From contig NZ_NRTA01000010.1 in NCBI RefSeq assembly GCF_002286735.1, forward strand, positions 62,001 to 126,000: 64,000 nucleotides of DNA, given 5' to 3'. The notes beneath the pieces were generated by a model. The model did no database searches, had not been told where the DNA came from, and was given only the letters and a program-made list of their open reading frames with translations. The position numbers and the translations under genes are program-made. Source of the stretch: Leptolyngbya sp. BC1307. GTDB lineage: Bacteria > Cyanobacteriota > Cyanobacteriia > Phormidesmidales > Phormidesmidaceae. Below, piece by piece: positions 1 through 64,000 of the stretch; position 1 is the stretch's first letter, and every line of letters starts with the position of its first letter.

Positions 1-46
1 GATTTTTTGATGTCTGTACCGGGTGTTTTAGCTAAGGCGCTGCGGA

Positions 47-961
47 TTACAGCATCGCCGCCTTTAAAAACAGCGCGACCTGAGGGCCGATGACATCGAG
101 TAGCTGAGTGACGTCCTCTACAGTGTCGTAGGCCCTGTCCCACTGGAGAGACAGCACCGCCAGGGGTTCACCCTGATAGACAATGGGGGTAACGACATGA
201 CATTCTGTGCCGCTGGCATAGAGCGCATCGCTCGCTGCTGCCTGGTCGGACTGACGCGCCGCCTGAATATTCACAGCTGACTGGGTGGTCTGAGTGGAGA
301 TCGCTGCTGCAACTAATTCACTAGCGGCAACAGCGGCGACCTCTGCCGGGCCATAACAACTGCTGCCACGATCTTCTGACAGCAGCAGCGTGCAGGCATC
401 GGCTGCCAAAATCTGACCAAAGCCATCCGCCAAAAACTGCAGGGCATCGCTAGCTGGCATCGTCTGCGCAGCCAATTGACCGACCGTCACCATCAGCTTG
501 GTTTGCTTTTCGGCCCGGTGTAGCTGTTCATTTTGGCGTTTGAGCACGTCGTAGGTTTCTGAGGCGCGCTCGACGACATGCTTGAGCTCGTCCGGATCCC
601 AGGGTTTGGTAATGTAGCGGTATACCTGCCCGGCATTGATGGCTTCTACCAAATCTTCGACATCGGTAAAGCCGGTGAGGATAATCCGCACGGTATCCGG
701 GAAATCGGGTACCGTCTTGCTCAAAAACTCGGTGCCCTTCATCTCCGGCATGCGCTGGTCAGAGATAATCACCGCGACTTCGCCCTCGCTAGAGAGCACC
801 TTGAGCGCCTCAATGCCACTTTCTGCCCGCAGCACCTGAAAGTCACGTCGAAAAGTGCGATACAGCAAATCCAGATTATCGGGCTCGTCATCGACAACAA
901 GCATCCGAGGCTTTTTAGACGGTTTGAAGCTAGCCAGGGTTAGCGGACTGATAGTGCTCAT
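47..961 (-). CDS. Response regulator with C-terminal GAF-like domain
   Basis: Two-domain cytoplasmic signalling protein of 304 residues. Residues 18-135 form a CheY-like receiver: acidic pocket VVDDE near 22-26, phospho-acceptor Asp68 in ISDQRMP, and the conserved Lys119 in ITKPW. The receiver resembles those of the RpfG class, but no HD-GYP or DNA-binding domain follows. After a short helical linker (about 135-155), residues 155-300 look like a GAF sensor domain. The output is therefore probably protein-protein or small-molecule coupled rather than transcriptional. No partner kinase is adjacent. ATG start at 961. Receiver assignment is firm; the GAF call is moderate and the pathway unknown. 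Confidence 0.85.
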   Translation of the reverse strand: MSTISPLTLASFKPSKKPRMLVVDDEPDNLDLLYRTFRRDFQVLRAESGIEALKVLSSEGEVAVIISDQRMPEMKGTEFLSKTVPDFPDTVRIILTGFTDVEDLVEAINAGQVYRYITKPWDPDELKHVVERASETYDVLKRQNEQLHRAEKQTKLMVTVGQLAAQTMPASDALQFLADGFGQILAADACTLLLSEDRGSSCYGPAEVAAVAASELVAAAISTQTTQSAVNIQAARQSDQAAASDALYASGTECHVVTPIVYQGEPLAVLSLQWDRAYDTVEDVTQLLDVIGPQVALFLKAAML

Positions 962-1125
962 GCTTTATAAGTGGCTTTCAGCGAGAAAGTAAACGAGATA
1001 ATGAGTGCAACAGGGCTGCCTATAGACGCACGGGGGCTTCTCCCTTCAGTAAACCCGACCACCCGGCAAAAATAACCTCGGTAACTATCAGAAGTTCTAG
1101 CGCTCAGACAGGTTAGCTGTTCAGG

Positions 1126-1494
1126 TTAGCTGTTCACTTGCAGTAGCTCTACCACGTTGCCATCTGGGTCTTTGACAAAGAGCGCCGCTCTGCCAGACGA
1201 ACTCATCTGAAAAGGCATACCCTGTTCGCGGAGAGACTGCTTAACCGCCTCTAAATCTCGAATGGCAAAGGTAATGTGAGGATGCCGTCCCCATTTCTCC
1301 TCGCGAACAGGGTTGCTTGCCCACTCACTGACGATCAGATGCAGCTGAAAATCGCCAACCTGATACCAGGTGCCTGCAAAGGTGAGCGATCGCTCTACCT
1401 GCTTTAGCCCAATTACCTGTGAGTAAAACGCCTCTGCCCTAGCCAGATCGCTAACCTGTACGGCTACATGCAGCGGATATAAAATGTCTGCCAT
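1126..1494 (-). CDS. VOC family (glyoxalase/dioxygenase-fold) protein
   Basis: Single-domain vicinal-oxygen-chelate protein of about 122 residues. It begins with a beta-strand LHVAVQVSDLARAEAFY, has the central strand HITFAIRDLEAV, and ends DPDGNVVELLQ, the usual C-terminal metal-ligand segment. Candidate metal ligands are the early His, the His of PHITF and the Glu of VVELLQ. The frame is open upstream to a TTG at 1548, but the fold begins after the ATG at 1494, so that start is preferred. Substrate unknown. A second VOC protein lies at 43923-44318. Confidence 0.85.
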   Translation of the reverse strand: MADILYPLHVAVQVSDLARAEAFYSQVIGLKQVERSLTFAGTWYQVGDFQLHLIVSEWASNPVREEKWGRHPHITFAIRDLEAVKQSLREQGMPFQMSSSGRAALFVKDPDGNVVELLQVNS

Positions 1495-1637
1495 AATGTT
1501 TAAGTTTTTGCTATCAAAGGTTAAGCCCTTAGCCCTGTAAAGGGTCAATTCACCTTATTATCTACAGGTTCATCAAGTGAGGTGACAGTCGGTGAGACGA
1601 TGCGTTTGCCTGCTGGCCTGTCGGTAGCTCTTTGTCT

Positions 1638-2579
1638 ATGAAATTATTGATATTGCTAGGGGCGATCGCCGCCGCGCTGCTGCTGGCTGAAATCGGGCTC
1701 CGGCTAGGCTTTGGCTTTGGCAATCCGCCTCTCTATTTAGCCGATGACAAGATTGGCTATCAGCTAGCACCCAATCAGCATCTGCGTCGCTTTGGCAATC
1801 GTATTCACATCAATGAATATTCTATGCGGTCAGCGGCCATTACCCCGCTACCGGCTGACGGCACGCTGCGACTGTTTTTGCTGGGAGATTCTCTTGCCAA
1901 CGGTAACTGGTGGACCGATCAGCCCGATATTCTCTCAGCGCTGATTGCCCGTCATTTGCAAGAGGCTCTGCCCCAAGGCTACAGCCAGGTAGAAGCGCTG
2001 AATGCCTCTGCCAACTCTTGGGGACCGCGCAATCAGCTTGCTTACCTGCAGCGCTACGGTACTTTTGGCTCGGCGGTACTCGTCCTACTGCTCAATACTG
2101 ACGATCTCTTTGGCACTCAGCCTACGCCTTTGCCGGTTGGGCGCGATCGCAACTACCCCGACCGCAAGCCACCGCTGGCCCTCGCAGAAGTATTCAGTCG
2201 CTACGCGCAGAAACAATCGGCCATTCCTGGTCTGAAAGAGATTCAGTCTGAAGGGGGCGATCGCGTCGGCAAAAACCTCGCAGCGGTTGACGGCATTTAT
2301 CAACAGGTCACGGCTAGCGGCGGTCAGTTTGTCTTAGTTCTCTCACCCCTCAAGCGCGAGCTGCCCGGCCCCCGAGATTACGAACTGGTGGCTCGTCAGC
2401 GCTTAAAGGATTGGGCGATCGCTGCCGATGTCCGCTATCTCGATCTGCTGGCGACTTTTCAGCAGCACGCCGATCCTGACGGTCTGTACCGGGATCATAT
2501 TCACCTAAGTCCGGCGGGCAATGAACTGGTGAGCGGAGCGATTTCTCAAATCATCATCACCTCTGCGCCCAATCCATAG
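1638..2579 (+). CDS. SGNH/GDSL-type hydrolase, membrane-anchored
   Basis: About 313 residues. The N-terminus is a hydrophobic segment (LLILLGAIAAALLLAEIG) typical of a signal anchor. The segment LFLLGDSLANG carries the GDS nucleophile block, and DHIHLSPAGNELV near the C-terminus supplies the catalytic Asp-x-x-His. This architecture is known from esterases and polysaccharide O-acetyl or lipid hydrolases facing the periplasm. The ATG at 1638 is preferred to an in-frame TTG two codons upstream. HIP1 octamers lie inside the gene (2143, 2257). Substrate not deducible. Confidence 0.8.
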   Translation: MKLLILLGAIAAALLLAEIGLRLGFGFGNPPLYLADDKIGYQLAPNQHLRRFGNRIHINEYSMRSAAITPLPADGTLRLFLLGDSLANGNWWTDQPDILSALIARHLQEALPQGYSQVEALNASANSWGPRNQLAYLQRYGTFGSAVLVLLLNTDDLFGTQPTPLPVGRDRNYPDRKPPLALAEVFSRYAQKQSAIPGLKEIQSEGGDRVGKNLAAVDGIYQQVTASGGQFVLVLSPLKRELPGPRDYELVARQRLKDWAIAADVRYLDLLATFQQHADPDGLYRDHIHLSPAGNELVSGAISQIIITSAPNP

Positions 2580-2595
2580 CAGCCTGAACCCAAAA

Positions 2596-3684
2596 CTACC
2601 TGATCGCCGCTACCGTCGTCATCGGCTCTAGCACCAGCCGCAGTTCATCCTGCGATTTCCATACCTGGCCGTCTAGCGCCATTTGCTCAATCACGCTAGC
2701 CAGGCGCAGCGCCTTGAGTGCCTGCTCGCCACCGACAGAAGGCTGGTCACCGCCGCGCACACAGTTAACAAAGTGCTCTAGCTCAGCGTGCAGCGGCTCA
2801 GTATTGCTGGTATATACCTGCTCAATTAGCCCATCCTGCCGGTAAAGCACCTGGCCATAGTCAGCCATGCAGTTTTCCGTCGTCTGCCGGTGGATCAAAA
2901 TTTTATTGTTTAAAAAGTCAGCTTCTGTCAGCGAATTGCGACAGTGAGCCGAGATCGTTCTAATTTTACGGTGAGTCACCTTGCTAGCAGTGACCGTCGC
3001 GACAATGCCATTGGCAAATCCTAGCGTCGCCGTCACATAGTCTAGATAGGGCGAATCGGTGCCTCTGCTGCCGTTAGCTGTAAGCTTGACCACCGGCGAA
3101 ACAGCCAGTTCTAGAATCAAATCAATGTCGTGAATCATCAGATCCAGTACGACTGAGACATCGCTGGCCCGTTTCGAGTAGGGGCTCATGCGCCGCGCCT
3201 CTAGCGCCAGCATATCCTCAGTTCTCAGCACATTGCGCAGCTCTTTAAACGCTGGATTAAACCGCTCAATATGGCCTACCTGCAAAATGCAGTTGAGGTC
3301 TGCGGCGGCGTTGACCAGCGATTCGGCCTCAGCAATACTGGCCGCGATCGGTTTTTCGATCAGGACGTGGACGCCAGCTCTCAGGCAAGTCATGCCAACC
3401 GGGTGATGCAGCCGGGTAGGAACCGCCACGCAGACCGCATCTACGTGCTTTAGCAGCTTTTGGTACTCCTCAAAATAGTGAACCTGATACTTACTGGCCG
3501 TTTCTATCCCCAGTTCGGCATTGATATCAGAGACGCCTATAAGCTGTACATCCTTGAGCCTGGAGAGTACTCGGGCGTGATGCTGGCCCATATTACCAAC
3601 CCCGATCACCCCAATCTTGACCGGCTCAGGCCGATTGCGGCTGTAGGGCTTAGCGTCAGCTAGCATCAAAGGTTGGCTTTGCAC
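2596..3684 (-). CDS. Gfo/Idh/MocA family NAD(P)-dependent oxidoreductase
   Basis: 362 residues. N-terminal Rossmann fold with GVGNMG at about 28-33, the EKP motif at 110-112, and VGHIERFNPAF near 136-146. That last segment resembles sugar-nucleotide dehydrogenases of the WbpB type. The C-terminal half is the alpha/beta substrate domain with VLDLMIHDIDLI. The likely role is oxidation of a sugar or UDP-sugar in envelope polysaccharide synthesis, by family analogy. The start is a GTG at 3684 preceded by GAGAGG at workable spacing; an in-frame ATG six codons in is the alternative. Convergent with the SGNH hydrolase. Confidence 0.85.
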   Translation of the reverse strand: MQSQPLMLADAKPYSRNRPEPVKIGVIGVGNMGQHHARVLSRLKDVQLIGVSDINAELGIETASKYQVHYFEEYQKLLKHVDAVCVAVPTRLHHPVGMTCLRAGVHVLIEKPIAASIAEAESLVNAAADLNCILQVGHIERFNPAFKELRNVLRTEDMLALEARRMSPYSKRASDVSVVLDLMIHDIDLILELAVSPVVKLTANGSRGTDSPYLDYVTATLGFANGIVATVTASKVTHRKIRTISAHCRNSLTEADFLNNKILIHRQTTENCMADYGQVLYRQDGLIEQVYTSNTEPLHAELEHFVNCVRGGDQPSVGGEQALKALRLASVIEQMALDGQVWKSQDELRLVLEPMTTVAAIR

Positions 3685-4106
3685 GTTATCACACCTCTCT
3701 CACAGTAGAACTACGGCATGACCGTATGTTGCCAGACTGATGGCCACACCTGTAGCCAGACCTATGGGCTGAAAACTCAGACGAGTTGACTTAGAGGCTT
3801 TCACCTCTCGAATGCTTTAACATCGCCGGAATCATAAGAATTAGCGGTATTTCTCATGAGGATTGCCGCTATGTAAACAGTACTATAGAAATCATAATTA
3901 ATGTGACGAGCCTTGACGGCCTCTGACTGGCTGATCCCGCTATCTTAGAGGTCACCCTAGAGCCTCTATTGGCAGTAAAACTTTGATAGCACAGTGACAA
4001 CAGTGCGAATGTGACAATTTTGATGGCTGACCCTCACCCTGAGCGACCCTAGCGCTGCTTTTGTTGCTGGCGTAGCGAGCTTCTTCGATCAGGCCGATCA
4101 GGCCTG
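3685..4106. other. Non-coding gap between oxidoreductase and CNNM-type gene
   Basis: About 420 bases without a convincing gene on either strand. The right part is moderately AT-rich (around 3820-3910) and could hold the promoter of the oxidoreductase gene, which reads leftward. I see no clear hairpin plus T-run, tRNA or repeat here. Confidence 0.5.
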
Positions 4107-5606
4107 TCAGCAGGTGCAGCGGGGGTTTTCGTTGAGCTTTCTTACCGTAGCTGGCGCTAGGGCGTTCGTCAGAGTGAGCGGTCTGATGGGCCTGCGGATC
4201 TGAACTTTACACAGTTTCGGCCCCTCCATCGAAACTATGGTAAATTCCAAATCTCGGTAGACTAGCTGCTCATTAACCTGAGGAATTTTTTGCATTTCAA
4301 AGAGCACAAAGCCACCTAGGGTGAAATATTCGTCACTGGTGGGCAGTGCTAGTGACAGCCGATCGTTGACATCTTCTAAATCGGTTTGGGCTGGGAAGAC
4401 AACAGTGTGGCTATCTTTAGAGATAATCTGCGCTTCTGGAGAACTGTCGGCAATGTCGCCGATGATTTCAGCAGTGATATCGCGCAGGGTGACCAAACCC
4501 TCAGTGCCGCCATATTCATCCACGACAATCACCATCTCCCTTGCCGACTGCTGCATTTGCGTGAGCAGTTCATTCAGGGGAAGTGACTCTGGTACGACCC
4601 GCGCCGGTAGCAGCCAGGATGCAATCAGGGTATCAGGCTGAAGTTCGCCTTTGGAAAGGGGAATGGCCAGGTCATTGAAGTGAATAATGCCGAGGATGTC
4701 GTCTAGTGATTCGCCTATCACCGGATAGCGGGAGTGGCCTGACACGACGATTTCATCGAGTAAGTCTTGAAAAGTTGCCGATTGAGGTAAAGCAGCGATG
4801 CTGGTTCGAGGCACCATCACTTCTTCTACGGTAGCGCCCCGAAATTCAAAAACATTGCTGAGAATGGCCCGCTCTTCTTTGTCTAGCTCTGGAATCTCTG
4901 TGGTGGTTGTGATTAGCAGCCGCAGTTCTTCTGGGGTAACTCTGCCGTAGTGCCCTGAGCCGCTGTCTTTAATGCCTACCAGTGACAGCAGCAGCCGGGT
5001 TGATTGGTTAAGCAGCCAGACAAAAGGATTGAGCAGCCGGGCAATCGTCAGACTCGGCGGGCCGAGTACGCGGGCGAGCTGCTCTGAATAGATCAGAGCT
5101 ACTGATTTGGGGCACAGCTCACCAAGCACAATCTGCAGATAGGCCAGGAGCAAAAAAGCGGCCGGTAGGGACACTGAGTGCGACAAAAACTGAGCGGTGT
5201 CTGCCGATACGGGCAGCCGGCTAAGCCAGTGCTTGATCAGCGCGGCCATAGTGTGTTCGCCAATCCAGCCCAGCGCCAGGCTAGAGAGCGTAATGCCTAG
5301 CTGGGTAGTAGAGAGCAGGCGGCTGAGCTTCTGCTGTAGTTTTTGGACGGTCTTGGCTTGCAAGTCGCCAGTGGATACAAGCTGATTGATGCGCGATCGC
5401 CGCACCGATACAATCGAAAACTCTACGGTGACAAAAAACGCATTCAGCCCGATCAGAGTCACCACCGATAGGATACGTGCGGCTATCTCCGGCCCAGACA
5501 ATGGTGAGGGAATGATGAGAAAAGCTGATATAGCCGGATTGAGAATAGCAGGCAAGGTGATGGCTAGCGGGACAACAGGCGACGACAGATGAACGAACAA
5601 AACCAC
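4107..5606 (-). CDS. CNNM/HlyC-CorC type membrane protein (DUF21-CBS-CorC_HlyC)
   Basis: 499 residues. Domains in order: a DUF21 transmembrane domain (about 35-220, several hydrophobic helices including LLLAYLQIVLGELCPKSVAL), a paired CBS module (about 240-365, with EVMVPRTSIAALP and VVDEYGGTEGLVTLRDI), and a C-terminal CorC_HlyC domain (about 380-470). Members of this family move or sense Mg2+ or other cations, and the old name hemolysin is historical. A GTG at 5606 opens the frame, but the first 30 residues are poorly conserved in character, so the true start may lie slightly downstream. Confidence 0.88.
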   Translation of the reverse strand: MVLFVHLSSPVVPLAITLPAILNPAISAFLIIPSPLSGPEIAARILSVVTLIGLNAFFVTVEFSIVSVRRSRINQLVSTGDLQAKTVQKLQQKLSRLLSTTQLGITLSSLALGWIGEHTMAALIKHWLSRLPVSADTAQFLSHSVSLPAAFLLLAYLQIVLGELCPKSVALIYSEQLARVLGPPSLTIARLLNPFVWLLNQSTRLLLSLVGIKDSGSGHYGRVTPEELRLLITTTTEIPELDKEERAILSNVFEFRGATVEEVMVPRTSIAALPQSATFQDLLDEIVVSGHSRYPVIGESLDDILGIIHFNDLAIPLSKGELQPDTLIASWLLPARVVPESLPLNELLTQMQQSAREMVIVVDEYGGTEGLVTLRDITAEIIGDIADSSPEAQIISKDSHTVVFPAQTDLEDVNDRLSLALPTSDEYFTLGGFVLFEMQKIPQVNEQLVYRDLEFTIVSMEGPKLCKVQIRRPIRPLTLTNALAPATVRKLNENPRCTC

Positions 5607-5624
5607 AGAACTGCGGTGCTTTGC

Positions 5625-5873
5625 TTAGTTATTGCTGTCGATGCGGGTCTTAACATCTTCAATAATTTTGTCTTCATCTAGCAGCACTAGCTCGTGACGC
5701 GTCTCGCCGCTCCGATTGGCAGCCGCCGCATTAGAGGGGCGAGTCTCGGGCTGACGAACCCCTGTTAACGCCTGCCTGCCTAAGGCATATCCCCAGGAAG
5801 AACTGACAATACCAGCGCCACACATCAGCGTCAGCAAAATTAACGTAAAGGCGACAGCTGGATTAATTCTCAT
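5625..5873 (-). CDS. Small secreted or membrane-anchored protein, unknown function
   Basis: 82 residues. One hydrophobic segment (about 9-30, FTLILLTLMCGAGIVSSSWG) reads as a signal peptide or anchor. A polar, charged tail ends EDVKTRIDSNN. It sits just upstream of, and in the same direction as, the CNNM-type gene (18 bases apart), so the two may be co-transcribed. No family recognised. Confidence 0.6.
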   Translation of the reverse strand: MRINPAVAFTLILLTLMCGAGIVSSSWGYALGRQALTGVRQPETRPSNAAAANRSGETRHELVLLDEDKIIEDVKTRIDSNN

Positions 5874-6063
5874 AGCAAGCAGCAGCGATAGGTGAGGAAT
5901 AGTACTTTGGGAGTCTGCCCGATCTTAGAGCGATTAAATGCGGCTCTGTTTACAAAGTTCGATTTACAGCATTGGGTTCGCAAAGCTGGGTTACGAAGTT
6001 TCATCTAAAAAACGGTGAGACTATGTAGATGATAAACCGATCAAGATAGTATAGTAGCAACGA

Positions 6064-6136
6064 CCAGGGTTGGCCGAGCGGATTAGGCAGCGAACTCATA
6101 ATTCGCCCCAGGCAGGTTCAACTCCTGCACCCTGGA
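6064..6136 (+). tRNA. tRNA with CAU anticodon, probably tRNA-Ile2 (lysidine type)
   Basis: Folds as a complete cloverleaf: acceptor CCAGGGT/ACCCTGG (6064-6070 with 6129-6135), D stem GCC/GGC, anticodon stem GCGAA/TTCGC with loop CTCATAA (anticodon at 6097-6099), T stem GCAGG/CCTGC with loop TTCAACT, discriminator A at 6136, CCA not encoded. C1 pairs with G72 and the anticodon stem lacks the three GC pairs of initiators, so it is not tRNA-fMet. The D arm and the AACTCATAATT core resemble plastid trnI-CAU more than elongator trnM, so isoleucine decoding of AUA after TilS modification is favoured. Elongator Met is the alternative. Confidence 0.9.
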
Positions 6137-6167
6137 TTTTTCTGAGCCGAACAAGGTCAAGCAACGC

Positions 6168-6200
6168 AGAAGGGATGTCCTCTTTTGAGTCATCCCTTCT
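6168..6200 (+). terminator. Hairpin terminator after the tRNA
   Basis: Perfect 10-bp inverted repeat AGAAGGGATG (6168-6177) and CATCCCTTCT (6191-6200) with a 13-base loop, followed by ACGCTTTTGA. It lies 32 bases past the tRNA end, so it probably ends that transcript. The hairpin could also act on leftward transcripts from the gene at 6280-6708. Confidence 0.65.
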
Positions 6201-6279
6201 ACGCTTTTGATGAGTTTTCTGACGCAACCAGTGAATTGAGCAGAGAGTAAATTGAGCAAAAATATTAGAGCCTTAATCG

Positions 6280-6708
6280 CTACCGGCGAGGTAAAGGCTC
6301 GAAGTTAAGCTCACTGCCGACGACCCGACTGCCGAACTGTGAGGCAGGCAGTAGCTGTACTGAGGTGGTGTAAGGATTAGGCAAGTCAGGTACGCGCACC
6401 GTTGCCGTATTTTGGTTCTGTAACATCATCAACGCTTCGTAAGCTTCTGAGATGGCGGCGGCATCTCGGTTAATCCGCTGGTCTGGGAAGCCGCCAATCC
6501 CGGTGATAAATTCGAGCTGACGGAAGATAGAGCGCCGGGCGTAGTAGTCGCCTGATCGATTCTCGGCAATATTTTCCAGTGCGTCTAAAACCGTCTCAGG
6601 TTCTTGCGCGCTAGCAGCAGGTGTAAAGGCTGTAGCGGTGGCGATCGCCCCAGCAACACCTAAAAGACCGCCGATTGCCATACCCCTAAACCCAATAGCC
6701 ATGATCAT
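6280..6708 (-). CDS. Secreted protein of unknown function
   Basis: 142 residues with a signal peptide (about 1-34, ending TPAASAQ, a good AxA-type cleavage site). The mature part is polar and helical at first (ENIAENRSGDYYARRSIFRQL), then Pro-rich and ends in arginines. Start ATG at 6708 is preceded by GAGGAGAG at correct spacing; an in-frame ATG two codons later is possible. Its character fits a periplasmic or lumenal cyanobacterial protein, but I recognise no named family. Confidence 0.7.
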   Translation of the reverse strand: MIMAIGFRGMAIGGLLGVAGAIATATAFTPAASAQEPETVLDALENIAENRSGDYYARRSIFRQLEFITGIGGFPDQRINRDAAAISEAYEALMMLQNQNTATVRVPDLPNPYTTSVQLLPASQFGSRVVGSELNFEPLPRR

Positions 6709-6844
6709 CAGCTCTCCTCAAAAAGTGGCTCTGAACCTGCCTTTTCATAATACCCATCTAAAAAACAATCTTGACACCCTGCACCCCGATCAAGCTATCT
6801 AGACTTTAAGCGTCTCAACGCTCATCCTCTCAGCTTTAAAATCT

Positions 6845-7441
6845 ATGCCAATTCCCCTAACCGATGTGCCGACTGCCGATCTGAGTACGATTCGCCAGGC
6901 CCTGCTGGATTTGATCTGTCAGGTCGCTTACAAAGAGGGCGACTTTACCCTTTCCTCTGGCAAAAAAAGCGACTACTACATCAACGGTAAACAGGTGACT
7001 CTGCATGCGCAGGGAGGGCTGATGGTAGCCCGGCTGCTGCTAGATATGCTGCCACCAGGCACCGCAGGCGTTGGCGGGCTGACCTTAGGAGCCGACCCTA
7101 TGGTGAGCGCCATCAGCATTGCCGGAGCCTATGAAAACCGCCCGGTGACGCCACTAATTATTCGCAAAGAGGCCAAAGGGCATGGTACTCGCGCCTACAT
7201 TGAAGGCCCAGAGCTACCGGCAGGCAGCGCCATCGTCATTATCGAAGACGTTGTAACTACGGGCGCATCTGCTCTGCAAGCGGTAGAGCGACTGCGGCAG
7301 GCAGGCTACCAAGTCAATGACGTTTTGGCTCTGGTAGACCGGCAGCAGGGCGGTCAGGCCCTGTACCAATCAGAGGGCCTCAATTTTCGGCCTATTTTCA
7401 CCATTGCCGAGCTCCAAACCCACTGGCGGGCGCAGCAGTAG
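6845..7441 (+). CDS. pyrE: Orotate phosphoribosyltransferase
   Basis: 198 residues, usual length for bacterial PyrE. It transfers ribose-5-phosphate from PRPP to orotate in pyrimidine synthesis. The PRPP-binding signature VIIEDVVTTGAS is at 131-142, the catalytic loop RKEAKGHGT at about 107-115, and the N-terminal SSGKKSDYYINGK block is intact. ATG start at 6845. The gene ends one base before the convergent ycf23-like gene ends. Confidence 0.95.
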   Translation: MPIPLTDVPTADLSTIRQALLDLICQVAYKEGDFTLSSGKKSDYYINGKQVTLHAQGGLMVARLLLDMLPPGTAGVGGLTLGADPMVSAISIAGAYENRPVTPLIIRKEAKGHGTRAYIEGPELPAGSAIVIIEDVVTTGASALQAVERLRQAGYQVNDVLALVDRQQGGQALYQSEGLNFRPIFTIAELQTHWRAQQ

Positions 7442-7442
7442 A

Positions 7443-8207
7443 TCAGACCGGTAAGCCAGCGCCAGATTTTGCAGTCTGCATGGCTTCTACCAGGCGACGA
7501 ACGACAGCAACCATCGCCAGCGGGTCATTGAGCTTATTCACCGCTGAACCGACGCCGACGCCGGCTGCGCCAGCGGCGATCGCCATTGGCGCAGTCACAT
7601 CAGAAATGCCCGAGGCGCAGAGTACGGGTACAGACACCGCATGAGCAATGGCGTGAGCGGCTGCCAGGGTCGGCGCGGCTTTTTCGATCAGGCCGAGGAT
7701 GCCGCTATGGGTTGGACTGCTGCTGGTGCCGCCTTCGGTTTGGATGATATCTGCGCCAGCGGCAACGAGGTCTTCGGCCAGCTGCACTTGAGCATCGAGC
7801 GTAAGAATATGGGGAACGGTGACCGATAGGGTGATGTGGGGAAGCAGCGATCGCGTCTCCAATGTCAGCGCCAACACCTCAGGCCCCTCAAACCGTCGGC
7901 CCTGAGCATAAAAAGCATCAAAGTTACCAATCTCAACGAGATCAGCGCCGGCTGCTACTGCCGTGACCAGATGCTGAGGCTCTACCGCCGATACACAAAT
8001 GGGCAGATCAATCAGGCTCCGCACCAGCCGCACCAGATCGGCATCCGCCGCAATATCGACAAACGTCGCGCCGCCTTGCTGAGCGGCTTTGACCACGTTG
8101 ACTACATTGTCGGAGTCTAGATTGGTCAGGCCGCTGATAATTTTGAGCGCAGAAGCATTGGCTAAAGCACGCTGAAAGTGAGTCCACTGTGAGCTAGAAA
8201 GAGTCAT
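7443..8207 (-). CDS. ycf23: DUF561 / Ycf23 family TIM-barrel protein
   Basis: 254 residues. A (beta/alpha)8-like pattern runs throughout: KIISGLTNLD near the start, GATFVDIAADADLV, ICVSAVEP, then IIQTEGGTSSSPTHSG, VPVLCASGISDVTAPMAIA and a closing GAAGVGVGSAVNKL phosphate-binding-like segment. This matches the DUF561 family, found in cyanobacteria and in red and brown algal plastids as Ycf23. Enzymatic function is not established. ATG start at 8207. Tail-to-tail with pyrE. Confidence 0.88.
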   Translation of the reverse strand: MTLSSSQWTHFQRALANASALKIISGLTNLDSDNVVNVVKAAQQGGATFVDIAADADLVRLVRSLIDLPICVSAVEPQHLVTAVAAGADLVEIGNFDAFYAQGRRFEGPEVLALTLETRSLLPHITLSVTVPHILTLDAQVQLAEDLVAAGADIIQTEGGTSSSPTHSGILGLIEKAAPTLAAAHAIAHAVSVPVLCASGISDVTAPMAIAAGAAGVGVGSAVNKLNDPLAMVAVVRRLVEAMQTAKSGAGLPV

Positions 8208-8380
8208 AAATCTCTAATAAGGTGAGCTTGCGAATACCATTTTGCCAGAAAGTTGCCTGATGGGCTCCATTCCTAAAATCGACCTGGAATCAGGCCGTTG
8301 CGCTTAAGAGGCTTGTCACTCCTTCTAGCGCGTAGTATCATCAAAGACTGCGAACAAAGATGTAACGACCTGTTAAAACT

Positions 8381-8578
8381 ATGCCTAAGCTCAAAACTCG
8401 TCGCGCTGCCGCCAAGCGGTTCCGCCGCAGTGGAAGTGGCAAAATCATGCGCCGCAAAGCCTTTAAAAATCACCTGCTGGATCATAAAGGCCAGGATCGC
8501 AAGCGCAAGCTCTCCAAGATGACGACGGTACACGAGACCGACGTGCCTAATGTAGAGCTGATGATGCCTTATCTCTAG
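8381..8578 (+). CDS. rpmI: 50S ribosomal protein L35
   Basis: 65 residues, very basic, with the L35 hallmark [14 protein letters not shown] at the N-terminus and the conserved [16 protein letters not shown]. It is the first gene of the rpmI-rplT pair, 56 bases ahead of rplT. infC, which often precedes this pair in other bacteria, is not present immediately upstream. The leader (8208-8380) could carry L20 autoregulation, but I cannot demonstrate a structure. Confidence 0.96.
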
Positions 8579-8634
8579 GGCTTAACGTTCAGAAAAACTA
8601 GGTATCAGACAAACTAGACAAGGAAAATTAGACC

Positions 8635-8985
8635 ATGGCACGTGTTAAGCGCGGTAATGTAGCTCGCAAACGCCGCAAGAAAGTTCTTAAGTTGGCCAAA
8701 GGCTTCCGGGGTTCTCACTCTAAGCTATTTCGGATTGCTAACCAGCAGGTGATGAAGGCATTGCGTAATGCCTATCGCGATCGCCGCCGTCGCAAGCGCG
8801 ATTTTCGCCGCCTGTGGATTGCTCGGATCAACGCTGCCGCCCGCCTCAATGGCACGACCTACAGCCGCTTGATAGGCGACCTGAAGAAGACCGATATTCA
8901 AATCAACCGCAAGATGCTGGCTCAGATGGCAGTGCTAGACCCCGGCAGCTTTACCAAAGTTGTAGCGCAAGCGACCGGACAATAG
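8635..8985 (+). CDS. rplT: 50S ribosomal protein L20
   Basis: 116 residues with the family start [16 protein letters not shown], the basic N-terminal extension and [18 protein letters not shown] in the globular part. Full family length. RBS AAGGAAA precedes the ATG. Binds 23S rRNA early in 50S assembly and in many bacteria represses its own operon. Confidence 0.97.
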
Positions 8986-8995
8986 CGGCGTTTGC

Positions 8996-9877
8996 ATGCG
9001 CGGGGCACTGGCAAGGCTAAGCTGGATTTTGGGGACGCAGATATTGCTGTCCCCAATTTTTGTGACATTGTCTTTTGTAAAGCCTACTGCTGCTGCTGAA
9101 CTGGCAGATATTCGCGATCGCGGTTACTTAATCGTGGCCGTTAAAGACGACCGGGCTCCGCTAGGATTTGTCGATGGAACCGGCAATCTCAGTGGATTTG
9201 AGATAGATATTGCCCGGCGGTTGGCAGCAGAACTATTAGAGGATGAAACGGCAGTGAGACTGGTCGCGGTGCGCAACGTAGATCGTCTAAATGCGGTGCT
9301 GGAAGACCGGGTAGATATTGCGATCGCTGCTGTCACCCTGACCGAGCCGCGTCGTCGCATCGTCAGCTTCAGCGATCCTTACTACCTCGACGGCACTGCT
9401 TTTATCACCAACCGACCCACTATTCAGCGGCTGCGAGATCTGCGCGTTGGCAGGATTGCTCTTTTAGACCGGGCTAGTAGCGTGCCCCATGTCCGCTATA
9501 TCTTGCCGGGTGCTCAGCTCGTGGGGGTGAGTTCTTACTTAGAAGGGCAAAGGCTGCTGGAAGCGGGCGCAGTAGAGGCCTTTGCAGGCGACGCCTCGGT
9601 GCTAGCAGGGTGGTTACAGTCAGAGGCCACCGCCGAATACCGATTGCTACCAAACTTGCTGTCAGCCGATCCCCTGTCGGTGGTCATCCCCAAGGGCGTG
9701 CAGTACAACCCTTTGAGGACCGCTATTAATCAGGCCATTCGGCGCTGGTATACAGAAGGATGGCTGCAGGAGCGGGCTGCTTACTGGGGGTTACCTGCAG
9801 AATCGTCGCAGTTTCTCGATCTGGCACCGGCCTCGCCGCCAGTGCTGCCCGCTGAGTCAGGTCGTCTTTTTGACTAG
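8996..9877 (+). CDS. Periplasmic solute-binding protein (amino-acid ABC transporter type)
   Basis: 293 residues. A signal peptide (about 1-34, ending PTAAAE) precedes a bacterial extracellular solute-binding fold (family 3): LADIRDRGYLIVAVKDDRAPLGF, FEIDIARRLAAELL, IAIAAVTLTEPRRRIVSFSDPYY and the closing AIRRWYTEGWLQERAAYWGL. These match polar amino-acid binding proteins. No permease or ATPase gene is adjacent, so ligand and partner are unknown. It begins 10 bases after rplT, suggesting read-through transcription. Confidence 0.85.
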   Translation: MRGALARLSWILGTQILLSPIFVTLSFVKPTAAAELADIRDRGYLIVAVKDDRAPLGFVDGTGNLSGFEIDIARRLAAELLEDETAVRLVAVRNVDRLNAVLEDRVDIAIAAVTLTEPRRRIVSFSDPYYLDGTAFITNRPTIQRLRDLRVGRIALLDRASSVPHVRYILPGAQLVGVSSYLEGQRLLEAGAVEAFAGDASVLAGWLQSEATAEYRLLPNLLSADPLSVVIPKGVQYNPLRTAINQAIRRWYTEGWLQERAAYWGLPAESSQFLDLAPASPPVLPAESGRLFD

Positions 9878-9952
9878 CGCCTGAACCCTTGCTATACCCA
9901 TTACTATAAGATGGGGCAAGAAGAAAAGAGCCTTAACAGATGAAGGGATCCC

Positions 9953-10477
9953 ATGGAAAATAGCAGCTATCTGGTTGTTTATTTAGGAATTTTGCTTGCC
10001 CTCTTGAGCGTCGCGACCTTCTTTGTAGTCAGACAGGTTTGGGTCACCCGGCGAGTGGAAGTGACACTTTCAGATTTACAAACCAAGGTCAGTCAGCAAA
10101 AAGGCAATGCCTTGGAGTATTACGAACTGGGCAGCTTGCTGTTGGATAAAAAGCTATTTGCGCAAGCCTCTACCTATCTGAAAAAAGCGCTCAAAGAGCT
10201 GCCCGACGACGAAGTCGAGAATTCTGTCTTGGTGCACAATGCTCTTGGATACGCATACTTCGCACAGGAGCAGTTTGATCTGGCCATTCGTCAGTACAAC
10301 GAGGCGCTCAAAATTAGACCTGACTACGTAACGGCGCTGAATAATTTGGCCCACTCCTATGAGCGTAAGCAGCTCATGCCCCAAGCGCTGGAAACCTACG
10401 AGAAGTCTTTAGCCGCTGAGCCAACCAACGCTACGGCCCAACGGCGAGCTGAGTCATTGCGTAAGCGGCTGGCATAG
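9953..10477 (+). CDS. Membrane-anchored tetratricopeptide repeat protein
   Basis: 174 residues. One N-terminal transmembrane segment (about 7-27) is followed by about three TPR units from residue 50: YYELGSLLLDKKLFAQASTYLKKAL, VLVHNALGYAYFAQEQFDLAIRQYNEAL and VTALNNLAHSYERKQLMPQALETYEKSL style repeats. Scaffold for protein interactions at the membrane. Similar small TPR proteins act in photosystem assembly in cyanobacteria, but this role is inferred from family only. Confidence 0.85.
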   Translation: MENSSYLVVYLGILLALLSVATFFVVRQVWVTRRVEVTLSDLQTKVSQQKGNALEYYELGSLLLDKKLFAQASTYLKKALKELPDDEVENSVLVHNALGYAYFAQEQFDLAIRQYNEALKIRPDYVTALNNLAHSYERKQLMPQALETYEKSLAAEPTNATAQRRAESLRKRLA

Positions 10478-10518
10478 ACCTTTTGTTTGTAGGATTGATC
10501 GACGACGGGGTTTGAGAA

Positions 10519-11178
10519 GTGGGTGCTAAGAGTGGGGACCGCGTCAGAGCCCAATGGCTAGCCTTGCTGGTGCGCTATCGGGCGATCGCCATCATCCGCG
10601 CACCAGACGTAAAAATCGGGCTGATGATGGCAAAGGCAGCAGCAGCGGGCGGATTTGGCCTGATTGAGGTAGCCTGGAATAATGCCCAGCCAGCGGCGAT
10701 GATGGCGGCGATTCGGCAGGCTTTGCCCGACTGTGTGGTGGGCGTGGGCACAGTGCTAAGTGCAGAAGATTTGACAGGCGCGATCGCCGCCCAAGCCCAG
10801 TTTTGCTTTACGCCTCACACCGATTGCCAGCTGATTCGTCTTGCTCAGACCCACAGTCTGCCGATGATTGCCGGGGCAATGACGCCTACCGAAATTATCA
10901 CGGCCTGGCGAGCGGGCGCTGCTAGCGTCAAAGTATTTCCGATCGCTGCTTTGGGCAATGGAGACTACATTCGCAGTGTGCTAGGTCCGCTAGGGCCAAT
11001 TCCGCTCGTGCCTACCGGCGGGGTAACCAGCGAGAGTGCGCCCGACTTGATTGCAGCCGGGGCGATCGCCGTTGGCCTATCGACAGCGCTATTTCCCAAA
11101 ACTGAAGTAGCTCAATCAGACTGGGGGGCGATTGAGACCAGGTCTCGCTACCTGCTAACGCTGCTCAAGAAGCCTTAG
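10519..11178 (+). CDS. eda: KDPG / 4-hydroxy-2-oxoglutarate aldolase
   Basis: 219 residues. Class I aldolase of the Eda family: general base Glu in LIEVAWNN, Schiff-base Lys in ASVKVFPIAALG, and phosphate-binding LVPTGGVTSESAPDLIAAGA. It would cleave 2-keto-3-deoxy-6-phosphogluconate to pyruvate and glyceraldehyde-3-phosphate (Entner-Doudoroff). The start is GTG at 10519; no ATG fits. No Edd gene is nearby. Confidence 0.9.
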   Translation: MGAKSGDRVRAQWLALLVRYRAIAIIRAPDVKIGLMMAKAAAAGGFGLIEVAWNNAQPAAMMAAIRQALPDCVVGVGTVLSAEDLTGAIAAQAQFCFTPHTDCQLIRLAQTHSLPMIAGAMTPTEIITAWRAGAASVKVFPIAALGNGDYIRSVLGPLGPIPLVPTGGVTSESAPDLIAAGAIAVGLSTALFPKTEVAQSDWGAIETRSRYLLTLLKKP

Positions 11179-11615
11179 CTGCCCAATTTAAAGGCTTCTA
11201 CAAACAGACCGTAAACCATGCCTAGCTTAAAGGCATTGAGTGACTCTACAACTGTGGAGCGCGAGCGCACTGGCCCCGGATCTAACCCCGGAGAAATAAG
11301 GGCATTGGCATCATCTAAAGGCGAAATCACTGCGGACGAAGTCACCTGCTGATTCGCCCGGATGGCCTGCCTGCGGCGGGGCGTAAAGCGGTGGTACAGC
11401 CAGCTAATGAGCTCCACGAAAACAACCAAAACGCCCGCTACCACGACATCTAGTCTGGCAGTTTGCCCCGCTGTTGCCGAAATAGCCGTCGCAAAAAAAT
11501 TACCAAACAGCAGGCTCATGACCACTAGCGCCAGCCGCCGCCAGGGGTTAAACACCCACTGCCGAAAGCGCAGAGTAGTCTGATTAACCAGCGTATTGAG
11601 TCGAGTTCGTTGCAT
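11175..11615 (-). CDS. ycf20: DUF565 / Ycf20-like membrane protein
   Basis: About 146 residues from the ATG at 11615 (frame open to 11669). The features match Ycf20: MQRTRLNTLVNQ start, FNPWRRLALVVMSLLFGNFF, an STTAGQ-like SATAGQTARLD turn, a second membrane helix VVFVELISWLY, and the terminal GMVYGLFVEAFKLGS. Two transmembrane segments. In algae a Ycf20 homologue affects non-photochemical quenching; the cyanobacterial function is open. Overlaps the end of eda by 4 bases (convergent). Confidence 0.85.
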   Translation of the reverse strand: MQRTRLNTLVNQTTLRFRQWVFNPWRRLALVVMSLLFGNFFATAISATAGQTARLDVVVAGVLVVFVELISWLYHRFTPRRRQAIRANQQVTSSAVISPLDDANALISPGLDPGPVRSRSTVVESLNAFKLGMVYGLFVEAFKLGS

Positions 11616-11937
11616 GTGAATTGCTGTGAACAGTTCAAGGAAACGCCTGATGCGATAGAGGCCGATCAAGGCGAAGCGAATGGGTAGTGGCTAGCTCAGT
11701 TTAGGATAGTGCGTATCCGTACCAGCGGCTGCTCAGGCACTGTTGCAAGTACCGTTACAAGGGCATCACCTTCCTGACGCCGTTCTATGAACTGTCACAG
11801 CTTTCATCTCCGATGCCCACAGCGTAGAGCTACGCTTTAAACATAAATACGCCTTGTAGACAAAAGGTTAGCGCTGCTTTTTGACTCTTCACTGATAGCG
11901 TAGCCGCTCACTTGTTTCACTTTTTAAGAGGGTCTCC
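11616..11937. other. Non-coding gap before secreted protein gene
   Basis: About 320 bases between divergent genes. No gene-like frame, tRNA or strong hairpin seen. A ribosome-binding GAGGG lies just before the ATG at 11938. Promoters for both flanking genes are expected here but I cannot place them with confidence. Confidence 0.5.
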
Positions 11938-12342
11938 ATGCGACGTTTTTCTCCCCTATTTTTGGCGTTAGCTGCCGTGCTTACTGTCGGATCAGCCGCG
12001 CAAGCCCAGTCAGTTACCCGCATGCCGCTGTCAGCCCCGGTTGAGCTGACCGGTCAGACAGGCGGGCCCGAAAGCTCTACCTGTGGCAATATTAACCCGG
12101 CGGCGGGTCAGGTCGTGCGAATTACCGAGCCGTTTGCTTCCTTAGACTTTAAAGTTCAAAGCCAGGGTGACTACACGCTGCTGATTACTGGTCCCGGTGG
12201 TTTTAGAGAGTGCGTATTCGCGCATAACTACGATGGCGGTGTGATTCAAGCGCCTGGTTTGCTCAATCAAGGTGAGTATCAGGTGCATGTAGGCGATCGC
12301 CGAGGCGAGAGCCACCCCTACACCCTCTCTATCAGTCAATAG
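11938..12342 (+). CDS. Secreted beta-rich protein, unknown function
   Basis: 134 residues. Clean signal peptide (1-23, ending SAAQAQ). The mature part is short beta strands, with two cysteines (STCGN and RECVF) that could form a disulfide, and the phrases GDYTLLITGPGGF and GEYQVHVGDR. This resembles a bacterial pre-peptidase C-terminal (PPC)-like or jelly-roll fold used in extracellular proteins. Single gene with RBS GAGGG upstream. Name not assigned. Confidence 0.7.
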   Translation: MRRFSPLFLALAAVLTVGSAAQAQSVTRMPLSAPVELTGQTGGPESSTCGNINPAAGQVVRITEPFASLDFKVQSQGDYTLLITGPGGFRECVFAHNYDGGVIQAPGLLNQGEYQVHVGDRRGESHPYTLSISQ

Positions 12343-12370
12343 CTATCGGTTCCAAGAGAGCTTTGAGAGA

Positions 12371-12391
12371 GCGATACCCGCTAGGTATCGC
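12371..12391. terminator. Perfect hairpin between convergent genes
   Basis: GCGATACC (12371-12378), 5-base loop, GGTATCGC (12384-12391). It lies between two converging genes and contains the stop codon of the leftward gene. There is no T-run on either side, so intrinsic termination is uncertain; it may instead protect 3' ends. Confidence 0.4.
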
Positions 12392-12836
12392 CCTCAGGCA
12401 GCCGCTGCACGTCTACATCAATCGTAGGAGGAGGATCTGCCTCCGAAGCGTCTGCTAGGCCAGTTCGTGTATCCATTGCCTGCATATCTACGGCCTGCAC
12501 ATCAATTACACCATCTGCTGCAAATCGCTCAAAGCCCTCACCTGTCACCGATAGCTCCGTGCCGCAGTTAGGACAGGGCATTTTCAAATTCTTCAGGCTG
12601 GTCAGCGGCTGCTCGCAAACAGGGCAATTGCCCTGTACCAAGTTGCGCTTTATCCAAAACTGCAGGGCAAAAAAGGCCAGTACTGGCGCAATCAAAATAA
12701 ACAGCATCAAGACAAAAATTGATTTGACGATGCCGCTAAGACCGATGGCCCCAAGCAGCCAGACGGTGCCCAGAATAAATACCCAGCATCCTAAGCCAGG
12801 AAAGCGAACTTGCAGTTGATTGAAATTTTGGTTCAC
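12381..12836 (-). CDS. Membrane protein with zinc-ribbon tail
   Basis: 151 residues. Two hydrophobic segments (about 15-37 and 40-62) are followed by a cytoplasmic zinc ribbon: CPVCEQP and, 15 residues on, CPNCGTE. The C-terminus is acidic and of low complexity. GTG start at 12836. Compare the second zinc-ribbon membrane protein at 25202-25726, which has the ribbon before its membrane segments. Function unknown. Confidence 0.75.
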   Translation of the reverse strand: MNQNFNQLQVRFPGLGCWVFILGTVWLLGAIGLSGIVKSIFVLMLFILIAPVLAFFALQFWIKRNLVQGNCPVCEQPLTSLKNLKMPCPNCGTELSVTGEGFERFAADGVIDVQAVDMQAMDTRTGLADASEADPPPTIDVDVQRLPEGDT

Positions 12837-12954
12837 TGTGGTGGTACCCCGCGAGTGAGCGCCCTCTACCGGGCATTTCTTCTATCGTAGTGCTAAGCAT
12901 GGCTAGCGCAAAGCTGGCAAACCGTACCACCACTCAATGCGCGCTGACTGTCGA

Positions 12955-14118
12955 TCACGCTGCTGAAATCTTTAACAATTCACCCAAGCGAGTGGCCAGA
13001 GCCGGCGCGCTGAAGCTAGCTAGACTCTCTTGTCGTAGCCACGGTGCGTCGCACCGCTGATCTTTGCCGCTGAGCGCTTCGATGCAGGCGATCGCCACCG
13101 CCTCTGGGTTCCGGTGCGGGACCTGCCAGCCCATACGGCCATCCTGCAAAGGATCGGCTGAGCCATCATCGTCGCCGGCGATCACCGGTACGCCGCAGGC
13201 CATAGCCTCCAAGTAGACAATACCGAAGCCTTCTTTGGAGGGCATGACGTACACATCGGCCAAGCGGTAGTGGTCGATCAGCGCATCATCGGGCACAAAT
13301 CCGGCAAAGATGACTCGCTCAGCAACGCCCAAATCGGCAGCTAGCTCAGCTAGACGAGGCTGATCATCGCCTCGACCAATGACCACATACTTCACCGTCG
13401 GAAAGGCTTTAGCAATTTCAGGTAGGGCGCGAATAGTGACATCTACGCCTTTATAGATATCGCCGGGCCATAGCCGGGCTACCGTTGTGAGCACGCGCGA
13501 GTTTTGTAGACCGTAGCATTCGACCAGTTCGGGCGCGGGTGGCCCTGGGGTAAAAATGCCACCATCCACGACGCAGGGCAGCATGTCAAACCTCGCTTTG
13601 GGAAGCTGGTTAGCCTGATGGGCCAGGTCGCGACTGTAACGGCTAATCGTCCAAATGCGATCAGCGCGGGCAAGTGCCTGCTTCTCTTTCGGCGGTAGCT
13701 TGTACCAGACTTCTTTGCCGTAGGTCAGTATGGTGTAGGGAATTTTGAGTGAGCGACAGAGCTGAGCGACCATAGCAGACAGGTTGATATGCCCGCAAAA
13801 AACGTGGTCAGGCCGGTGGCGAATTAAATAAGTTGCGAGTGCCAGGGTTAGGCGAACCCGCTGGATCATAGGATGCGCTAGCGGAGCCTCGCCTGCGGAA
13901 GATTGCTGTGACTCACCTTTAAAGTAGTGGTAAGTAAAGCAGCTATCTTTGAGGGGATGGTCACCCGGGCTATCTCTGAGCAAAAATACGTCGGCAGCCA
14001 TAGCGGACCGATCAGGTTGACTGGCGAGCTGGCTATAGGCTCTGAGCACATCTTGAATGTAGGACTGAATGCCCCCTTCACAGCCAAATACTTCAATAAA
14101 TACGAACGCATGTCTCAT
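12955..14118 (-). CDS. Glycosyltransferase family 4
   Basis: About 387 residues from the ATG at 14118, which starts MRHAFVFIEVFGCEGGIQ. The open frame runs on to 14190 into the gmd coding region and is rejected as start. GT-B fold: N-terminal acceptor domain with GGIQSYI; C-terminal donor domain with TTVARLWPGDIYKG, VIGRGDDQPRL and the retaining-GT signature EGFGIVYLEAMACGVPVI (E-x7-E). It lies 49 bases downstream of gmd and in the same direction, so it may use GDP-mannose or a GDP-6-deoxyhexose in exopolysaccharide or lipopolysaccharide synthesis. Donor is inferred from context. Confidence 0.88.
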   Translation of the reverse strand: MRHAFVFIEVFGCEGGIQSYIQDVLRAYSQLASQPDRSAMAADVFLLRDSPGDHPLKDSCFTYHYFKGESQQSSAGEAPLAHPMIQRVRLTLALATYLIRHRPDHVFCGHINLSAMVAQLCRSLKIPYTILTYGKEVWYKLPPKEKQALARADRIWTISRYSRDLAHQANQLPKARFDMLPCVVDGGIFTPGPPAPELVECYGLQNSRVLTTVARLWPGDIYKGVDVTIRALPEIAKAFPTVKYVVIGRGDDQPRLAELAADLGVAERVIFAGFVPDDALIDHYRLADVYVMPSKEGFGIVYLEAMACGVPVIAGDDDGSADPLQDGRMGWQVPHRNPEAVAIACIEALSGKDQRCDAPWLRQESLASFSAPALATRLGELLKISAA

Positions 14119-14167
14119 GAGAGTTCTTCTCAGGTGATGGCCTTGGCTATTCGACTGTCTATACTGT

Positions 14168-15157
14168 TCAACTGGCTCCCATTGCAGCAACAGCGCCTGC
14201 TTTTAGCCGCTCTATGTCTGTCTTCACCATAGTCTCGATCAGCTGCTCAAAGCTCACCTGCGGCTCCCAATGAAGATTGTTCTTCGCTTTAGTGGGGTCA
14301 GCTACGAGCTGAAAGTGCTCATCTTCGCGCACTAGCGTAGGGTCAGTCTCTACATATTTTTGCCAGTCTAAGTCTACGCAGCTAAAGGCAGTCTCTACCA
14401 GGTTGCGGACGGTATGTAGCACGCCAGTGCCGATGACGTAGTCTTCAGCGGTGTCAGCCTGCAGCATGCGCCACATCGCTTCTACATGGTCTCCAGCAAA
14501 ACCCCAGTCTCGTTTAGCCTCAAGATTTCCAATCGATAGGCGATCGCGTAGCCCCAACTTGATCGCCGCCGCTGCCAGGGCAATCTTGCGAGTAACAAAC
14601 TGCGGCGGCCTTCTGGGAGACTCGTGGTTGTACAAAATACCGCTGCAGGCAAATAGGCCGTAGCGATCGCGGTGATGCACCATCGTCCAATGCGCATGAA
14701 GCTTAGCAGCACCGTAAGGATTTTTCGGTCGGAAAGGGGTTTCTGCAGTTTGTGGGGCAGAGCGGACTTCACCAAAGATCTCCGAAGAGCTAGCCTGGTA
14801 AAACCGGGTAGGTAGCCCCAGCAGGCGAGTGGCGCTAAGGAGACGGGTGGCAGTGCCCGTAATCAGATCGAGCGTACCCAGCGGATCATCCCACGATGCC
14901 GGGACAAAGCTAGGCGCAGCCAGATTATAGATTTCTGCAGGCTGTAATTGCTCTACTGCCTGAGTGAGCGCTTCAGCGCTGGTAAGATTGACTGAGTAAA
15001 TTTCTACCTGCTCGGCTAGGTCGTCTAGCTTAGCAACGCTGCTCTGTCTTTCAGGGGGAACCAAACCGACCACGCGATAGCCCTTACCTAACAGCAAGTG
15101 GCTGAGATAATAGCCATCCTGCCCAGTTATCCCTGTAATCAGTGCGGTTTTAGTCAT
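14168..15157 (-). CDS. gmd: GDP-mannose 4,6-dehydratase
   Basis: 329 residues, extended short-chain dehydrogenase. NADP site GITGQDGYYL at 8-17, catalytic ASSSEIFGE followed by the Tyr-x3-Lys pair in NPYGAAKLHAHW, and NHESPRRPPQFVTRKI, which is highly diagnostic of Gmd. It converts GDP-D-mannose to GDP-4-keto-6-deoxymannose, the entry to fucose, rhamnose or perosamine donors. First gene of a two-gene unit with the glycosyltransferase. No fcl gene in the window. Confidence 0.93.
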   Translation of the reverse strand: MTKTALITGITGQDGYYLSHLLLGKGYRVVGLVPPERQSSVAKLDDLAEQVEIYSVNLTSAEALTQAVEQLQPAEIYNLAAPSFVPASWDDPLGTLDLITGTATRLLSATRLLGLPTRFYQASSSEIFGEVRSAPQTAETPFRPKNPYGAAKLHAHWTMVHHRDRYGLFACSGILYNHESPRRPPQFVTRKIALAAAAIKLGLRDRLSIGNLEAKRDWGFAGDHVEAMWRMLQADTAEDYVIGTGVLHTVRNLVETAFSCVDLDWQKYVETDPTLVREDEHFQLVADPTKAKNNLHWEPQVSFEQLIETMVKTDIERLKAGAVAAMGAS

Positions 15158-15243
15158 AAGTCTCTCTAGTCATGACAAGATCCATCGCTGTCGCACATCC
15201 TAGCAACTAAAGCTGTTTGAGCGGAGTGGCTCAGCCTCAGAGT

Positions 15244-15672
15244 TCATACAGTTTTTGAAGTCTTTACGATCCGTAGACAGTTTCGCTGGTCTCGCTCACA
15301 GTCATAAGTAACCCGGTCAGCCAACCGCCTGAGCAAAAACCAGCCGTAGCCACCTTCTCGTAAAGACCCTGGCTGCGGTTCGGTAAGGCTGTTAGGATCA
15401 AAAGGAGCACCCCGATCAAAGATACGGATCTCAATGGTTTCAGGCTGTAATGAGAGCTCGATATCAATCGGTGTGGTACCTGGCAAATTGGCATGAGCAT
15501 GACGCACGGCGTTGGTAAAACCTTCTGCCAGAGCCAAATTGAGCTGGTCGAACTGCTCGTCAACCCAGGGCGTATCTACTGCGAACCCTGCAATCAGCGT
15601 CTGAAACCACTGCTGAACCGCCGACAGCTCCTCTAGTTGACTGCTGACAGTCAGATGAGCTTGTTTAGGCAT
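15244..15672 (-). CDS. RsbW-like ATP-binding regulator (anti-sigma factor type)
   Basis: 142 residues, single GHKL-type ATPase domain. N box EGFTNAVRHAH, G1-like DRGAPFD, G2-like GGYGWFLLRRLADRVTY. This matches the serine-kinase anti-sigma factor family (RsbW/SpoIIAB). Such proteins usually phosphorylate an STAS antagonist and bind a sigma factor; neither partner is encoded nearby. Alternative: a partner in a PP2C-type switch. ATG start at 15672. Confidence 0.85.
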   Translation of the reverse strand: MPKQAHLTVSSQLEELSAVQQWFQTLIAGFAVDTPWVDEQFDQLNLALAEGFTNAVRHAHANLPGTTPIDIELSLQPETIEIRIFDRGAPFDPNSLTEPQPGSLREGGYGWFLLRRLADRVTYDCERDQRNCLRIVKTSKTV

Positions 15673-15943
15673 TTTTAATTCAGCTCCGGCTTGACCGCAT
15701 ACTCAAAAAACCACCCATTCATCAAATTTACCACTTCGCTTGGCTACCTATAGCGTTGCCCAAGCTGAATTTATATCCGCAGAGTTCGGGCATTCCGCAG
15801 CCGGCAATAAAAGATCATAAGATCTCAATGCATCAATCAAATCGCCCAGACCCTGACGGATCTGAGCGATTGAGGGGAGCTAAATATCGCTAACTGAGCT
15901 TTCCCTAAACAAATCAGTGAGTAGCTTTTGCGCTGATTCAGCC

Positions 15944-16426
15944 TTAGAAAAGGCCCAGCGTTAGAGACTCATCAATAGGGAAGGTAGCGCCGATACCGAG
16001 CCATAGCGTAACAGCTGTACCAAACAGGAAGACAGCGGTAGCTACCGGGCGACGGAAAGGGTTTTGAAACTTGTTGACGTTCTCAATGAAGGGAACTAGG
16101 CAAAGCCCTATGGGGATTGCAGTCATCGCAGCAATTCCCAAAAGCTTGTTGGGCAAGACCCGCAGCATTTGGAAAGTGGGGTATAGATACCACTCAGGCA
16201 AAATTTCTAGCGGCGTTGCGAATGGGTTAGCAGGTTCACCCACCAAAGCCGGGTCGAGAACGGCTAAAGCCACACAGCAGGCAATTGTTCCCATGATGAC
16301 AACAGGGAAAACGTAGAGAAGGTCGTTGGGCCAGGCGGGCTCACCGTAGTAGTTATGGCCCATGCCCTTTTTAAGCTTCTCTCTCAGCATCGGATCGCTG
16401 AGATCTGGCTTCTTAAGGATTGACAT
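15944..16426 (-). CDS. petD: Cytochrome b6-f complex subunit IV
   Basis: 160 residues, exact family length. Three transmembrane helices and the [18 protein letters not shown] segment that contributes PEWY to the quinol-oxidising Qo site. The N-terminus [12 protein letters not shown] is typical. Thylakoid membrane, intersystem electron transfer. It lies 253 bases after petB in the same direction; the pair is conserved as petBD in cyanobacteria. Confidence 0.97.
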
Positions 16427-16679
16427 TGATTAACTTCCTAAAATAATGACACCAACAGCTAATAAGCATTTTAACCTGAGCAGTCCCCCGCAACCACGTC
16501 CTTAGGAGACATTCTCCGAAAACGTCGGCTTGAGACCCGCTCCAAACTGAGGCAAATCAGCTGAAGAAAGCTCAGGGCGGAACGTGATAAAGGCGGTTGA
16601 GGCAATGCTAGCAGCCCGATATCGGTGTGAATCCAAGCTGCTAGCAGAAGGGGGCGGCGGCAAGGAATTTGCGCGGCGC

Positions 16680-17348
16680 TTACAAAGGACCTGAAATGCC
16701 TTGCTTACGAATCATGATGAAGTGCAGCAGCATGAAGACTGCAATCAGCCAGGGCAACACAAAGGTGTGCAAGCTGTAGAAGCGAGTCAGGGTAGCTTGT
16801 CCTACGCTCTCGCTCCCTCGCATTAGCTCAACGATAGTGCTACCGACTACCGGAATCGCGCCAGGCACACCCGACACAATCTTCACCGCCCAATAGCCAA
16901 CCTGGTCCCAAGGCAGAGAGTAGCCGGTCACACCAAAGGAAACAGTGATGACAGCCAAGATAACGCCGGTTACCCAGGTGAGTTCACGGGGCTTTTTGAA
17001 GCCACCTGTCAGGTATACCCGGAAGGTGTGTAGGATCATCACCAGCACCATCATGCTGGCAGACCAGCGGTGGACGGAGCGGATCAGCCAGCCAAAGTTA
17101 ACGTCGGTCATCAGGTACTGCACGGATGCGAAGGCATCTGTCACAGTCGGTCTGTAGTAGAAGGTCATCGCAAATCCAGTGGCGAACTGGATGATGAAGC
17201 AAGTGAGGGTGATGCCGCCAAGGCAGTAGAAAATGTTGACGTGAGGAGGAACGTACTTATTGGAAATATCGTCGGCGAGTGCCTGGATTTCCAGCCGTTC
17301 GTCGAACCATTTATAAGGCTTAGAATCGGTGACTTGCTTAGTAAACAT
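16680..17348 (-). CDS. petB: Cytochrome b6
   Basis: 222 residues, exact family length. Starts [20 protein letters not shown]. Four transmembrane helices hold the haem-ligand histidines ([19 protein letters not shown] and [11 protein letters not shown]), and the covalent haem cn Cys is in NIFYCLGGI. Upstream partner of petD. Divergent from ctpA across a 407-base region. Confidence 0.97.
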
Positions 17349-17755
17349 GAAGCAAAAATCTGCGTCTGAAGGGTGTATTCCAATACTAAAAAATGTAACA
17401 CAACCGGTGGGGAACTAAACTCAGAGAATTGGGGCAAATGGCCAGAGACGGTGAACTTTAGCGCCAAGAGCCGTCCCGGAAATTTCGGCTGCGGGGCTTT
17501 ATCAGGGATTTACTCTGAGGAAAGTTTAAGAAAAGCGAATATTTCATATAATTTACATAGCTTTACATACGGAGTCCTGGCTGGCATCCGCGTTTCTGGC
17601 TGATGACTGAGCAAGCGGTATCTTAAGAAAGACCGTCCAGCCGGTTTTTAGATGGCAAGTCGGGCTTTGTATCTGACCGCTAGGCTGGCTGGCTGCTAAG
17701 CAGGGCTATGAGCTATCAATTTTGCTTTGTGTTGCTAGGGGTATTTTCTGAGCTT
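17349..17755. promoter_or_regulatory. Divergent petB / ctpA promoter region
   Basis: About 400 bases between two divergent photosynthesis genes. A rightward -10-like TATAAT lies at 17547-17552 with TTTAAG 16 bases upstream (17525-17530), a possible ctpA promoter. The petB promoter must lie in the left half, but I cannot fix it. No small gene seen. Confidence 0.4.
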
Positions 17756-19009
17756 ATGAGAGAACGGACTTTTCGGGCGGTGATAGCGGTGGGGCTAGCG
17801 ATCGCCCTCTGGCTGGGTGTGGGGCCCGCTCATATCAGCGGCAATATCCCGGCGGCGCTGGCCTTTACTAACCAGCAGCAGATGGTCATGGAGGTGTGGC
17901 GCATCGTCAACCGCAGCTATTTAGATGAGACGTTCAATCATCAAAACTGGTGGTTTGTGCGGCAGCGGGTATTGCGGCAGCAGTTGCCTAACTGGCCAGC
18001 AACCTACCAGGCTATTCAAGAGATGCTGGCGGTATTAGAAGACCCCTACACTCGCTTTTTGCCGCCGTCTCAATATCAGAGCCTGCAGACCAATACCAAC
18101 GGCGAGCTGCTGGGCGTCGGGCTGCAAATTGCCAAAGAGGAGGAAGTGAGCCCGCTGCGAGTAATCACACCTATTGAAGGGTCGCCAGCGGAGGCGGCTG
18201 GCCTGCTCCCGCTAGATGAAATTTTAGAAATCAATGGAACCTCTACAAGCTCGCTGACGCTAGATGAGGCAGCGGCCCGGATGCGCGGGGCGATTGGTAG
18301 CCAGGTGACGCTGAAGGTAAGTCGGACTGACCGCGATCCGTTTGAGGTAAATGTGCAGCGCGATCGCATTACCATTAACCCAGTTTCGGCTGAGCTACGG
18401 ACAGAATCTGGACTGCCGAAGCTGGGCTATTTGCGGCTAGGTCAGTTTAATGGCAATGCCGTTGCTGAGCTTAAAACCGCCTTGGAGGATTTAGAGCAGC
18501 AGGGAGCAGATGCCTACATATTAGATCTGCGTAATAATCCGGGCGGGCTGCTGCAAGCTGGTATTGAAATTGCCAGAATGTGGCTGGATGAGGGCACAGT
18601 GGTCTATACCGTCAACCGTCAAGGGTATTTAGGAAATTACGACGCGATTGGGAAGGCCATTACCGCTGATCCGCTAGTGGTGTTGGTCAACAAAGGAACG
18701 GCTAGTGCCAGTGAGATTTTGGCGGGAGCCTTGCAGGATAATGGCCGGGCTCAGCTAGTGGGAGAGACGACCTTCGGTAAAGGTTTGATTCAGTCACTGT
18801 TTGACCTGCCGAACGGCGCAGGGCTAGCAGTCACCATCGCCAAGTATGAAACGCCCAGTCATCGCGATATCAACAAGCTAGGCATTAACCCAGATCAGGT
18901 GGTGACTAGCTCTACTGAGCAGCGCAGGCAGTTTGGCACCGAGGCCGATGAGCAGTACAAGGCTGCAACGGCTCTCCTGGCCCAGTCTTTTGCGACAGCG
19001 CAGCGGTAA
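17756..19009 (+). CDS. ctpA: Carboxyl-terminal processing protease CtpA (S41A)
   Basis: About 417 residues from the ATG at 17756 (an upstream in-frame ATG at 17708 adds 16 residues). Signal peptide, then a PDZ domain (LGVGLQIAKEEE through VTLKVSRTD), then the S41 core with LDLRNNPGGLL, the serine region GTASASEILAGAL and the lysine in ETTFGKGL (the Ser/Lys dyad). CtpA cleaves the C-terminal extension of pre-D1 in the lumen, allowing Mn cluster assembly. The position divergent from petBD is a common cyanobacterial arrangement. Confidence 0.92.
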   Translation: MRERTFRAVIAVGLAIALWLGVGPAHISGNIPAALAFTNQQQMVMEVWRIVNRSYLDETFNHQNWWFVRQRVLRQQLPNWPATYQAIQEMLAVLEDPYTRFLPPSQYQSLQTNTNGELLGVGLQIAKEEEVSPLRVITPIEGSPAEAAGLLPLDEILEINGTSTSSLTLDEAAARMRGAIGSQVTLKVSRTDRDPFEVNVQRDRITINPVSAELRTESGLPKLGYLRLGQFNGNAVAELKTALEDLEQQGADAYILDLRNNPGGLLQAGIEIARMWLDEGTVVYTVNRQGYLGNYDAIGKAITADPLVVLVNKGTASASEILAGALQDNGRAQLVGETTFGKGLIQSLFDLPNGAGLAVTIAKYETPSHRDINKLGINPDQVVTSSTEQRRQFGTEADEQYKAATALLAQSFATAQR

Positions 19010-19011
19010 GC

Positions 19012-20283
19012 ATGACGGGTAAAACGCGCACCTACCACGATCCGCTACACGGGGCGATTACGCTAAATAGCGACGATCCGGTAGAGGCGCTGCTGACCGA
19101 TCTCATTGAGACGAGTGCCTTTCAGCGGCTGCGGCGGATTCGTCAGCTCGGGCCTGCTAGCCTGACCTTTCACGGGGCGGAAACCTCGCGCTTTACGCAC
19201 TCGCTGGGGGTGATGGCGATCGCCAGGCGAGCGTTTGATCGGTTGGCAGGTTTGCATAAGGAGCTGCGATCGCACCGGGCCACAGTTCTTTGCGCGGCGC
19301 TCCTCCACGACATTGGCCACGGCCCGTTTAGCCACACAGCAGAAGAGATATTTGGCAGTCACCATGAGCACTGGACAATAGCGATCGTTGAAAAGCTGCC
19401 GGAGGTTAGGGCGCGGCTAAACCAATTTGACGCCGACCTGTGGCAATCAGTCATTCAGGTCTACCAACATAGCCATCCGATCCCTTGCATTTGGCAGCTA
19501 GTATCCAGTCAGCTAGATTGCGATCGGATTGATTACCTGATGCGAGACAGCTACTTTACAGGCGCTTCGTATGGTCAGCTAGATCTAGATCGGATTTTGC
19601 TAGCGCTGAACTACGATCCGCTCAGCCAGCAGCTGATTGTAGAAGGCAAAGGTCTCGCAGCCATTGAGCACTATCTGGTGGTGCGCTCTTTTATGCACGC
19701 CCAGATCTACAACCATCCCAAAAATCTCACGGCTACCTGGATTTTGGAGCAGGCTTTTAACAGAGCGCGCGATTTGCTTGAAGGCGGAGAGCTGACTGCC
19801 GATGCCACGGTAACTGCCTGGCTACAGGGGCCAGTTGACCAGTTGTCTCTAGAGCGCTACTTAGCAGGCGATGATATTGTCTTTACCTATCACTTGCAGT
19901 GCTGGCAGCATCACGCTGACCCGACGCTGGCCGATTTTTGCCGCCGCTACCTCGACCGCAGGTTGCTGAAGACACTAGAAATCACCTACGCCACACCCGC
20001 TGAGCAGGAGAGCTTGCTATCCGGTGTGCAGCAACAGCTAACTGCAGCCGGGATTGAGGCCCATCGCTATAGCGGCCTTCGCCACATTTGGAGCAAAGGC
20101 TACAGCATCTACCAGAAGGGCATCAAAATCAAGACCCCACAGGGCCTGCAAGATATCAAGCAGATCTCTCCCCTGGTTCAGACGCTGAGTCAGCCTGCTC
20201 AGCGTACCTGGCTAATCTATCCTCGGGATGTAACAGTAGGTCTCTGTCCACTGCCCCGAAGAGACACGGCGAGCCCGGTGTGA
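19012..20283 (+). CDS. HD-domain phosphohydrolase
   Basis: 423 residues. N-terminal HD domain: FQRLRRIRQLG, SRFTHSLGVMAIA, and CAALLHDIGHGPFSHT carrying the HD metal pair. SQLDCDRIDYLMRDSYFTG follows, a segment shared with the dGTPase/SAMHD1-like group. The C-terminal 200 residues are the helical extension of that group. Likely a (deoxy)nucleotide phosphohydrolase, substrate unproven. The ATG follows the ctpA stop by 2 bases, so translation is probably coupled. Confidence 0.87.
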   Translation: MTGKTRTYHDPLHGAITLNSDDPVEALLTDLIETSAFQRLRRIRQLGPASLTFHGAETSRFTHSLGVMAIARRAFDRLAGLHKELRSHRATVLCAALLHDIGHGPFSHTAEEIFGSHHEHWTIAIVEKLPEVRARLNQFDADLWQSVIQVYQHSHPIPCIWQLVSSQLDCDRIDYLMRDSYFTGASYGQLDLDRILLALNYDPLSQQLIVEGKGLAAIEHYLVVRSFMHAQIYNHPKNLTATWILEQAFNRARDLLEGGELTADATVTAWLQGPVDQLSLERYLAGDDIVFTYHLQCWQHHADPTLADFCRRYLDRRLLKTLEITYATPAEQESLLSGVQQQLTAAGIEAHRYSGLRHIWSKGYSIYQKGIKIKTPQGLQDIKQISPLVQTLSQPAQRTWLIYPRDVTVGLCPLPRRDTASPV

Positions 20284-20296
20284 GTTTTTTTGACGA

Positions 20297-20977
20297 TTAG
20301 AGTTCTGGTTTAGCTTGGGCTAGTGCCTCCCAGTCAGCCGTCTGGAGCTGGCTGTAGGCATGAGAAATTTTTTTCTCACCGCGCAAAAAGCCAGTGCTGC
20401 CTCCTGGGCAGACGTAGCTGAGCGTATCGGGAGTGAAGTCAGTGAGGAGCTGTTGGGCGTTGCGCAGCTGGCGAGGCCAGTGAAAGGTTTTAGAGCGTCT
20501 GAGTGGTCTGGGCGCACCGTCACGGTCGGGCAACAAATGGCGACCTGTAAAGAGTACGCCACCGTAGCAGCTGTGGTAGAGGCAGGCTGAGCCTGGGGAG
20601 TGACCTGCGCTCCAGAAGACTCGGCTGATTGGGCTGAGGGTGCGATCACGCCGAAACGTCTGAGTAGTCACCGTCGGCAGCAAATAAGCCTCTTGCTCTT
20701 GGATTAGAACTTGGGCATTAAAGGCAGATTGAAACTCGCTGACTTGAGCCATGCCGCCCCGATGAGTGATAAACAGGGTATCAATGCCCCCTTGCTCAGT
20801 GATGAAAGCTTGATGCGCTTCGCTGAAAGCCGGACAATCAACCAAAATATTAGCGCTCTGCCCAGCAGCGTCTTTTTCCAAAATGAGATAGGCCGTTCCG
20901 CCTAAGGTTTCGCGGTTGGGCGGGAAAGCAAAAATAGTGTCAAAAACGGCTTGAGGAACTTTGGCTGAAGCTGGCAT
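20297..20977 (-). CDS. Metallo-beta-lactamase fold protein with degenerate metal motif
   Basis: 226 residues. The fold is clear: NILVDCPAF, then DTLFITHRGG where active enzymes have THxHxDH, WSAGHSPGSACLY retaining the third His, and GGVLFTGRHLL where the bridging Asp would sit but Arg is found. The first metal site therefore appears lost. I recall THRGG as a recurrent variant among cyanobacterial members, so this may be a family trait rather than decay. Probably non-hydrolytic or altered in metal use. Confidence 0.75.
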   Translation of the reverse strand: MPASAKVPQAVFDTIFAFPPNRETLGGTAYLILEKDAAGQSANILVDCPAFSEAHQAFITEQGGIDTLFITHRGGMAQVSEFQSAFNAQVLIQEQEAYLLPTVTTQTFRRDRTLSPISRVFWSAGHSPGSACLYHSCYGGVLFTGRHLLPDRDGAPRPLRRSKTFHWPRQLRNAQQLLTDFTPDTLSYVCPGGSTGFLRGEKKISHAYSQLQTADWEALAQAKPEL

Positions 20978-21257
20978 GAGTAGATAACCTGAGGTGAGGC
21001 GTTGAGAGATGAGTTTTTGGGGAAAGGGGGAGAGATCAGTTGGCTTCTCAACTTATCAGCTTCTCAAGCTATCAAAAGCCAGGCTGAATTGAACTGACTA
21101 TTTCGGAGGGACTGTTTTGCTGGGTTTGGATATTTACAACGGCAGCTAAAAGATTATGGATGGCTGAATTACAATGGCAAATAGACAGGCTGTACAAGGC
21201 CGCTAAAGCATCAGAAAATTTTTAGATTTATCCGCCTTTAAAGACTGGCAACTGTTC

Positions 21258-22832
21258 ATGCCCCTTGTTTTACTCGCGCTATTTTTGGGACTGGTCACAT
21301 ACCTAGTGATTAGCCGTAGCTTCACCAATATCACCACGACGCCTATCTGGCTGCTCTGGCTGGTGATGATGACCCCTGTGCTGGTACTGACGCTGTGGAT
21401 GCTCATCAAGGGTGAAGAGCCGCCGCCACCGGTTTTGATCTACGGCCTGCTGGTGCTCTGCCCGCTGCTGTACGCGGCGATGATTGTCATGGGTGCGTCG
21501 GGCCAAAAAGGCCCAAAAGGTAGCCAAAAGGAGAAATCGGATCAATCCGAGGCCCCGTCAACCACTCAGTCAAGCGCCCAATCGAAGCTGCTGGCGGCGA
21601 GTAAGCAGCCTAAGGTTCCTACCAAGCCGATCACGCGAGATGAGGAAACATTGCTGCAGCGGTGTTTTCCCTGGTCGATTTACTACCTACAAAATATCGA
21701 ATACCGCCCTCAGGCGATGATCTGCAAGGGCAAGCTGAAAGCCTCGCCCGGAGAAGCTTATCAAGCAGTGCAAAAAAATGTGGAGAGCAGTTTCGGCGAT
21801 CGCTTCCTAGTGCTCTTTCAAGAGGGGCTAAACGGCACGCCGTTTTTTGCGCTGGTGCCCAATCCTCAGGCCAAAACTGACAAAACGACTGACAAAACGC
21901 CGAGCGAGTCGATGAAACCGGCTCAAGCAGCACGATTTCGGCGATTACATCAGACCCCGCTGACTCGGCCCGGCTTGGCGATCGCACTGGCAATTACCAC
22001 GCTGGCAACGACTACCTTTGCCGGAGTTGCTTTTATTGGCGGGGTAGACAATCCTCAGGCGCTGGGAGCAGATCCGACACTCCTGAAACAGGGGCTGGCC
22101 TATGGCCTTTCGCTCATGTTTATTTTGGGCGTTCACGAGAGCGGTCACTACCTGGCAACCCGCTATCATCAGCTCAAATCGACGCTGCCCTATTTCATCC
22201 CGATCCCTTTCTTTTTAGGGACGTTTGGGGCTTTTATTCAGATGCGATCGCCCATTCCCAATCGCCGCGCCCTCTTCGATGTCGGCATTGCGGGGCCGCT
22301 GTCCGGGCTGATAGTCAGCTTGCCTATATTACTGTGGGGGTTAGCACATTCTACGGTGGTTCCGCTGGGTGAGCAGTCTCAGCTATTCACCTTTGAAACA
22401 TTGGACCCAAGCCGGTCAGTGATTTTACTGGCGCTGAGTAAGCTAGCGCTGGGCAATACGCTACAGGCAGGCAGCGCCATCAATCTACATCCGGTAGCGA
22501 TATCGGGCTGTTTGGGTTTGATTGTCACTGCGCTCAATCTGATGCCTGTCGGCCAGCTAGATGGGGGCCATATTGTCCATGCGATGTACGGCCAGCGGAC
22601 GGCAACTGTGGTCAGCCAGGTAGCCCGCTTGCTGATGCTGATATTTTCCTTTGTGTATCAGGAGTTCTTTTTGTGGGCAATCTTGCTGCTGTTTATTCCA
22701 GCGGCTGAGCCTGCCCTCAACGATGTGAGCGAACTCAACGCGCCCCGAGACTTTTTGGGGTTGCTGTCGCTGACGCTGCTGCTGCTGATTATTTTACCCG
22801 CGCCGGCGGCCCTGTCGCAGATGCTGTTTTGA
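21258..22832 (+). CDS. EGY-like site-2 protease (M50)
   Basis: 524 residues. Two N-terminal membrane helices, a Lys/Ser/Thr-rich linker (about 82-130), a soluble domain (130-225), then the M50 membrane core: zinc motif HESGH at 293-297, GAFIQMRSPIPNRRALFDVGIAGPLSG (in pieces), and the third ligand in LMPVGQLDGGH. This architecture matches plant chloroplast EGY proteases and their cyanobacterial homologues, which cleave substrates inside the membrane. No PDZ domain, unlike the RseP-type protein at 30844. Confidence 0.88.
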   Translation: MPLVLLALFLGLVTYLVISRSFTNITTTPIWLLWLVMMTPVLVLTLWMLIKGEEPPPPVLIYGLLVLCPLLYAAMIVMGASGQKGPKGSQKEKSDQSEAPSTTQSSAQSKLLAASKQPKVPTKPITRDEETLLQRCFPWSIYYLQNIEYRPQAMICKGKLKASPGEAYQAVQKNVESSFGDRFLVLFQEGLNGTPFFALVPNPQAKTDKTTDKTPSESMKPAQAARFRRLHQTPLTRPGLAIALAITTLATTTFAGVAFIGGVDNPQALGADPTLLKQGLAYGLSLMFILGVHESGHYLATRYHQLKSTLPYFIPIPFFLGTFGAFIQMRSPIPNRRALFDVGIAGPLSGLIVSLPILLWGLAHSTVVPLGEQSQLFTFETLDPSRSVILLALSKLALGNTLQAGSAINLHPVAISGCLGLIVTALNLMPVGQLDGGHIVHAMYGQRTATVVSQVARLLMLIFSFVYQEFFLWAILLLFIPAAEPALNDVSELNAPRDFLGLLSLTLLLLIILPAPAALSQMLF

Positions 22833-22878
22833 GGGCCTCCCATCCAAATCGTCAGGCTAAATCGTCAGGAGAATGGCA

Positions 22879-23325
22879 ATGTCTCAAGATGTAACCCAGT
22901 GGGTGGCTGAAGTGCGATCGCTGCAGCGTCAGATTGCTGAGCTACAGCAGGAGAGCGACCAAGCCTATGCCAGCGCCGACAACTGGCGCAATCTATACGA
23001 AGCTGAGGCCCAGCAGCGCCGCCGAGAGGCCGCTACCGCCGCCAGCAAAATTGAACGGCTGCAGCAAGACATCGCCGAGCTGCAGTTTTTAGCGTCGGCA
23101 GACTTGGGGGCGACGACAATGCCAGATACCGACGCCCAGCAGCGCCTTTCGGTAGAACAGCTTCAGGCACAGCTAGCCGACGCCAAAAAGCAGCATTTTC
23201 AGCTTAAAGCCATGCTCACAGCCGAGCAGACGCAGCATGCCCAGACCCGAGAAAGCTTAACGGCTGCTCTGGGTGACGCGGTTGATCTACTGGCCAAAGA
23301 GCGTTTGACCGGCAGAGACGCCTAG
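22879..23325 (+). CDS. Coiled-coil protein, unknown function
   Basis: About 148 residues, almost wholly predicted coiled coil: heptad-rich Gln/Glu/Ala stretches such as [19 protein letters not shown] and [19 protein letters not shown] at 22879 is favoured over 22873 because AGGAGA stands at proper distance only for the second. Lies 46 bases downstream of the site-2 protease, same strand, possibly co-transcribed. Its stop overlaps the stop of the converging thrC gene (shared CTAG at 23322-23325). Confidence 0.7.
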
Positions 23326-24533
23326 AAGCCCATCACCTCAGCAAGGTTTTCGGCATCAGGCGATAGACCCGCCTTAAACTTGCCGCTGCGCTCAATGGCC
23401 GCTTCGGGGTCTTTGAGGCCGTTGCCGGTGAGTACGCAGACGATGGTGGCACCAGCGGGGACCTGCTGCTTAACCTTGAGCAAACCGGCTACCGATGCAG
23501 CACTGGCAGGCTCACAAAAGATGCCTTCTTCGGCTGCCAGTAGGCTGTAGGCCGCTGCAATTTCGTCATCGGTGACCGCGTTAAAAGCGCCGCCGCTTTC
23601 GGTTTGAGCAGCGATCGCCTTGTCCCAACTGGCCGGGTTGCCAATTCGAATCGCCGTGGCAAAAGTATCAGGAGATTCAACCCGCTGGCCTGACACCAGA
23701 GGCGCAGCACCTGCCGCCTGGAAACCCATCATCTGCGGCAGTTGGCAGAGGCCCGCCTGGTGATATTCCTTAAACCCTTGCCAGTAAGCGGTGATGTTGC
23801 CCGCATTGCCAACAGGGATGCAAAGCCAATCGGGAGCTTTGCCTAAGACATCGACAATTTCAAACGCACCGGTTTTTTGCCCTTCGATCCGGTAGGGATT
23901 AACTGAGTTGACCAGCGTGACGGGGCAGCGATCAGCCACTGCCCGTACCGAGCTGAGGGCCTGGTCAAAATTGCCTTTAATCGCCAGAACCTCTGCGCCG
24001 TAGAGGAGCGCTTGGGCCAGCTTACCCATTGCCACATAGCCATCGGGAATGACCACGTAAGCGCGTAAGCCGCCTCGTCTGGCATAGGCAGCCGCCGCCG
24101 CTGAGGTATTGCCAGTGCTCGCACAGATAACGGCTTCAGCTCCGGCTTCTTTGGCTTTGGAGATAGCCATTGTCATGCCCCGATCTTTAAAGCTGCCGGT
24201 CGGATTGAGACCGTCATACTTCACAAAAACCTGAACGGATTTGCCGATGCGCTGAGCGATCGCCGGTGCCGGAATCAAAGGCGTATTGCCCTCGTGCAGG
24301 GTAACAACCGGAGTCGCCTCGCTAACTGGCAAGTACTGGCGATAGGTCTCTATCAGCCCTGGCCAACCTCTATGCTGGTTGGGCGCAGTCGCTAAAGGCC
24401 GCTCGGCAACTGCTTGAGAGTCGGATTTGTTGAGGCTCAGAGTCACAATATTTTCCAGATACCGCATCGATGGGAAAGCATAGCCTATTAAGTTTACCTC
24501 GAAGCCTCCCGCTACATTGAGCGATGATGACAT
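23322..24533 (-). CDS. thrC: Threonine synthase
   Basis: 403 residues, PLP-dependent fold type II. It converts O-phosphohomoserine to threonine. PLP lysine in [15 protein letters not shown], substrate segment [15 protein letters not shown], phosphate loop [12 protein letters not shown], and the late [13 protein letters not shown]. The reading frame is open from the ATG at 24533, but the first 50 residues are weakly conserved in type. A GTG or ATG start 25-30 codons in (near MRYLENIV) is equally possible. Confidence 0.92.
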
Positions 24534-24566
24534 AGCAGTACGGTCACCTGGCGAACCGACACAGCT

Positions 24567-24593
24567 CTCTATATAACAGCTATCTATATAGAG
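24567..24593. promoter_or_regulatory. Palindrome upstream of thrC
   Basis: CTCTATATA (24567-24575) and TATATAGAG (24585-24593) form a 9-bp inverted repeat with a 9-base spacer, in the gap between divergent thrC and the small gene at 24793. Could be an operator or a transcript hairpin. AT-rich TATATA may also provide a -10. No regulator can be named. Confidence 0.35.
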
Positions 24594-24792
24594 GTAATTT
24601 TGAGTTGGCTAATATCAAGTTTGTCATATGAGTTACAATGCCACTGCTTCTAGATGAGTAGAAATCACTAGAGACATTGTTAGCGATTTACTGATGGCTG
24701 TGGCTGCGGGGCTCACTTCATATAGGCTTATGGGACCTCCATAGCTTTTCTCATCTGCTGATAACGAAAGGGTTGATCTAAGGATTGTAAGT

Positions 24793-25044
24793 GTGACTAT
24801 GCCTGTAATTGAACAAAAGCATCCGGCAGCGGTCCCGGCTTCTATAAAAAATTCTGCGCGAGCAAGCGGTAGCGCCGCTGATAATGCCAGCGTTTGCTGG
24901 ATTGAGGTTAAGCACTATCCCTATCAACCCGACCACCAGGTTGAGCTGCTGCATCTTCAGGCTGAGGCCGATGCGCTCATTATTAAGCTGCAGGCAGCCG
25001 GACAGAAACAGCAGGTGCAGCAGGCCAAGCTATCTGCTCAGTGA
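24793..25044 (+). CDS. Small protein of unknown function
   Basis: 83 residues. The N-terminal 35 residues are disordered (Ala/Ser/Pro). The conserved-looking part is VCWIEVKHYPYQPDHQVELLHLQAEADALIIKLQ, a short strand followed by an amphipathic helix, then a Gln-rich tail. GTG at 24793 has AGGA eight bases upstream; ATG at 24799 is the alternative. No family recognised. Confidence 0.6.
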   Translation: MTMPVIEQKHPAAVPASIKNSARASGSAADNASVCWIEVKHYPYQPDHQVELLHLQAEADALIIKLQAAGQKQQVQQAKLSAQ

Positions 25045-25201
25045 TATGCCTGTACCAACAATGTTCTGGTAGCGGTGTCCTTGGTGTTCCCAGGCTTTGC
25101 CTTCTGCGCTACATAAATTTACCGACCTGTGCAAGTTTGGCTTGCTTACTTTAAGGTGGGAAGTTCAGCGTATAAGTTGGCGCAATCAAGCGCCGGTTGG
25201 T

Positions 25202-25726
25202 ATGGGTAAATTTAGATATAGTCAGGATCAAGGGGAAGCGATCGCCCGGCACCAAGAGGTAGGGCTGGCCTACGATCAGACCTATCGCTGCCCGGCTTGT
25301 GGCAGCGGTCAACTCAGTGCGATCGCCCTGATGGACGTATTTGCCTGTGACTTTTGTCGGCATATGTTTACGGCTAACTTGCAAACGCAATCGGTGCAGC
25401 TAGCCGACAGCACTCAGCCAAGGGCCTGGTATTGGAACGGCGGCCAGTGGCGCACGGCCTATCAGCGAGACACCTCTGCCTACCTAGTGTGGATCTTTTG
25501 CAGCGGGCTAACTGTGGTGCCGGTGACGATGATTGCGCTTTCTAACTATGTTTTCCCTCCTTTGGAGAGTTCTGGCTTTCCGCTGATATGGACAGGGCTG
25601 ACTTTGCTGTTTCACGTTCTGATGGCTGGCTGGCTGCTAGCGGAGTATCATCGCTGGCCCTGGTATATCGCCAACAGAGTGCGCTGGCAGCGCTGGCGGG
25701 AACGCTGGGCCGCAGATAGCCAATGA
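25202..25726 (+). CDS. Zinc-ribbon membrane protein, unknown function
   Basis: 174 residues from the ATG at 25202 (frame open to a TTG at 25097). Zinc ribbon CPACGSG followed by CDFCRHMF at about 35-65, then WYWNGGQWR, then two transmembrane segments (about 105-130 and 135-158) and a basic Trp/Arg-rich end. Its stop codon lies in DNA that, read on the other strand, encodes the SVI of the msrA remnant, so its C-terminus abuts a rearrangement point and could differ from the ancestral protein. Confidence 0.7.
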   Translation: MGKFRYSQDQGEAIARHQEVGLAYDQTYRCPACGSGQLSAIALMDVFACDFCRHMFTANLQTQSVQLADSTQPRAWYWNGGQWRTAYQRDTSAYLVWIFCSGLTVVPVTMIALSNYVFPPLESSGFPLIWTGLTLLFHVLMAGWLLAEYHRWPWYIANRVRWQRWRERWAADSQ

Positions 25727-26033
25727 CCGAGCGATATTGCTCACCACGGTCAGGCCCTTGCCGGTTTAGCGTCGTCGGATCGTGGCAGCGCCAAAAGATA
25801 TTTAGCAGCGTTTCATAGCGGACGGTAGCCTGCTCGTAGTGGATTTGAGCGACTTCGGCATGGCCAGTAATCCGAGCGAGCACATCGAGATAGCTAGGGT
25901 TAGCAAAATGACCGCCCATGTAGCCTACCGAAGTTTTGAGTATGCCCAGGTGCTGAGCAAAAGCTGCTTCAGCTTGCCAAAAACAGCCCGCGCCAAAAGT
26001 GGCCATGACGCCTTTTATCGGTTCATTCATCAA
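25542..26033 (-). pseudogene. msrA: Truncated peptide methionine sulfoxide reductase A
   Basis: The first about 104 residues match MsrA well: FGAGCFWQAEAAF with the catalytic Cys, SVGYMGGHFANPSYLDV, RITGHAEVAQIHY, FWRCHDPTTLNRQGPDRGEQYRSVI. After RSVI (about position 25722) the match stops and the frame continues for 60 residues through antisense of the neighbouring zinc-ribbon gene, ending at 25542. An intact MsrA needs roughly another 60-110 residues, including the DYHQ-type segment. This looks like a deletion or rearrangement that removed the 3' half. Probably non-functional. Confidence 0.8.
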
Positions 26034-26670
26034 GTTAATTTGTTATTAGTATTGCGGGAAAACTAAAGCCTAAAAAGGTCAGTAAATTCCACATTTCTAA
26101 CTTACTGACAGCGTAGGAAAGCGTTGCTTACTTGGGTATGCCTGTCTTTCGGTCTCCGTACATCAACCTGCGCACGTAGGGTTTAATACCTGTATTAAGT
26201 CTCTTTGATTAATCATTACATATTCGGATGTGATTCGGCTTTACTAACACTTAAAGTCTGTAACAGAGTCATGAATTTGTGTTGATAAGTTTGCCAATCT
26301 ACTTAAGTAACTAGTCCGCTCGCGGTCTTACTACCCAAGTATGGCGCTTCACATTTAATGAAGCTATAAGCGCACTAGCTGATAGAGTTGGCCGGGCGAT
26401 CGCAAAGGTTGAGCAACAAGTTTTGCATCGCTCCGACTATCGTCACTTGGCTAGCCCGCTGCTGTTCAGAACGGGTGCTTGTAATAGCGATCACGGCTAA
26501 GTTCCCCTGAACGTTTAATCATTACTGTTTACCACGCTTATCAGCCTCCTTTGGTGCGCTCAATGCTTTGCGCTTTGAGCACGAACCTGAGTGTCCGGTT
26601 GTCTAGGTCGTGGTGCAGTTCTGCAGGTGGATGAGCCCTTGCAAGTCATTTAGACGTAGGAGTATTTTCC
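26034..26670. other. Long non-coding region between msrA remnant and CAP gene
   Basis: About 640 bases with no convincing gene, less GC-rich than its surroundings. Contents: inverted copies of TACTTGGGTA at 26129-26138 and 26332-26341 (about 210 bases apart); a hairpin with one bulge, CACGAACCT (26580-26588) with AGGTCGTG (26605-26612), in the leader of the CAP gene; and GTAGGAG just before its ATG. May contain promoter, long 5' leader or decayed DNA. Confidence 0.5.
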
Positions 26671-27501
26671 ATGAAATGGACTACCTGGTGGAGTATTGCG
26701 CTAGTCGGACTAATTGCCACTGGCTGTGCCGACAGTGGCCAAGAAGCTGGCCAAAAAGCGGTCATGAGCAACTCTCTCAAAGCGCAGCCAGTGGTTGCCG
26801 TGTCGGGAGACTGCGCTCAGCTCAGCGGTTTTTTCTCAGAGCTCCTGACCCTCACTAATCAGGCTCGTCAAAATGCAAGCCTTGGTGAGCTGCATCTCTC
26901 GTATGAGTTAGGGCAATCTGCGCAGGCTTACGCCGAAGACCTGGCAACGCAAAACTTTTTTAGCCATACGGGTAAAGATGGCTCTACGCTACCCTCTCGT
27001 CTGGCTGATTCGGGCTATCGGTTTATTGCTGCCGGAGAAAATCTGGCTGCCGGGCAACAGAGCGCCAACAGTGTGTTTCAGGGATGGATGAACAGCCCCG
27101 GACACCGGGCGAATATTTTACAGTCAGAATTTACTGAAGTGGGTTTTGGCCTATTCGATGCCACTGGCAACTCTGACTACGGTCGCTACTGGGTGCAAAA
27201 CTTTGGCAAGCCTCAGAGTGGCAGCCATCGCGCTGAGGCTTACATTCCCGATAGCTGCGGACTTACGGCAAGCGCCGACCAGTCTGTTCAGCCTCAGGTG
27301 GCAGGCGTTTTTGTCAGGCAGGCAACCCGCCCAAGGCTCCCATTAGGTCAGGGTTCGATTCCAATAGAGGCTCTCGCAGCCAGCGTCGTTAGCTCGGTTA
27401 ACAGCAACGGCCAGGCTGAATCCGTACCAGAACCGGCCCTGCTACTCGGGCTAGGGACGCTGGGAGTAGCCATGTGGCGCGATCGCTCTCATCGCCGCTA
27501 A
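26671..27501 (+). CDS. CAP-domain (SCP/PR-1) secreted protein with PEP-CTERM-like tail
   Basis: 276 residues. N-terminal lipoprotein-type signal with Cys19 in LIATGC. CAP domain at about 50-180: LTLTNQARQNASLGELHLS, HTGKDGSTLPSRL, AAGENLAAGQQ, WMNSPGHRANIL and GRYWVQNFGKP, all family signatures. The end is VPEPALLLGLGTLGVAMW followed by a basic RDRSHRR, which reads as a PEP-CTERM sorting tail (VPEP, hydrophobic helix, arginine cluster). Having both a lipobox and a PEP-CTERM tail is unusual. RBS GTAGGAG upstream. Function of bacterial CAP proteins is mostly unknown. Confidence 0.85.
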   Translation: MKWTTWWSIALVGLIATGCADSGQEAGQKAVMSNSLKAQPVVAVSGDCAQLSGFFSELLTLTNQARQNASLGELHLSYELGQSAQAYAEDLATQNFFSHTGKDGSTLPSRLADSGYRFIAAGENLAAGQQSANSVFQGWMNSPGHRANILQSEFTEVGFGLFDATGNSDYGRYWVQNFGKPQSGSHRAEAYIPDSCGLTASADQSVQPQVAGVFVRQATRPRLPLGQGSIPIEALAASVVSSVNSNGQAESVPEPALLLGLGTLGVAMWRDRSHRR

Positions 27502-27545
27502 GTGAATCTGTCTAGCAGACAGACACGGATACAAATAGTGCATTC

Positions 27546-28349
27546 CTACAGCTGCCGCTCTAGCATCAGCATCCGCCGATAAGAAAGCCAGCCTACGCCT
27601 ACCATCGCGGCAGCGAAAACCAGCAAAAACCAGAAGTGACCGCCGTTCTCTCCCAAAGGAGCGTCGGCATCAAGTAAAGCATCGCTAAGCGCCTCTGTCA
27701 TGTGATAGATCGGGTTAAACCGGGCGATATCCAGCAGTGAGTCTGGAAACAGAGAGATTGGCAAAAAAGCCCCACCCAGCACCATGAGAGGGACGCCAAA
27801 AGCGGCAATCAGAGCGCTGACATCCTCAGTCCGGCGGGCAAACTGCGTGCCCAGCATGAATCCTAGCCCGACATAGGCCAAAATGCTTAGCCAGATAATC
27901 AGCAGGGCCAGCGGCCAGGCCGCGCCTGGGAAAGTCGCCCCCGCGAAGATAGCGATCGCAAAAATTACCAGCGTCTGCCCAATGCCAATCACGCTATGGG
28001 CCAAAAAGATTCCTAAAAAATAAGACACCCCGCTCAGCGGTGAGAGAAACAGCCGCTTGAGTGTCTGCTGCTCACGCTCAGAGACCACTGTGGCTACTCC
28101 CCCTCCCAAACAGCTAAAGAACAGCGCCGCGCCTGCCAGCGTCGGTGGCGCAGCCACTTCAAAGGCGGTGCTCACAGTAGTATCCGCGCGCTCAGCCGTA
28201 ATCAACCCATTGAGCATCAAGATCAGCGCCGGGAAAATCATCCAGGAAATCAGACTGCGCTGGCGGCGGAACAGCTCGGTCAGAATGCGCCGGGCCACTG
28301 CGCAGCTTTCGCGCCAATATTTTTTCAAACCGGTCAGGAGTGCTGGCAT
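27546..28349 (-). CDS. ABC-2 type transporter permease
   Basis: 267 residues, six predicted membrane segments in ABC-2 arrangement. The cytoplasmic loop VVSEREQQTLKRLFLSPLSG and the late FGVPLMVLGGAFLPISLFPD followed by FNPIYHMTEALSDALL are classic for this family. Exports a drug, lipid or polysaccharide. The ATPase partner is not adjacent. Divergent from the peroxiredoxin gene with only 35 bases between starts. Confidence 0.88.
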   Translation of the reverse strand: MPALLTGLKKYWRESCAVARRILTELFRRQRSLISWMIFPALILMLNGLITAERADTTVSTAFEVAAPPTLAGAALFFSCLGGGVATVVSEREQQTLKRLFLSPLSGVSYFLGIFLAHSVIGIGQTLVIFAIAIFAGATFPGAAWPLALLIIWLSILAYVGLGFMLGTQFARRTEDVSALIAAFGVPLMVLGGAFLPISLFPDSLLDIARFNPIYHMTEALSDALLDADAPLGENGGHFWFLLVFAAAMVGVGWLSYRRMLMLERQL

Positions 28350-28384
28350 ATAAACTTAATAAGCGTTCTGTAAATAACGGTTTT

Positions 28385-28939
28385 ATGACGTTTCGTCGCT
28401 CATTTCTGGCACTGTGCTTAAGCGGACTGTTTAGCCTGGTAGCGGCCCTGACGCCCCTGACGCCCATCAGCTATGCCCTCGGCGGTCAGCAGCCCCCACT
28501 CGACCAGCCCGCGCCCTCATTTACCTTACCGACCAATAATGGCGATGGTGAAATTTCCTTAGCAGACTACAGCGGTCAGTGGGTCGTCCTATATTTTTAC
28601 CCCCGCGACTTTACCCCGGGCTGCACGCTAGAAGCCCAGCGATTTCAGCGCGACTTGCCAGAATACCAGGCCCGCAACGCGCAAGTTATCGGCGTCAGTG
28701 CCGATGATGTTGCCTCTCACGCAGAATTTTGCGATGCCGAAGCGCTAGTCTTTCCGCTGCTCTCTGACCTTGACGGGCAGGTCAGCCGGGTCTATGGCTC
28801 TTGGATCAAGCCAATGTCCCGGCGGCACACTTACCTAATTGACCCGGACGGCATTTTGAGAGAGCGCTTTTTAGGCGTGCGCCCGGCCATTCACAGCCAG
28901 GAAGTGCTCGCCCGCCTAGATGAACTGCAGGCTAGATAA
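28385..28939 (+). CDS. Peroxiredoxin (PrxQ/BCP type), exported
   Basis: About 184 residues from the ATG at 28385 (upstream in-frame extension to 28340 rejected). Signal peptide or anchor (about 3-27), then thioredoxin-fold peroxiredoxin: LPTNNGDGEISLADYSG, FYPRDFTPGCTLEAQRF with the peroxidatic Cys, and VSADDVASHAEFC. The position five residues after the peroxidatic Cys is Gln instead of the Cys used by many PrxQ proteins, leaving the Cys in AEFCDAE as candidate resolver. Likely removes peroxides in the periplasm or lumen. Confidence 0.88.
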   Translation: MTFRRSFLALCLSGLFSLVAALTPLTPISYALGGQQPPLDQPAPSFTLPTNNGDGEISLADYSGQWVVLYFYPRDFTPGCTLEAQRFQRDLPEYQARNAQVIGVSADDVASHAEFCDAEALVFPLLSDLDGQVSRVYGSWIKPMSRRHTYLIDPDGILRERFLGVRPAIHSQEVLARLDELQAR

Positions 28940-29021
28940 ACTACAGGACGAACGACAGGCCACATAGGTGACAGAACCGCTAGACTAGACAAATGACCAA
29001 ATATTATCCGGAGACTCCTCT

Positions 29022-29261
29022 ATGTCAACGCTTGCCTTAACCGAACCGAACGTCGAAAAAATACTTGATGAGCTGCGCCCTTACCTGATGGCTGATGGCG
29101 GCAACGTAGAGCTCGTAGAACTCGATGGCCCTATTGTAAAACTCCGTCTGCAAGGTGCCTGCGGCAGCTGCCCCAGCTCGGCGATGACCCTGCGCATGGG
29201 GATTGAGCGTCGCCTGCGGGAATTTATTCCTGAAATCGCTGAGATTGAGCAGGTCATGTAG
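29022..29261 (+). CDS. nfu: NifU C-terminal domain iron-sulfur scaffold
   Basis: 79 residues consisting only of the Nfu domain: [24 protein letters not shown] and the CxxC in [13 protein letters not shown] that binds a transferable Fe-S cluster. This short form is the usual scaffold in cyanobacteria and plant plastids (CnfU/Nfu), supplying clusters to photosystem I and ferredoxin. RBS GGAG lies about 10 bases ahead of the ATG. Confidence 0.94.
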
Positions 29262-29348
29262 TTGCTCTAGGTAAGTAAAACGCTCAGGCAAAACGAATCT
29301 ATGAAGGGGCGGCGGGGCAGTGACCCTGGCCGTCCCTTTGCCTGTTAA

Positions 29349-30686
<1,338 letters not shown>

Positions 30687-30843
30687 GTCGGTGCCTGAAG
30701 TTGATCTCTAGAAGCAAATCTCTAGAAACAGATAGAGGATGGGTTTACCGTACCGCCTTCATATCCTTAGGCTCATGCATTCATTAGCTAGCCCTGTAGA
30801 ATAGTAAAGTCAATCACAAAAGTTAACTTAACGCAGCGCTTCT

Positions 30844-31935
30844 ATGACCGTACTGGCCGTAATTGGAGTTTTAGCCCTTTTGATCTTCGTACACGAGCTT
30901 GGCCACTTCACGGCAGCTCGGGCACAGGGCATTCACGTCAACCGCTTCTCAATTGGCTTTGGGCCAATTTTGTGGAAGTTTCAGGGACCCGAGACGGAGT
31001 ACGCGCTGCGAGCGGTGCCGCTAGGTGGCTTTGTCGGCTTCCCCGACGACGACCCGGAAAGCAAGATTCCTGCCGATGACCCCAATTTGCTGCGCAACCG
31101 CCCCGTGCTAGATCGGGCGATCGTGATTAGCGCTGGCGTCATTGCCAATATGATCTTTGCCTACCTGGTGTTTGTAGTGCAGTTTGGCAGCATTGGCGTG
31201 CCTGACAGCTTCAACCTCAAGCCGGGCGTCTTCATTCCGGAGGTGATGCCCGATACGCCAGCGGCAGCAGCAGGCATTAAAGCTGGCGATATTATTTTGG
31301 CAGCTAATGACCAGCGCTTGAGTGAGGCAGATACGGTTCAGCAAGAGCTGATTAAAATCATTCAGTCGAGCCCTAATCAGCCAGTTGATCTGACGCTGCA
31401 GCGGTTTGATAGAGAGCTAGAAGTCACGGTGACACCTCAGATTAGCCCGACGACTGGCGATGCGGTGATTGGGGTTGCGCTGCAGCCCAACGGCACTGTT
31501 AAGTACCGTCCGGCGAAAAATCCGGTAGAGGTGCTCACCGTCGCCGCTCGCGAATTTCAAGACAAAACTAAGCTAGTGGCTGGCGGCATGGTGGCCCTAT
31601 TTACCAACTTCTCTTCGATGGCGGGGCAGGTGGGTAGCCCGGTAAAGATCGTCGAGCAGGGAGCAGGTTTGGCTAAAGCCGATGGCAGAAGCCTGTTTCC
31701 GTTCGCCGCGATTATCAGCATTAACCTGGCGATTATCAACATTTTGCCGCTGCCTGCGCTCGATGGTGGTCAGCTTGCCTTTTTGCTGATTGAGGCGCTG
31801 CGTGGTAAACCGCTGCCGATGCGCTTTCAAGAGAGCGTGATGCAAACGGGCATCTTTTTGCTGCTGGGTCTGGGCATTTTCTTGATTATTCGCGATACGA
31901 CCCAGCTTGAAGTGTTGCAAAATTTGCGGCAGTGA
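30844..31935 (+). CDS. rseP: RseP-type site-2 zinc metalloprotease
   Basis: 363 residues. HELGH at 17-21 inside the first membrane helix, a PDZ domain (about 120-195, starting FIPEVMPDTPAAAAGIKAGD), and the third zinc ligand in LPLPALDGGQL. Cleaves transmembrane anchors such as anti-sigma factors or remnant signal peptides. The stop overlaps the nth start (GTGA at 31932-31935), so the two are translationally coupled. Confidence 0.93.
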   Translation: MTVLAVIGVLALLIFVHELGHFTAARAQGIHVNRFSIGFGPILWKFQGPETEYALRAVPLGGFVGFPDDDPESKIPADDPNLLRNRPVLDRAIVISAGVIANMIFAYLVFVVQFGSIGVPDSFNLKPGVFIPEVMPDTPAAAAGIKAGDIILAANDQRLSEADTVQQELIKIIQSSPNQPVDLTLQRFDRELEVTVTPQISPTTGDAVIGVALQPNGTVKYRPAKNPVEVLTVAAREFQDKTKLVAGGMVALFTNFSSMAGQVGSPVKIVEQGAGLAKADGRSLFPFAAIISINLAIINILPLPALDGGQLAFLLIEALRGKPLPMRFQESVMQTGIFLLLGLGIFLIIRDTTQLEVLQNLRQ

Positions 31936-32771
31936 GTTCTTCGAGTCAGTCGCCTAGTAAAGCGAATGGCTACGTGGCTGTGCCGCTGCCGCTGCCAGGA
32001 CTACCGCCGCCGCCGCTCAGGACGTTTCAAAAGCTGCCGAGGAAGGGGCGATCGCTAGAAATTCTCACCCGGCTCAAGGCAATGTATCCAGAAGCGCCCT
32101 GCTCTCTGGACTACAGTTCGCCCGTGCAGCTGATGGTCGCCACCATGCTAGCGGCGCAGTGCACTGACGCCCGGGTCAATATCGTCACGCCAGCCCTGTT
32201 TGAGCGATTTCCGGATGCAGGTGCGCTAGCCACCGCTGACCTACCGGAACTAGAAGAATTAATTCGCTCAACCGGGTTCTATCGCAACAAGGCTAAAAAT
32301 ATTCAGGCGGCCTGCCAAAGAATTACGACCGAGTACGGCGGAGAAGTGCCGCATACGATGGCCGAGCTGACGACGCTGCCAGGCGTAGCGCGCAAAACAG
32401 CCAATGTTGTTTTGGCCCATGCCTTTGGTTTGCATGAGGGCGTCACGGTAGATACTCACGTCAAGCGCATATCAGAGCGGCTAGGACTGACGAAGCACAC
32501 TGACCCGGTACAAATCGAGCAGGATTTGATGAAGCTGCTGCCTCAGCCCGACTGGGAAAACTGGTCAATTCGGCTGGTATACCACGGGCGGGCAATCTGC
32601 TCGGCGCGCAGCCCGCAGTGTATGCGATGCGATTTACTAGACATTTGCCCAGGTGCGACCAAAATTCGCGAAGCGGCAGCAAAGGCGGCCAAAGCCAAGG
32701 CTGCACCAGGGATGAAAGCTAAAGCTGCTAAAAAAACCAAAAAGCCGACTGCTCAACCCACCGACACCTGA
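31932..32771 (+). CDS. nth: Endonuclease III
   Basis: 279 residues. DNA N-glycosylase/AP lyase for oxidised pyrimidines. Helix-hairpin-helix LPGVARKTANVVL, catalytic region VDTHVKRISERLGL with Lys in the hairpin segment and Asp in VDTH, and a [4Fe-4S] loop CSARSPQCMRCDLLDIC. Extra parts are a 40-residue Pro-rich N-terminus and a Lys/Ala-rich tail after 245, both outside the usual core. GTG start overlaps the rseP stop. Confidence 0.94.
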   Translation: MSSSSQSPSKANGYVAVPLPLPGLPPPPLRTFQKLPRKGRSLEILTRLKAMYPEAPCSLDYSSPVQLMVATMLAAQCTDARVNIVTPALFERFPDAGALATADLPELEELIRSTGFYRNKAKNIQAACQRITTEYGGEVPHTMAELTTLPGVARKTANVVLAHAFGLHEGVTVDTHVKRISERLGLTKHTDPVQIEQDLMKLLPQPDWENWSIRLVYHGRAICSARSPQCMRCDLLDICPGATKIREAAAKAAKAKAAPGMKAKAAKKTKKPTAQPTDT

Positions 32772-32852
32772 GCTTTGCAAGCGAGGGTTCACAAAACCAG
32801 CAGTATCTACTAATATTAGAGACTGTGTCATAAATAATCTAGAACCTGCCTC

Positions 32853-33155
32853 ATGGCTAAGAAAAGCATGGTTGCGCGCGAGAAAAAGCGCCAAAAGCTA
32901 GTTGAAAAGTACGCTGCTAAGCGGGAAGCTTTGCTCAAAGAGTTTGACGAAGCGCCCAATCAGCTACAGAAGCTAGAAATCCACCGCAAAATTCAGCAGC
33001 TGCCTCGTAACAGCGCTCCCACTCGTTTAAACAACCGATGCTGGCTGACAGGCCGTCCTCGGGGCTATTATCGCGACTTCGGCCTGTGCCGCAATGCGCT
33101 ACGCAGTATGGCCCACGAAGGCTTGCTGCCCGGCGTCGTCAAGTCTAGCTGGTAG
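32853..33155 (+). CDS. rpsN: 30S ribosomal protein S14
   Basis: 100 residues. N-terminus [16 protein letters not shown] and C-terminal [24 protein letters not shown], the zinc-free (long) S14 form. Stand-alone gene outside a ribosomal operon, as in many cyanobacteria. Followed by a bidirectional hairpin terminator. Confidence 0.97.
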
Positions 33156-33270
33156 TTCTACTGGCTAGCTGTGTTCAGACTGTAGTCCGGCAACTCAGTC
33201 ACGGGTAATCTATCCCTGGCTGCTAGTTACCTCTACAGCACAAAAGTCGTAGCAGAAAAGCATCCTAAGC

Positions 33271-33306
33271 AAAAAAGTATCCTGCTGATGAGTAGGGTAC
33301 TTTTTT
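33271..33306. terminator. Strong bidirectional terminator
   Basis: AAAAAAGTATCCT (33271-33283), 10-base loop, AGGGTACTTTTTT (33294-33306): a 13-bp stem with one G-T pair flanked by A6 and T6 tracts, so it can end rpsN rightward and the gene at 33330 leftward. Confidence 0.85.
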
Positions 33307-33329
33307 GTATGCTGAGGTGACAGATTGAC

Positions 33330-33761
33330 TTAGCCAGCCGGTGTCTCATCGTCGCTATCGGTGTTGCCGCAGCAGCGCTCGATTCCTAAGCTATCTAGCA
33401 GCAGGTCACCGACGGCGTTAGCCACTGCAAACTCGCTGTAGAAGCTTTTGGAAAAGTCGTAGCCCTGCATTTCAGTCAAAATGGCGAGCACCAGGGCATT
33501 TAAGCCATTTTCGCCTTCCATGCGCTGGCGGACAAAGACCTGAGCAGCCCGAGCTGCGATATGCTCATTGATGATTTCTGGCAAGAACTCTTTGTCTAGC
33601 CACTGGTGCAGAGTAGTTTGGAGCCACTGGCCTTCTTTAACCGCGTCTTCGGGCGGCGGTAGCTTAACAGCTCTAACTGGCTCAGTGCCAGTGGACTCAG
33701 CGTTGGGGGTAGGATCTGTGGCATCAGGCTGAATAAATTCAGGCTCTTTAGGGTCGGGCAT
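33330..33761 (-). CDS. Conserved-type protein of unknown function
   Basis: 143 residues, soluble. A disordered Pro/Glu/Asp-rich N-terminus (1-40) precedes a helical domain (WLQTTLHQWLDKEFLPEIINEHIA, then FVRQRMEGENGLNALVLAILTEMQ and FYSEFAVANAVGDLLLDSLG). A CC pair near the end (ERCCGNTD) is followed by an acidic tail. No named domain recognised; helical layout suggests a binding or assembly role but this is guesswork. Confidence 0.65.
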   Translation of the reverse strand: MPDPKEPEFIQPDATDPTPNAESTGTEPVRAVKLPPPEDAVKEGQWLQTTLHQWLDKEFLPEIINEHIAARAAQVFVRQRMEGENGLNALVLAILTEMQGYDFSKSFYSEFAVANAVGDLLLDSLGIERCCGNTDSDDETPAG

Positions 33762-33986
33762 GTCTATTGTTTAGTGCCAATATGAGTCAGCATTCACTGC
33801 TGTGGTGGGGGCGATCGCTGCCAAAAGTCAAAAAACAGTTGGAGGCAAGCAGGCCGATTGCTATCAGGCTAAAAGGTTATGCCGAGCTGCGGTGTGAAAG
33901 TTGTAATTACTTTACCTCTTACCCCAGCCCTCTCTGTAGTTGCTGGCTAAAGTCGCTGGCTAAATTAGTTGGCAGGTTGGGTCGCT

Positions 33987-34565
33987 ATGGTTTATTCCGT
34001 TCCGCAAATTCTTCAGTGCTACGCTCAGGGCTATTTTTTGATGGCGGAGCAAGATAGCGACACGCTCAACTGGTACTCCAGCAAAAAGCGAGCGCTGATG
34101 CCCTTAGACGAGCGATTTCGCTATCCCAAATCCCTCCGACGAGTGCTGAATAAACAGCAGTTTACGCCAGCCATCAACCAGGCATTTGAAGCCGTGGTAG
34201 ATGGCTGCGCCGACCGGGAGACTACCTGGATTTCGGATGAGCTTAAGGAAGTTTACTTCCGTCTGCACCGGGCTGGCTACGCTCACAGCTTTGAAACCTG
34301 GCAGGGTGACCAGCTAGCGGGTGGGTTTTTGGGCATCGTGCTGGGCGGGGCGTTCATTGGCGAATCGATGTTTTATTGCATTCCCGAAGGATCAAAGGCG
34401 GCGATGGTGATGCTGGTAGCGCATTTGCGATCGCGCCACTTCTTGCTGTTCGACGCGCAGATGATGAATCCTCACCTGGCCCGGTTCGGCGCTTTTGAAG
34501 TAGACCAGGCCGTTTACGAAGCCACCCTTTACGACGCTATCCAGCGGCCCTGTCAGTTCGTCTAG
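33987..34565 (+). CDS. aat: Leucyl/phenylalanyl-tRNA-protein transferase
   Basis: 192 residues from the ATG at 33987. Transfers Leu or Phe to N-terminal Arg or Lys of proteins, marking them for ClpS/ClpAP. Motifs include LNWYSSKKRALMPLDERF, DRETTWISDELKEVYFRLHRAGYAHSFETW in pieces, and GGFLGIVLGGAFIGESMF. Family length is close to normal. The expected cyanobacterial context (no other degron gene nearby) adds nothing. Confidence 0.93.
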   Translation: MVYSVPQILQCYAQGYFLMAEQDSDTLNWYSSKKRALMPLDERFRYPKSLRRVLNKQQFTPAINQAFEAVVDGCADRETTWISDELKEVYFRLHRAGYAHSFETWQGDQLAGGFLGIVLGGAFIGESMFYCIPEGSKAAMVMLVAHLRSRHFLLFDAQMMNPHLARFGAFEVDQAVYEATLYDAIQRPCQFV

Positions 34566-34591
34566 AAGGCCGCTAAAGGGCTGAGCAGCCG

Positions 34592-35452
34592 TCAGGCATT
34601 AATGCGGGTGAGCATGACCGGACAGCTGGCATAGACGCGCACGTAGTCAGAGAGGGATTCACCCAGCAGCCGGTCGAAGTCGGGCATAGCTTTGGCAATC
34701 GTCGGACGGCGGTCGGGCGAGCCCAAAATTAGCAGATCGACATTGAGGTCGTCGGCGAGTTCGCAAATGCGGGCACCGGGCTTACCGGCAGGGGCCTCGC
34801 AACGGTAGTTGATACCCATTCTACGGACTTTGGAAACGGCGTCGGCCAGCACCGGATCGGTTTCGGGGCGATCGCGAATGGTTTCTTCCAGGTTGCCGCT
34901 GAGCTTAGAAATGGTGTGGACCAGAATAATCTCGCTGCCTTCAATGTCACGGGCAAGATCGATAGCGACCCGCAAGCTCTCTTTGGCAGAGTCAGATTTA
35001 TCCAGCGCGACCAGGATGCGCTTAACCGGCTTAATGGCATAGAGATCGTCTTTAACCAGCAGCATGGGTCGCGATGAGAGCTGAAACACGTACTGACTAA
35101 CTGAGTTACCCAAAATCGCCTGCAGCCCTTTCAACCCTCTAGAGCCCATGACGATCAGATCGGCATTAATTTCATCGGCGACTTTGCCCACTACGTCTTT
35201 GGGCTCGCCTTCGCGCAGTAGGGCGTTGACACGGGTGGGGTCTAGATCCAGCTCACTGACTGCTTCAGCTAAGGTCTTGCCGCCAGTTTGCCACCGCTCG
35301 GTCATGGCTGATGCAGAGGTTTGAGAGGGCACCACATGCAAAATGGTGATGCGCGATCGCTTAATTCTGGGTATCTGCATCAGCACCTTCATCATGTCTC
35401 GGGTGTTCCCAATGCCAGAGTCAGCCAGCAAAATGTTTTCAATCATAGTCAT
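34592..35452 (-). CDS. Universal stress protein, tandem UspA domains
   Basis: 286 residues with two UspA domains (about 1-140 and 146-286). The first has the ATP-binding pattern GSRGLKGLQAILGNSVS (G-x2-G-x9-G-S). The second has LGSPDRRP and a longer gap before GESLSDYV, so its nucleotide loop is altered. Cytoplasmic, stress-linked. RBS GGGA precedes the ATG at 35452. Confidence 0.88.
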   Translation of the reverse strand: MTMIENILLADSGIGNTRDMMKVLMQIPRIKRSRITILHVVPSQTSASAMTERWQTGGKTLAEAVSELDLDPTRVNALLREGEPKDVVGKVADEINADLIVMGSRGLKGLQAILGNSVSQYVFQLSSRPMLLVKDDLYAIKPVKRILVALDKSDSAKESLRVAIDLARDIEGSEIILVHTISKLSGNLEETIRDRPETDPVLADAVSKVRRMGINYRCEAPAGKPGARICELADDLNVDLLILGSPDRRPTIAKAMPDFDRLLGESLSDYVRVYASCPVMLTRINA

Positions 35453-35558
35453 TTAAGTCCCTTATAAACCCATGTATAAACCTTAGATACAAACCGATAA
35501 AAACCCACTCAGATAGAAACAAACTGTTAAACATCAAAACAAACTTAAACACCTGTCT

Positions 35559-36032
35559 ATGCCACCTGCTCCTTCAGCCTGGTTTGAATATCCAATTCGC
35601 GTCCAGCCCCACCATACAGATTATGCGGGCGTCGTTTGGCATGGCACTTACGTCACCTGGCTAGAGTCAGCGCGAATCGAGTGCCTGCGAGCGGTTGGCA
35701 TCCCATTTGAGCAGTTAGTCAGCTTAGGATATGACCTGCCAGTGGTGGCATTAGATCTTCGCTACCGGCAGCCGCTGACGCTGGGCACGTCAGCTATTGT
35801 TAAAACCCGTTTGGCTCCGATGACAGGTATCCGCCTCAGCTGGCTATACGAAATTGAGACGGTTGGCCCGCAGCCGCAGCTATGTCTGACCGGACAGGTG
35901 ACGCTAGTGACGGTGAGTATGCGCGATCGCAAAGTAGTGCGCCGCCTGCCTGCTGAAGTCGCCGCCATGATCGCTCAGATTGCTGATTACTTTGAGGACC
36001 CGGCCATAGCGCCTGTGGAAAAAGCACCCTAA
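35559..36032 (+). CDS. Acyl-CoA thioesterase, hotdog fold (YbgC/4HBT type)
   Basis: 157 residues. The signature HHTDYAGVVWHGTYVTWLESAR contains the catalytic Asp and the hotdog helix. In cyanobacteria and plants a homologue (DHNA-CoA thioesterase) acts in phylloquinone synthesis, so that role is possible, but no men genes are adjacent. Confidence 0.85.
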   Translation: MPPAPSAWFEYPIRVQPHHTDYAGVVWHGTYVTWLESARIECLRAVGIPFEQLVSLGYDLPVVALDLRYRQPLTLGTSAIVKTRLAPMTGIRLSWLYEIETVGPQPQLCLTGQVTLVTVSMRDRKVVRRLPAEVAAMIAQIADYFEDPAIAPVEKAP

Positions 36033-36563
36033 ACCGTGACGCTAGAGGTAAGCGCCCGCTGCGAAGGTCTAGCGAATCGCCGTAGTGCCGGATCGCTGTA
36101 ACGCCTGCTACAAAATGGACTTGCAAACTTGATCGAATACCAAAATTAGACAGATTTTAGAAGTTTACAATTCTTAGTATTACAGCGATTTTCTCCACAG
36201 GCTTTCCACAGGTTTTCCACAGGCCACCGGGCGGTTTTCCACAGGCTAAAACGTGGGTGGGGGATTCTACCGATTTCTGTGGATTATCAAAAAGGAACTG
36301 CTGAGTGCGGTGATCAAGGACTAAATGTAAATTTATGTAACAAAAAGTAGGGCGAAATAGACCTTTCCAGCAAACGTGAATTTTTGCTAAAGCTCTCTAG
36401 CTCAACCGGGCACGTTGCTATTTCTAAGGCCATGTCCCACAATGAACAACACGTCAGCCGAACCCTCTGTCTGTCCTGGTTTGCGAGCCACTCAGGATAG
36501 ACAGAGCGTGAGAGTTTGTCATGCCAAAAGATAGTTAAGCGATTAGCGAGAGGAGCCTTTGCG
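36033..36563. other. Non-coding region carrying DnaA-box array (candidate oriC-like site)
   Basis: 531 bases with no gene. The left part (36127-36190) is AT-rich. It is followed by four TTTTCCACAGG-type units and a later inverted box, then more AT-rich sequence near 36315-36350. TTTTCCACA is the DnaA-box form known from cyanobacterial origins. DUF2811 follows on the right and a thioesterase lies on the left; dnaA and dnaN are absent from the window. Confidence 0.55.
36191..36245 (+). repeat. 11-bp-period array of DnaA-box-like units
   Basis: Consecutive 11-bp units: TTCTCCACAGG (36191-36201), CTTTCCACAGG (36202-36212), TTTTCCACAGG (36213-36223), a degenerate CCACCGGGCGG (36224-36234), and TTTTCCACAGG (36235-36245). 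An inverted TGTGGATTA (reads TAATCCACA) sits at 36278-36286. Two units match the cyanobacterial DnaA box exactly and two differ by one base. The exact 11-bp step would place all boxes on one face of the helix. Confidence 0.8.
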
Positions 36564-36797
36564 ATGCAGCAGTCTGTCAGTTTATCGGTTGAGATCCCTG
36601 AAGACCTGCACACGTCCGTGCAGAACTATTTAGAGGTTCATTCTGGATGGAGTCAGGATCGGTTATTTTGTGCCGCGATATCACTATTTTTGATGCAGAA
36701 CGGGGTGACTCAGCGTCAGGTCAGCCGCATCTACTTAGATAGCTTGTTTGGTCAGCAGCCCGAAAGCAATAAGGAAATGATTCGGTCTAAATTCTAG
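36564..36797 (+). CDS. DUF2811 family protein
   Basis: 77 residues from the ATG at 36564, with AGGAG at good spacing; an upstream open stretch to 36516 is rejected. Matches the small DUF2811 family: VEIPEDLHTSVQNYLEVHSGWSQDRLFCAAISLFLMQNG in pieces, ending RIYLDSLF. Helical, possibly ribbon-helix-helix-like. Function unknown. It directly flanks the DnaA-box-like array. Confidence 0.75.
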   Translation: MQQSVSLSVEIPEDLHTSVQNYLEVHSGWSQDRLFCAAISLFLMQNGVTQRQVSRIYLDSLFGQQPESNKEMIRSKF

Positions 36798-37057
36798 CTC
36801 GGTCGCGGCTAGCAGCTTCCGTTGGCGATCGCAAATTACAAGCAAAGCCATTCATTAGACCAAAAGCCAATCAAAGAGCCTATACAGTCCAGCAGCTCAA
36901 TGTATCTACCACCCGCAATCATCAATGACTTGAGGTGCTGTTGACGTTTTTTTAAATTTGACTCAGCTTAAATTCACAGAGACAGCTGTTAGCCGTTTGC
37001 GATTGAGATGAAGGGCTAGCAGCTTCTTTTTATGGGCGGATGACAATAGCCCACCGC

Positions 37058-37846
37058 TTACCGACCGATCGCCTTCACCAGCCCAATACCGCCAAAATAA
37101 AGGAAGAGGACTGCGCCCCCTAGCAGGCTTTGCGTAATCGGATCGGTAGAGGGCGTCAGCACCGCGCCTAGAATGGCAGCGCCCAATAAGACATAGCGCC
37201 AACCGGAGAGCATCTGCTTGGAGCCAACGATGCCCAAGAGACCTAGCAGCAGCTGTATGACAGGAATTTGAAAAGCTAGCCCCGTGCTAAATAGCAGCAG
37301 CAGCACAAACTCAAAATAGCGATCAATTGACCACATCTGCTCAACCACATCAGCGCCGTAGTTGATAAAAAAGTTGAGCGCCGCAGGCACCAGGGCAATG
37401 TAAGCGAACCCCAGCCCAGCAAAAAACAAGACGCTAGAGCCGATCACCACCGGCGCAATCAGACGACGCTCGCGGCGAGTCAGCCCTGGTAAAACGAACT
37501 GAATAATCTGGTAGAGAATGAACGGACTCGCTAGCAAAATGCCGCTGTAGCCGGCTACTTTGATCGATACAAAAAAGTATTCACCGGGCGAAAGCTGTAA
37601 AAACTTTGCCCCCTGAGCCGGAACCTCTAGCAGCTCGACAATTTGCCGAACGCTGGTAAAGCAGCCGACGACGGCAATGACGATCGCAATCAGCGCATGA
37701 AAAATCCGCTGCCTAAGTTCGTCAAGATGGTCAAACAGAGACATCTCGACATCACCAGGAATCTCATCTAAGAAGACCTCGCGGGTCTGCTCATCTGGCA
37801 CCGAGAGGTTGGCGGTTGCCGTCTCAAGATCAGCAGGAGGCGTCAT
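37058..37846 (-). CDS. tatC: Sec-independent protein translocase subunit TatC
   Basis: 262 residues, six transmembrane helices. Conserved N-terminal [15 protein letters not shown] and the cytoplasmic loop [12 protein letters not shown], with the family Glu/Arg residues. Forms the twin-arginine receptor with TatA/TatB; its substrates in cyanobacteria include the Rieske protein (petC at 63287). Confidence 0.95.
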
Positions 37847-38024
37847 AAGCAGGTCGTACGGTAGTAGGTGAGCGGTAAACCAGTAGCTGTCGCCAGCATC
37901 AGCTCGCTGGACACTACCCGGTTTTCTATTTTATTGTATCGGCTGTACTAGCTCGCTGAGTGGATCAATTCTGCTGAGGCGATCGCCAGCTCAGTCACAA
38001 AAATCTATCAGCCTACTCGATAGC

Positions 38025-39545
38025 CTACTCAGGCGTAAAAATCTTTTCGCCTTGTTGGCCATTGCTACCCATGACGGTGGCGGCCTCACCATTAGGCGCT
38101 AGCTCGACTGCCCCAGCGTTACCAGCAAAGATATTGAGATTTTCTTGAGCTTCCCACAGCTGGGTATCACCGGGCTGGAGCGTCCCCTCAAAAATGGTGC
38201 TGCCATCGGCAATGACGCTCATCCAGGCTGAACCGGTAGCCGTGGCTTCAACGTATACAGGCGCTGTGCTGACAGGCGGCTCGGCCTCTACCGGATCTTC
38301 TCCAAAAGCTTCAGAATTGGGCGTGCTGTCAGCGGGCTGATCAGTCGTGTCTACACTGCTGCTGGTCTCCGGTTGGCGATCGCCAACCCCGAGCAGACTC
38401 GCCAAAATTACCACCCCGGCTGTGAGTGCAGCGACCACCCCACCGATAATAAACGGCTTCAGATTAGGCGCAGAAGACTTCTCATATCCTGTGCTGCCAG
38501 GCTCTGTGCCGACAGGCTCTATACCAACCGGCCCTGTATTGGTAGCGAGCGGGCCGACCGGCAGCACAGGTGCGGCCTCTGGCGTCATCTCTGTGGTTGG
38601 CGTCGCTGGGCGATCTCGGTCAAAGTCATTGCTTTCGGGGCCAGGCTGATAGCTGCGCGTGCCGTTTGAAAGGACTTCATCAAAAGTATCAGGGGTCTCG
38701 ACCTCGCTCACAGAGCCTGCATTTGCTGCGGCGATCGGCGCTGAGTGCTGCTCAGTCGGCGTATCTAGCGCTGCCGGAGCAGCGCCGTTGCTAACAGGCT
38801 GCTGCTCGTCAGGCTGCTGCTCGTCAGGCTGCTCGTCAATCTGCTCTAGTAGATTGACATTCCCTGAAGGGCCAGTCTCTGGCAGGTTATCGAACGAGCT
38901 AGTCTCTGGAGAGATGGCGGCACTGCGACCGTTGGTAACTATAGAAGAGCCTGCCGGTAAATCTTCACGCTTGGCCGGCGGCACTTCTACAGTTTGCTCT
39001 GTAGTCTCCTTTGCTTTTGTTTTCTCGACTTCTGAGGCCGGGGCTACCGCTGCTGGCGACGAGCTGCTATCAGGTTGATTTTGACTGCTATTGATTTGAC
39101 TGCCATTGATTTGACTGCCATTGAAAAAAGGATCGTTTGGGAGCGGCGAACTTGCTTTGCTCAGTATGGGTGTCGTCGCGCTGTTTTGAGGGGAGGGGGG
39201 CTGATTGGGCGTCGTGCGGCTGATCCGAGTACTCGTTGAGTTTGCCGGTGCTGGCTGCTGAGCTGGCCGAGGGGTAGAGGGAATCGAGGTAACGGTAAAT
39301 TGCTGAGCTAGCTCAGTGCCTTTGAGACCTAGGGCTTCGGCGTAGCGACGAATGAATCCCTGCACGAAAATAGGCTCAGGCAGCAAGTCTGGGTCACCTT
39401 TTTCGATGCCGTTGAGCAGCTGCGGTCTGATGTAGGTACGAATGGCAATATCTTCTAGAGACTTTTCCTGCTTTTCTCGATTTTCACGCAGGAAAGCGCC
39501 AATTTGTGCGAGTTGACTTTGCTGGGGGGCACTAAATTTAGTCAC
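38025..39545 (-). CDS. RodZ-like helix-turn-helix membrane protein (DUF4115)
   Basis: About 506 residues. N-terminal HTH (about 10-80): LAQIGAFLRENREKQEKSLEDIAIRTYI in pieces, then IEKGDPDLLPEPIFVQGFIRRYAEALGL. A long, repeat-rich Ser/Pro/Asn/Glu linker follows (about 85-360; iterated NGSQI and EQQPD units), then one membrane helix (FIIGGVVAALTAGVVILASL) and a C-terminal DUF4115 beta domain. The layout matches RodZ/YfgA relatives that link MreB to the wall. GTG at 39545 has GGAG four bases upstream and is preferred over a TTG at 39563. Confidence 0.82.
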   Translation of the reverse strand: MTKFSAPQQSQLAQIGAFLRENREKQEKSLEDIAIRTYIRPQLLNGIEKGDPDLLPEPIFVQGFIRRYAEALGLKGTELAQQFTVTSIPSTPRPAQQPAPANSTSTRISRTTPNQPPSPQNSATTPILSKASSPLPNDPFFNGSQINGSQINSSQNQPDSSSSPAAVAPASEVEKTKAKETTEQTVEVPPAKREDLPAGSSIVTNGRSAAISPETSSFDNLPETGPSGNVNLLEQIDEQPDEQQPDEQQPVSNGAAPAALDTPTEQHSAPIAAANAGSVSEVETPDTFDEVLSNGTRSYQPGPESNDFDRDRPATPTTEMTPEAAPVLPVGPLATNTGPVGIEPVGTEPGSTGYEKSSAPNLKPFIIGGVVAALTAGVVILASLLGVGDRQPETSSSVDTTDQPADSTPNSEAFGEDPVEAEPPVSTAPVYVEATATGSAWMSVIADGSTIFEGTLQPGDTQLWEAQENLNIFAGNAGAVELAPNGEAATVMGSNGQQGEKIFTPE

Positions 39546-39910
39546 GATACTCCATGAAACCAACGACTACCACGGGCCTTTCAACATACCTGAACAACGA
39601 CCAAAGATTAACACAGACGCCATCCCTACGGAGCTTTTACATAGCACCCAGATCTTTGCTGTTTGCGTACGTCTACCTAATCATAGTATCAAGGATTATC
39701 CTATCAATGATTGGATAGGCGGAGCGTAACTCAGCCTACAAGCGCTTAAGCGATCCAAAGACCCTTGTCCAAAGATCCTTAGTTGATAGGCATTTTACAG
39801 CCTATGACTCTGTTTGTGACAGGTTGAGTTGTGACAGGCTGAGCCTATTGTGTGGTCAGCAGATCAGCGCCAGCTAGCCTTGACTTTGTCCCCCGCCATG
39901 AAATTTGGCA
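39546..39910. other. Non-coding gap upstream of the RodZ-like gene
   Basis: About 365 bases. A short inverted repeat CCTATC (39700-39705) with GATAGG (39714-39719) and imperfect tandem GTGACAGG-TTGAG/CTGAG units near 39830 are visible, none with a clear function. No gene seen. Confidence 0.45.
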
Positions 39911-42133
39911 TCAGCGGTCTGCTTGTAATTCCGCAACCTTAGCAGCAATTTCGGGATTATACAGACGCAGATAGTTCCAATAGCCGCCGAAAACAGATTC
40001 AACGTAGTCTTTAGTCTCTGGATAGGGAATTTTTGCTACGAACTCATCAGCATTGGCGTAGCCGCCCTCTGCTATCCAGCCGGCAACGCTGCCAGGGCCA
40101 GCGTTATAGCTAGCAACCGCAAATAGAGAGTTGTCGGTGTACTGCTGATGGGTAAAGTCGAGGTACCAGGTGCCTAGTTTCACATTGTCCTCTGGCTGAT
40201 CGAGAATGTAGCTTTCTCCGCCTAGCTGCTCGCTGATCCAGGCGGCTGTTTCTGGCATCACCTGCATCAGACCAGTGGCCCCCACGACTGACTGAATATC
40301 TGGCTGGAATCTGGATTCTTGCCGGACTAAAGCGGTGACTAGCAGCGGATTGAGCTGCCGCAGCTGCGCCCAGCTGGTGATCAGCTGCGAGAAGGGAAAC
40401 GGATAGACGGCCTGCCAGTAGCTCGGATTTTCTTTTAGGAGAAGGTATTCGTCTTTTTCTGCGGACAGATCGCGCCAGGCCAGGCTAGAGGCCATAAAGA
40501 TGCCGTTCAGGTTGTCGCCTATGCCTAGCCGTAATATGCCGTCAGTAAACTGCTCAGCGACGGTAGGCGACTGCTGATCGACAAATTCAGTCTGCCACTG
40601 GCTCCAGGCTGTCTGATCCTGGCCAAGCAAATGCAGCTCTTGTAGTGCAGCCGAGCCAGCCGGTAGCGGCAATCGCTCAGGCGGCAGGGCAATAGGCGTA
40701 TCAAGGCTACGAACGGTGTCGAAGTCGCCGACATTCCAGTCAAGATGAACCGCTGAGCGCCAGGCAAAATATGAATCGGGATGAGTGCGGATGACAGTCT
40801 CAAATGCTTGATGAGAAACGTCTGGCTGGTTTTGTTGGAGAGCCCATTTGCCTAGCCAGAAGCCCGCTTTAGCCGCTAGTTCATCATCGGGGGTGGCGGC
40901 GATCAGCTGCTGCGCCCAGTCGATGGCCGCTGGATAGTTACCCGCTTTGGCATTGGCTTCAGCATTGGCCAGGCGAATCTTAGCGGCAGCGGCAGAGTCG
41001 CTGTACTGAGAGAGAATGGAGGCCCTGGCCTGGTTAGCAGAGTCGGGACTCTTGAGCGCATCGAGTGAGTCAGCCCGCTGGGCCAGAGCTTCGGCAGCCC
41101 GATCAGGGAAGCGATTGATCACCTGGTCGAGGGTGGCGACGGCATCTGATCTGGGTACAAGCTGAGCGAGCTTTAGCAGGCCGGTGGCGGTTTCTGGGGC
41201 GTCTGGGAAGGTCTGGTTGAGCAGGCGGTAGGTAGCGATCGCCTCAACTGTTTTTCCTTTGAGCTCCTTGCCTCGGGCTGCGCGATACTGGCTAAGCGGC
41301 GTAGCCGGGGCCTTGCTGTAAGCCTCACCGGCCTGACCGTAGTTTTGAGTTTCCCAATAGCCAAAGCCGACAGCGGCCCAGTCTTCTGGCGTGAGGGCGC
41401 TGCTGTGTTGCTCAGTGAGTCGGTTCAGCATCTGCACATAGTCAGGGTGATGCAGCCCGTGACGCGCAATGAGTTTGAGCAAAGACAGCTGATCGAAGTC
41501 TAAAACTCCGGCGTCGGTTTCAGCGACTTTGGCAGCAGGCTGATCAGCGGTCGAGACCTGTTTGAAGGCCAGCTCTACGCTGCGGGGATGACTAGGAAAA
41601 TCTTGCAGCAGCGGACTCCAGTAGGTAGCCGCCGACTCTTCAGACTGATCGCCTAGCTGATAGAGGGCTTCGGCGGTAGCGGCGTTGCCGGGGTACTGCT
41701 CGGTGAGCTGCATCCAGATGGCTTGAACAGCTTCGGCCTGTCCGGTAGCAGCTTCAGCCTGTCCTCGTTTGAGCAGGACATAGGGCGCTAGAGTCTCATA
41801 GCTGCTGTCTAAGCTGTCGAGTAGGGTCAGGGCGCTGCCGCCTTTGCCTTGATCTATCAGGTCTACCGCCAGCAGATAACGGGCGCGATCGCCTTCTATG
41901 CCTTTCTGCTGAGCGATCGCCTGCAGCGCGGCGCTACGGGTTTCGGCAGGCTGATTAACCAACTTGAGCACCGCCGAAGACACTGCTGCTTCAGGTGATA
42001 TTGAGCTAACCACCTCGCGCTGCGGGCTGAAGGCATCAGTGGACTTTAAAAAAGCGACAGCCATCCCTACCGAGAGGGCACTGATGCCGACAAGCGCTAT
42101 CAGCGGCAGCCTATCCTTTAGCGTTTTCAACAT
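39911..42133 (-). CDS. Lytic transglycosylase (Slt70-like) with TPR-type helical N-part
   Basis: 740 residues. N-terminal anchor (about 12-32), a long alpha-helical superhelix of Slt70/TPR type (about 60-560), and a C-terminal SLT catalytic domain: LVTALVRQESRFQPD with the catalytic Glu, GATGLMQVMPETAAWI, YILDQPEDNVKLGTWYLD, and SYNAGPGSVAGW. Cleaves peptidoglycan glycan strands to 1,6-anhydro products in the periplasm. Confidence 0.92.
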   Translation of the reverse strand: MLKTLKDRLPLIALVGISALSVGMAVAFLKSTDAFSPQREVVSSISPEAAVSSAVLKLVNQPAETRSAALQAIAQQKGIEGDRARYLLAVDLIDQGKGGSALTLLDSLDSSYETLAPYVLLKRGQAEAATGQAEAVQAIWMQLTEQYPGNAATAEALYQLGDQSEESAATYWSPLLQDFPSHPRSVELAFKQVSTADQPAAKVAETDAGVLDFDQLSLLKLIARHGLHHPDYVQMLNRLTEQHSSALTPEDWAAVGFGYWETQNYGQAGEAYSKAPATPLSQYRAARGKELKGKTVEAIATYRLLNQTFPDAPETATGLLKLAQLVPRSDAVATLDQVINRFPDRAAEALAQRADSLDALKSPDSANQARASILSQYSDSAAAAKIRLANAEANAKAGNYPAAIDWAQQLIAATPDDELAAKAGFWLGKWALQQNQPDVSHQAFETVIRTHPDSYFAWRSAVHLDWNVGDFDTVRSLDTPIALPPERLPLPAGSAALQELHLLGQDQTAWSQWQTEFVDQQSPTVAEQFTDGILRLGIGDNLNGIFMASSLAWRDLSAEKDEYLLLKENPSYWQAVYPFPFSQLITSWAQLRQLNPLLVTALVRQESRFQPDIQSVVGATGLMQVMPETAAWISEQLGGESYILDQPEDNVKLGTWYLDFTHQQYTDNSLFAVASYNAGPGSVAGWIAEGGYANADEFVAKIPYPETKDYVESVFGGYWNYLRLYNPEIAAKVAELQADR

Positions 42134-42416
42134 ATCTGCTTCTCAAAAAAATATTCAAGGGTGAAGGGGGTTCCACCCCAGCGGTTGCGGTCGAGATCAG
42201 GCGACGCTGACACAGTAATTGGCGCTGCCTACTGTCGGCCTCAAATCGATTTCCTTACGTCCTTATCTTCTGAAGTTTTAACAGAAAACTCGAATAGCGG
42301 TGAGTTGAAAGTCGCAAAATGCCTCTGCCAACCTTCAGCAAAACCCCAGCAAAAAAAGGCAATGCTCGGAAAACACCCGGAATCAGTGGATACTATAGAA
42401 CGAGAATATTAAATTG

Positions 42417-43910
42417 ATGAACCAAGGAATGGATTTTATAGCGTCGGATCGGTCTTGTCTGGACTGGACTGGAGATTGCCTGATAATCGGCCTCTCGGAA
42501 GAATCGCTGCCGCTGACGGGAATCTTGTCGGAGCTTAACGACAAGGTAGCCGGGATGCTGCAAACGCTGATTGACGAAGAGGAGTTTGAGGCCAAAGCCG
42601 GGACTACAGCTATCACTCGATTAGGCCCGGATGCGCCGGTCAAAAAGATTGGGGTTGTCGGCCTGGGCAGTTCTGATGCGATGGAGCTAGAAGGGCTGCG
42701 TCGGGGAGCTGCGATCGCAGCGCGGGCGGCTACCAAAGCCAAATGCCGCACCCTGGGCATCAGCTTTCCGGTGTGGAACAACAGTCAGGCGCTGACCGCT
42801 CAGGCAATTACCGAAGGCATGATTTTGGCGATGAACCGAGATCAGCGCTTTAAGTCGGAACCCGACAAGAGCACGAATGAGCTAGACCAGGTGGAGCTCC
42901 TCTCTTTTGCGGGTGAAGACGCAGCTATCCAAAAAGCCAAGATGATCTGCGAGGGCGTGATTCTAGCTCGTGAGTTAGTGGCTGCGCCGCCTAACGTCGT
43001 TACACCCGCAAAGCTGGCCGACACTGCCGCTGACCTGGCCCGCGATTACGGCCTTAAGCTAGAGGTGTTAGAGCGCGACCAGTGTGAAGCCCTGGGAATG
43101 GGCGCTTACTTAGGCGTAGCTCAGGCGTCAGATTTGCCGCCCAAGTTTATCCACCTCACCTACTCACCGGCTGAAACCGCTCAGCGAAAACTGGCCATCA
43201 TTGGCAAAGGGCTGACGTTTGACTCAGGCGGACTGAACCTCAAGCCCAGCGGCTCGGGCATTGAGATGATGAAAATCGACATGGGCGGTGCAGCGGCGGT
43301 GCTGGGAGCGGCCAAGGCGATCGCCCAGCTCAAACCCGATGTCGAAGTCCACTTCATCAGCGCCGCGACCGAAAACATGATCAGCGGTCACGCCATGCGC
43401 CCCGGCGACATTTTGACTGCGTCTAACGGCAAAACCATCGAGGTCAACAATACCGACGCCGAAGGTCGACTAACGCTGGCCGATGCGCTGGTATTTACTG
43501 ACAAGCTTGGGGTCGATGCCATGATCAACCTGGCGACCCTGACCGGCGCTTGCGTAGTGGCGCTAGGCGACGACATCGGCGCGCTCTTTAGCCAGGATGA
43601 AGACCTCTCTGGGAAGCTGACAGCAGCGGCCAAGCTCTCTGGCGAAAAGCTCTGGCAAATGCCAATGGAAGAAAAATACTTTGAAGGGCTCAAATCAGTA
43701 GTGGCTGATATGAAAAACACGGGTCCTCGGGCTGGCGGATCAATCACCGCTGCTCTATTCCTCAAGCAGTTTGTCAAAGACACGCCTTGGGCTCATCTAG
43801 ATATTGCTGGCCCAGTATGGTCCGAGAAAGAAAATGCTTACAACAGCCCCGGCGCTACCGGCTACGGCGTCAGACTGTTGGTGCAATGGGTGATAGATAG
43901 CCAATCGTGA
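42417..43910 (+). CDS. pepA: Leucyl aminopeptidase (M17)
   Basis: About 497 residues from the ATG at 42417 (a TTG at 42414 and an ATG at 42429 are alternatives; the segment [13 protein letters not shown] suggests the last is also plausible). M17 core: [17 protein letters not shown] with metal ligands, [15 protein letters not shown], and the family signature [14 protein letters not shown]. Hexameric zinc or manganese exopeptidase of the cytosol. Confidence 0.94.
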
Positions 43911-43922
43911 TAGATAGCCGGG

Positions 43923-44318
43923 CTACATCATCGGCTCAAACAAACCGATAAGATTGCCTTCGGGGTCACGGCAGTAAGCTACTTTGAGGGCAAACTCGGT
44001 ATTTTGGGTAGGCGGCTCTGCGAACTCTATCTGAGCATGGCGCAGTTCGTGATAGATATCGTCTAGGTTGTGGACGCTAAAGATTAGGCCAAATTTATCC
44101 TGGCAGTCGGCAGCGTAGGGCTTGTCACTGGTGCGCAAAATCTCCGACATCTCCTGCTGGCGAAAGAGAGAAAGGCGCATATTGGCGACTTCAAACTCGG
44201 CGTAGCCCTTTTCGATCTGAATGGTCACTGGCTTAAACTTGAGGATATCGCGGTAAAACTCAGCGCAGGTGGCAATATCAGACACAAACAGGCGAGTGTG
44301 AGCAAATCGAACGTCCAT
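43923..44318 (-). CDS. VOC family (glyoxalase-like) protein
   Basis: 131 residues. Two babbabb units: VRFAHTRLFVSDIATCAEFYRDIL at the start and LIFSVHNLDDIYHELRHAQ in the second half; it ends YCRDPEGNLIGLFEPM. Metal ligands His and Glu are placed as in glyoxalase/dioxygenase relatives. Substrate unknown. Not closely alike to the VOC protein at 1126. Confidence 0.85.
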   Translation of the reverse strand: MDVRFAHTRLFVSDIATCAEFYRDILKFKPVTIQIEKGYAEFEVANMRLSLFRQQEMSEILRTSDKPYAADCQDKFGLIFSVHNLDDIYHELRHAQIEFAEPPTQNTEFALKVAYCRDPEGNLIGLFEPMM

Positions 44319-44473
44319 AGATTCTTAGCGGTGAGTTTTGGCAGGCCGCTGGGCAATCAGCAGCGTTACTACAAAATGATATCTGAAATGACCTCTTTGC
44401 GGGTTGTAGCCTTCTTTTACGCTGTTTTGCCCGGCTAACCCTCGCCGCAGCCTCAGGTCTGCAAACTTTCCTT

Positions 44474-44885
44474 ATGAATGCACCAGCTAGTCCGTCTAAG
44501 AAGATCGCGATTATAGCTGGGGGCTACGGTCTGTGCTTTATGGGGGTACTGTGGGCGGCCTATAGCGATCGCCTTCCCTTAGATCTGCTCGCTCAGTTTC
44601 CTAACTACGATAAAGTCGGTCATGTGGTTCTGTATTGCGCTGCGAGCTATCTGGGCCATCGTCTCTGTGGCCAAAAACATTTCAAGGGTTCTTCTTGGCT
44701 AGGGGGCATTTCACTGCCGGGTTTCCCCGGGCTCTTTACCCTATTCACCGTTACCGAAGAGCTGCTACAGTAGTTCGCCCCATCGCACCCTGGATATGGG
44801 AGACCTGATCTGCAGCGTAGCAGGCATTGCCTTGGGCTACTGGCTGGCTCAGCGGCCTGGTCGCATCGCTCAAGTCTGGATCTAA
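44474..44885 (+). pseudogene. VanZ-like membrane protein gene, interrupted by stop and frameshift
   Basis: The first 99 codons read as a VanZ-like protein with two or three membrane segments and the YDKVGHVVLYCAASYLGH signature. A TAG at 44771-44773 then follows FTVTEELLQ. Beyond it the protein continues: FAPS in frame, then RTLDMGDLICSVAGIALGYW in the frame two bases off, ending at TAA 44883-44885. The expected sequence is restored by reading through the stop and adding back two bases near 44787 (CGC repeat). Two independent lesions indicate decay. Confidence 0.75.
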
Positions 44886-44902
44886 AGCCTGGACCTAAAG
44901 CC
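44877..44902. repeat. 13-bp tandem duplication at convergent gene ends
   Basis: TGGATCTAAAGCC (44877-44889) followed directly by TGGACCTAAAGCC (44890-44902). The TAA of the vanZ-like gene lies in the first copy and the TAG of the leftward gene in the second. Confidence 0.7.
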
Positions 44903-46997
44903 TGAAGCGGCTATTGCCCGATGATTGGCCAGCAGGAACGACGTGCCGGTTGACGACGGCTTTGCCACTTTCCTCGCGAGTGGCCATGTCTATGGCGATC
45001 GCCGCAATCTGCACATCTAAGCAGTCCATTGGTACCTGCAATTGAGCCGTTGACTGCAAATCTCCGAGGGCATCGGGCAACAAATCGGTCAACGTCTGGG
45101 GTTCGGTCACGAGCGTGCGGCTCTGCCGATCTACCATCCATAGCTTAATGAAAGGCTTATAGGCAGACGGACGAGTTCGCACTGTAACGGTGACCAACTC
45201 TCCTGCCACCAAATCTCCCACTGGCACACTGATGACGGGCAGCGCCATTTCAGGCTGATCAGATCGAGAAAATGACTGAGCTGTCTGAGCAGGTGGACTA
45301 GGCAGAACAGACCGATCAGTATTGAAGGCTGGGACGCTTTCCTGCCGGTTGGCAACGGGGACAGTAGGCGACTCAGCTACCGCTGACTGAGTCGCGGTAG
45401 GTTCATCGTCATAGATAACGACTTCATCATCTAAGGAAAATTCTGAGGTGACCGGCAGATCAATTGACCGCTGCCGGCTGATGCCAGCGGCCTCCATTCC
45501 CTCGGCGATCTTGGCGGCTTCTTGATGGCTCTCATGGGTAAGCGCTGAGAGCCGTTGCCAGAAATGATCTTTGAGCTTCAGCGATTGAAAGGCCATATGA
45601 GCCTTGGCCCGTTGACCAGAGGGTTTGCTTTCTGTCTCAGGGGCAGGCAGATCGAAAGACGTATCGGATGGCTGATCGGCAGGCAGATCTATTTCAGGCG
45701 GCTCGAACGCATTTAGATCAGAATCTTCTAAGCGCAGATCCTGATCGATGTCTTCTAAGACAGCAGCAATCTCATCGGCCTCCAGATCGTCGTTCTCGAT
45801 GCTGGTACCGACAAACTGAGCCGGTTGCGACACCATAGACGAGCGCGATCCAGACGGTGCCGGTTCAGCAGCAGGACGATAAGCAGCGAAGTCGGGCAGC
45901 TCTGGCTGAAGGGGAGGCGGTTGCCCAAAGTTGCGATCTGGATCAGGCGGTTGAACAACCCCGATGGCCGGATTACTCGGTCTTTGGGTTGGATCTAGAG
46001 CAGGTATGGAGATATCATCGCTGCTGTTTTGTTCGGCTAGCGGTGGCGTCGCATCTGAGAAGCCTGAGGCTTCTTCAAATGGGCCGGCATCTTGACTGGC
46101 GATCGCCGCCAACTGTCGGTCAATGCCTGCGGTAATTGTAAAAGCGGTAGACGCCAATACGGACGGACTGCCTGCGGCGTTGGCGGCGGCCCGAAGAGAG
46201 ACCTCACCTAAGATCAGCTGCGTTGTCACCTCGGCAGGTAGCTGTATCTGCACCTTAAAGTCGGCAGGTAGTCGGGCTAAGCTCAGCGGCCTATGCGCCT
46301 CCATGATCACCGCTGCAGTCTGCGGATCTTGGAGACGAATCCACAGCTCACTAATATCTTCTTGATGCTGCTGCGAAAGCGCGTTGACCTGTCCCATAAT
46401 CGTCATGGGCTGGTTTTGTTGAGCGAGATAGGCTTGCTGCCTGAGCGAAACCCGGTAGCTAGGGCTAGTCATCTCACTCGCCGGGGCAAAATCAGCGGTA
46501 GTCATCTGCTGGTGCAGCTGAGCCTGAGCTAGGGGCAGAGCTCTATTAACTAAGGGAATGGCTGAACCATTAGAGTCTGCGCTGCGGTGTGCCGCCGCCG
46601 AACCAGCAGGCCATCCCATCGGCCCATCCTCATCAGTTCCAGAAAACACCTGCAGCTTAAGGCCATACTGCCAACCGTCTTCACTTGCAGCCTCGGTGTC
46701 ACCGGTCAGACCGAGGCTGCTGCACGTCAGCGCCCACTGGCCTGGCTGAAGATTGACATAGGGCATCACCAAGACCAGCCCAGACTCGTTGGTTTTATCT
46801 GTTCGCTGGCGAATTTTTGGTTGCGAAGACAGATCGTCTGTGGGCAGCTGAGCGATCCGAATTCTTAAAGGGGCGCTGATGCGGTCTGTATGAGCAATCA
46901 CGCGGTAGCGACCGGCCAAAATATCAATCTGCTGGGACGCCAGAGGTAGCCAGGTTTGGTCGCCTTCTTTTTGGATCAGAAATTCCCAATATTTCAT
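44895..46997 (-). CDS. Large multi-segment protein, unknown function
   Basis: 700 residues, soluble. An N-terminal beta-rich part (1-130, MKYWEFLIQKEGDQTWLPL) looks like a folded domain, followed by a second beta-type region (about 180-300). The middle (about 300-560) is disordered, Pro/Asp/Ser/Gln-rich and acidic. A C-terminal beta domain (about 590-690) starts LPVISVPVGDLVAGELVTVTVRTRP and contains KLWMVDRQSRTLV. No signal peptide. I do not recognise the family; a role in surface or complex scaffolding is only a guess. Confidence 0.72.
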   Translation of the reverse strand: MKYWEFLIQKEGDQTWLPLASQQIDILAGRYRVIAHTDRISAPLRIRIAQLPTDDLSSQPKIRQRTDKTNESGLVLVMPYVNLQPGQWALTCSSLGLTGDTEAASEDGWQYGLKLQVFSGTDEDGPMGWPAGSAAAHRSADSNGSAIPLVNRALPLAQAQLHQQMTTADFAPASEMTSPSYRVSLRQQAYLAQQNQPMTIMGQVNALSQQHQEDISELWIRLQDPQTAAVIMEAHRPLSLARLPADFKVQIQLPAEVTTQLILGEVSLRAAANAAGSPSVLASTAFTITAGIDRQLAAIASQDAGPFEEASGFSDATPPLAEQNSSDDISIPALDPTQRPSNPAIGVVQPPDPDRNFGQPPPLQPELPDFAAYRPAAEPAPSGSRSSMVSQPAQFVGTSIENDDLEADEIAAVLEDIDQDLRLEDSDLNAFEPPEIDLPADQPSDTSFDLPAPETESKPSGQRAKAHMAFQSLKLKDHFWQRLSALTHESHQEAAKIAEGMEAAGISRQRSIDLPVTSEFSLDDEVVIYDDEPTATQSAVAESPTVPVANRQESVPAFNTDRSVLPSPPAQTAQSFSRSDQPEMALPVISVPVGDLVAGELVTVTVRTRPSAYKPFIKLWMVDRQSRTLVTEPQTLTDLLPDALGDLQSTAQLQVPMDCLDVQIAAIAIDMATREESGKAVVNRHVVPAGQSSGNSRFRL

Positions 46998-47203
46998 GTC
47001 GCTCGCTCAGATGGCCAGAATGCAGCAAAGCTGTCTAAAGCTTTAGGTCACTTATCTATTAAACAAGCAGTATAGGAGAAATCGTAGCAGACATATTTTG
47101 GCGCATCACGCTATTTGCGAAAATCACTCGCGCACTACCGCTGTTGAGCGGCGGTTATCTGGCAGTTTTCCGGGATAATCGCTGTCTGTTTAAAGCCACC
47201 AAC

Positions 47204-47238
47204 GGGCGAAGAGATTCAAGTAAGCTTTCTCTTCACCC
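47204..47238 (-). terminator. Hairpin downstream of pgm
   Basis: GGGCGAAGAGA (47204-47214) with TCTCTTCACCC (47228-47238): a 12-bp stem (with C47203-G47239) and one C-A mismatch, 13-base loop, 33 bases past the pgm stop. No T-run follows in the leftward direction, so it is a weak terminator or a 3' stabiliser. Confidence 0.4.
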
Positions 47239-47270
47239 GGTTAAAAAAACGTCGATTCTAAGCAGTTGCT

Positions 47271-48956
<1,686 letters not shown>

Positions 48957-49028
48957 CTATGATCTCATATTGCCGTATCTGCACTCTAAGACGAATGGGA
49001 GATTTCTCTCAGTATTCTACGTGACCTC

Positions 49029-49859
49029 CTAATCTGCGATCGCCCGTAATACCTTTACCGGGTCGCCGATGCGCAAAGTAACGCCCGAGTTGCCCTGTTG
49101 AATGCAGTTTTGGCCAAACCAGATACCTCTGTCCCAGGCGCGGTAGGTAGCCAGAGTTTGACTGGGTTCTGAGGTGCGATGCCCGGTTTGCAAATCTACA
49201 TTGGGAATCGAGCAGCGGGAACACAGCTTCGGCAAGTCAAACACCGCCTCGCCCATCTGTATCTGCTGCCAGCTGTCTTCAGCGTGAGGCGCAATGTCGC
49301 CTTTAATCACCAAGTTGGGCCGAAAGCGGCTCATCGGAACCAGTGACTTTCGCTGCTCTGATAGTTTGCGATTCAGCCCTGCTAGAGACGCTTCAGAAAT
49401 GAGCAAGTAAGGGTAGGCGTCGGCAAAGCTGACCAAATTTTCGCTGCCAAATTTGCCGTGATCGGTGGGCCTGTGTGAACTGTCGGGCATGTACACGAGC
49501 TGGCAGTCGATACCGATGAACTGGGTGAACCATTGTTTGGTTTTTGGGGGAAGGGCGATCGCCTCACAGCCGTCTCCCCACACTTTTACCTTCACTCGCT
49601 CCGATGATTCTGCCGTCAGCGGCACCGATAGGTCGGGCATGCCGGGCGCGGTAATTTGTAATTGATCGGCGATCGCTACCCCAATCAGCGCCATGCGCGG
49701 AAACCGCCGCTGAGTGATGAACTTACCCTGATCGTCTACCACCATCCATCGCCGGTCATATTGCAACCCGCGCGGCGTCATTTGCGCCTCATTCACAGCA
49801 ATCCCGGCTGCCGACTTGATCGGATACACAGACAGGCCGCTTAACGTCAGGGCCATCAT
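49029..49859 (-). CDS. MOSC domain protein (mARC-like)
   Basis: 276 residues. N-terminal beta-barrel MOSC_N (LSGLSVYPIKSAAGIAVNEAQ) and C-terminal MOSC domain with RFRPNLVIKGD and LPKLCSRCSIPNVDLQTG, where a Cys would bind molybdenum cofactor. Similar to the mitochondrial amidoxime-reducing component and to YcbX of E. coli. Likely reduces N-hydroxylated compounds, inferred from family. Confidence 0.88.
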   Translation of the reverse strand: MMALTLSGLSVYPIKSAAGIAVNEAQMTPRGLQYDRRWMVVDDQGKFITQRRFPRMALIGVAIADQLQITAPGMPDLSVPLTAESSERVKVKVWGDGCEAIALPPKTKQWFTQFIGIDCQLVYMPDSSHRPTDHGKFGSENLVSFADAYPYLLISEASLAGLNRKLSEQRKSLVPMSRFRPNLVIKGDIAPHAEDSWQQIQMGEAVFDLPKLCSRCSIPNVDLQTGHRTSEPSQTLATYRAWDRGIWFGQNCIQQGNSGVTLRIGDPVKVLRAIAD

Positions 49860-50063
49860 GGCAGGATTCCTTATAGAGGGTCTCAGGATCTGTTTTTCAA
49901 CCTGACATCACATTCTAGACCTGTACCCGTTGAATACTGGGCGGATTGGTAAAAAATTCAAACGGGATATCATGCAAAATGAGGACTCACTCTAGCTTAA
50001 GAAGTTTCAAAGGGAGACAAGTTAAAGAGCCTATAGTGAGGAAGCTACTTTCTCCTCGTATAC

Positions 50064-50756
50064 ATGTCCTCTCGACTCAAAATTGTTGCGCCTGAAACCG
50101 TTCAACACGTGGCTGAACTCAGCGAGTTCAATGCCTCCTACATTGTACTAATGGCTACCGCTGGGGTGCTGTCAGCGATCGCCCTACTGACTAATTCTGT
50201 GCCGGTACTGATTGGTTCGATGGTGATTGCGCCAGCGCTTCCCCCTCTAGCCCTCATTTCATTTTCTGTTGTAAACCGTCAGCCGAGGCTAGCACTTGAA
50301 GGGACGATTTCTGCCATTCTGGGCTTGAGCATTGCGATGGCTGCAGCGCTAGTCATTACCTGGCTGCTAAACGTTACTGACGTTCTACCTGAAGAGACTA
50401 GCCTGCTCAATAAAGCACTGCTACAGGAGCGAGTCAGTCCTGGTTGGTATAGCGTCGTCACTGCAATTGCTGCGGGCATTGCCGGAATGGTGGCGCTGAC
50501 TGAGCGTAAAACCGATACGCTGGTAGGCGTGGTTGCTGCTCTGGCACTGGTCCCGGCTGGAGTAGCCGGTGCGATCGCGTTTCTCTCTCACGACCCTATT
50601 CGCGGATGGGGCGGCATTGCGCTCCTCGGCATAAATGTCACTTTGATTGTGGCGTCAGGCGTTGCAACCCTGTTGCTGTTTTATTCGAGTGTTCAGACAG
50701 ATATAGCTGGAAGTGAAAAATCAGGGCTCTTCGGGAATTCCCGTGGTGGGCACTAG
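50064..50756 (+). CDS. DUF389-type membrane protein, 3' end replaced by IS sequence
   Basis: 230 residues, about six membrane helices. The DUF389-like core is intact: SYIVLMATAGVLSAIALLTNSVPVLIGSMVIAPALPPL in pieces, ALALVPAGVAGAI and GINVTLIVASGVATLLLFY. The last about 10 codons (GLFGNSRGGH) lie in what looks like the terminal repeat of an ISL3-type element (GGCTCTTCGGGAATTCCC at 50725), so the native C-terminal tail has been lost. May still fold. Function of the family unknown. Confidence 0.75.
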   Translation: MSSRLKIVAPETVQHVAELSEFNASYIVLMATAGVLSAIALLTNSVPVLIGSMVIAPALPPLALISFSVVNRQPRLALEGTISAILGLSIAMAAALVITWLLNVTDVLPEETSLLNKALLQERVSPGWYSVVTAIAAGIAGMVALTERKTDTLVGVVAALALVPAGVAGAIAFLSHDPIRGWGGIALLGINVTLIVASGVATLLLFYSSVQTDIAGSEKSGLFGNSRGGH

Positions 50757-51116
50757 ATGTAGCGTTCAGGCAAAGCCGAATAACTCAAAGCCCTTGGTGT
50801 CGAGTGTGAGCCGTTGAAAAAGTCGGTCTACATCAAAGATGCCGTAGCATCGACGCTTGAGCACCTTCACCCGATTGTTAAATCCCTCAACGAATCCACT
50901 GGTCAATCGTTCAAGAAAGTAGTTGGTGATTGGGTCGAGCCGAGTTTCAATCGTGCCTAGGAAAGTGCCAAATGCCTCTATCCCACTCTTGCGCACCCGC
51001 TTACACCAGGCCCGAATGGCGCACTTTGCTCCCGGCTTGGTGTAAGCCTGCTCAAAGATCCCGGTCAGTTCCTCTCGCAGGGTATAGGCTTGTTCGAGTT
51101 TGGGTGAAAAAGCGTA
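50725..51116 (-). mobile_element. ISL3-family transposase remnant
   Basis: Leftward frame, open from 51116 to 50766, coding about 116 residues of an ISL3 (IS204/IS1001/IS1096/IS1165) transposase C-terminus: LEQAYTLREELTGIFEQAY, AIRAWCKRVRKSGIEAFG, then RLTSGFVEGFNNRVKVLKRRCYG with the last catalytic Glu. The N-terminal two-thirds and the other terminal repeat are absent. The right end GGCTCTTCGGGAATTCCCG fits ISL3 terminal repeats. The remnant lies between DUF389 and the GAF/kinase gene. Confidence 0.8.
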
Positions 51117-51130
51117 TTAGGCATCTTCAC

Positions 51131-52618
51131 CTACTTAAACGATTCCAAAGCCGGTAGGCTGATGATGTAGCGATAGCCAGTAGGCGCAGATCCTTGAACA
51201 AATGTCTCCCCACCATGCATTTTGGTTAAGTGCCGACTGAGTAAAAGGCCCAACTCTTGACGAGACACATCTGCTTTTTTGACAGTGGCCGGTGCTTCGC
51301 AGACATCTGCTGTCTCGTTTGATAACGCACTGTCTGCAAATCCTTCGTCTGCGGTGACATAAGTCATTTTAGAAGCTGCTGGCGGGCGGGCTAGCGGCGT
51401 GAGAAAGTTACCTTGCTCCCAGGCCATGATTGCCTGAGGCAGATCCTCACCTAGCCAGGGATTCGAAACCCAAAAAGCAATATTGATACTGTCTTCTTTG
51501 CGAGAGACATGCATGCGAACAGTACTGCCGGCAGTAGACATTTCAGCCAAACTTGAAACCAGATGATAGATTAGCTGCTTGACTATCCGCTTATCTAAAT
51601 TCCAGATACGAGAACCGGGCTCTACTGTGTGTTTGAGCTTCAGGTCTTGCTTGCTTGCTTGCTCTTCAAGTGAAGCCAGTACCTGCTGAATAAGCATTTC
51701 AATGTCTACAGCAGTCAAAACCAGCTGATAGCTATCTTCGTTGAGATTGCCAATCTCAACAATTTCATCGACTATGCTGAGCAGCTGTTGACTACTGCTC
51801 AGAACAATTTTGGTATATTCTCGCTGCTTTTCGCTCAGAGGGCCATAGATTTCCCGGCTGAGCATATTGGCCATACCAGCGATAGAAGTCAACGGATTGT
51901 GCAGATCTTGCGTGAGCTGAATCACCAAGTCAGAGCGAACGCGACTGATCTTTGAGAGTAGCGATTTTTCTAGGGCGTTAGCGGCTGTGTGCGAAGGAGA
52001 AGCAACTTTTGCCAGGGCCGTAAGCGCCTGTTGCTTTTCAAACTCGCTCATGCTCCAGCGAGCGCTTAGCTCCAAAAGGGCAATCTCTTGTGGAGTAAAC
52101 CGATGGGGGAGTAGATCCATCACGGACAGCGTGCCGATGCAGCAGCCTTCAGTCGTTACTAGCGGCACTCCTAGATAAGACTGAAGGCCGTACTGCTGAA
52201 CCAGCAAACTGCGGGAGAAGGCAGGGTGGGCTGTGGCATCTTCTAGGGCAAAAACTTTGCCACTGTCGATCACTTGGGTACAGAAAGACTCTGATCGGGG
52301 AAGACGTCGGGTGGCAGCAAGCTGGTTCATCAGCCCGAGGCTGGAAAGCCCGACAACGGATTTGAAGCGCTGCATTTCGGCATCGACGACGCTGAGTATG
52401 CAAATGGGCATGGCCAGCAGCCGGGAGATGCTCTGAGTCGCTTCGTCAAAGATCGGGATCGCAGCGTTGCCTAGTAAATTGAGGCGAATTAAGGCTCGGG
52501 TGCGATTGTGATCGCGCTGCTCGGGCGAAGGACCTTCTAAGAGACAAGAGAGCCTCACGGGGATGGCTTTGTCGCCAGCTGAGGTCTGATCTGTGATTTT
52601 AGAAGTACCGTAAGTCAT
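51131..52618 (-). CDS. GAF domain and histidine-kinase-like protein with degenerate ATPase domain
   Basis: 495 residues. GAF domain about 55-195 (FDEATQSISRLLAMPICILSVVD, LGVPLVTTEGCCIGTLSV). HisKA-like segment about 225-300 with LTQDLHNPLTSIAGM and a candidate His240. The GHKL half (300-495) is poor: N box is YHLVSSLAEMS without the usual Asn, and the G1 and G2 boxes are not recognisable. It may bind a partner or act as a receiver of signals without catalysis. An ISL3 remnant ends 14 bases downstream. Confidence 0.8.
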   Translation of the reverse strand: MTYGTSKITDQTSAGDKAIPVRLSCLLEGPSPEQRDHNRTRALIRLNLLGNAAIPIFDEATQSISRLLAMPICILSVVDAEMQRFKSVVGLSSLGLMNQLAATRRLPRSESFCTQVIDSGKVFALEDATAHPAFSRSLLVQQYGLQSYLGVPLVTTEGCCIGTLSVMDLLPHRFTPQEIALLELSARWSMSEFEKQQALTALAKVASPSHTAANALEKSLLSKISRVRSDLVIQLTQDLHNPLTSIAGMANMLSREIYGPLSEKQREYTKIVLSSSQQLLSIVDEIVEIGNLNEDSYQLVLTAVDIEMLIQQVLASLEEQASKQDLKLKHTVEPGSRIWNLDKRIVKQLIYHLVSSLAEMSTAGSTVRMHVSRKEDSINIAFWVSNPWLGEDLPQAIMAWEQGNFLTPLARPPAASKMTYVTADEGFADSALSNETADVCEAPATVKKADVSRQELGLLLSRHLTKMHGGETFVQGSAPTGYRYIISLPALESFK

Positions 52619-52870
52619 GCGCTGCGCACTGAATAGGGATATAAGCTGAATTCAGCATTCCCGGAGGCTCTAAAGAGATAAACCCGTAGCTTTACAGAAT
52701 CTGCCAGGACAAAGGCTCTACCGCCTGTTCTCAGAGTGGCTGACGCCTCTCACCTATCGGTAAAAACATAGAGTAGACTGATGGTGCGAACTGACCAATC
52801 AGCCCGGCGCAAACTGACTGGGCCATGTAACGCAACTTTAATAAAGTACGTTTTAGAACACGTCCAGCTT

Positions 52871-54847
52871 ATGCAAACTGCTATCCCAATTGGCACCCTG
52901 CTTCAAAATCACTACAGAATTGTTCAGTTGCTAGGTCAGGGCGGATTTGGTCGGACCTACTTAGCAGAAGATCAGGGTCGATTTAATGAGCGCTGTGCCA
53001 TTAAAGAATTTGTGCCGCTGCAGGGAGAAGATCGCTTTTCGGACAAGGCGACTCAGCTTTTTCAGCGGGAGGCGTCGGTGCTGTACCAGATTATTCACCC
53101 GCAGATTCCTAAGTTTCGAGCGACCTTTGAAGAAGAAGAACGGCTGTTTTTAGTGCAGGACTATGTAGAGGGGCCAACCTACCACGCAGTATTAGATCAG
53201 CGGCGACAGCAGGGGCGAGCCTTTTCAGAAACTGAAGTCAGGCAGTTTTTGCAGCAGATGCTGCCGGTGCTAGCGCATATTCATGCCAAAGGAATTATTC
53301 ACCGAGACGTGAGCCCGGACAATATCATTTTGCGCCAGCAGGACAGACTGCCAGTGCTGATTGATTTTGGTGTGGTCAAAGAAGTGGTGACGCGGATGCA
53401 TCTAGATGGCACATCACCACAGGCGACGACGGTAGGAAAGGCAGGCTACGCGCCCAGTGAGCAAATGCAGACTGGCAGAGCCTATCCCAGCAGCGACCTG
53501 TATGCGCTAGCAGTGACGGCCATTGTGCTGCTGACTGGCAAAGAGCCGCAGAGCCTATTCGACGATGTGAATGCGGCTTGGCGATGGCAGGATGAAGTGA
53601 CCGTTAGCCCGGAGCTAGCCCAAGTATTGAACAAAGCGCTGAGCTACAGGCCGGGCGATCGCTTTCAGTCAGTCAGCCAGATGGCCCAGGCGCTACAGTC
53701 TAGTCGTCTCAGCGGTGCTACCGCTACAGGTGCAACGCCACCCCTCCTGGCAGGCCCGCCGGCTTCGCAGATGAAAACAGTGGCGGTAGGTCGCCCTAAT
53801 CCGGAGCTGCGATCGCCCAGTTCTACCAACTATCGGCCCGGCCAACCGGGTAACCCCACCGTTAGCCGACCGACAACGATGCGTCAGCCCAACACCCGGC
53901 TGGCAATGCCCTCTGAGCAAGATCGCCCGTCGATGTTAGAAAATCCGCTGGCGGTGGGGGCGTTAGCAATCGGGTTGGCGGCGATCGCTGGCTTTGGCGG
54001 TTGGGCAGTCGTCCAGTCTTTAGACGCAGGTAGCACCCCGACCCCGACGATCACGTCGCTGCCGCCTTTGGAGAGCCCAACGCCCACGCCGACCCAGGCT
54101 GCCCCCGACCCAGTGGAGTATGAGCAGCCACCGCTGAACTTAGAACCCGGAGTCACTAAGACTGTTGAAGGGAATCTGCGCGGTGGCGACAAGGTAAACT
54201 ACCCGCTAACCGGTCAGGCGGGACAAACGCTAACAGCCGCGCTAGAAGGTGAAGGGGTGCTGCTCAGCGTGCTCGGGCCAGATGGTAACCCTGTCGGTCG
54301 CCGGGCTGACCGCGTACCTAGCTGGGAAGGAGAACTCAAAACAGACGGCGAATATCGGGTGCAGCTCAGTCCGGTGCGCGGTGTTGCCAGCAGCGACTAT
54401 CGACTGAATATTAATTTGAGCCCACTGCCCGAACCGGCAGACCCAGACGGGGGCGAGGCCGAAACCCCGGATAACGGCGGCGGTCAGGGCACTCCTACCA
54501 CACCTAAACCGCCCGTACAGCCGGATGTTCAGTCTCAGCGAGTGTCTTTTCCTAGCGGCTCGGATGGGGTGCTAGTTGCTAATGGCGTTAGGCCGGGTCA
54601 GGTACGCCGCTATGTGGTTAACGCTAGAGAAGGTCAGATTTTGACGGCGCGAATCACTGATTCGCAAGGGCCGGTCGTTTTTGATGTGCTGATGCCCGGC
54701 GGTGAGATGATGGCTGATGCTAGCGGCATTGTGTTCTGGCAGAGCTTTTTGCCTGTTGGCGGTGACTATGCGATTGACGTAACGTCTAGCCAGGCTGCAG
54801 AGTTTACGCTGGAGATTCGGGCGAGTGACCAGGTGCCAGCAGAGTGA
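52871..54847 (+). CDS. Eukaryotic-type Ser/Thr protein kinase with C-terminal beta domains
   Basis: 658 residues from the ATG at 52871 (frame open to 52781). Kinase domain 13-290: glycine loop GQGGFG at 22-27, Lys45, HRDVSPDN at 144-151, DFG at 165-167, all present. Pro/Thr-rich linker, one membrane helix (ALAIGLAAIAGFGGWAVVQSL), a Pro/Thr spacer, and two beta domains resembling PPC (about 420-530 and 560-655). Kinase inside, beta domains outside: a likely sensor of wall or extracellular signal, inferred. Confidence 0.9.
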   Translation: MQTAIPIGTLLQNHYRIVQLLGQGGFGRTYLAEDQGRFNERCAIKEFVPLQGEDRFSDKATQLFQREASVLYQIIHPQIPKFRATFEEEERLFLVQDYVEGPTYHAVLDQRRQQGRAFSETEVRQFLQQMLPVLAHIHAKGIIHRDVSPDNIILRQQDRLPVLIDFGVVKEVVTRMHLDGTSPQATTVGKAGYAPSEQMQTGRAYPSSDLYALAVTAIVLLTGKEPQSLFDDVNAAWRWQDEVTVSPELAQVLNKALSYRPGDRFQSVSQMAQALQSSRLSGATATGATPPLLAGPPASQMKTVAVGRPNPELRSPSSTNYRPGQPGNPTVSRPTTMRQPNTRLAMPSEQDRPSMLENPLAVGALAIGLAAIAGFGGWAVVQSLDAGSTPTPTITSLPPLESPTPTPTQAAPDPVEYEQPPLNLEPGVTKTVEGNLRGGDKVNYPLTGQAGQTLTAALEGEGVLLSVLGPDGNPVGRRADRVPSWEGELKTDGEYRVQLSPVRGVASSDYRLNINLSPLPEPADPDGGEAETPDNGGGQGTPTTPKPPVQPDVQSQRVSFPSGSDGVLVANGVRPGQVRRYVVNAREGQILTARITDSQGPVVFDVLMPGGEMMADASGIVFWQSFLPVGGDYAIDVTSSQAAEFTLEIRASDQVPAE

Positions 54848-54887
54848 GGCTACAGGCGATTGGAATGGAATATAGAGGAGAGTTAGC

Positions 54888-55580
54888 TTGGCGGCGTTGC
54901 TGATCACCGGAACCGATACAGACAGTGGTAAGACGGTGCTGACCTCAGCGCTGGTGGCCTACTGGCAGCGATACTGCTGGGCCTATCGCTTGGGGGTATG
55001 TAAGCCAGTGCAGTCAGGGACGGGCGATCGCGAACTCTACAGCCGCCTGTTTGACCTGGATCAAACGCCCGAGCAAATTAATCCGCTGTGGTACAAAACG
55101 CCGATTGCCCCACCGCTAGCTGCGGCGATAGAGGGTAAGCGCGTCGATCTGGCTAAAGCCTGGCAGGTGTTCTCTCAGCTAGAGGCCGAGCGCGACTGGG
55201 TACTGGTAGAAGGGGCAGGCGGGCTCGGATCGCCCATGACTGCAGAGCTGACGGTGGCAGAGGTCGCGCACCAGTGGCGATTGCCAGCGGTGCTGGTGGT
55301 GCCCGTGAGATTAGGGGCGATCGCAGCGGCGGTGGCCAATGTGGCCCTTGCAGAGCAGAAAAAAGTAAAGCTGCGCGGAATCGTGCTGAACTGCACCCGG
55401 CCCTGCCCGCCGGCTCAAATTGAGCACTGGGCTCCGGCCTGGATGATCGAGTCGCTCACTCGGGTGCCTGTAATCGGGACACTGCCCTACCTCAGCCAAA
55501 CTAAAGATCCAGAAGTACTGGCGGCGGCGGCGGCTAAACTCGACCTGGAGCAGCTGATGCCAGCGGCTTTTTGGGCATAA
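54888..55580 (+). CDS. bioD: Dethiobiotin synthase
   Basis: 230 residues. P-loop variant ITGTDTDSGKT, KPVQSG, VEGAGGLGSPMT with the magnesium ligand, and LRGIVLNCT. ATP-dependent carboxylation of DAPA in biotin synthesis. Start is TTG at 54888 with GAGGAGAG upstream; there is no ATG in a suitable position. Confidence 0.92.
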   Translation: MAALLITGTDTDSGKTVLTSALVAYWQRYCWAYRLGVCKPVQSGTGDRELYSRLFDLDQTPEQINPLWYKTPIAPPLAAAIEGKRVDLAKAWQVFSQLEAERDWVLVEGAGGLGSPMTAELTVAEVAHQWRLPAVLVVPVRLGAIAAAVANVALAEQKKVKLRGIVLNCTRPCPPAQIEHWAPAWMIESLTRVPVIGTLPYLSQTKDPEVLAAAAAKLDLEQLMPAAFWA

Positions 55581-55699
55581 AGTCATTTGCATCCGAGCAG
55601 AAGTGCTGATTAGACTAGATTGACAGTCAGGCTAAAAAAAATCTGTCAAGATAGGAGAACTGCCGAAAGGATTGTTCAAAGAATTGCCCACAGGAAACT

Positions 55700-56935
55700 A
55701 TGCAGACGCTCTCTCGCCCGCTTACTCAAGACTTTTCAGCGCTGCGGCCTGAGATTCGCGCTTTGCAGAGCGAGCTGGTCAATTGGCGGCGACAGCTGCA
55801 TCAGCGGCCCGAGCTGGGCTTCCAGGAGGAGATCACGGCTCGGTTTATTAGCGATCGCCTTCAGTCCTGGGGCATTCAGCATCAGAGCGGAGTGGCGAAG
55901 ACGGGGCTGGTGGCGGTGATCGAGGGGCAAGGAAGCCGAGGGGCAGAAGATCACGTACCGGTTTTGGCGATTCGCGCGGATATGGACGGGCTACCGGTAC
56001 AGGAGCGCAATGAGGTGCCCTACTGCTCTGTTCATGCGGGTAAAATGCACGCTTGCGGTCACGATGGGCATGTGGCGATCGCGCTGGGCACCGCAAAGTA
56101 CCTCAGCGAACATCGCCATCAGTTTGCGGGCACGGTGAAAATTTTGTTTCAGCCAGCCGAAGAGGGTCCCGGGGGCGCTCAGCCAATGATCGACGCCGGG
56201 GCGCTGACTGACCCAGCGGTCGATGCCATGGTGGGTCTACACCTGTGGAATAACTTGCCGCTGGGCACACTAGGCGTTTGCAGCGGGCCGATGATGGCCG
56301 CAACCGAATTTTTTCACTGCACTATTCAGGGCAAAGGCGGTCACGGGGCGATTCCGCAGCAGACGGTAGATGCGGTGGTGGTTGGCGCTCAGGTGGTCAA
56401 TGCGCTGCAAACAGTGGTGTCTCGCAATATCGATCCGCTCAAGGCGGCGGTGGTTTCTATCGGCGAATTTAGAGCGGGCACGGCGGTGAATGTGATTGCT
56501 GACAGTGCGTTTTTGAGCGGGACGGTGCGCTACTTTGACCCTGATTATGGTGAGCTGATTCCCGAGCGCCTGGAGCAGATTATCGCGGGAGTTTGCGCGG
56601 CCCACGGCGCGACCTACGATTTGGACTACCAAAAGCTTTATCCGCCAGTGATCAACGATCAGGTGATCGCCGATCTGGTGCGGTCAGTAGCGCTATCGGT
56701 TGTCGAGACGCCGGTAGGTGTGGTTCCTGAATGCCAGACGATGGGCGGCGAAGATGTGTCTTTCTTTTTGCAGGCGGTGCCAGGCTGCTATTTTTTCTTG
56801 GGCTCGGCAAATGCCGCTAAAGGGCTAGACTATCCGCACCATCACCCTCGCTTTGACTTTGATGAGACGGCTCTGAGCGTAGGGGTAGAGACCTTTGTGC
56901 GCATCGTCGAGAAGTTTTGTCCGATAGCAGCGTAA
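55700..56935 (+). CDS. M20 family amidohydrolase
   Basis: 411 residues. Metal-binding HACGHDGHVAIALG and PAEEGPGGAQPMIDAG, dimerisation lid starting QGKGGHGAIPQQ, and late HHHPRFDFDE. Belongs with hippurate/IAA-amino acid hydrolases, which release acids from N-acyl amino acids. Substrate unknown. Confidence 0.9.
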   Translation: MQTLSRPLTQDFSALRPEIRALQSELVNWRRQLHQRPELGFQEEITARFISDRLQSWGIQHQSGVAKTGLVAVIEGQGSRGAEDHVPVLAIRADMDGLPVQERNEVPYCSVHAGKMHACGHDGHVAIALGTAKYLSEHRHQFAGTVKILFQPAEEGPGGAQPMIDAGALTDPAVDAMVGLHLWNNLPLGTLGVCSGPMMAATEFFHCTIQGKGGHGAIPQQTVDAVVVGAQVVNALQTVVSRNIDPLKAAVVSIGEFRAGTAVNVIADSAFLSGTVRYFDPDYGELIPERLEQIIAGVCAAHGATYDLDYQKLYPPVINDQVIADLVRSVALSVVETPVGVVPECQTMGGEDVSFFLQAVPGCYFFLGSANAAKGLDYPHHHPRFDFDETALSVGVETFVRIVEKFCPIAA

Positions 56936-56960
56936 GGTAGCGGTGTAGCTAAGCAGATCT

Positions 56961-58040
56961 ATGATGAGTGCTCCTGACCCGGCGGGTGATACGGATACAT
57001 TGGATGCGGCGACCCGGACGGCGGTGCTAGAAGCGGTGATCGACCAGCTGAATGAGTATGCTTTTCCGGCAGTGGCCAGTAAGATTCAGCAGGATATGCG
57101 CGATCGCCTCGCTGAAGGCTATCAGGATATCAACAGCGGCCCGCAGCTAGCGCAAACCCTAACCGCCCAGCTACAGGCCCTCAGCGGCGATCAGCACTTA
57201 AAGGTGTGTTATAGCCCAGCAGTGCTGCCCAATCTCTCCCCGCAAACTGAAATACCGCCTGAAGAACTCGCCCATCAGCGTCGCTTGAGCGAACTGCGAA
57301 ACTTTGACTTTAACCGGGTAGAGCGACTGCGCGGCAATGTGGGCTACTTGGAGCTGTTTAGCTTTGAGCCGCCCGAATTTGCCGGTGAGACCGCCGCTGC
57401 CGCGATGCGGTTTTTGGCCCATACCAGCGCGCTGATTATTGACCTGCGCCACAACCGGGGCGGCTCGGCTAGCATGGTGGCGCTGCTGACTAGCTATCTG
57501 CTGCCTGCCTATCCGGCTGTGCATTTAACCGATCTGTATTGGGCCAAAGCCGATCAAACGCAGCAGTCTTGGACGCTGCCCTACCTGCCTGGCACACGCT
57601 ATCTCGATCGGCCAGTGTATGTGCTGATTGGCCCGGAGACCTTTTCTGCGGCTGAAGAATTTGCCTACAACCTCAAACATCTCAAGCGGGCGGTGATTGT
57701 GGGCGAGACGACCGCAGGTGGGGCCAATCCGGGGTCAGGCTTTCGCTTGCACGATCACTTTTGGATGTTTATTCCCACGGGGCAGGCAATTAGTCTGGTC
57801 TCTGGCGAAAACTGGGAAGGAAGCGGGGTGCCGCCAGACTTCAAGGTGCCTGTAGAGCTCGCTTTAAAGACCGGACAGCTACTGGCCTTTAGGAAACTGT
57901 TGCGAGATGCCGAAGGACCGTTTGCAAAAACTTTAGAAAGCAGTCTGCGGCGGGAGCTAGAGGATTCACTCACCCTGATAGAAGCTGAACTAGACCGAAT
58001 GCAGCAGGATTTGGTCAGTAACTTAGGAAAAATTCGCTAG
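56961..58040 (+). CDS. S41 family peptidase (IRBP/tricorn-like)
   Basis: 359 residues. N-terminal helical part, then RGNVGYLELFSF and the catalytic half: ALIIDLRHNRGGSASMVALL, IGPETFSAAEEFAYNLKHL with the serine in FSAAEEF, VGETTAGGANPG. No PDZ domain or signal peptide, unlike CtpA at 17756. Starts 25 bases past the amidohydrolase stop, probably one operon. The target is unknown. Confidence 0.87.
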   Translation: MMSAPDPAGDTDTLDAATRTAVLEAVIDQLNEYAFPAVASKIQQDMRDRLAEGYQDINSGPQLAQTLTAQLQALSGDQHLKVCYSPAVLPNLSPQTEIPPEELAHQRRLSELRNFDFNRVERLRGNVGYLELFSFEPPEFAGETAAAAMRFLAHTSALIIDLRHNRGGSASMVALLTSYLLPAYPAVHLTDLYWAKADQTQQSWTLPYLPGTRYLDRPVYVLIGPETFSAAEEFAYNLKHLKRAVIVGETTAGGANPGSGFRLHDHFWMFIPTGQAISLVSGENWEGSGVPPDFKVPVELALKTGQLLAFRKLLRDAEGPFAKTLESSLRRELEDSLTLIEAELDRMQQDLVSNLGKIR

Positions 58041-58074
58041 ACAGAAGATTGCGCCAGCAGGCTAGCGATCGCTA

Positions 58075-58314
58075 TTGATTGCACCTCTCCTACGTAAACT
58101 CAGCTATTGGCAAGCGAGACTAATTACAAAACGCTATGGATGGCAAGACGCTAGCGCGAATATAGAATACATAAGCTCTCAGCTGCTGACATTAGTGAGC
58201 CTGAGCGCATTGGGTTATGTTTTTGGTTATGTCTTCGTTCAAGGTAAGGTTTCATGGCTCCGCTTTCGACAACGCAATGCTCCACTCGGCAACCTTCGAT
58301 CTGGCGAGTGCTAA
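58075..58314 (+). CDS. Possible small membrane protein (doubtful)
   Basis: 79-codon frame with one hydrophobic segment (ISSQLLTLVSLSALGYVFGYVF), starting at a TTG and overlapping the next gene by 61 bases. Codon use is less GC-biased than neighbours. No RBS. It may be chance or a remnant. Confidence 0.2.
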   Translation: MIAPLLRKLSYWQARLITKRYGWQDASANIEYISSQLLTLVSLSALGYVFGYVFVQGKVSWLRFRQRNAPLGNLRSGEC

Positions 58315-59228
58315 AAGGGCAGCAGGGGGTGGGCTGGGTTTTAGGGGCCGCGCTGGTTTTGGGCGCGCCTGCGGCGATCGCTCAGACTGACGGTGGGCCA
58401 GTCGAAAACAATCAGCTAGGGACTTTGATAGTCGCTCAGGCGGATGTGCAGACTGACGAAGAGAGCGTGCCAGAAGAGACGGCGATCGCCCCGCCGCCTG
58501 CGCCTAGCCCCGCCCCAGAGCCGTTTTCGCCTACCGTCTCAGGCATTGTTGATCTCTCAGCGGATACGACGGCCATTATGAGCGTGGGCCAACTGCGCCC
58601 TCAAGATTTAGACACGCTACCGTCTGACAGTTCAGATAGCCCCGCAGACTGGCTGCAATCAGTCATGCTGCCGCTCTATGTCTCCCCAGACGGGGACTAT
58701 TGGGGCTGGATCTACCAGGGCTGGCTCATTCCTCAAGGGCAGACGGCGCTGGCCATTGGCCGCGATGCGGGCTTTGCGATGGTGCAGGCTTACGAAAATC
58801 TGTACACGTTTCCAGTGCTGGAAGTCCGTGAAGACGGCTGGTTTAGGGTGCAGTATACGGCTGGCGGCAGTGCCTGGGCGCATACCTCACAGCTGGCTTT
58901 AGGCGAGGTGCCTTTAGTGATAGAAGAGTGGGAAGATCGATTGCAGGCCCAAGATTCGCTTTATTTTTTGGCGCGCGAGAAGACGCAGCCACTGCGATCG
59001 CAGCCTGAACTTGCCACTAACATGATTGCCCTGGTCGCTGCCGACAGTTTGATTGAGCCGCTGAGCTTTGAGGGCGACTGGATGCGAGTGCGGGTGACTG
59101 GGCCTGCAGCTACCTGCGAGCCGCTAGTAGGGGCGACAACCACCGAAGGCTGGATGCGCTGGCGCGGTGATGCTGGCGAATCTCTGGTGTGGTATCAGCC
59201 GGACGGTCGCTGCCCGCAGGCAGGCTAA
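58254..59228 (+). CDS. Exported SH3-like domain protein
   Basis: 324 residues. A hydrophobic segment about 25-43 (signal peptide or anchor, ending PAAIAQ), a Pro/Glu-rich disordered stretch (60-100), then a structured C-terminal half of beta strands with two SH3-like repeats (VLEVREDGWFRVQYTAGGSAW and IEPLSFEGDWMRVRVTG). Suggests wall or envelope binding. AAGGTAAGG precedes the ATG. Confidence 0.7.
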   Translation: MAPLSTTQCSTRQPSIWRVLKGQQGVGWVLGAALVLGAPAAIAQTDGGPVENNQLGTLIVAQADVQTDEESVPEETAIAPPPAPSPAPEPFSPTVSGIVDLSADTTAIMSVGQLRPQDLDTLPSDSSDSPADWLQSVMLPLYVSPDGDYWGWIYQGWLIPQGQTALAIGRDAGFAMVQAYENLYTFPVLEVREDGWFRVQYTAGGSAWAHTSQLALGEVPLVIEEWEDRLQAQDSLYFLAREKTQPLRSQPELATNMIALVAADSLIEPLSFEGDWMRVRVTGPAATCEPLVGATTTEGWMRWRGDAGESLVWYQPDGRCPQAG

Positions 59229-59365
59229 GGCAGCAGCGTCCTTTGGGGATCGGCTTATTCTGGACAGGCTTTTGCCGTACAATCTCTTAAGCGTAAGGCG
59301 TTGAATTACCTGGTTGGAATTGAACGCTTTATAGCTTTGCGCAGAATTTTGTAGGCGTCTCTCCT

Positions 59366-60955
59366 ATGTCCATCGGTTATGTTGCACTCGTCCTTCACGC
59401 CCATCTCCCTTTTGTTCGCCACCCCGAGAGCGACTTTGTCTTAGAAGAAGAATGGCTGTTTGAAGCGATTACCGAAACCTATGTACCGCTGCTCAGTATG
59501 TTTGCGGGGCTTAAGCGGGATGGCGTCGATTTTAAGATGACCATGAGCATGACGCCGCCGCTGGTGGCCATGCTGCAAGACCCGCTGCTGCAAGAGCGCT
59601 ACGATGCTCACCTCGCCCAGCTAGAAGAGCTGCTGGAGATGGAGATAGAGCGCAATGCGCACAATGGTCACATTCGCTATCTGGCCGAATACTACGCCAA
59701 AGAATTCAACCAGGTGCGCCAGGTCTGGGAGTCTTACGGCGGCAACCTGGTTAAAGGGTTTAGAGAGTACCTTGAGAGCGGCAATCTGGACATTATCACC
59801 TGCGGGGCGACGCACGGCTATCTGCCGCTGATGAAAATGTACCCGGAGGCGGTATGGGCACAGATAGAAGTGGCTGCTCAGAGCTATGAAGACAGCTTTG
59901 GCCGTCGGCCCAATGGCATTTGGCTACCAGAGTGTGCCTACTACGAAGGGCTAGAGCGGATGCTGGCCGATGCGGGGCTGCGGTATTTTCTCACCGACGG
60001 GCACGGCATTTTGTACGCCCGGCCCCGGCCTCGCTATGGAGCCTATGCGCCGATTTATACCGAGACTGGGGTGGCGGCTTTTGGCCGCGATCATGAGTCT
60101 TCTCAGCAGGTGTGGTCTTCTCAGGTAGGCTATCCGGGCGCGCCTGAGTACCGCGAGTTTTATCGCGATCTGGGCTGGGATGCAGACTACGAGTATATTA
60201 AGCCTTACATCATGCCCAACGGTCAGCGTAAGAATGTCGGCATCAAGTACCACAAGATCACTGGTAAGGGTCTAGGGCTCGCAGATAAAGTTTGGTACGA
60301 CCCTTACTGGGCCAAAGAAAAGGCCGCTGAGCACGCGGGTAACTTTATGGAAAACCGCCAGCAGCAGGTGGGCAATTTGCACAACTTGATGCAGCGTAAG
60401 CCAATTGTAGTGTCGCCTTATGACGCGGAGCTATATGGCCACTGGTGGTACGAAGGGCCTTGGTTTTTAGACTACTTTTTCCGCAAGAGCTGGTTCGACC
60501 AAGACACTTACGAAATGACGCACCTGAGCGACTATTTGAGCAGCAATCCGACGCAGCAGGTAGCCCGGCCTTCACAGTCAAGCTGGGGCTACAAAGGGTT
60601 TCATGAGTACTGGCTAAATGAGACTAACGCCTGGATCTATCCGCATTTACACAAAGCGGCTGAGCGGATGATCGAGCTGGCCCGCCGGGAACCAGCCGAT
60701 GAGCTGGAATGGCGATCGCTCAACCAGGCAGCCCGCGAGCTGCTGCTAGCCCAAGCCTCTGACTGGGCCTTTATTATGCGCACCGGCACGATGGTGCCCT
60801 ATGCAGTCAGGAGAACGCGATCGCACCTGATGCGCTTTAACAAACTCTGGGAAGATATTCGCGCCGAGGAAATTGACTCGGGCTGGCTAGAGAAAGTAGA
60901 AGAAATTGACAACATCTTTCCTAACCTCAACTACCGCACCTATCGCCCGCTGTAG
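59366..60955 (+). CDS. GH57 family 1,4-alpha-glucan branching enzyme
   Basis: 529 residues, matching the short GH57 branching enzymes. N-terminal VALVLHAHLPFVRHP, catalytic nucleophile Glu in GIWLPECAYYEG, acid/base Asp in VSPYDAELYGHWWYEG. The family creates alpha-1,6 branches in glycogen, fitting cyanobacterial storage. Other activities (amylase) cannot be excluded from sequence alone. Pgm at 47271 supplies the same pathway. Confidence 0.88.
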   Translation: MSIGYVALVLHAHLPFVRHPESDFVLEEEWLFEAITETYVPLLSMFAGLKRDGVDFKMTMSMTPPLVAMLQDPLLQERYDAHLAQLEELLEMEIERNAHNGHIRYLAEYYAKEFNQVRQVWESYGGNLVKGFREYLESGNLDIITCGATHGYLPLMKMYPEAVWAQIEVAAQSYEDSFGRRPNGIWLPECAYYEGLERMLADAGLRYFLTDGHGILYARPRPRYGAYAPIYTETGVAAFGRDHESSQQVWSSQVGYPGAPEYREFYRDLGWDADYEYIKPYIMPNGQRKNVGIKYHKITGKGLGLADKVWYDPYWAKEKAAEHAGNFMENRQQQVGNLHNLMQRKPIVVSPYDAELYGHWWYEGPWFLDYFFRKSWFDQDTYEMTHLSDYLSSNPTQQVARPSQSSWGYKGFHEYWLNETNAWIYPHLHKAAERMIELARREPADELEWRSLNQAARELLLAQASDWAFIMRTGTMVPYAVRRTRSHLMRFNKLWEDIRAEEIDSGWLEKVEEIDNIFPNLNYRTYRPL

Positions 60956-60962
60956 CTAAAGG

Positions 60963-62075
60963 CTAAATAACACCCCGCCTAGTCTGCTCAACTAAATAGT
61001 CAACAACGGCCTGATAGCTGCCTTTGGCCTGATAGATCTGCTGCTGACGCTGGGCGCTGTTGCCCTGGCTGAGAATATTCTCAACCTGCTGACTGACAAA
61101 CGTCCAATCGCCATGACGCTCTAAGGCGGGGCAAATATAGCGCAGCAAAGTGCGAATTAGCTCGGGGGCGGCAACAGATTTGGTCACGCTGAAGTCAATC
61201 AGCTCTCCCTCTGTGCCGTAGCGGGCAGCCTGCCACATGGCTGCTTTGAGCAGCTTTGGTTGAACTTCAGGATAGGGTTTGCCGTTTTCAAAGTCCTGAT
61301 GGCAGGTTTGGGCTAGGGCGCGAACGATACCTGCGTACATAACCGCTTCATCCAGCGTGCCGCAGACATCGGCGACGCGAAATTCAACGGTGGGGAATCG
61401 CTCTGAGAGGCGAATGTCCCAGTAGATTTTGGTGGGGTCGTCGGTGATATGGGTGTCAATTAGCTGCTGAACGGTGGACTGGTAGTGAGCGTAGTTTTTG
61501 AATTGAGGCGGCGGGCCAGCGGTAGGCAACCGGCACCACAGCTCTGTGCGATAGCTCTGGTAGCCGGTCTCGTTGCCTAGCCAGAAAGGTGAATTAGCAG
61601 TAAGCGTCAGCAGTGCCGGTAGCCACTGCCGGGACCGGTTGACCACTTCGACCGCTGCCTCTTTATTGGCAATGCCGACATGCACATGACAGCCAAAGAT
61701 AATCAGCTCTCGAATCAGCTGCTGCAAGTCTTCTCTAAGCTTCCGATAGCGGTCTTTTGGGGTGGTTTGCTGGTCTTTCCAATGGGAGAAGGGGTGGGTG
61801 CCAGCAGCGGCGATCGCCAGCCCATTTTCCTGAGCGGCGACAATAGCTGCCCGCCTAGCCCCTACCAGCTCCTGACGGACGTCATCTAAGGTATGACAAA
61901 TGCCTGTAGCAATCTCAACCTGGCAGCGGTGCATCTCATAGAGCAATTCCTGAGGCTGCTCATCCTGCTGATTGGCATCTACCAGTTTGCTTGACTGGCT
62001 AGCTAGCTCCCGCGTTTGTACATTGATGATTTGATATTCTTCTTCTACACCAATAGTGAAACCTGTATCTGCCAT
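60963..62075 (-). CDS. gshA: Carboxylate-amine ligase / glutamate-cysteine ligase (GCS2 family)
   Basis: 370 residues. GCS2 (YbdK) features: FTIGVEEEYQI at the start, ELLYEMHRCQVEIATGIC, and the catalytic stretch FGCHVHVGI. In cyanobacteria this family supplies the first step of glutathione synthesis, joining Glu and Cys. Function inferred from the family. Ends 7 bases from the branching enzyme stop (convergent). Confidence 0.85.
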   Translation of the reverse strand: MADTGFTIGVEEEYQIINVQTRELASQSSKLVDANQQDEQPQELLYEMHRCQVEIATGICHTLDDVRQELVGARRAAIVAAQENGLAIAAAGTHPFSHWKDQQTTPKDRYRKLREDLQQLIRELIIFGCHVHVGIANKEAAVEVVNRSRQWLPALLTLTANSPFWLGNETGYQSYRTELWCRLPTAGPPPQFKNYAHYQSTVQQLIDTHITDDPTKIYWDIRLSERFPTVEFRVADVCGTLDEAVMYAGIVRALAQTCHQDFENGKPYPEVQPKLLKAAMWQAARYGTEGELIDFSVTKSVAAPELIRTLLRYICPALERHGDWTFVSQQVENILSQGNSAQRQQQIYQAKGSYQAVVDYLVEQTRRGVI

Positions 62076-62107
62076 GAATCGATGTCGGCCATAGGGATAC
62101 CTTCAAT

Positions 62108-62168
62108 GAAAACACAAAAGAAAACACAAAAAAAGAGTGAGCAAAGAAAACACAAAAAAAGAGTGAGC
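62108..62168. repeat. Tandem A-rich repeat upstream of the GCS2 gene
   Basis: A 26-bp-period repeat: complete copies at 62120-62142 and 62146-62168 sharing GAAAACAC, A7 and GAGTGAGC, and a partial first copy GAAAACACAAAA at 62108-62119. The last copy forms the left arm of the petA terminator hairpin. It lies in the leader of the GCS2 gene. Confidence 0.8.
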
Positions 62169-62191
62169 GCCGATTGAGCACTCACTCTTTT
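62157..62191 (-). terminator. Terminator of petC-petA
   Basis: AAAAGAGTGAG (62157-62167), 13-base loop, CTCACTCTTTT (62181-62191). 11-bp stem. Read leftward, the hairpin is followed by a T7 run (complement of 62150-62160 region), a good intrinsic terminator for the petCA transcript. Confidence 0.75.
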
Positions 62192-62231
62192 AAGACAATC
62201 TGGATGTAAACCAACCCAAGATTTCTACAGC

Positions 62232-63224
62232 CTAAAAGCTCATTTCAGCTGCCTGCACCCGCTCAACCTGCTTCTTCTTGAGGACGAGCAAAATCTGCGA
62301 AAGGCTAATGGCGACTAAGAAAGCAATCAGACCTTTCACCCGAGTCGGGCTCTGAAGCACCAGCTCTTTTTCAGTTTGGCCAAAACCGCCCATATTAGGG
62401 TTGCTGGTCAAAGGCTTACCGGCTTCTACCGCGTCACCCTGGTTGACTAGCAGCTCAGGGCCAACTGGAATCTCTTCAGTGATGGTGCTGCCATCTTCTT
62501 TAACAATGCTCACACTGTAGCCCGTGTCAGTTTTATCAATCGCTGAAATCGTGCCGGTTGTCGAAGCATTGTAAACCGCATTATTAGAGGCTTGGCCGGT
62601 TGGGTAGACCTGCCCGCGCCCTCGGTTACCGCCAACAAAGACCAGATTTTTGCCAAAGTGAACGTTCTTATTGGTGGCAGGGTCAGGCGAGAGAACTGGA
62701 AAAACAATCTCCTGATACTGCTCACCAGGCACCGGGCCGACGAGAACAATATTTTCTTCTTCAGGGCTGTAGGGCAAGAAGTAGGTGTTACCGACTTCTT
62801 CCTTCATCTCCTCAGGAATGCGGTCTTCTGGCGCAATTTTAAAGCCCTCAGGCAACATCAGCACAGCGCCAACGTTCAGGCCACCTTTGCTGCCATCACC
62901 CAACACCTGCTGCATATCGGTATCGTAAGGAATTTTGACGATCGCCTTAAAAACGGTATCGGGCAAAACAGACTGCGGCACTTCTAAAACAGTTTGCTTT
63001 TCGCCCAGGTGACAATTGGCGCAAACGATACGGCCTGTGGCCTCTCGGGGAGATTCATAGTTTTCTTGCGCCCAAAAAGGATAGGCCGCAGCAGACTGAG
63101 GCAGCGCCCAGCTACTAGAGCAAAGCAGAATGAAGGCTGCCAGGAGAGCGCCTGCGCCTCGCATCCCGGTTCTGAGATAGGAGCCAAACTTAGCGGTCAT
63201 GGAACTTGGAAGTAGGGTTTTCAT
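62232..63224 (-). CDS. petA: Apocytochrome f
   Basis: 330 residues. Signal peptide cleaved before Tyr48 (YPFWAQENY), which ligates the haem through its amino group; covalent haem site CANCH at 68-72; C-terminal membrane helix [20 protein letters not shown] at 63224; an in-frame ATG eight codons on is possible. Second gene of petCA, 62 bases after petC. Confidence 0.97.
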
Positions 63225-63286
63225 GCGTGCGTGCTAGCAAGTTAACGGTTCAATCACGGGCAAACTTGAGGAGGCGGGCGATTGCC

Positions 63287-63826
63287 TTACCACCAGGGCT
63301 TATTGCCTGTCCGAAAATCGGTCTCTGTCCAATTGGTGAGCACCACTTTGTCGTCTTCGTTGACATCGGCATGGGCCAGTGCCAAAGACAGCGGCGCAGG
63401 GCCTCGGACGACTTTGCCAGTGGCGTCGTACTGAGAGCCGTGACACGGGCAAACAAACCTGCCAGCATTGACATCCCAGGGCACTACGCAGCCCAAATGA
63501 GTGCAAATAGAGCTGATACCGTAGCTCTCTAGACCGCCCTCTTCTTTGATCACAAGATAAGTCGGGTCGCCTTTAAGCCCCTGCACTAGCTCGCGATCGC
63601 CCGGCTGGTGCTCCTCTAAAAATGCAGCGACCTTGACGTCATCACCCAGCGCGTCTTTCGCGGTGACGCCGCCGCTACTGCTACCGCTGCTCGGCGGAAT
63701 GAAATACTTAACAATGGGATACGAAGCGCCCAAAACGGTACCGGTGATGGTCCCGAAGGTCAGCAGATTCATAAATTGGCGACGCCCCAAATCAGGGACA
63801 TCGGGGTTGCCAGAAGCTTGGGTCAT
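63287..63826 (-). CDS. petC: Rieske iron-sulfur protein of cytochrome b6f
   Basis: 179 residues, normal length. Twin-arginine start [14 protein letters not shown], membrane anchor, then [2Fe-2S] ligands in CTHLGC (108-113) and CPCHGS (126-131). Delivered by the Tat pathway (tatC at 37058). First gene of the petC-petA operon. Confidence 0.97.
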
Positions 63827-64000
63827 AGGTCAGCTATCTAAACGCTACATTAAAACATGAATTGAAAACTGAGACGCCGCCTGGGCTAGCTTCCACGGCT
63901 TTGCCGCTACAGAGCTGTCATAGAAGTTTGCAATTTCTTAGAATATTATTACATCGTTCAGAGCCTCCACCGTGTTTTGATTGAGAACTCGTTTGATGCT
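63827..64000 (-). promoter_or_regulatory. Upstream region of petC
   Basis: 174 bases ahead of petC (up to the window edge). AT-rich with a leftward -10-like TAATAT near 63945-63952. No gene seen. Precise promoter position is not established. Confidence 0.35.

Follow-up and report, generated by a model that had tools for sequence, protein, structure and literature searches.

In a few model bacteria, DnaA is known to control genes outside the replication origin. Clusters of DnaA boxes outside oriC also titrate or inactivate DnaA in E. coli and B. subtilis, and IHF-dependent hydrolysis of DnaA-ATP is a property of the datA-like (DDAH) locus. Among described systems, the sda promoter of Bacillus subtilis, in which a DnaA-box array upstream of a small-protein gene forms a high-affinity site outside oriC (PMC4447404, PMC8203912), appears by analogy to be the nearest parallel to the locus described here. 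A review of DnaA in transcription does not mention cyanobacteria (PMC8203912), and our searches of the literature turned up nothing of relevance on a DnaA regulon in cyanobacteria or on DnaA ChIP-seq. The dnaA gene has been lost several times in cyanobacteria, and Synechocystis 6803 and Nostoc 7120 replicate without DnaA, yet keep dnaA (PMC7198777). Replication in S. elongatus depends on photosynthesis, and this dependence has been ascribed partly to factors, as yet unknown, that act on DnaA (PMC6478999).

The window analysed here is a 64-kb stretch of contig C10 of Leptolyngbya sp. BC1307. An earlier note on this DNA reported a box array in a 531-bp gap, and we found its description to be accurate. 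The gap (36033-36563) extends from the stop codon of a 4HBT thioesterase gene (36032) to the ATG of a DUF2811 gene (36564). Four TTTTCCACAGG-type units, all on the plus strand, occupy 36191-36245 of the gap in an 11-bp register: TTCTCCACAGG (36191-36201, also identified in the same-genus alignment), CTTTCCACAGG (36202-36212), TTTTCCACAGG (36213-36223) and a second TTTTCCACAGG (36235-36245). Between the third and fourth units lies a degenerate filler of one 11-bp unit that is barely a box (CCACCGGGCGG, 36224-36234, plus strand); in relatives, this position holds either a TTTCCCCAGG-like or an unrelated sequence. An inverted box, TAATCCACA, follows on the minus strand at 36278-36286, and alignments show that in other families it recurs about 42-45 bp past the last forward box, often in the degenerate form TGGGGAT. 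Clustering of the boxes is far beyond chance. Two TCCACAGG units at an 11-bp step occurred in 0 of 200 shuffles of the window, and TTTTCCACA-like 9-mers with up to one mismatch were not enriched across the window as a whole (13 versus 11.4 expected). We also observed a perfect inverted TTTTCCACA at 36014-36022, absent from the earlier note and located within the 3' end of the thioesterase gene. This box was treated as incidental because the thioesterase neighbour is apparently not common to all same-genus copies.

Both copies of DUF2811 in this genome have phased boxes upstream, on the strand of the gene. A scan for close TCCACA pairs returned oriC, the window array and C9:83392-83451 as the clear tight multi-box clusters, and the last of these is upstream of the second DUF2811 gene, on the same strand as that gene. 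The earlier note had named absence from relatives as a refutation; the array was present in 5/5 same-genus copies. More broadly, we examined 105 DUF2811 loci, drawn from about 35 families of cyanobacteria, and 97 had at least one canonical box upstream. In a set of 85 loci that excludes the dnaA-less genomes retaining DUF2811 and the two pseudogenes described below, and in which dnaA was separately checked in some but not all genomes, 77 had one or more canonical boxes in forward orientation within 700 bp of the gene and 66 had two or more. Upstream boxes in this set numbered 215 forward and 18 reverse, with 6.6 expected from shuffles, and five were found downstream of the gene. Steps of 21, 22 and 11 bp were the commonest, and clustering was also seen at 33 bp. 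All 20 additional loci, from ten further families, marine picocyanobacteria and the family f23, carried at least one canonical forward box. When CCCCA was allowed, each of 78 named loci from related genera, which partly overlap the 85- and 20-locus sets, had at least one box, and 72 had at least two. These locus counts do not equal independent events, because the genomes are kin and some give several loci. The upstream neighbours of DUF2811 fell into 59 groups over 104 loci, and its distance to dnaA was uniform in 15 genomes with a record that starts close to dnaA (KS p 0.61); the array therefore follows the gene.

A canonical box was absent from about 8% of loci, several of which have phased TTTTCCCCAGG units; a dnaA-containing genome, G069, has no canonical box. 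The arrays at L014, L061, L066-L069 and L089 consist in part or entirely of TTTTCCCCAGG or GTTATCCCCAG units, mostly in a 10-12-bp register; such units may be low-affinity DnaA sites. The longest run, six units at 10-11-bp steps, is at L061 (1103-1163), in a genome of family f16.

The identification of these repeats as DnaA boxes, made in the earlier note, gained support from three directions: the match to the genome's own origin, loss together with dnaA and covariation of box type. TTTTCCACA is the main box of both the genome's oriC (7/9) and the array, and the array units equal the oriC boxes with the GG tail included. The f16 genomes have TTATCCACA in two places, at a box-rich cluster resembling oriC and in the array of DUF2811. 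We surveyed 386 genomes of the phylum and counted within Cyanobacteriia. DUF2811 was present in 170/170 genomes with dnaA (one of them, G149, giving a weak partial match only). Among 19 genomes without dnaA, it was absent from 13, a pseudogene in two and intact in four. Fisher's test for this co-occurrence gave 6e-19, a statistic that ignores kinship and overstates the number of independent events because losses of dnaA group together on the tree; by taxonomy, the dnaA-less genomes represent about nine separate lineages. Two genera (g45 and g76) hold members with and without dnaA, and in both the dnaA-less members have no DUF2811. The two pseudogenes (L081 and L082, in the dnaA-less genomes G344 and G190) are riddled with stop codons and are, on this evidence, gene loss caught in progress. 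General gene loss does not explain the absence of DUF2811, because DUF3067, an unrelated, small cyanobacterial family used as a control, was kept in 18/19 dnaA-less genomes.

The four dnaA-less genomes that keep an intact gene indicate that DUF2811 can serve without DnaA, at least temporarily. Their arrays are decayed. G100 and G412 have zero boxes upstream of the gene, and G224 and G307 have one box in the place of the array, where their sister G186 has three. G224 and G307 each also contain TATCCACA at a distance of about 105 bp from the gene, close to the place of one in their dnaA-containing sister. The dnaA-containing sisters of these four genomes mostly have two or three boxes, the others being G176 with one (on a short contig) and G069 with none. 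Because the arrays decay while the protein is retained, the sites would serve DnaA rather than DUF2811. The reading of the array as a cluster of DnaA boxes is well supported by these sequence comparisons.

We found that the array is part of a conserved upstream architecture. Immediately upstream of it lies a conserved AT-rich element, AAGTTTACAATTCTTAGTATT (36161-36181, plus strand; same-genus alignment), which recurs in other families as a CAATTCTTATT-like element. Alignments gave a consistent order of elements: the CAATTCTTATT-like element, the array, ACG, an inverted and often degenerate box, an HLR1-like element, a TTTCGT element and a core promoter, TTGACA...CACAAT in other families. The end of the array has the consensus TTTTCCACAGG-N10-GTTTTCCACAGG or near it. 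In the window, the predicted core promoter (36415-36443, plus strand), recognised by conservation and kept in same-genus copies, comprises a -35 element TTGCTA (36415-36420), a 17-bp spacer and a -10 element CACAAT (36438-36443). The HLR1-like site GTTACATAAATTTACATT (36324-36341, minus strand) lies between the array and this promoter and matches 18/18 positions of the RpaB consensus (G/T)TTACA(T/A)(T/A)NN(G/T)TTACA(T/A)(T/A), taken from PMC11633204. Matches of at least 16/18 occurred in 33/89 DUF2811 loci, compared with about two expected from shuffles. The locus resembles the RpaB/HLR1 promoters of cyanobacteria (PMC11633204) in having this 18/18 match some 110 bp upstream of the predicted start, and appears to differ from them in that the candidate HLR1 site is paired with a DnaA array. 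A search of the gap (36033-36563) for non-coding RNA gave no Rfam match.

We consider it likely, with a probability of roughly 0.73, that the array serves the DUF2811 promoter as a DnaA-responsive distal control element and that the protein acts in the DnaA pathway. The array would be a candidate high-affinity landing site, at which DnaA would load in vivo onto same-strand boxes one or two helical turns apart, a spacing that would align the DnaA molecules on one face of the DNA. Loaded DnaA would then alter transcription from the predicted promoter about 170 bp downstream, an effect whose sign we infer, and RpaB binding at the candidate HLR1 site between the two may add a light or redox input. 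DUF2811 is small, acidic and usually lost without DnaA, and is therefore most likely to act in the DnaA pathway: it may regulate DnaA or the start of replication in a feedback loop, or it may signal the DnaA state to a different process, by analogy with Sda in Bacillus. As at sda, the boxes are upstream of the conserved predicted promoter of a small-protein gene. The sda protein is unrelated, however, and belongs to another phylum and another array, and activation by DnaA is known for sda (PMC4447404). Compared with sda, the DUF2811 locus is distinguished by boxes on one strand in an 11-bp register, by its HLR1-like site and by the loss of the gene together with dnaA. Counting against distal control is the distance of 170-200 bp from the array to the predicted promoter, which is greater than that of a classical activator.

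The earlier note proposed an origin or a titration site, and of these two, pure titration fared better, although it became less likely once the array was seen to follow DUF2811 through changing neighbourhoods and positions. Under this explanation, the array would titrate or inactivate DnaA in the manner of datA, with DUF2811 a mere hitchhiker. Like E. coli datA and DARS, the array is a cluster of DnaA boxes away from oriC, and in several genomes the DUF2811 arrays are the tightest box clusters besides oriC. However, a datA-like array would be independent of any particular target gene, whereas this array tracks one gene, and not a chromosome position, through 59 neighbourhood groups, on one strand, in about 35 families and at both paralogues. 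The distance to dnaA ranges from near to far, whereas a titration site has a dosage that depends on its position. Titration would require no link with any one gene, and loss of dnaA would not be expected to remove the gene itself; for these reasons we favour control of DUF2811. Titration as the sole role is improbable; as a side effect of the array it is possible.

Less probable still is an operator for another protein that resembles DnaA boxes by chance, DUF2811 itself being one such protein if it were a ribbon-helix-helix (RHH) autoregulator. RHH repressors use phased repeats. The window gene (36564-36797, plus strand), the putative target of the array, encodes 77 amino acids and matches Pfam PF10929 with an E value of 2.3e-24 (85.9 bits, against a cut-off of 26.6); its closest named relatives are from Phormidesmis priestleyi and Phormidesmis sp., which places the genome in the Phormidesmis group. 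DUF2811 proteins are mostly 63-85 residues long. We found no relatives by sequence in NCBIfam, the PDB (profile search) or phages, no other significant Pfam family and no paper that mentions DUF2811. Among members of the phylum that have dnaA but fall outside Cyanobacteriia, the search for PF10929 gave a single borderline match (G150). A structure model of moderate confidence (pLDDT 70) contains helices at residues 13-25, 31-45 and 51-62; a second model, of a shorter DUF2811 type, brought no improvement (pLDDT 72). Foldseek returned no significant match for the DUF2811 model, and the top two structural neighbours given by VIA, both weak, were the RHH proteins PrpA (7ycv) and ParD2 (7r5a), with Z 3.4 over 46-48 residues. 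This modelled resemblance to the RHH fold is suggestive only. Against an operator of this kind, the array units are identical to the genome's own oriC boxes down to the GG tail, the box type of the array changes along with that of oriC and arrays decay on loss of dnaA although the protein is retained. The acidity of DUF2811 (median pI 5.0) is also unlike that of most DNA binders.

We located a candidate origin of canonical type elsewhere in the genome. On contig C35, dnaA is followed by a gap with nine boxes in two opposed sets and then by dnaN (recognised from sequence), so the array on C10 adjoins neither gene, as the earlier note had supposed. The last box of this oriC is followed by CTACTACTACTAG, the signature of DnaA-trios, which are 3'-GAT-5' repeats after the last box (PMC8287927); CTACTACTACTAG and any such trios are absent after the last array box in the window. 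The array shares TTTTCCACA(GG) boxes and 11-bp tandem steps with cyanobacterial oriC regions, located between dnaA and dnaN or adjacent to dnaN (PMC4674748), and differs from them in that these have opposed boxes and trios. The window's own genome is split into 222 contigs, and skew was therefore read from a same-genus genome, G002. There, GC skew sampled in 34 stretches of 20 kb changed from -0.058 just before to +0.026 just after an oriC-type box cluster at 1.12 Mb, and no comparable switch was sampled around its first DUF2811 locus; nor did the window show a switch at 36 kb. This skew evidence alone is not decisive because, as often in cyanobacteria, the skew is weak. A second or alternative origin, which the AT-rich stretch adjoining the boxes and the several or irregular origins used by many cyanobacteria (PMC7198777) might suggest, was therefore rejected as highly implausible: oriC lies at dnaA-dnaN, the array has no trios but a conserved predicted promoter and gene downstream, and the skew sampled in G002 switches at the oriC-type cluster, with no comparable switch at DUF2811.

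Control of DUF2811 by DnaA would bear on two features of cyanobacterial replication. An array kept across cyanobacteria on one uncharacterised gene, itself usually lost along with dnaA, makes DUF2811 a specific candidate for the factor coupling replication to photosynthesis. In its fullest form, to which we give somewhat less than even odds, DUF2811 would be a cyanobacterial DnaA regulator that is itself controlled by DnaA, receives light or redox input through RpaB and gates replication by photosynthesis through feedback. A role for DnaA as a transcription factor may also explain why dnaA is retained in Synechocystis 6803 and Nostoc 7120.

Additionally, we observed an extra DnaA-box cluster with a 12-bp step in same-genus genomes; no equivalent box pair was seen in the window's genome. 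The cluster is at L097 2456-2475, L098 2614-2645, L099 2518-2537, L100 2334-2353 and L101 2288-2307, and in L097 and L099, the two loci where the genes were read, it lies between recJ-like and DUF4349-like genes (named from sequence).
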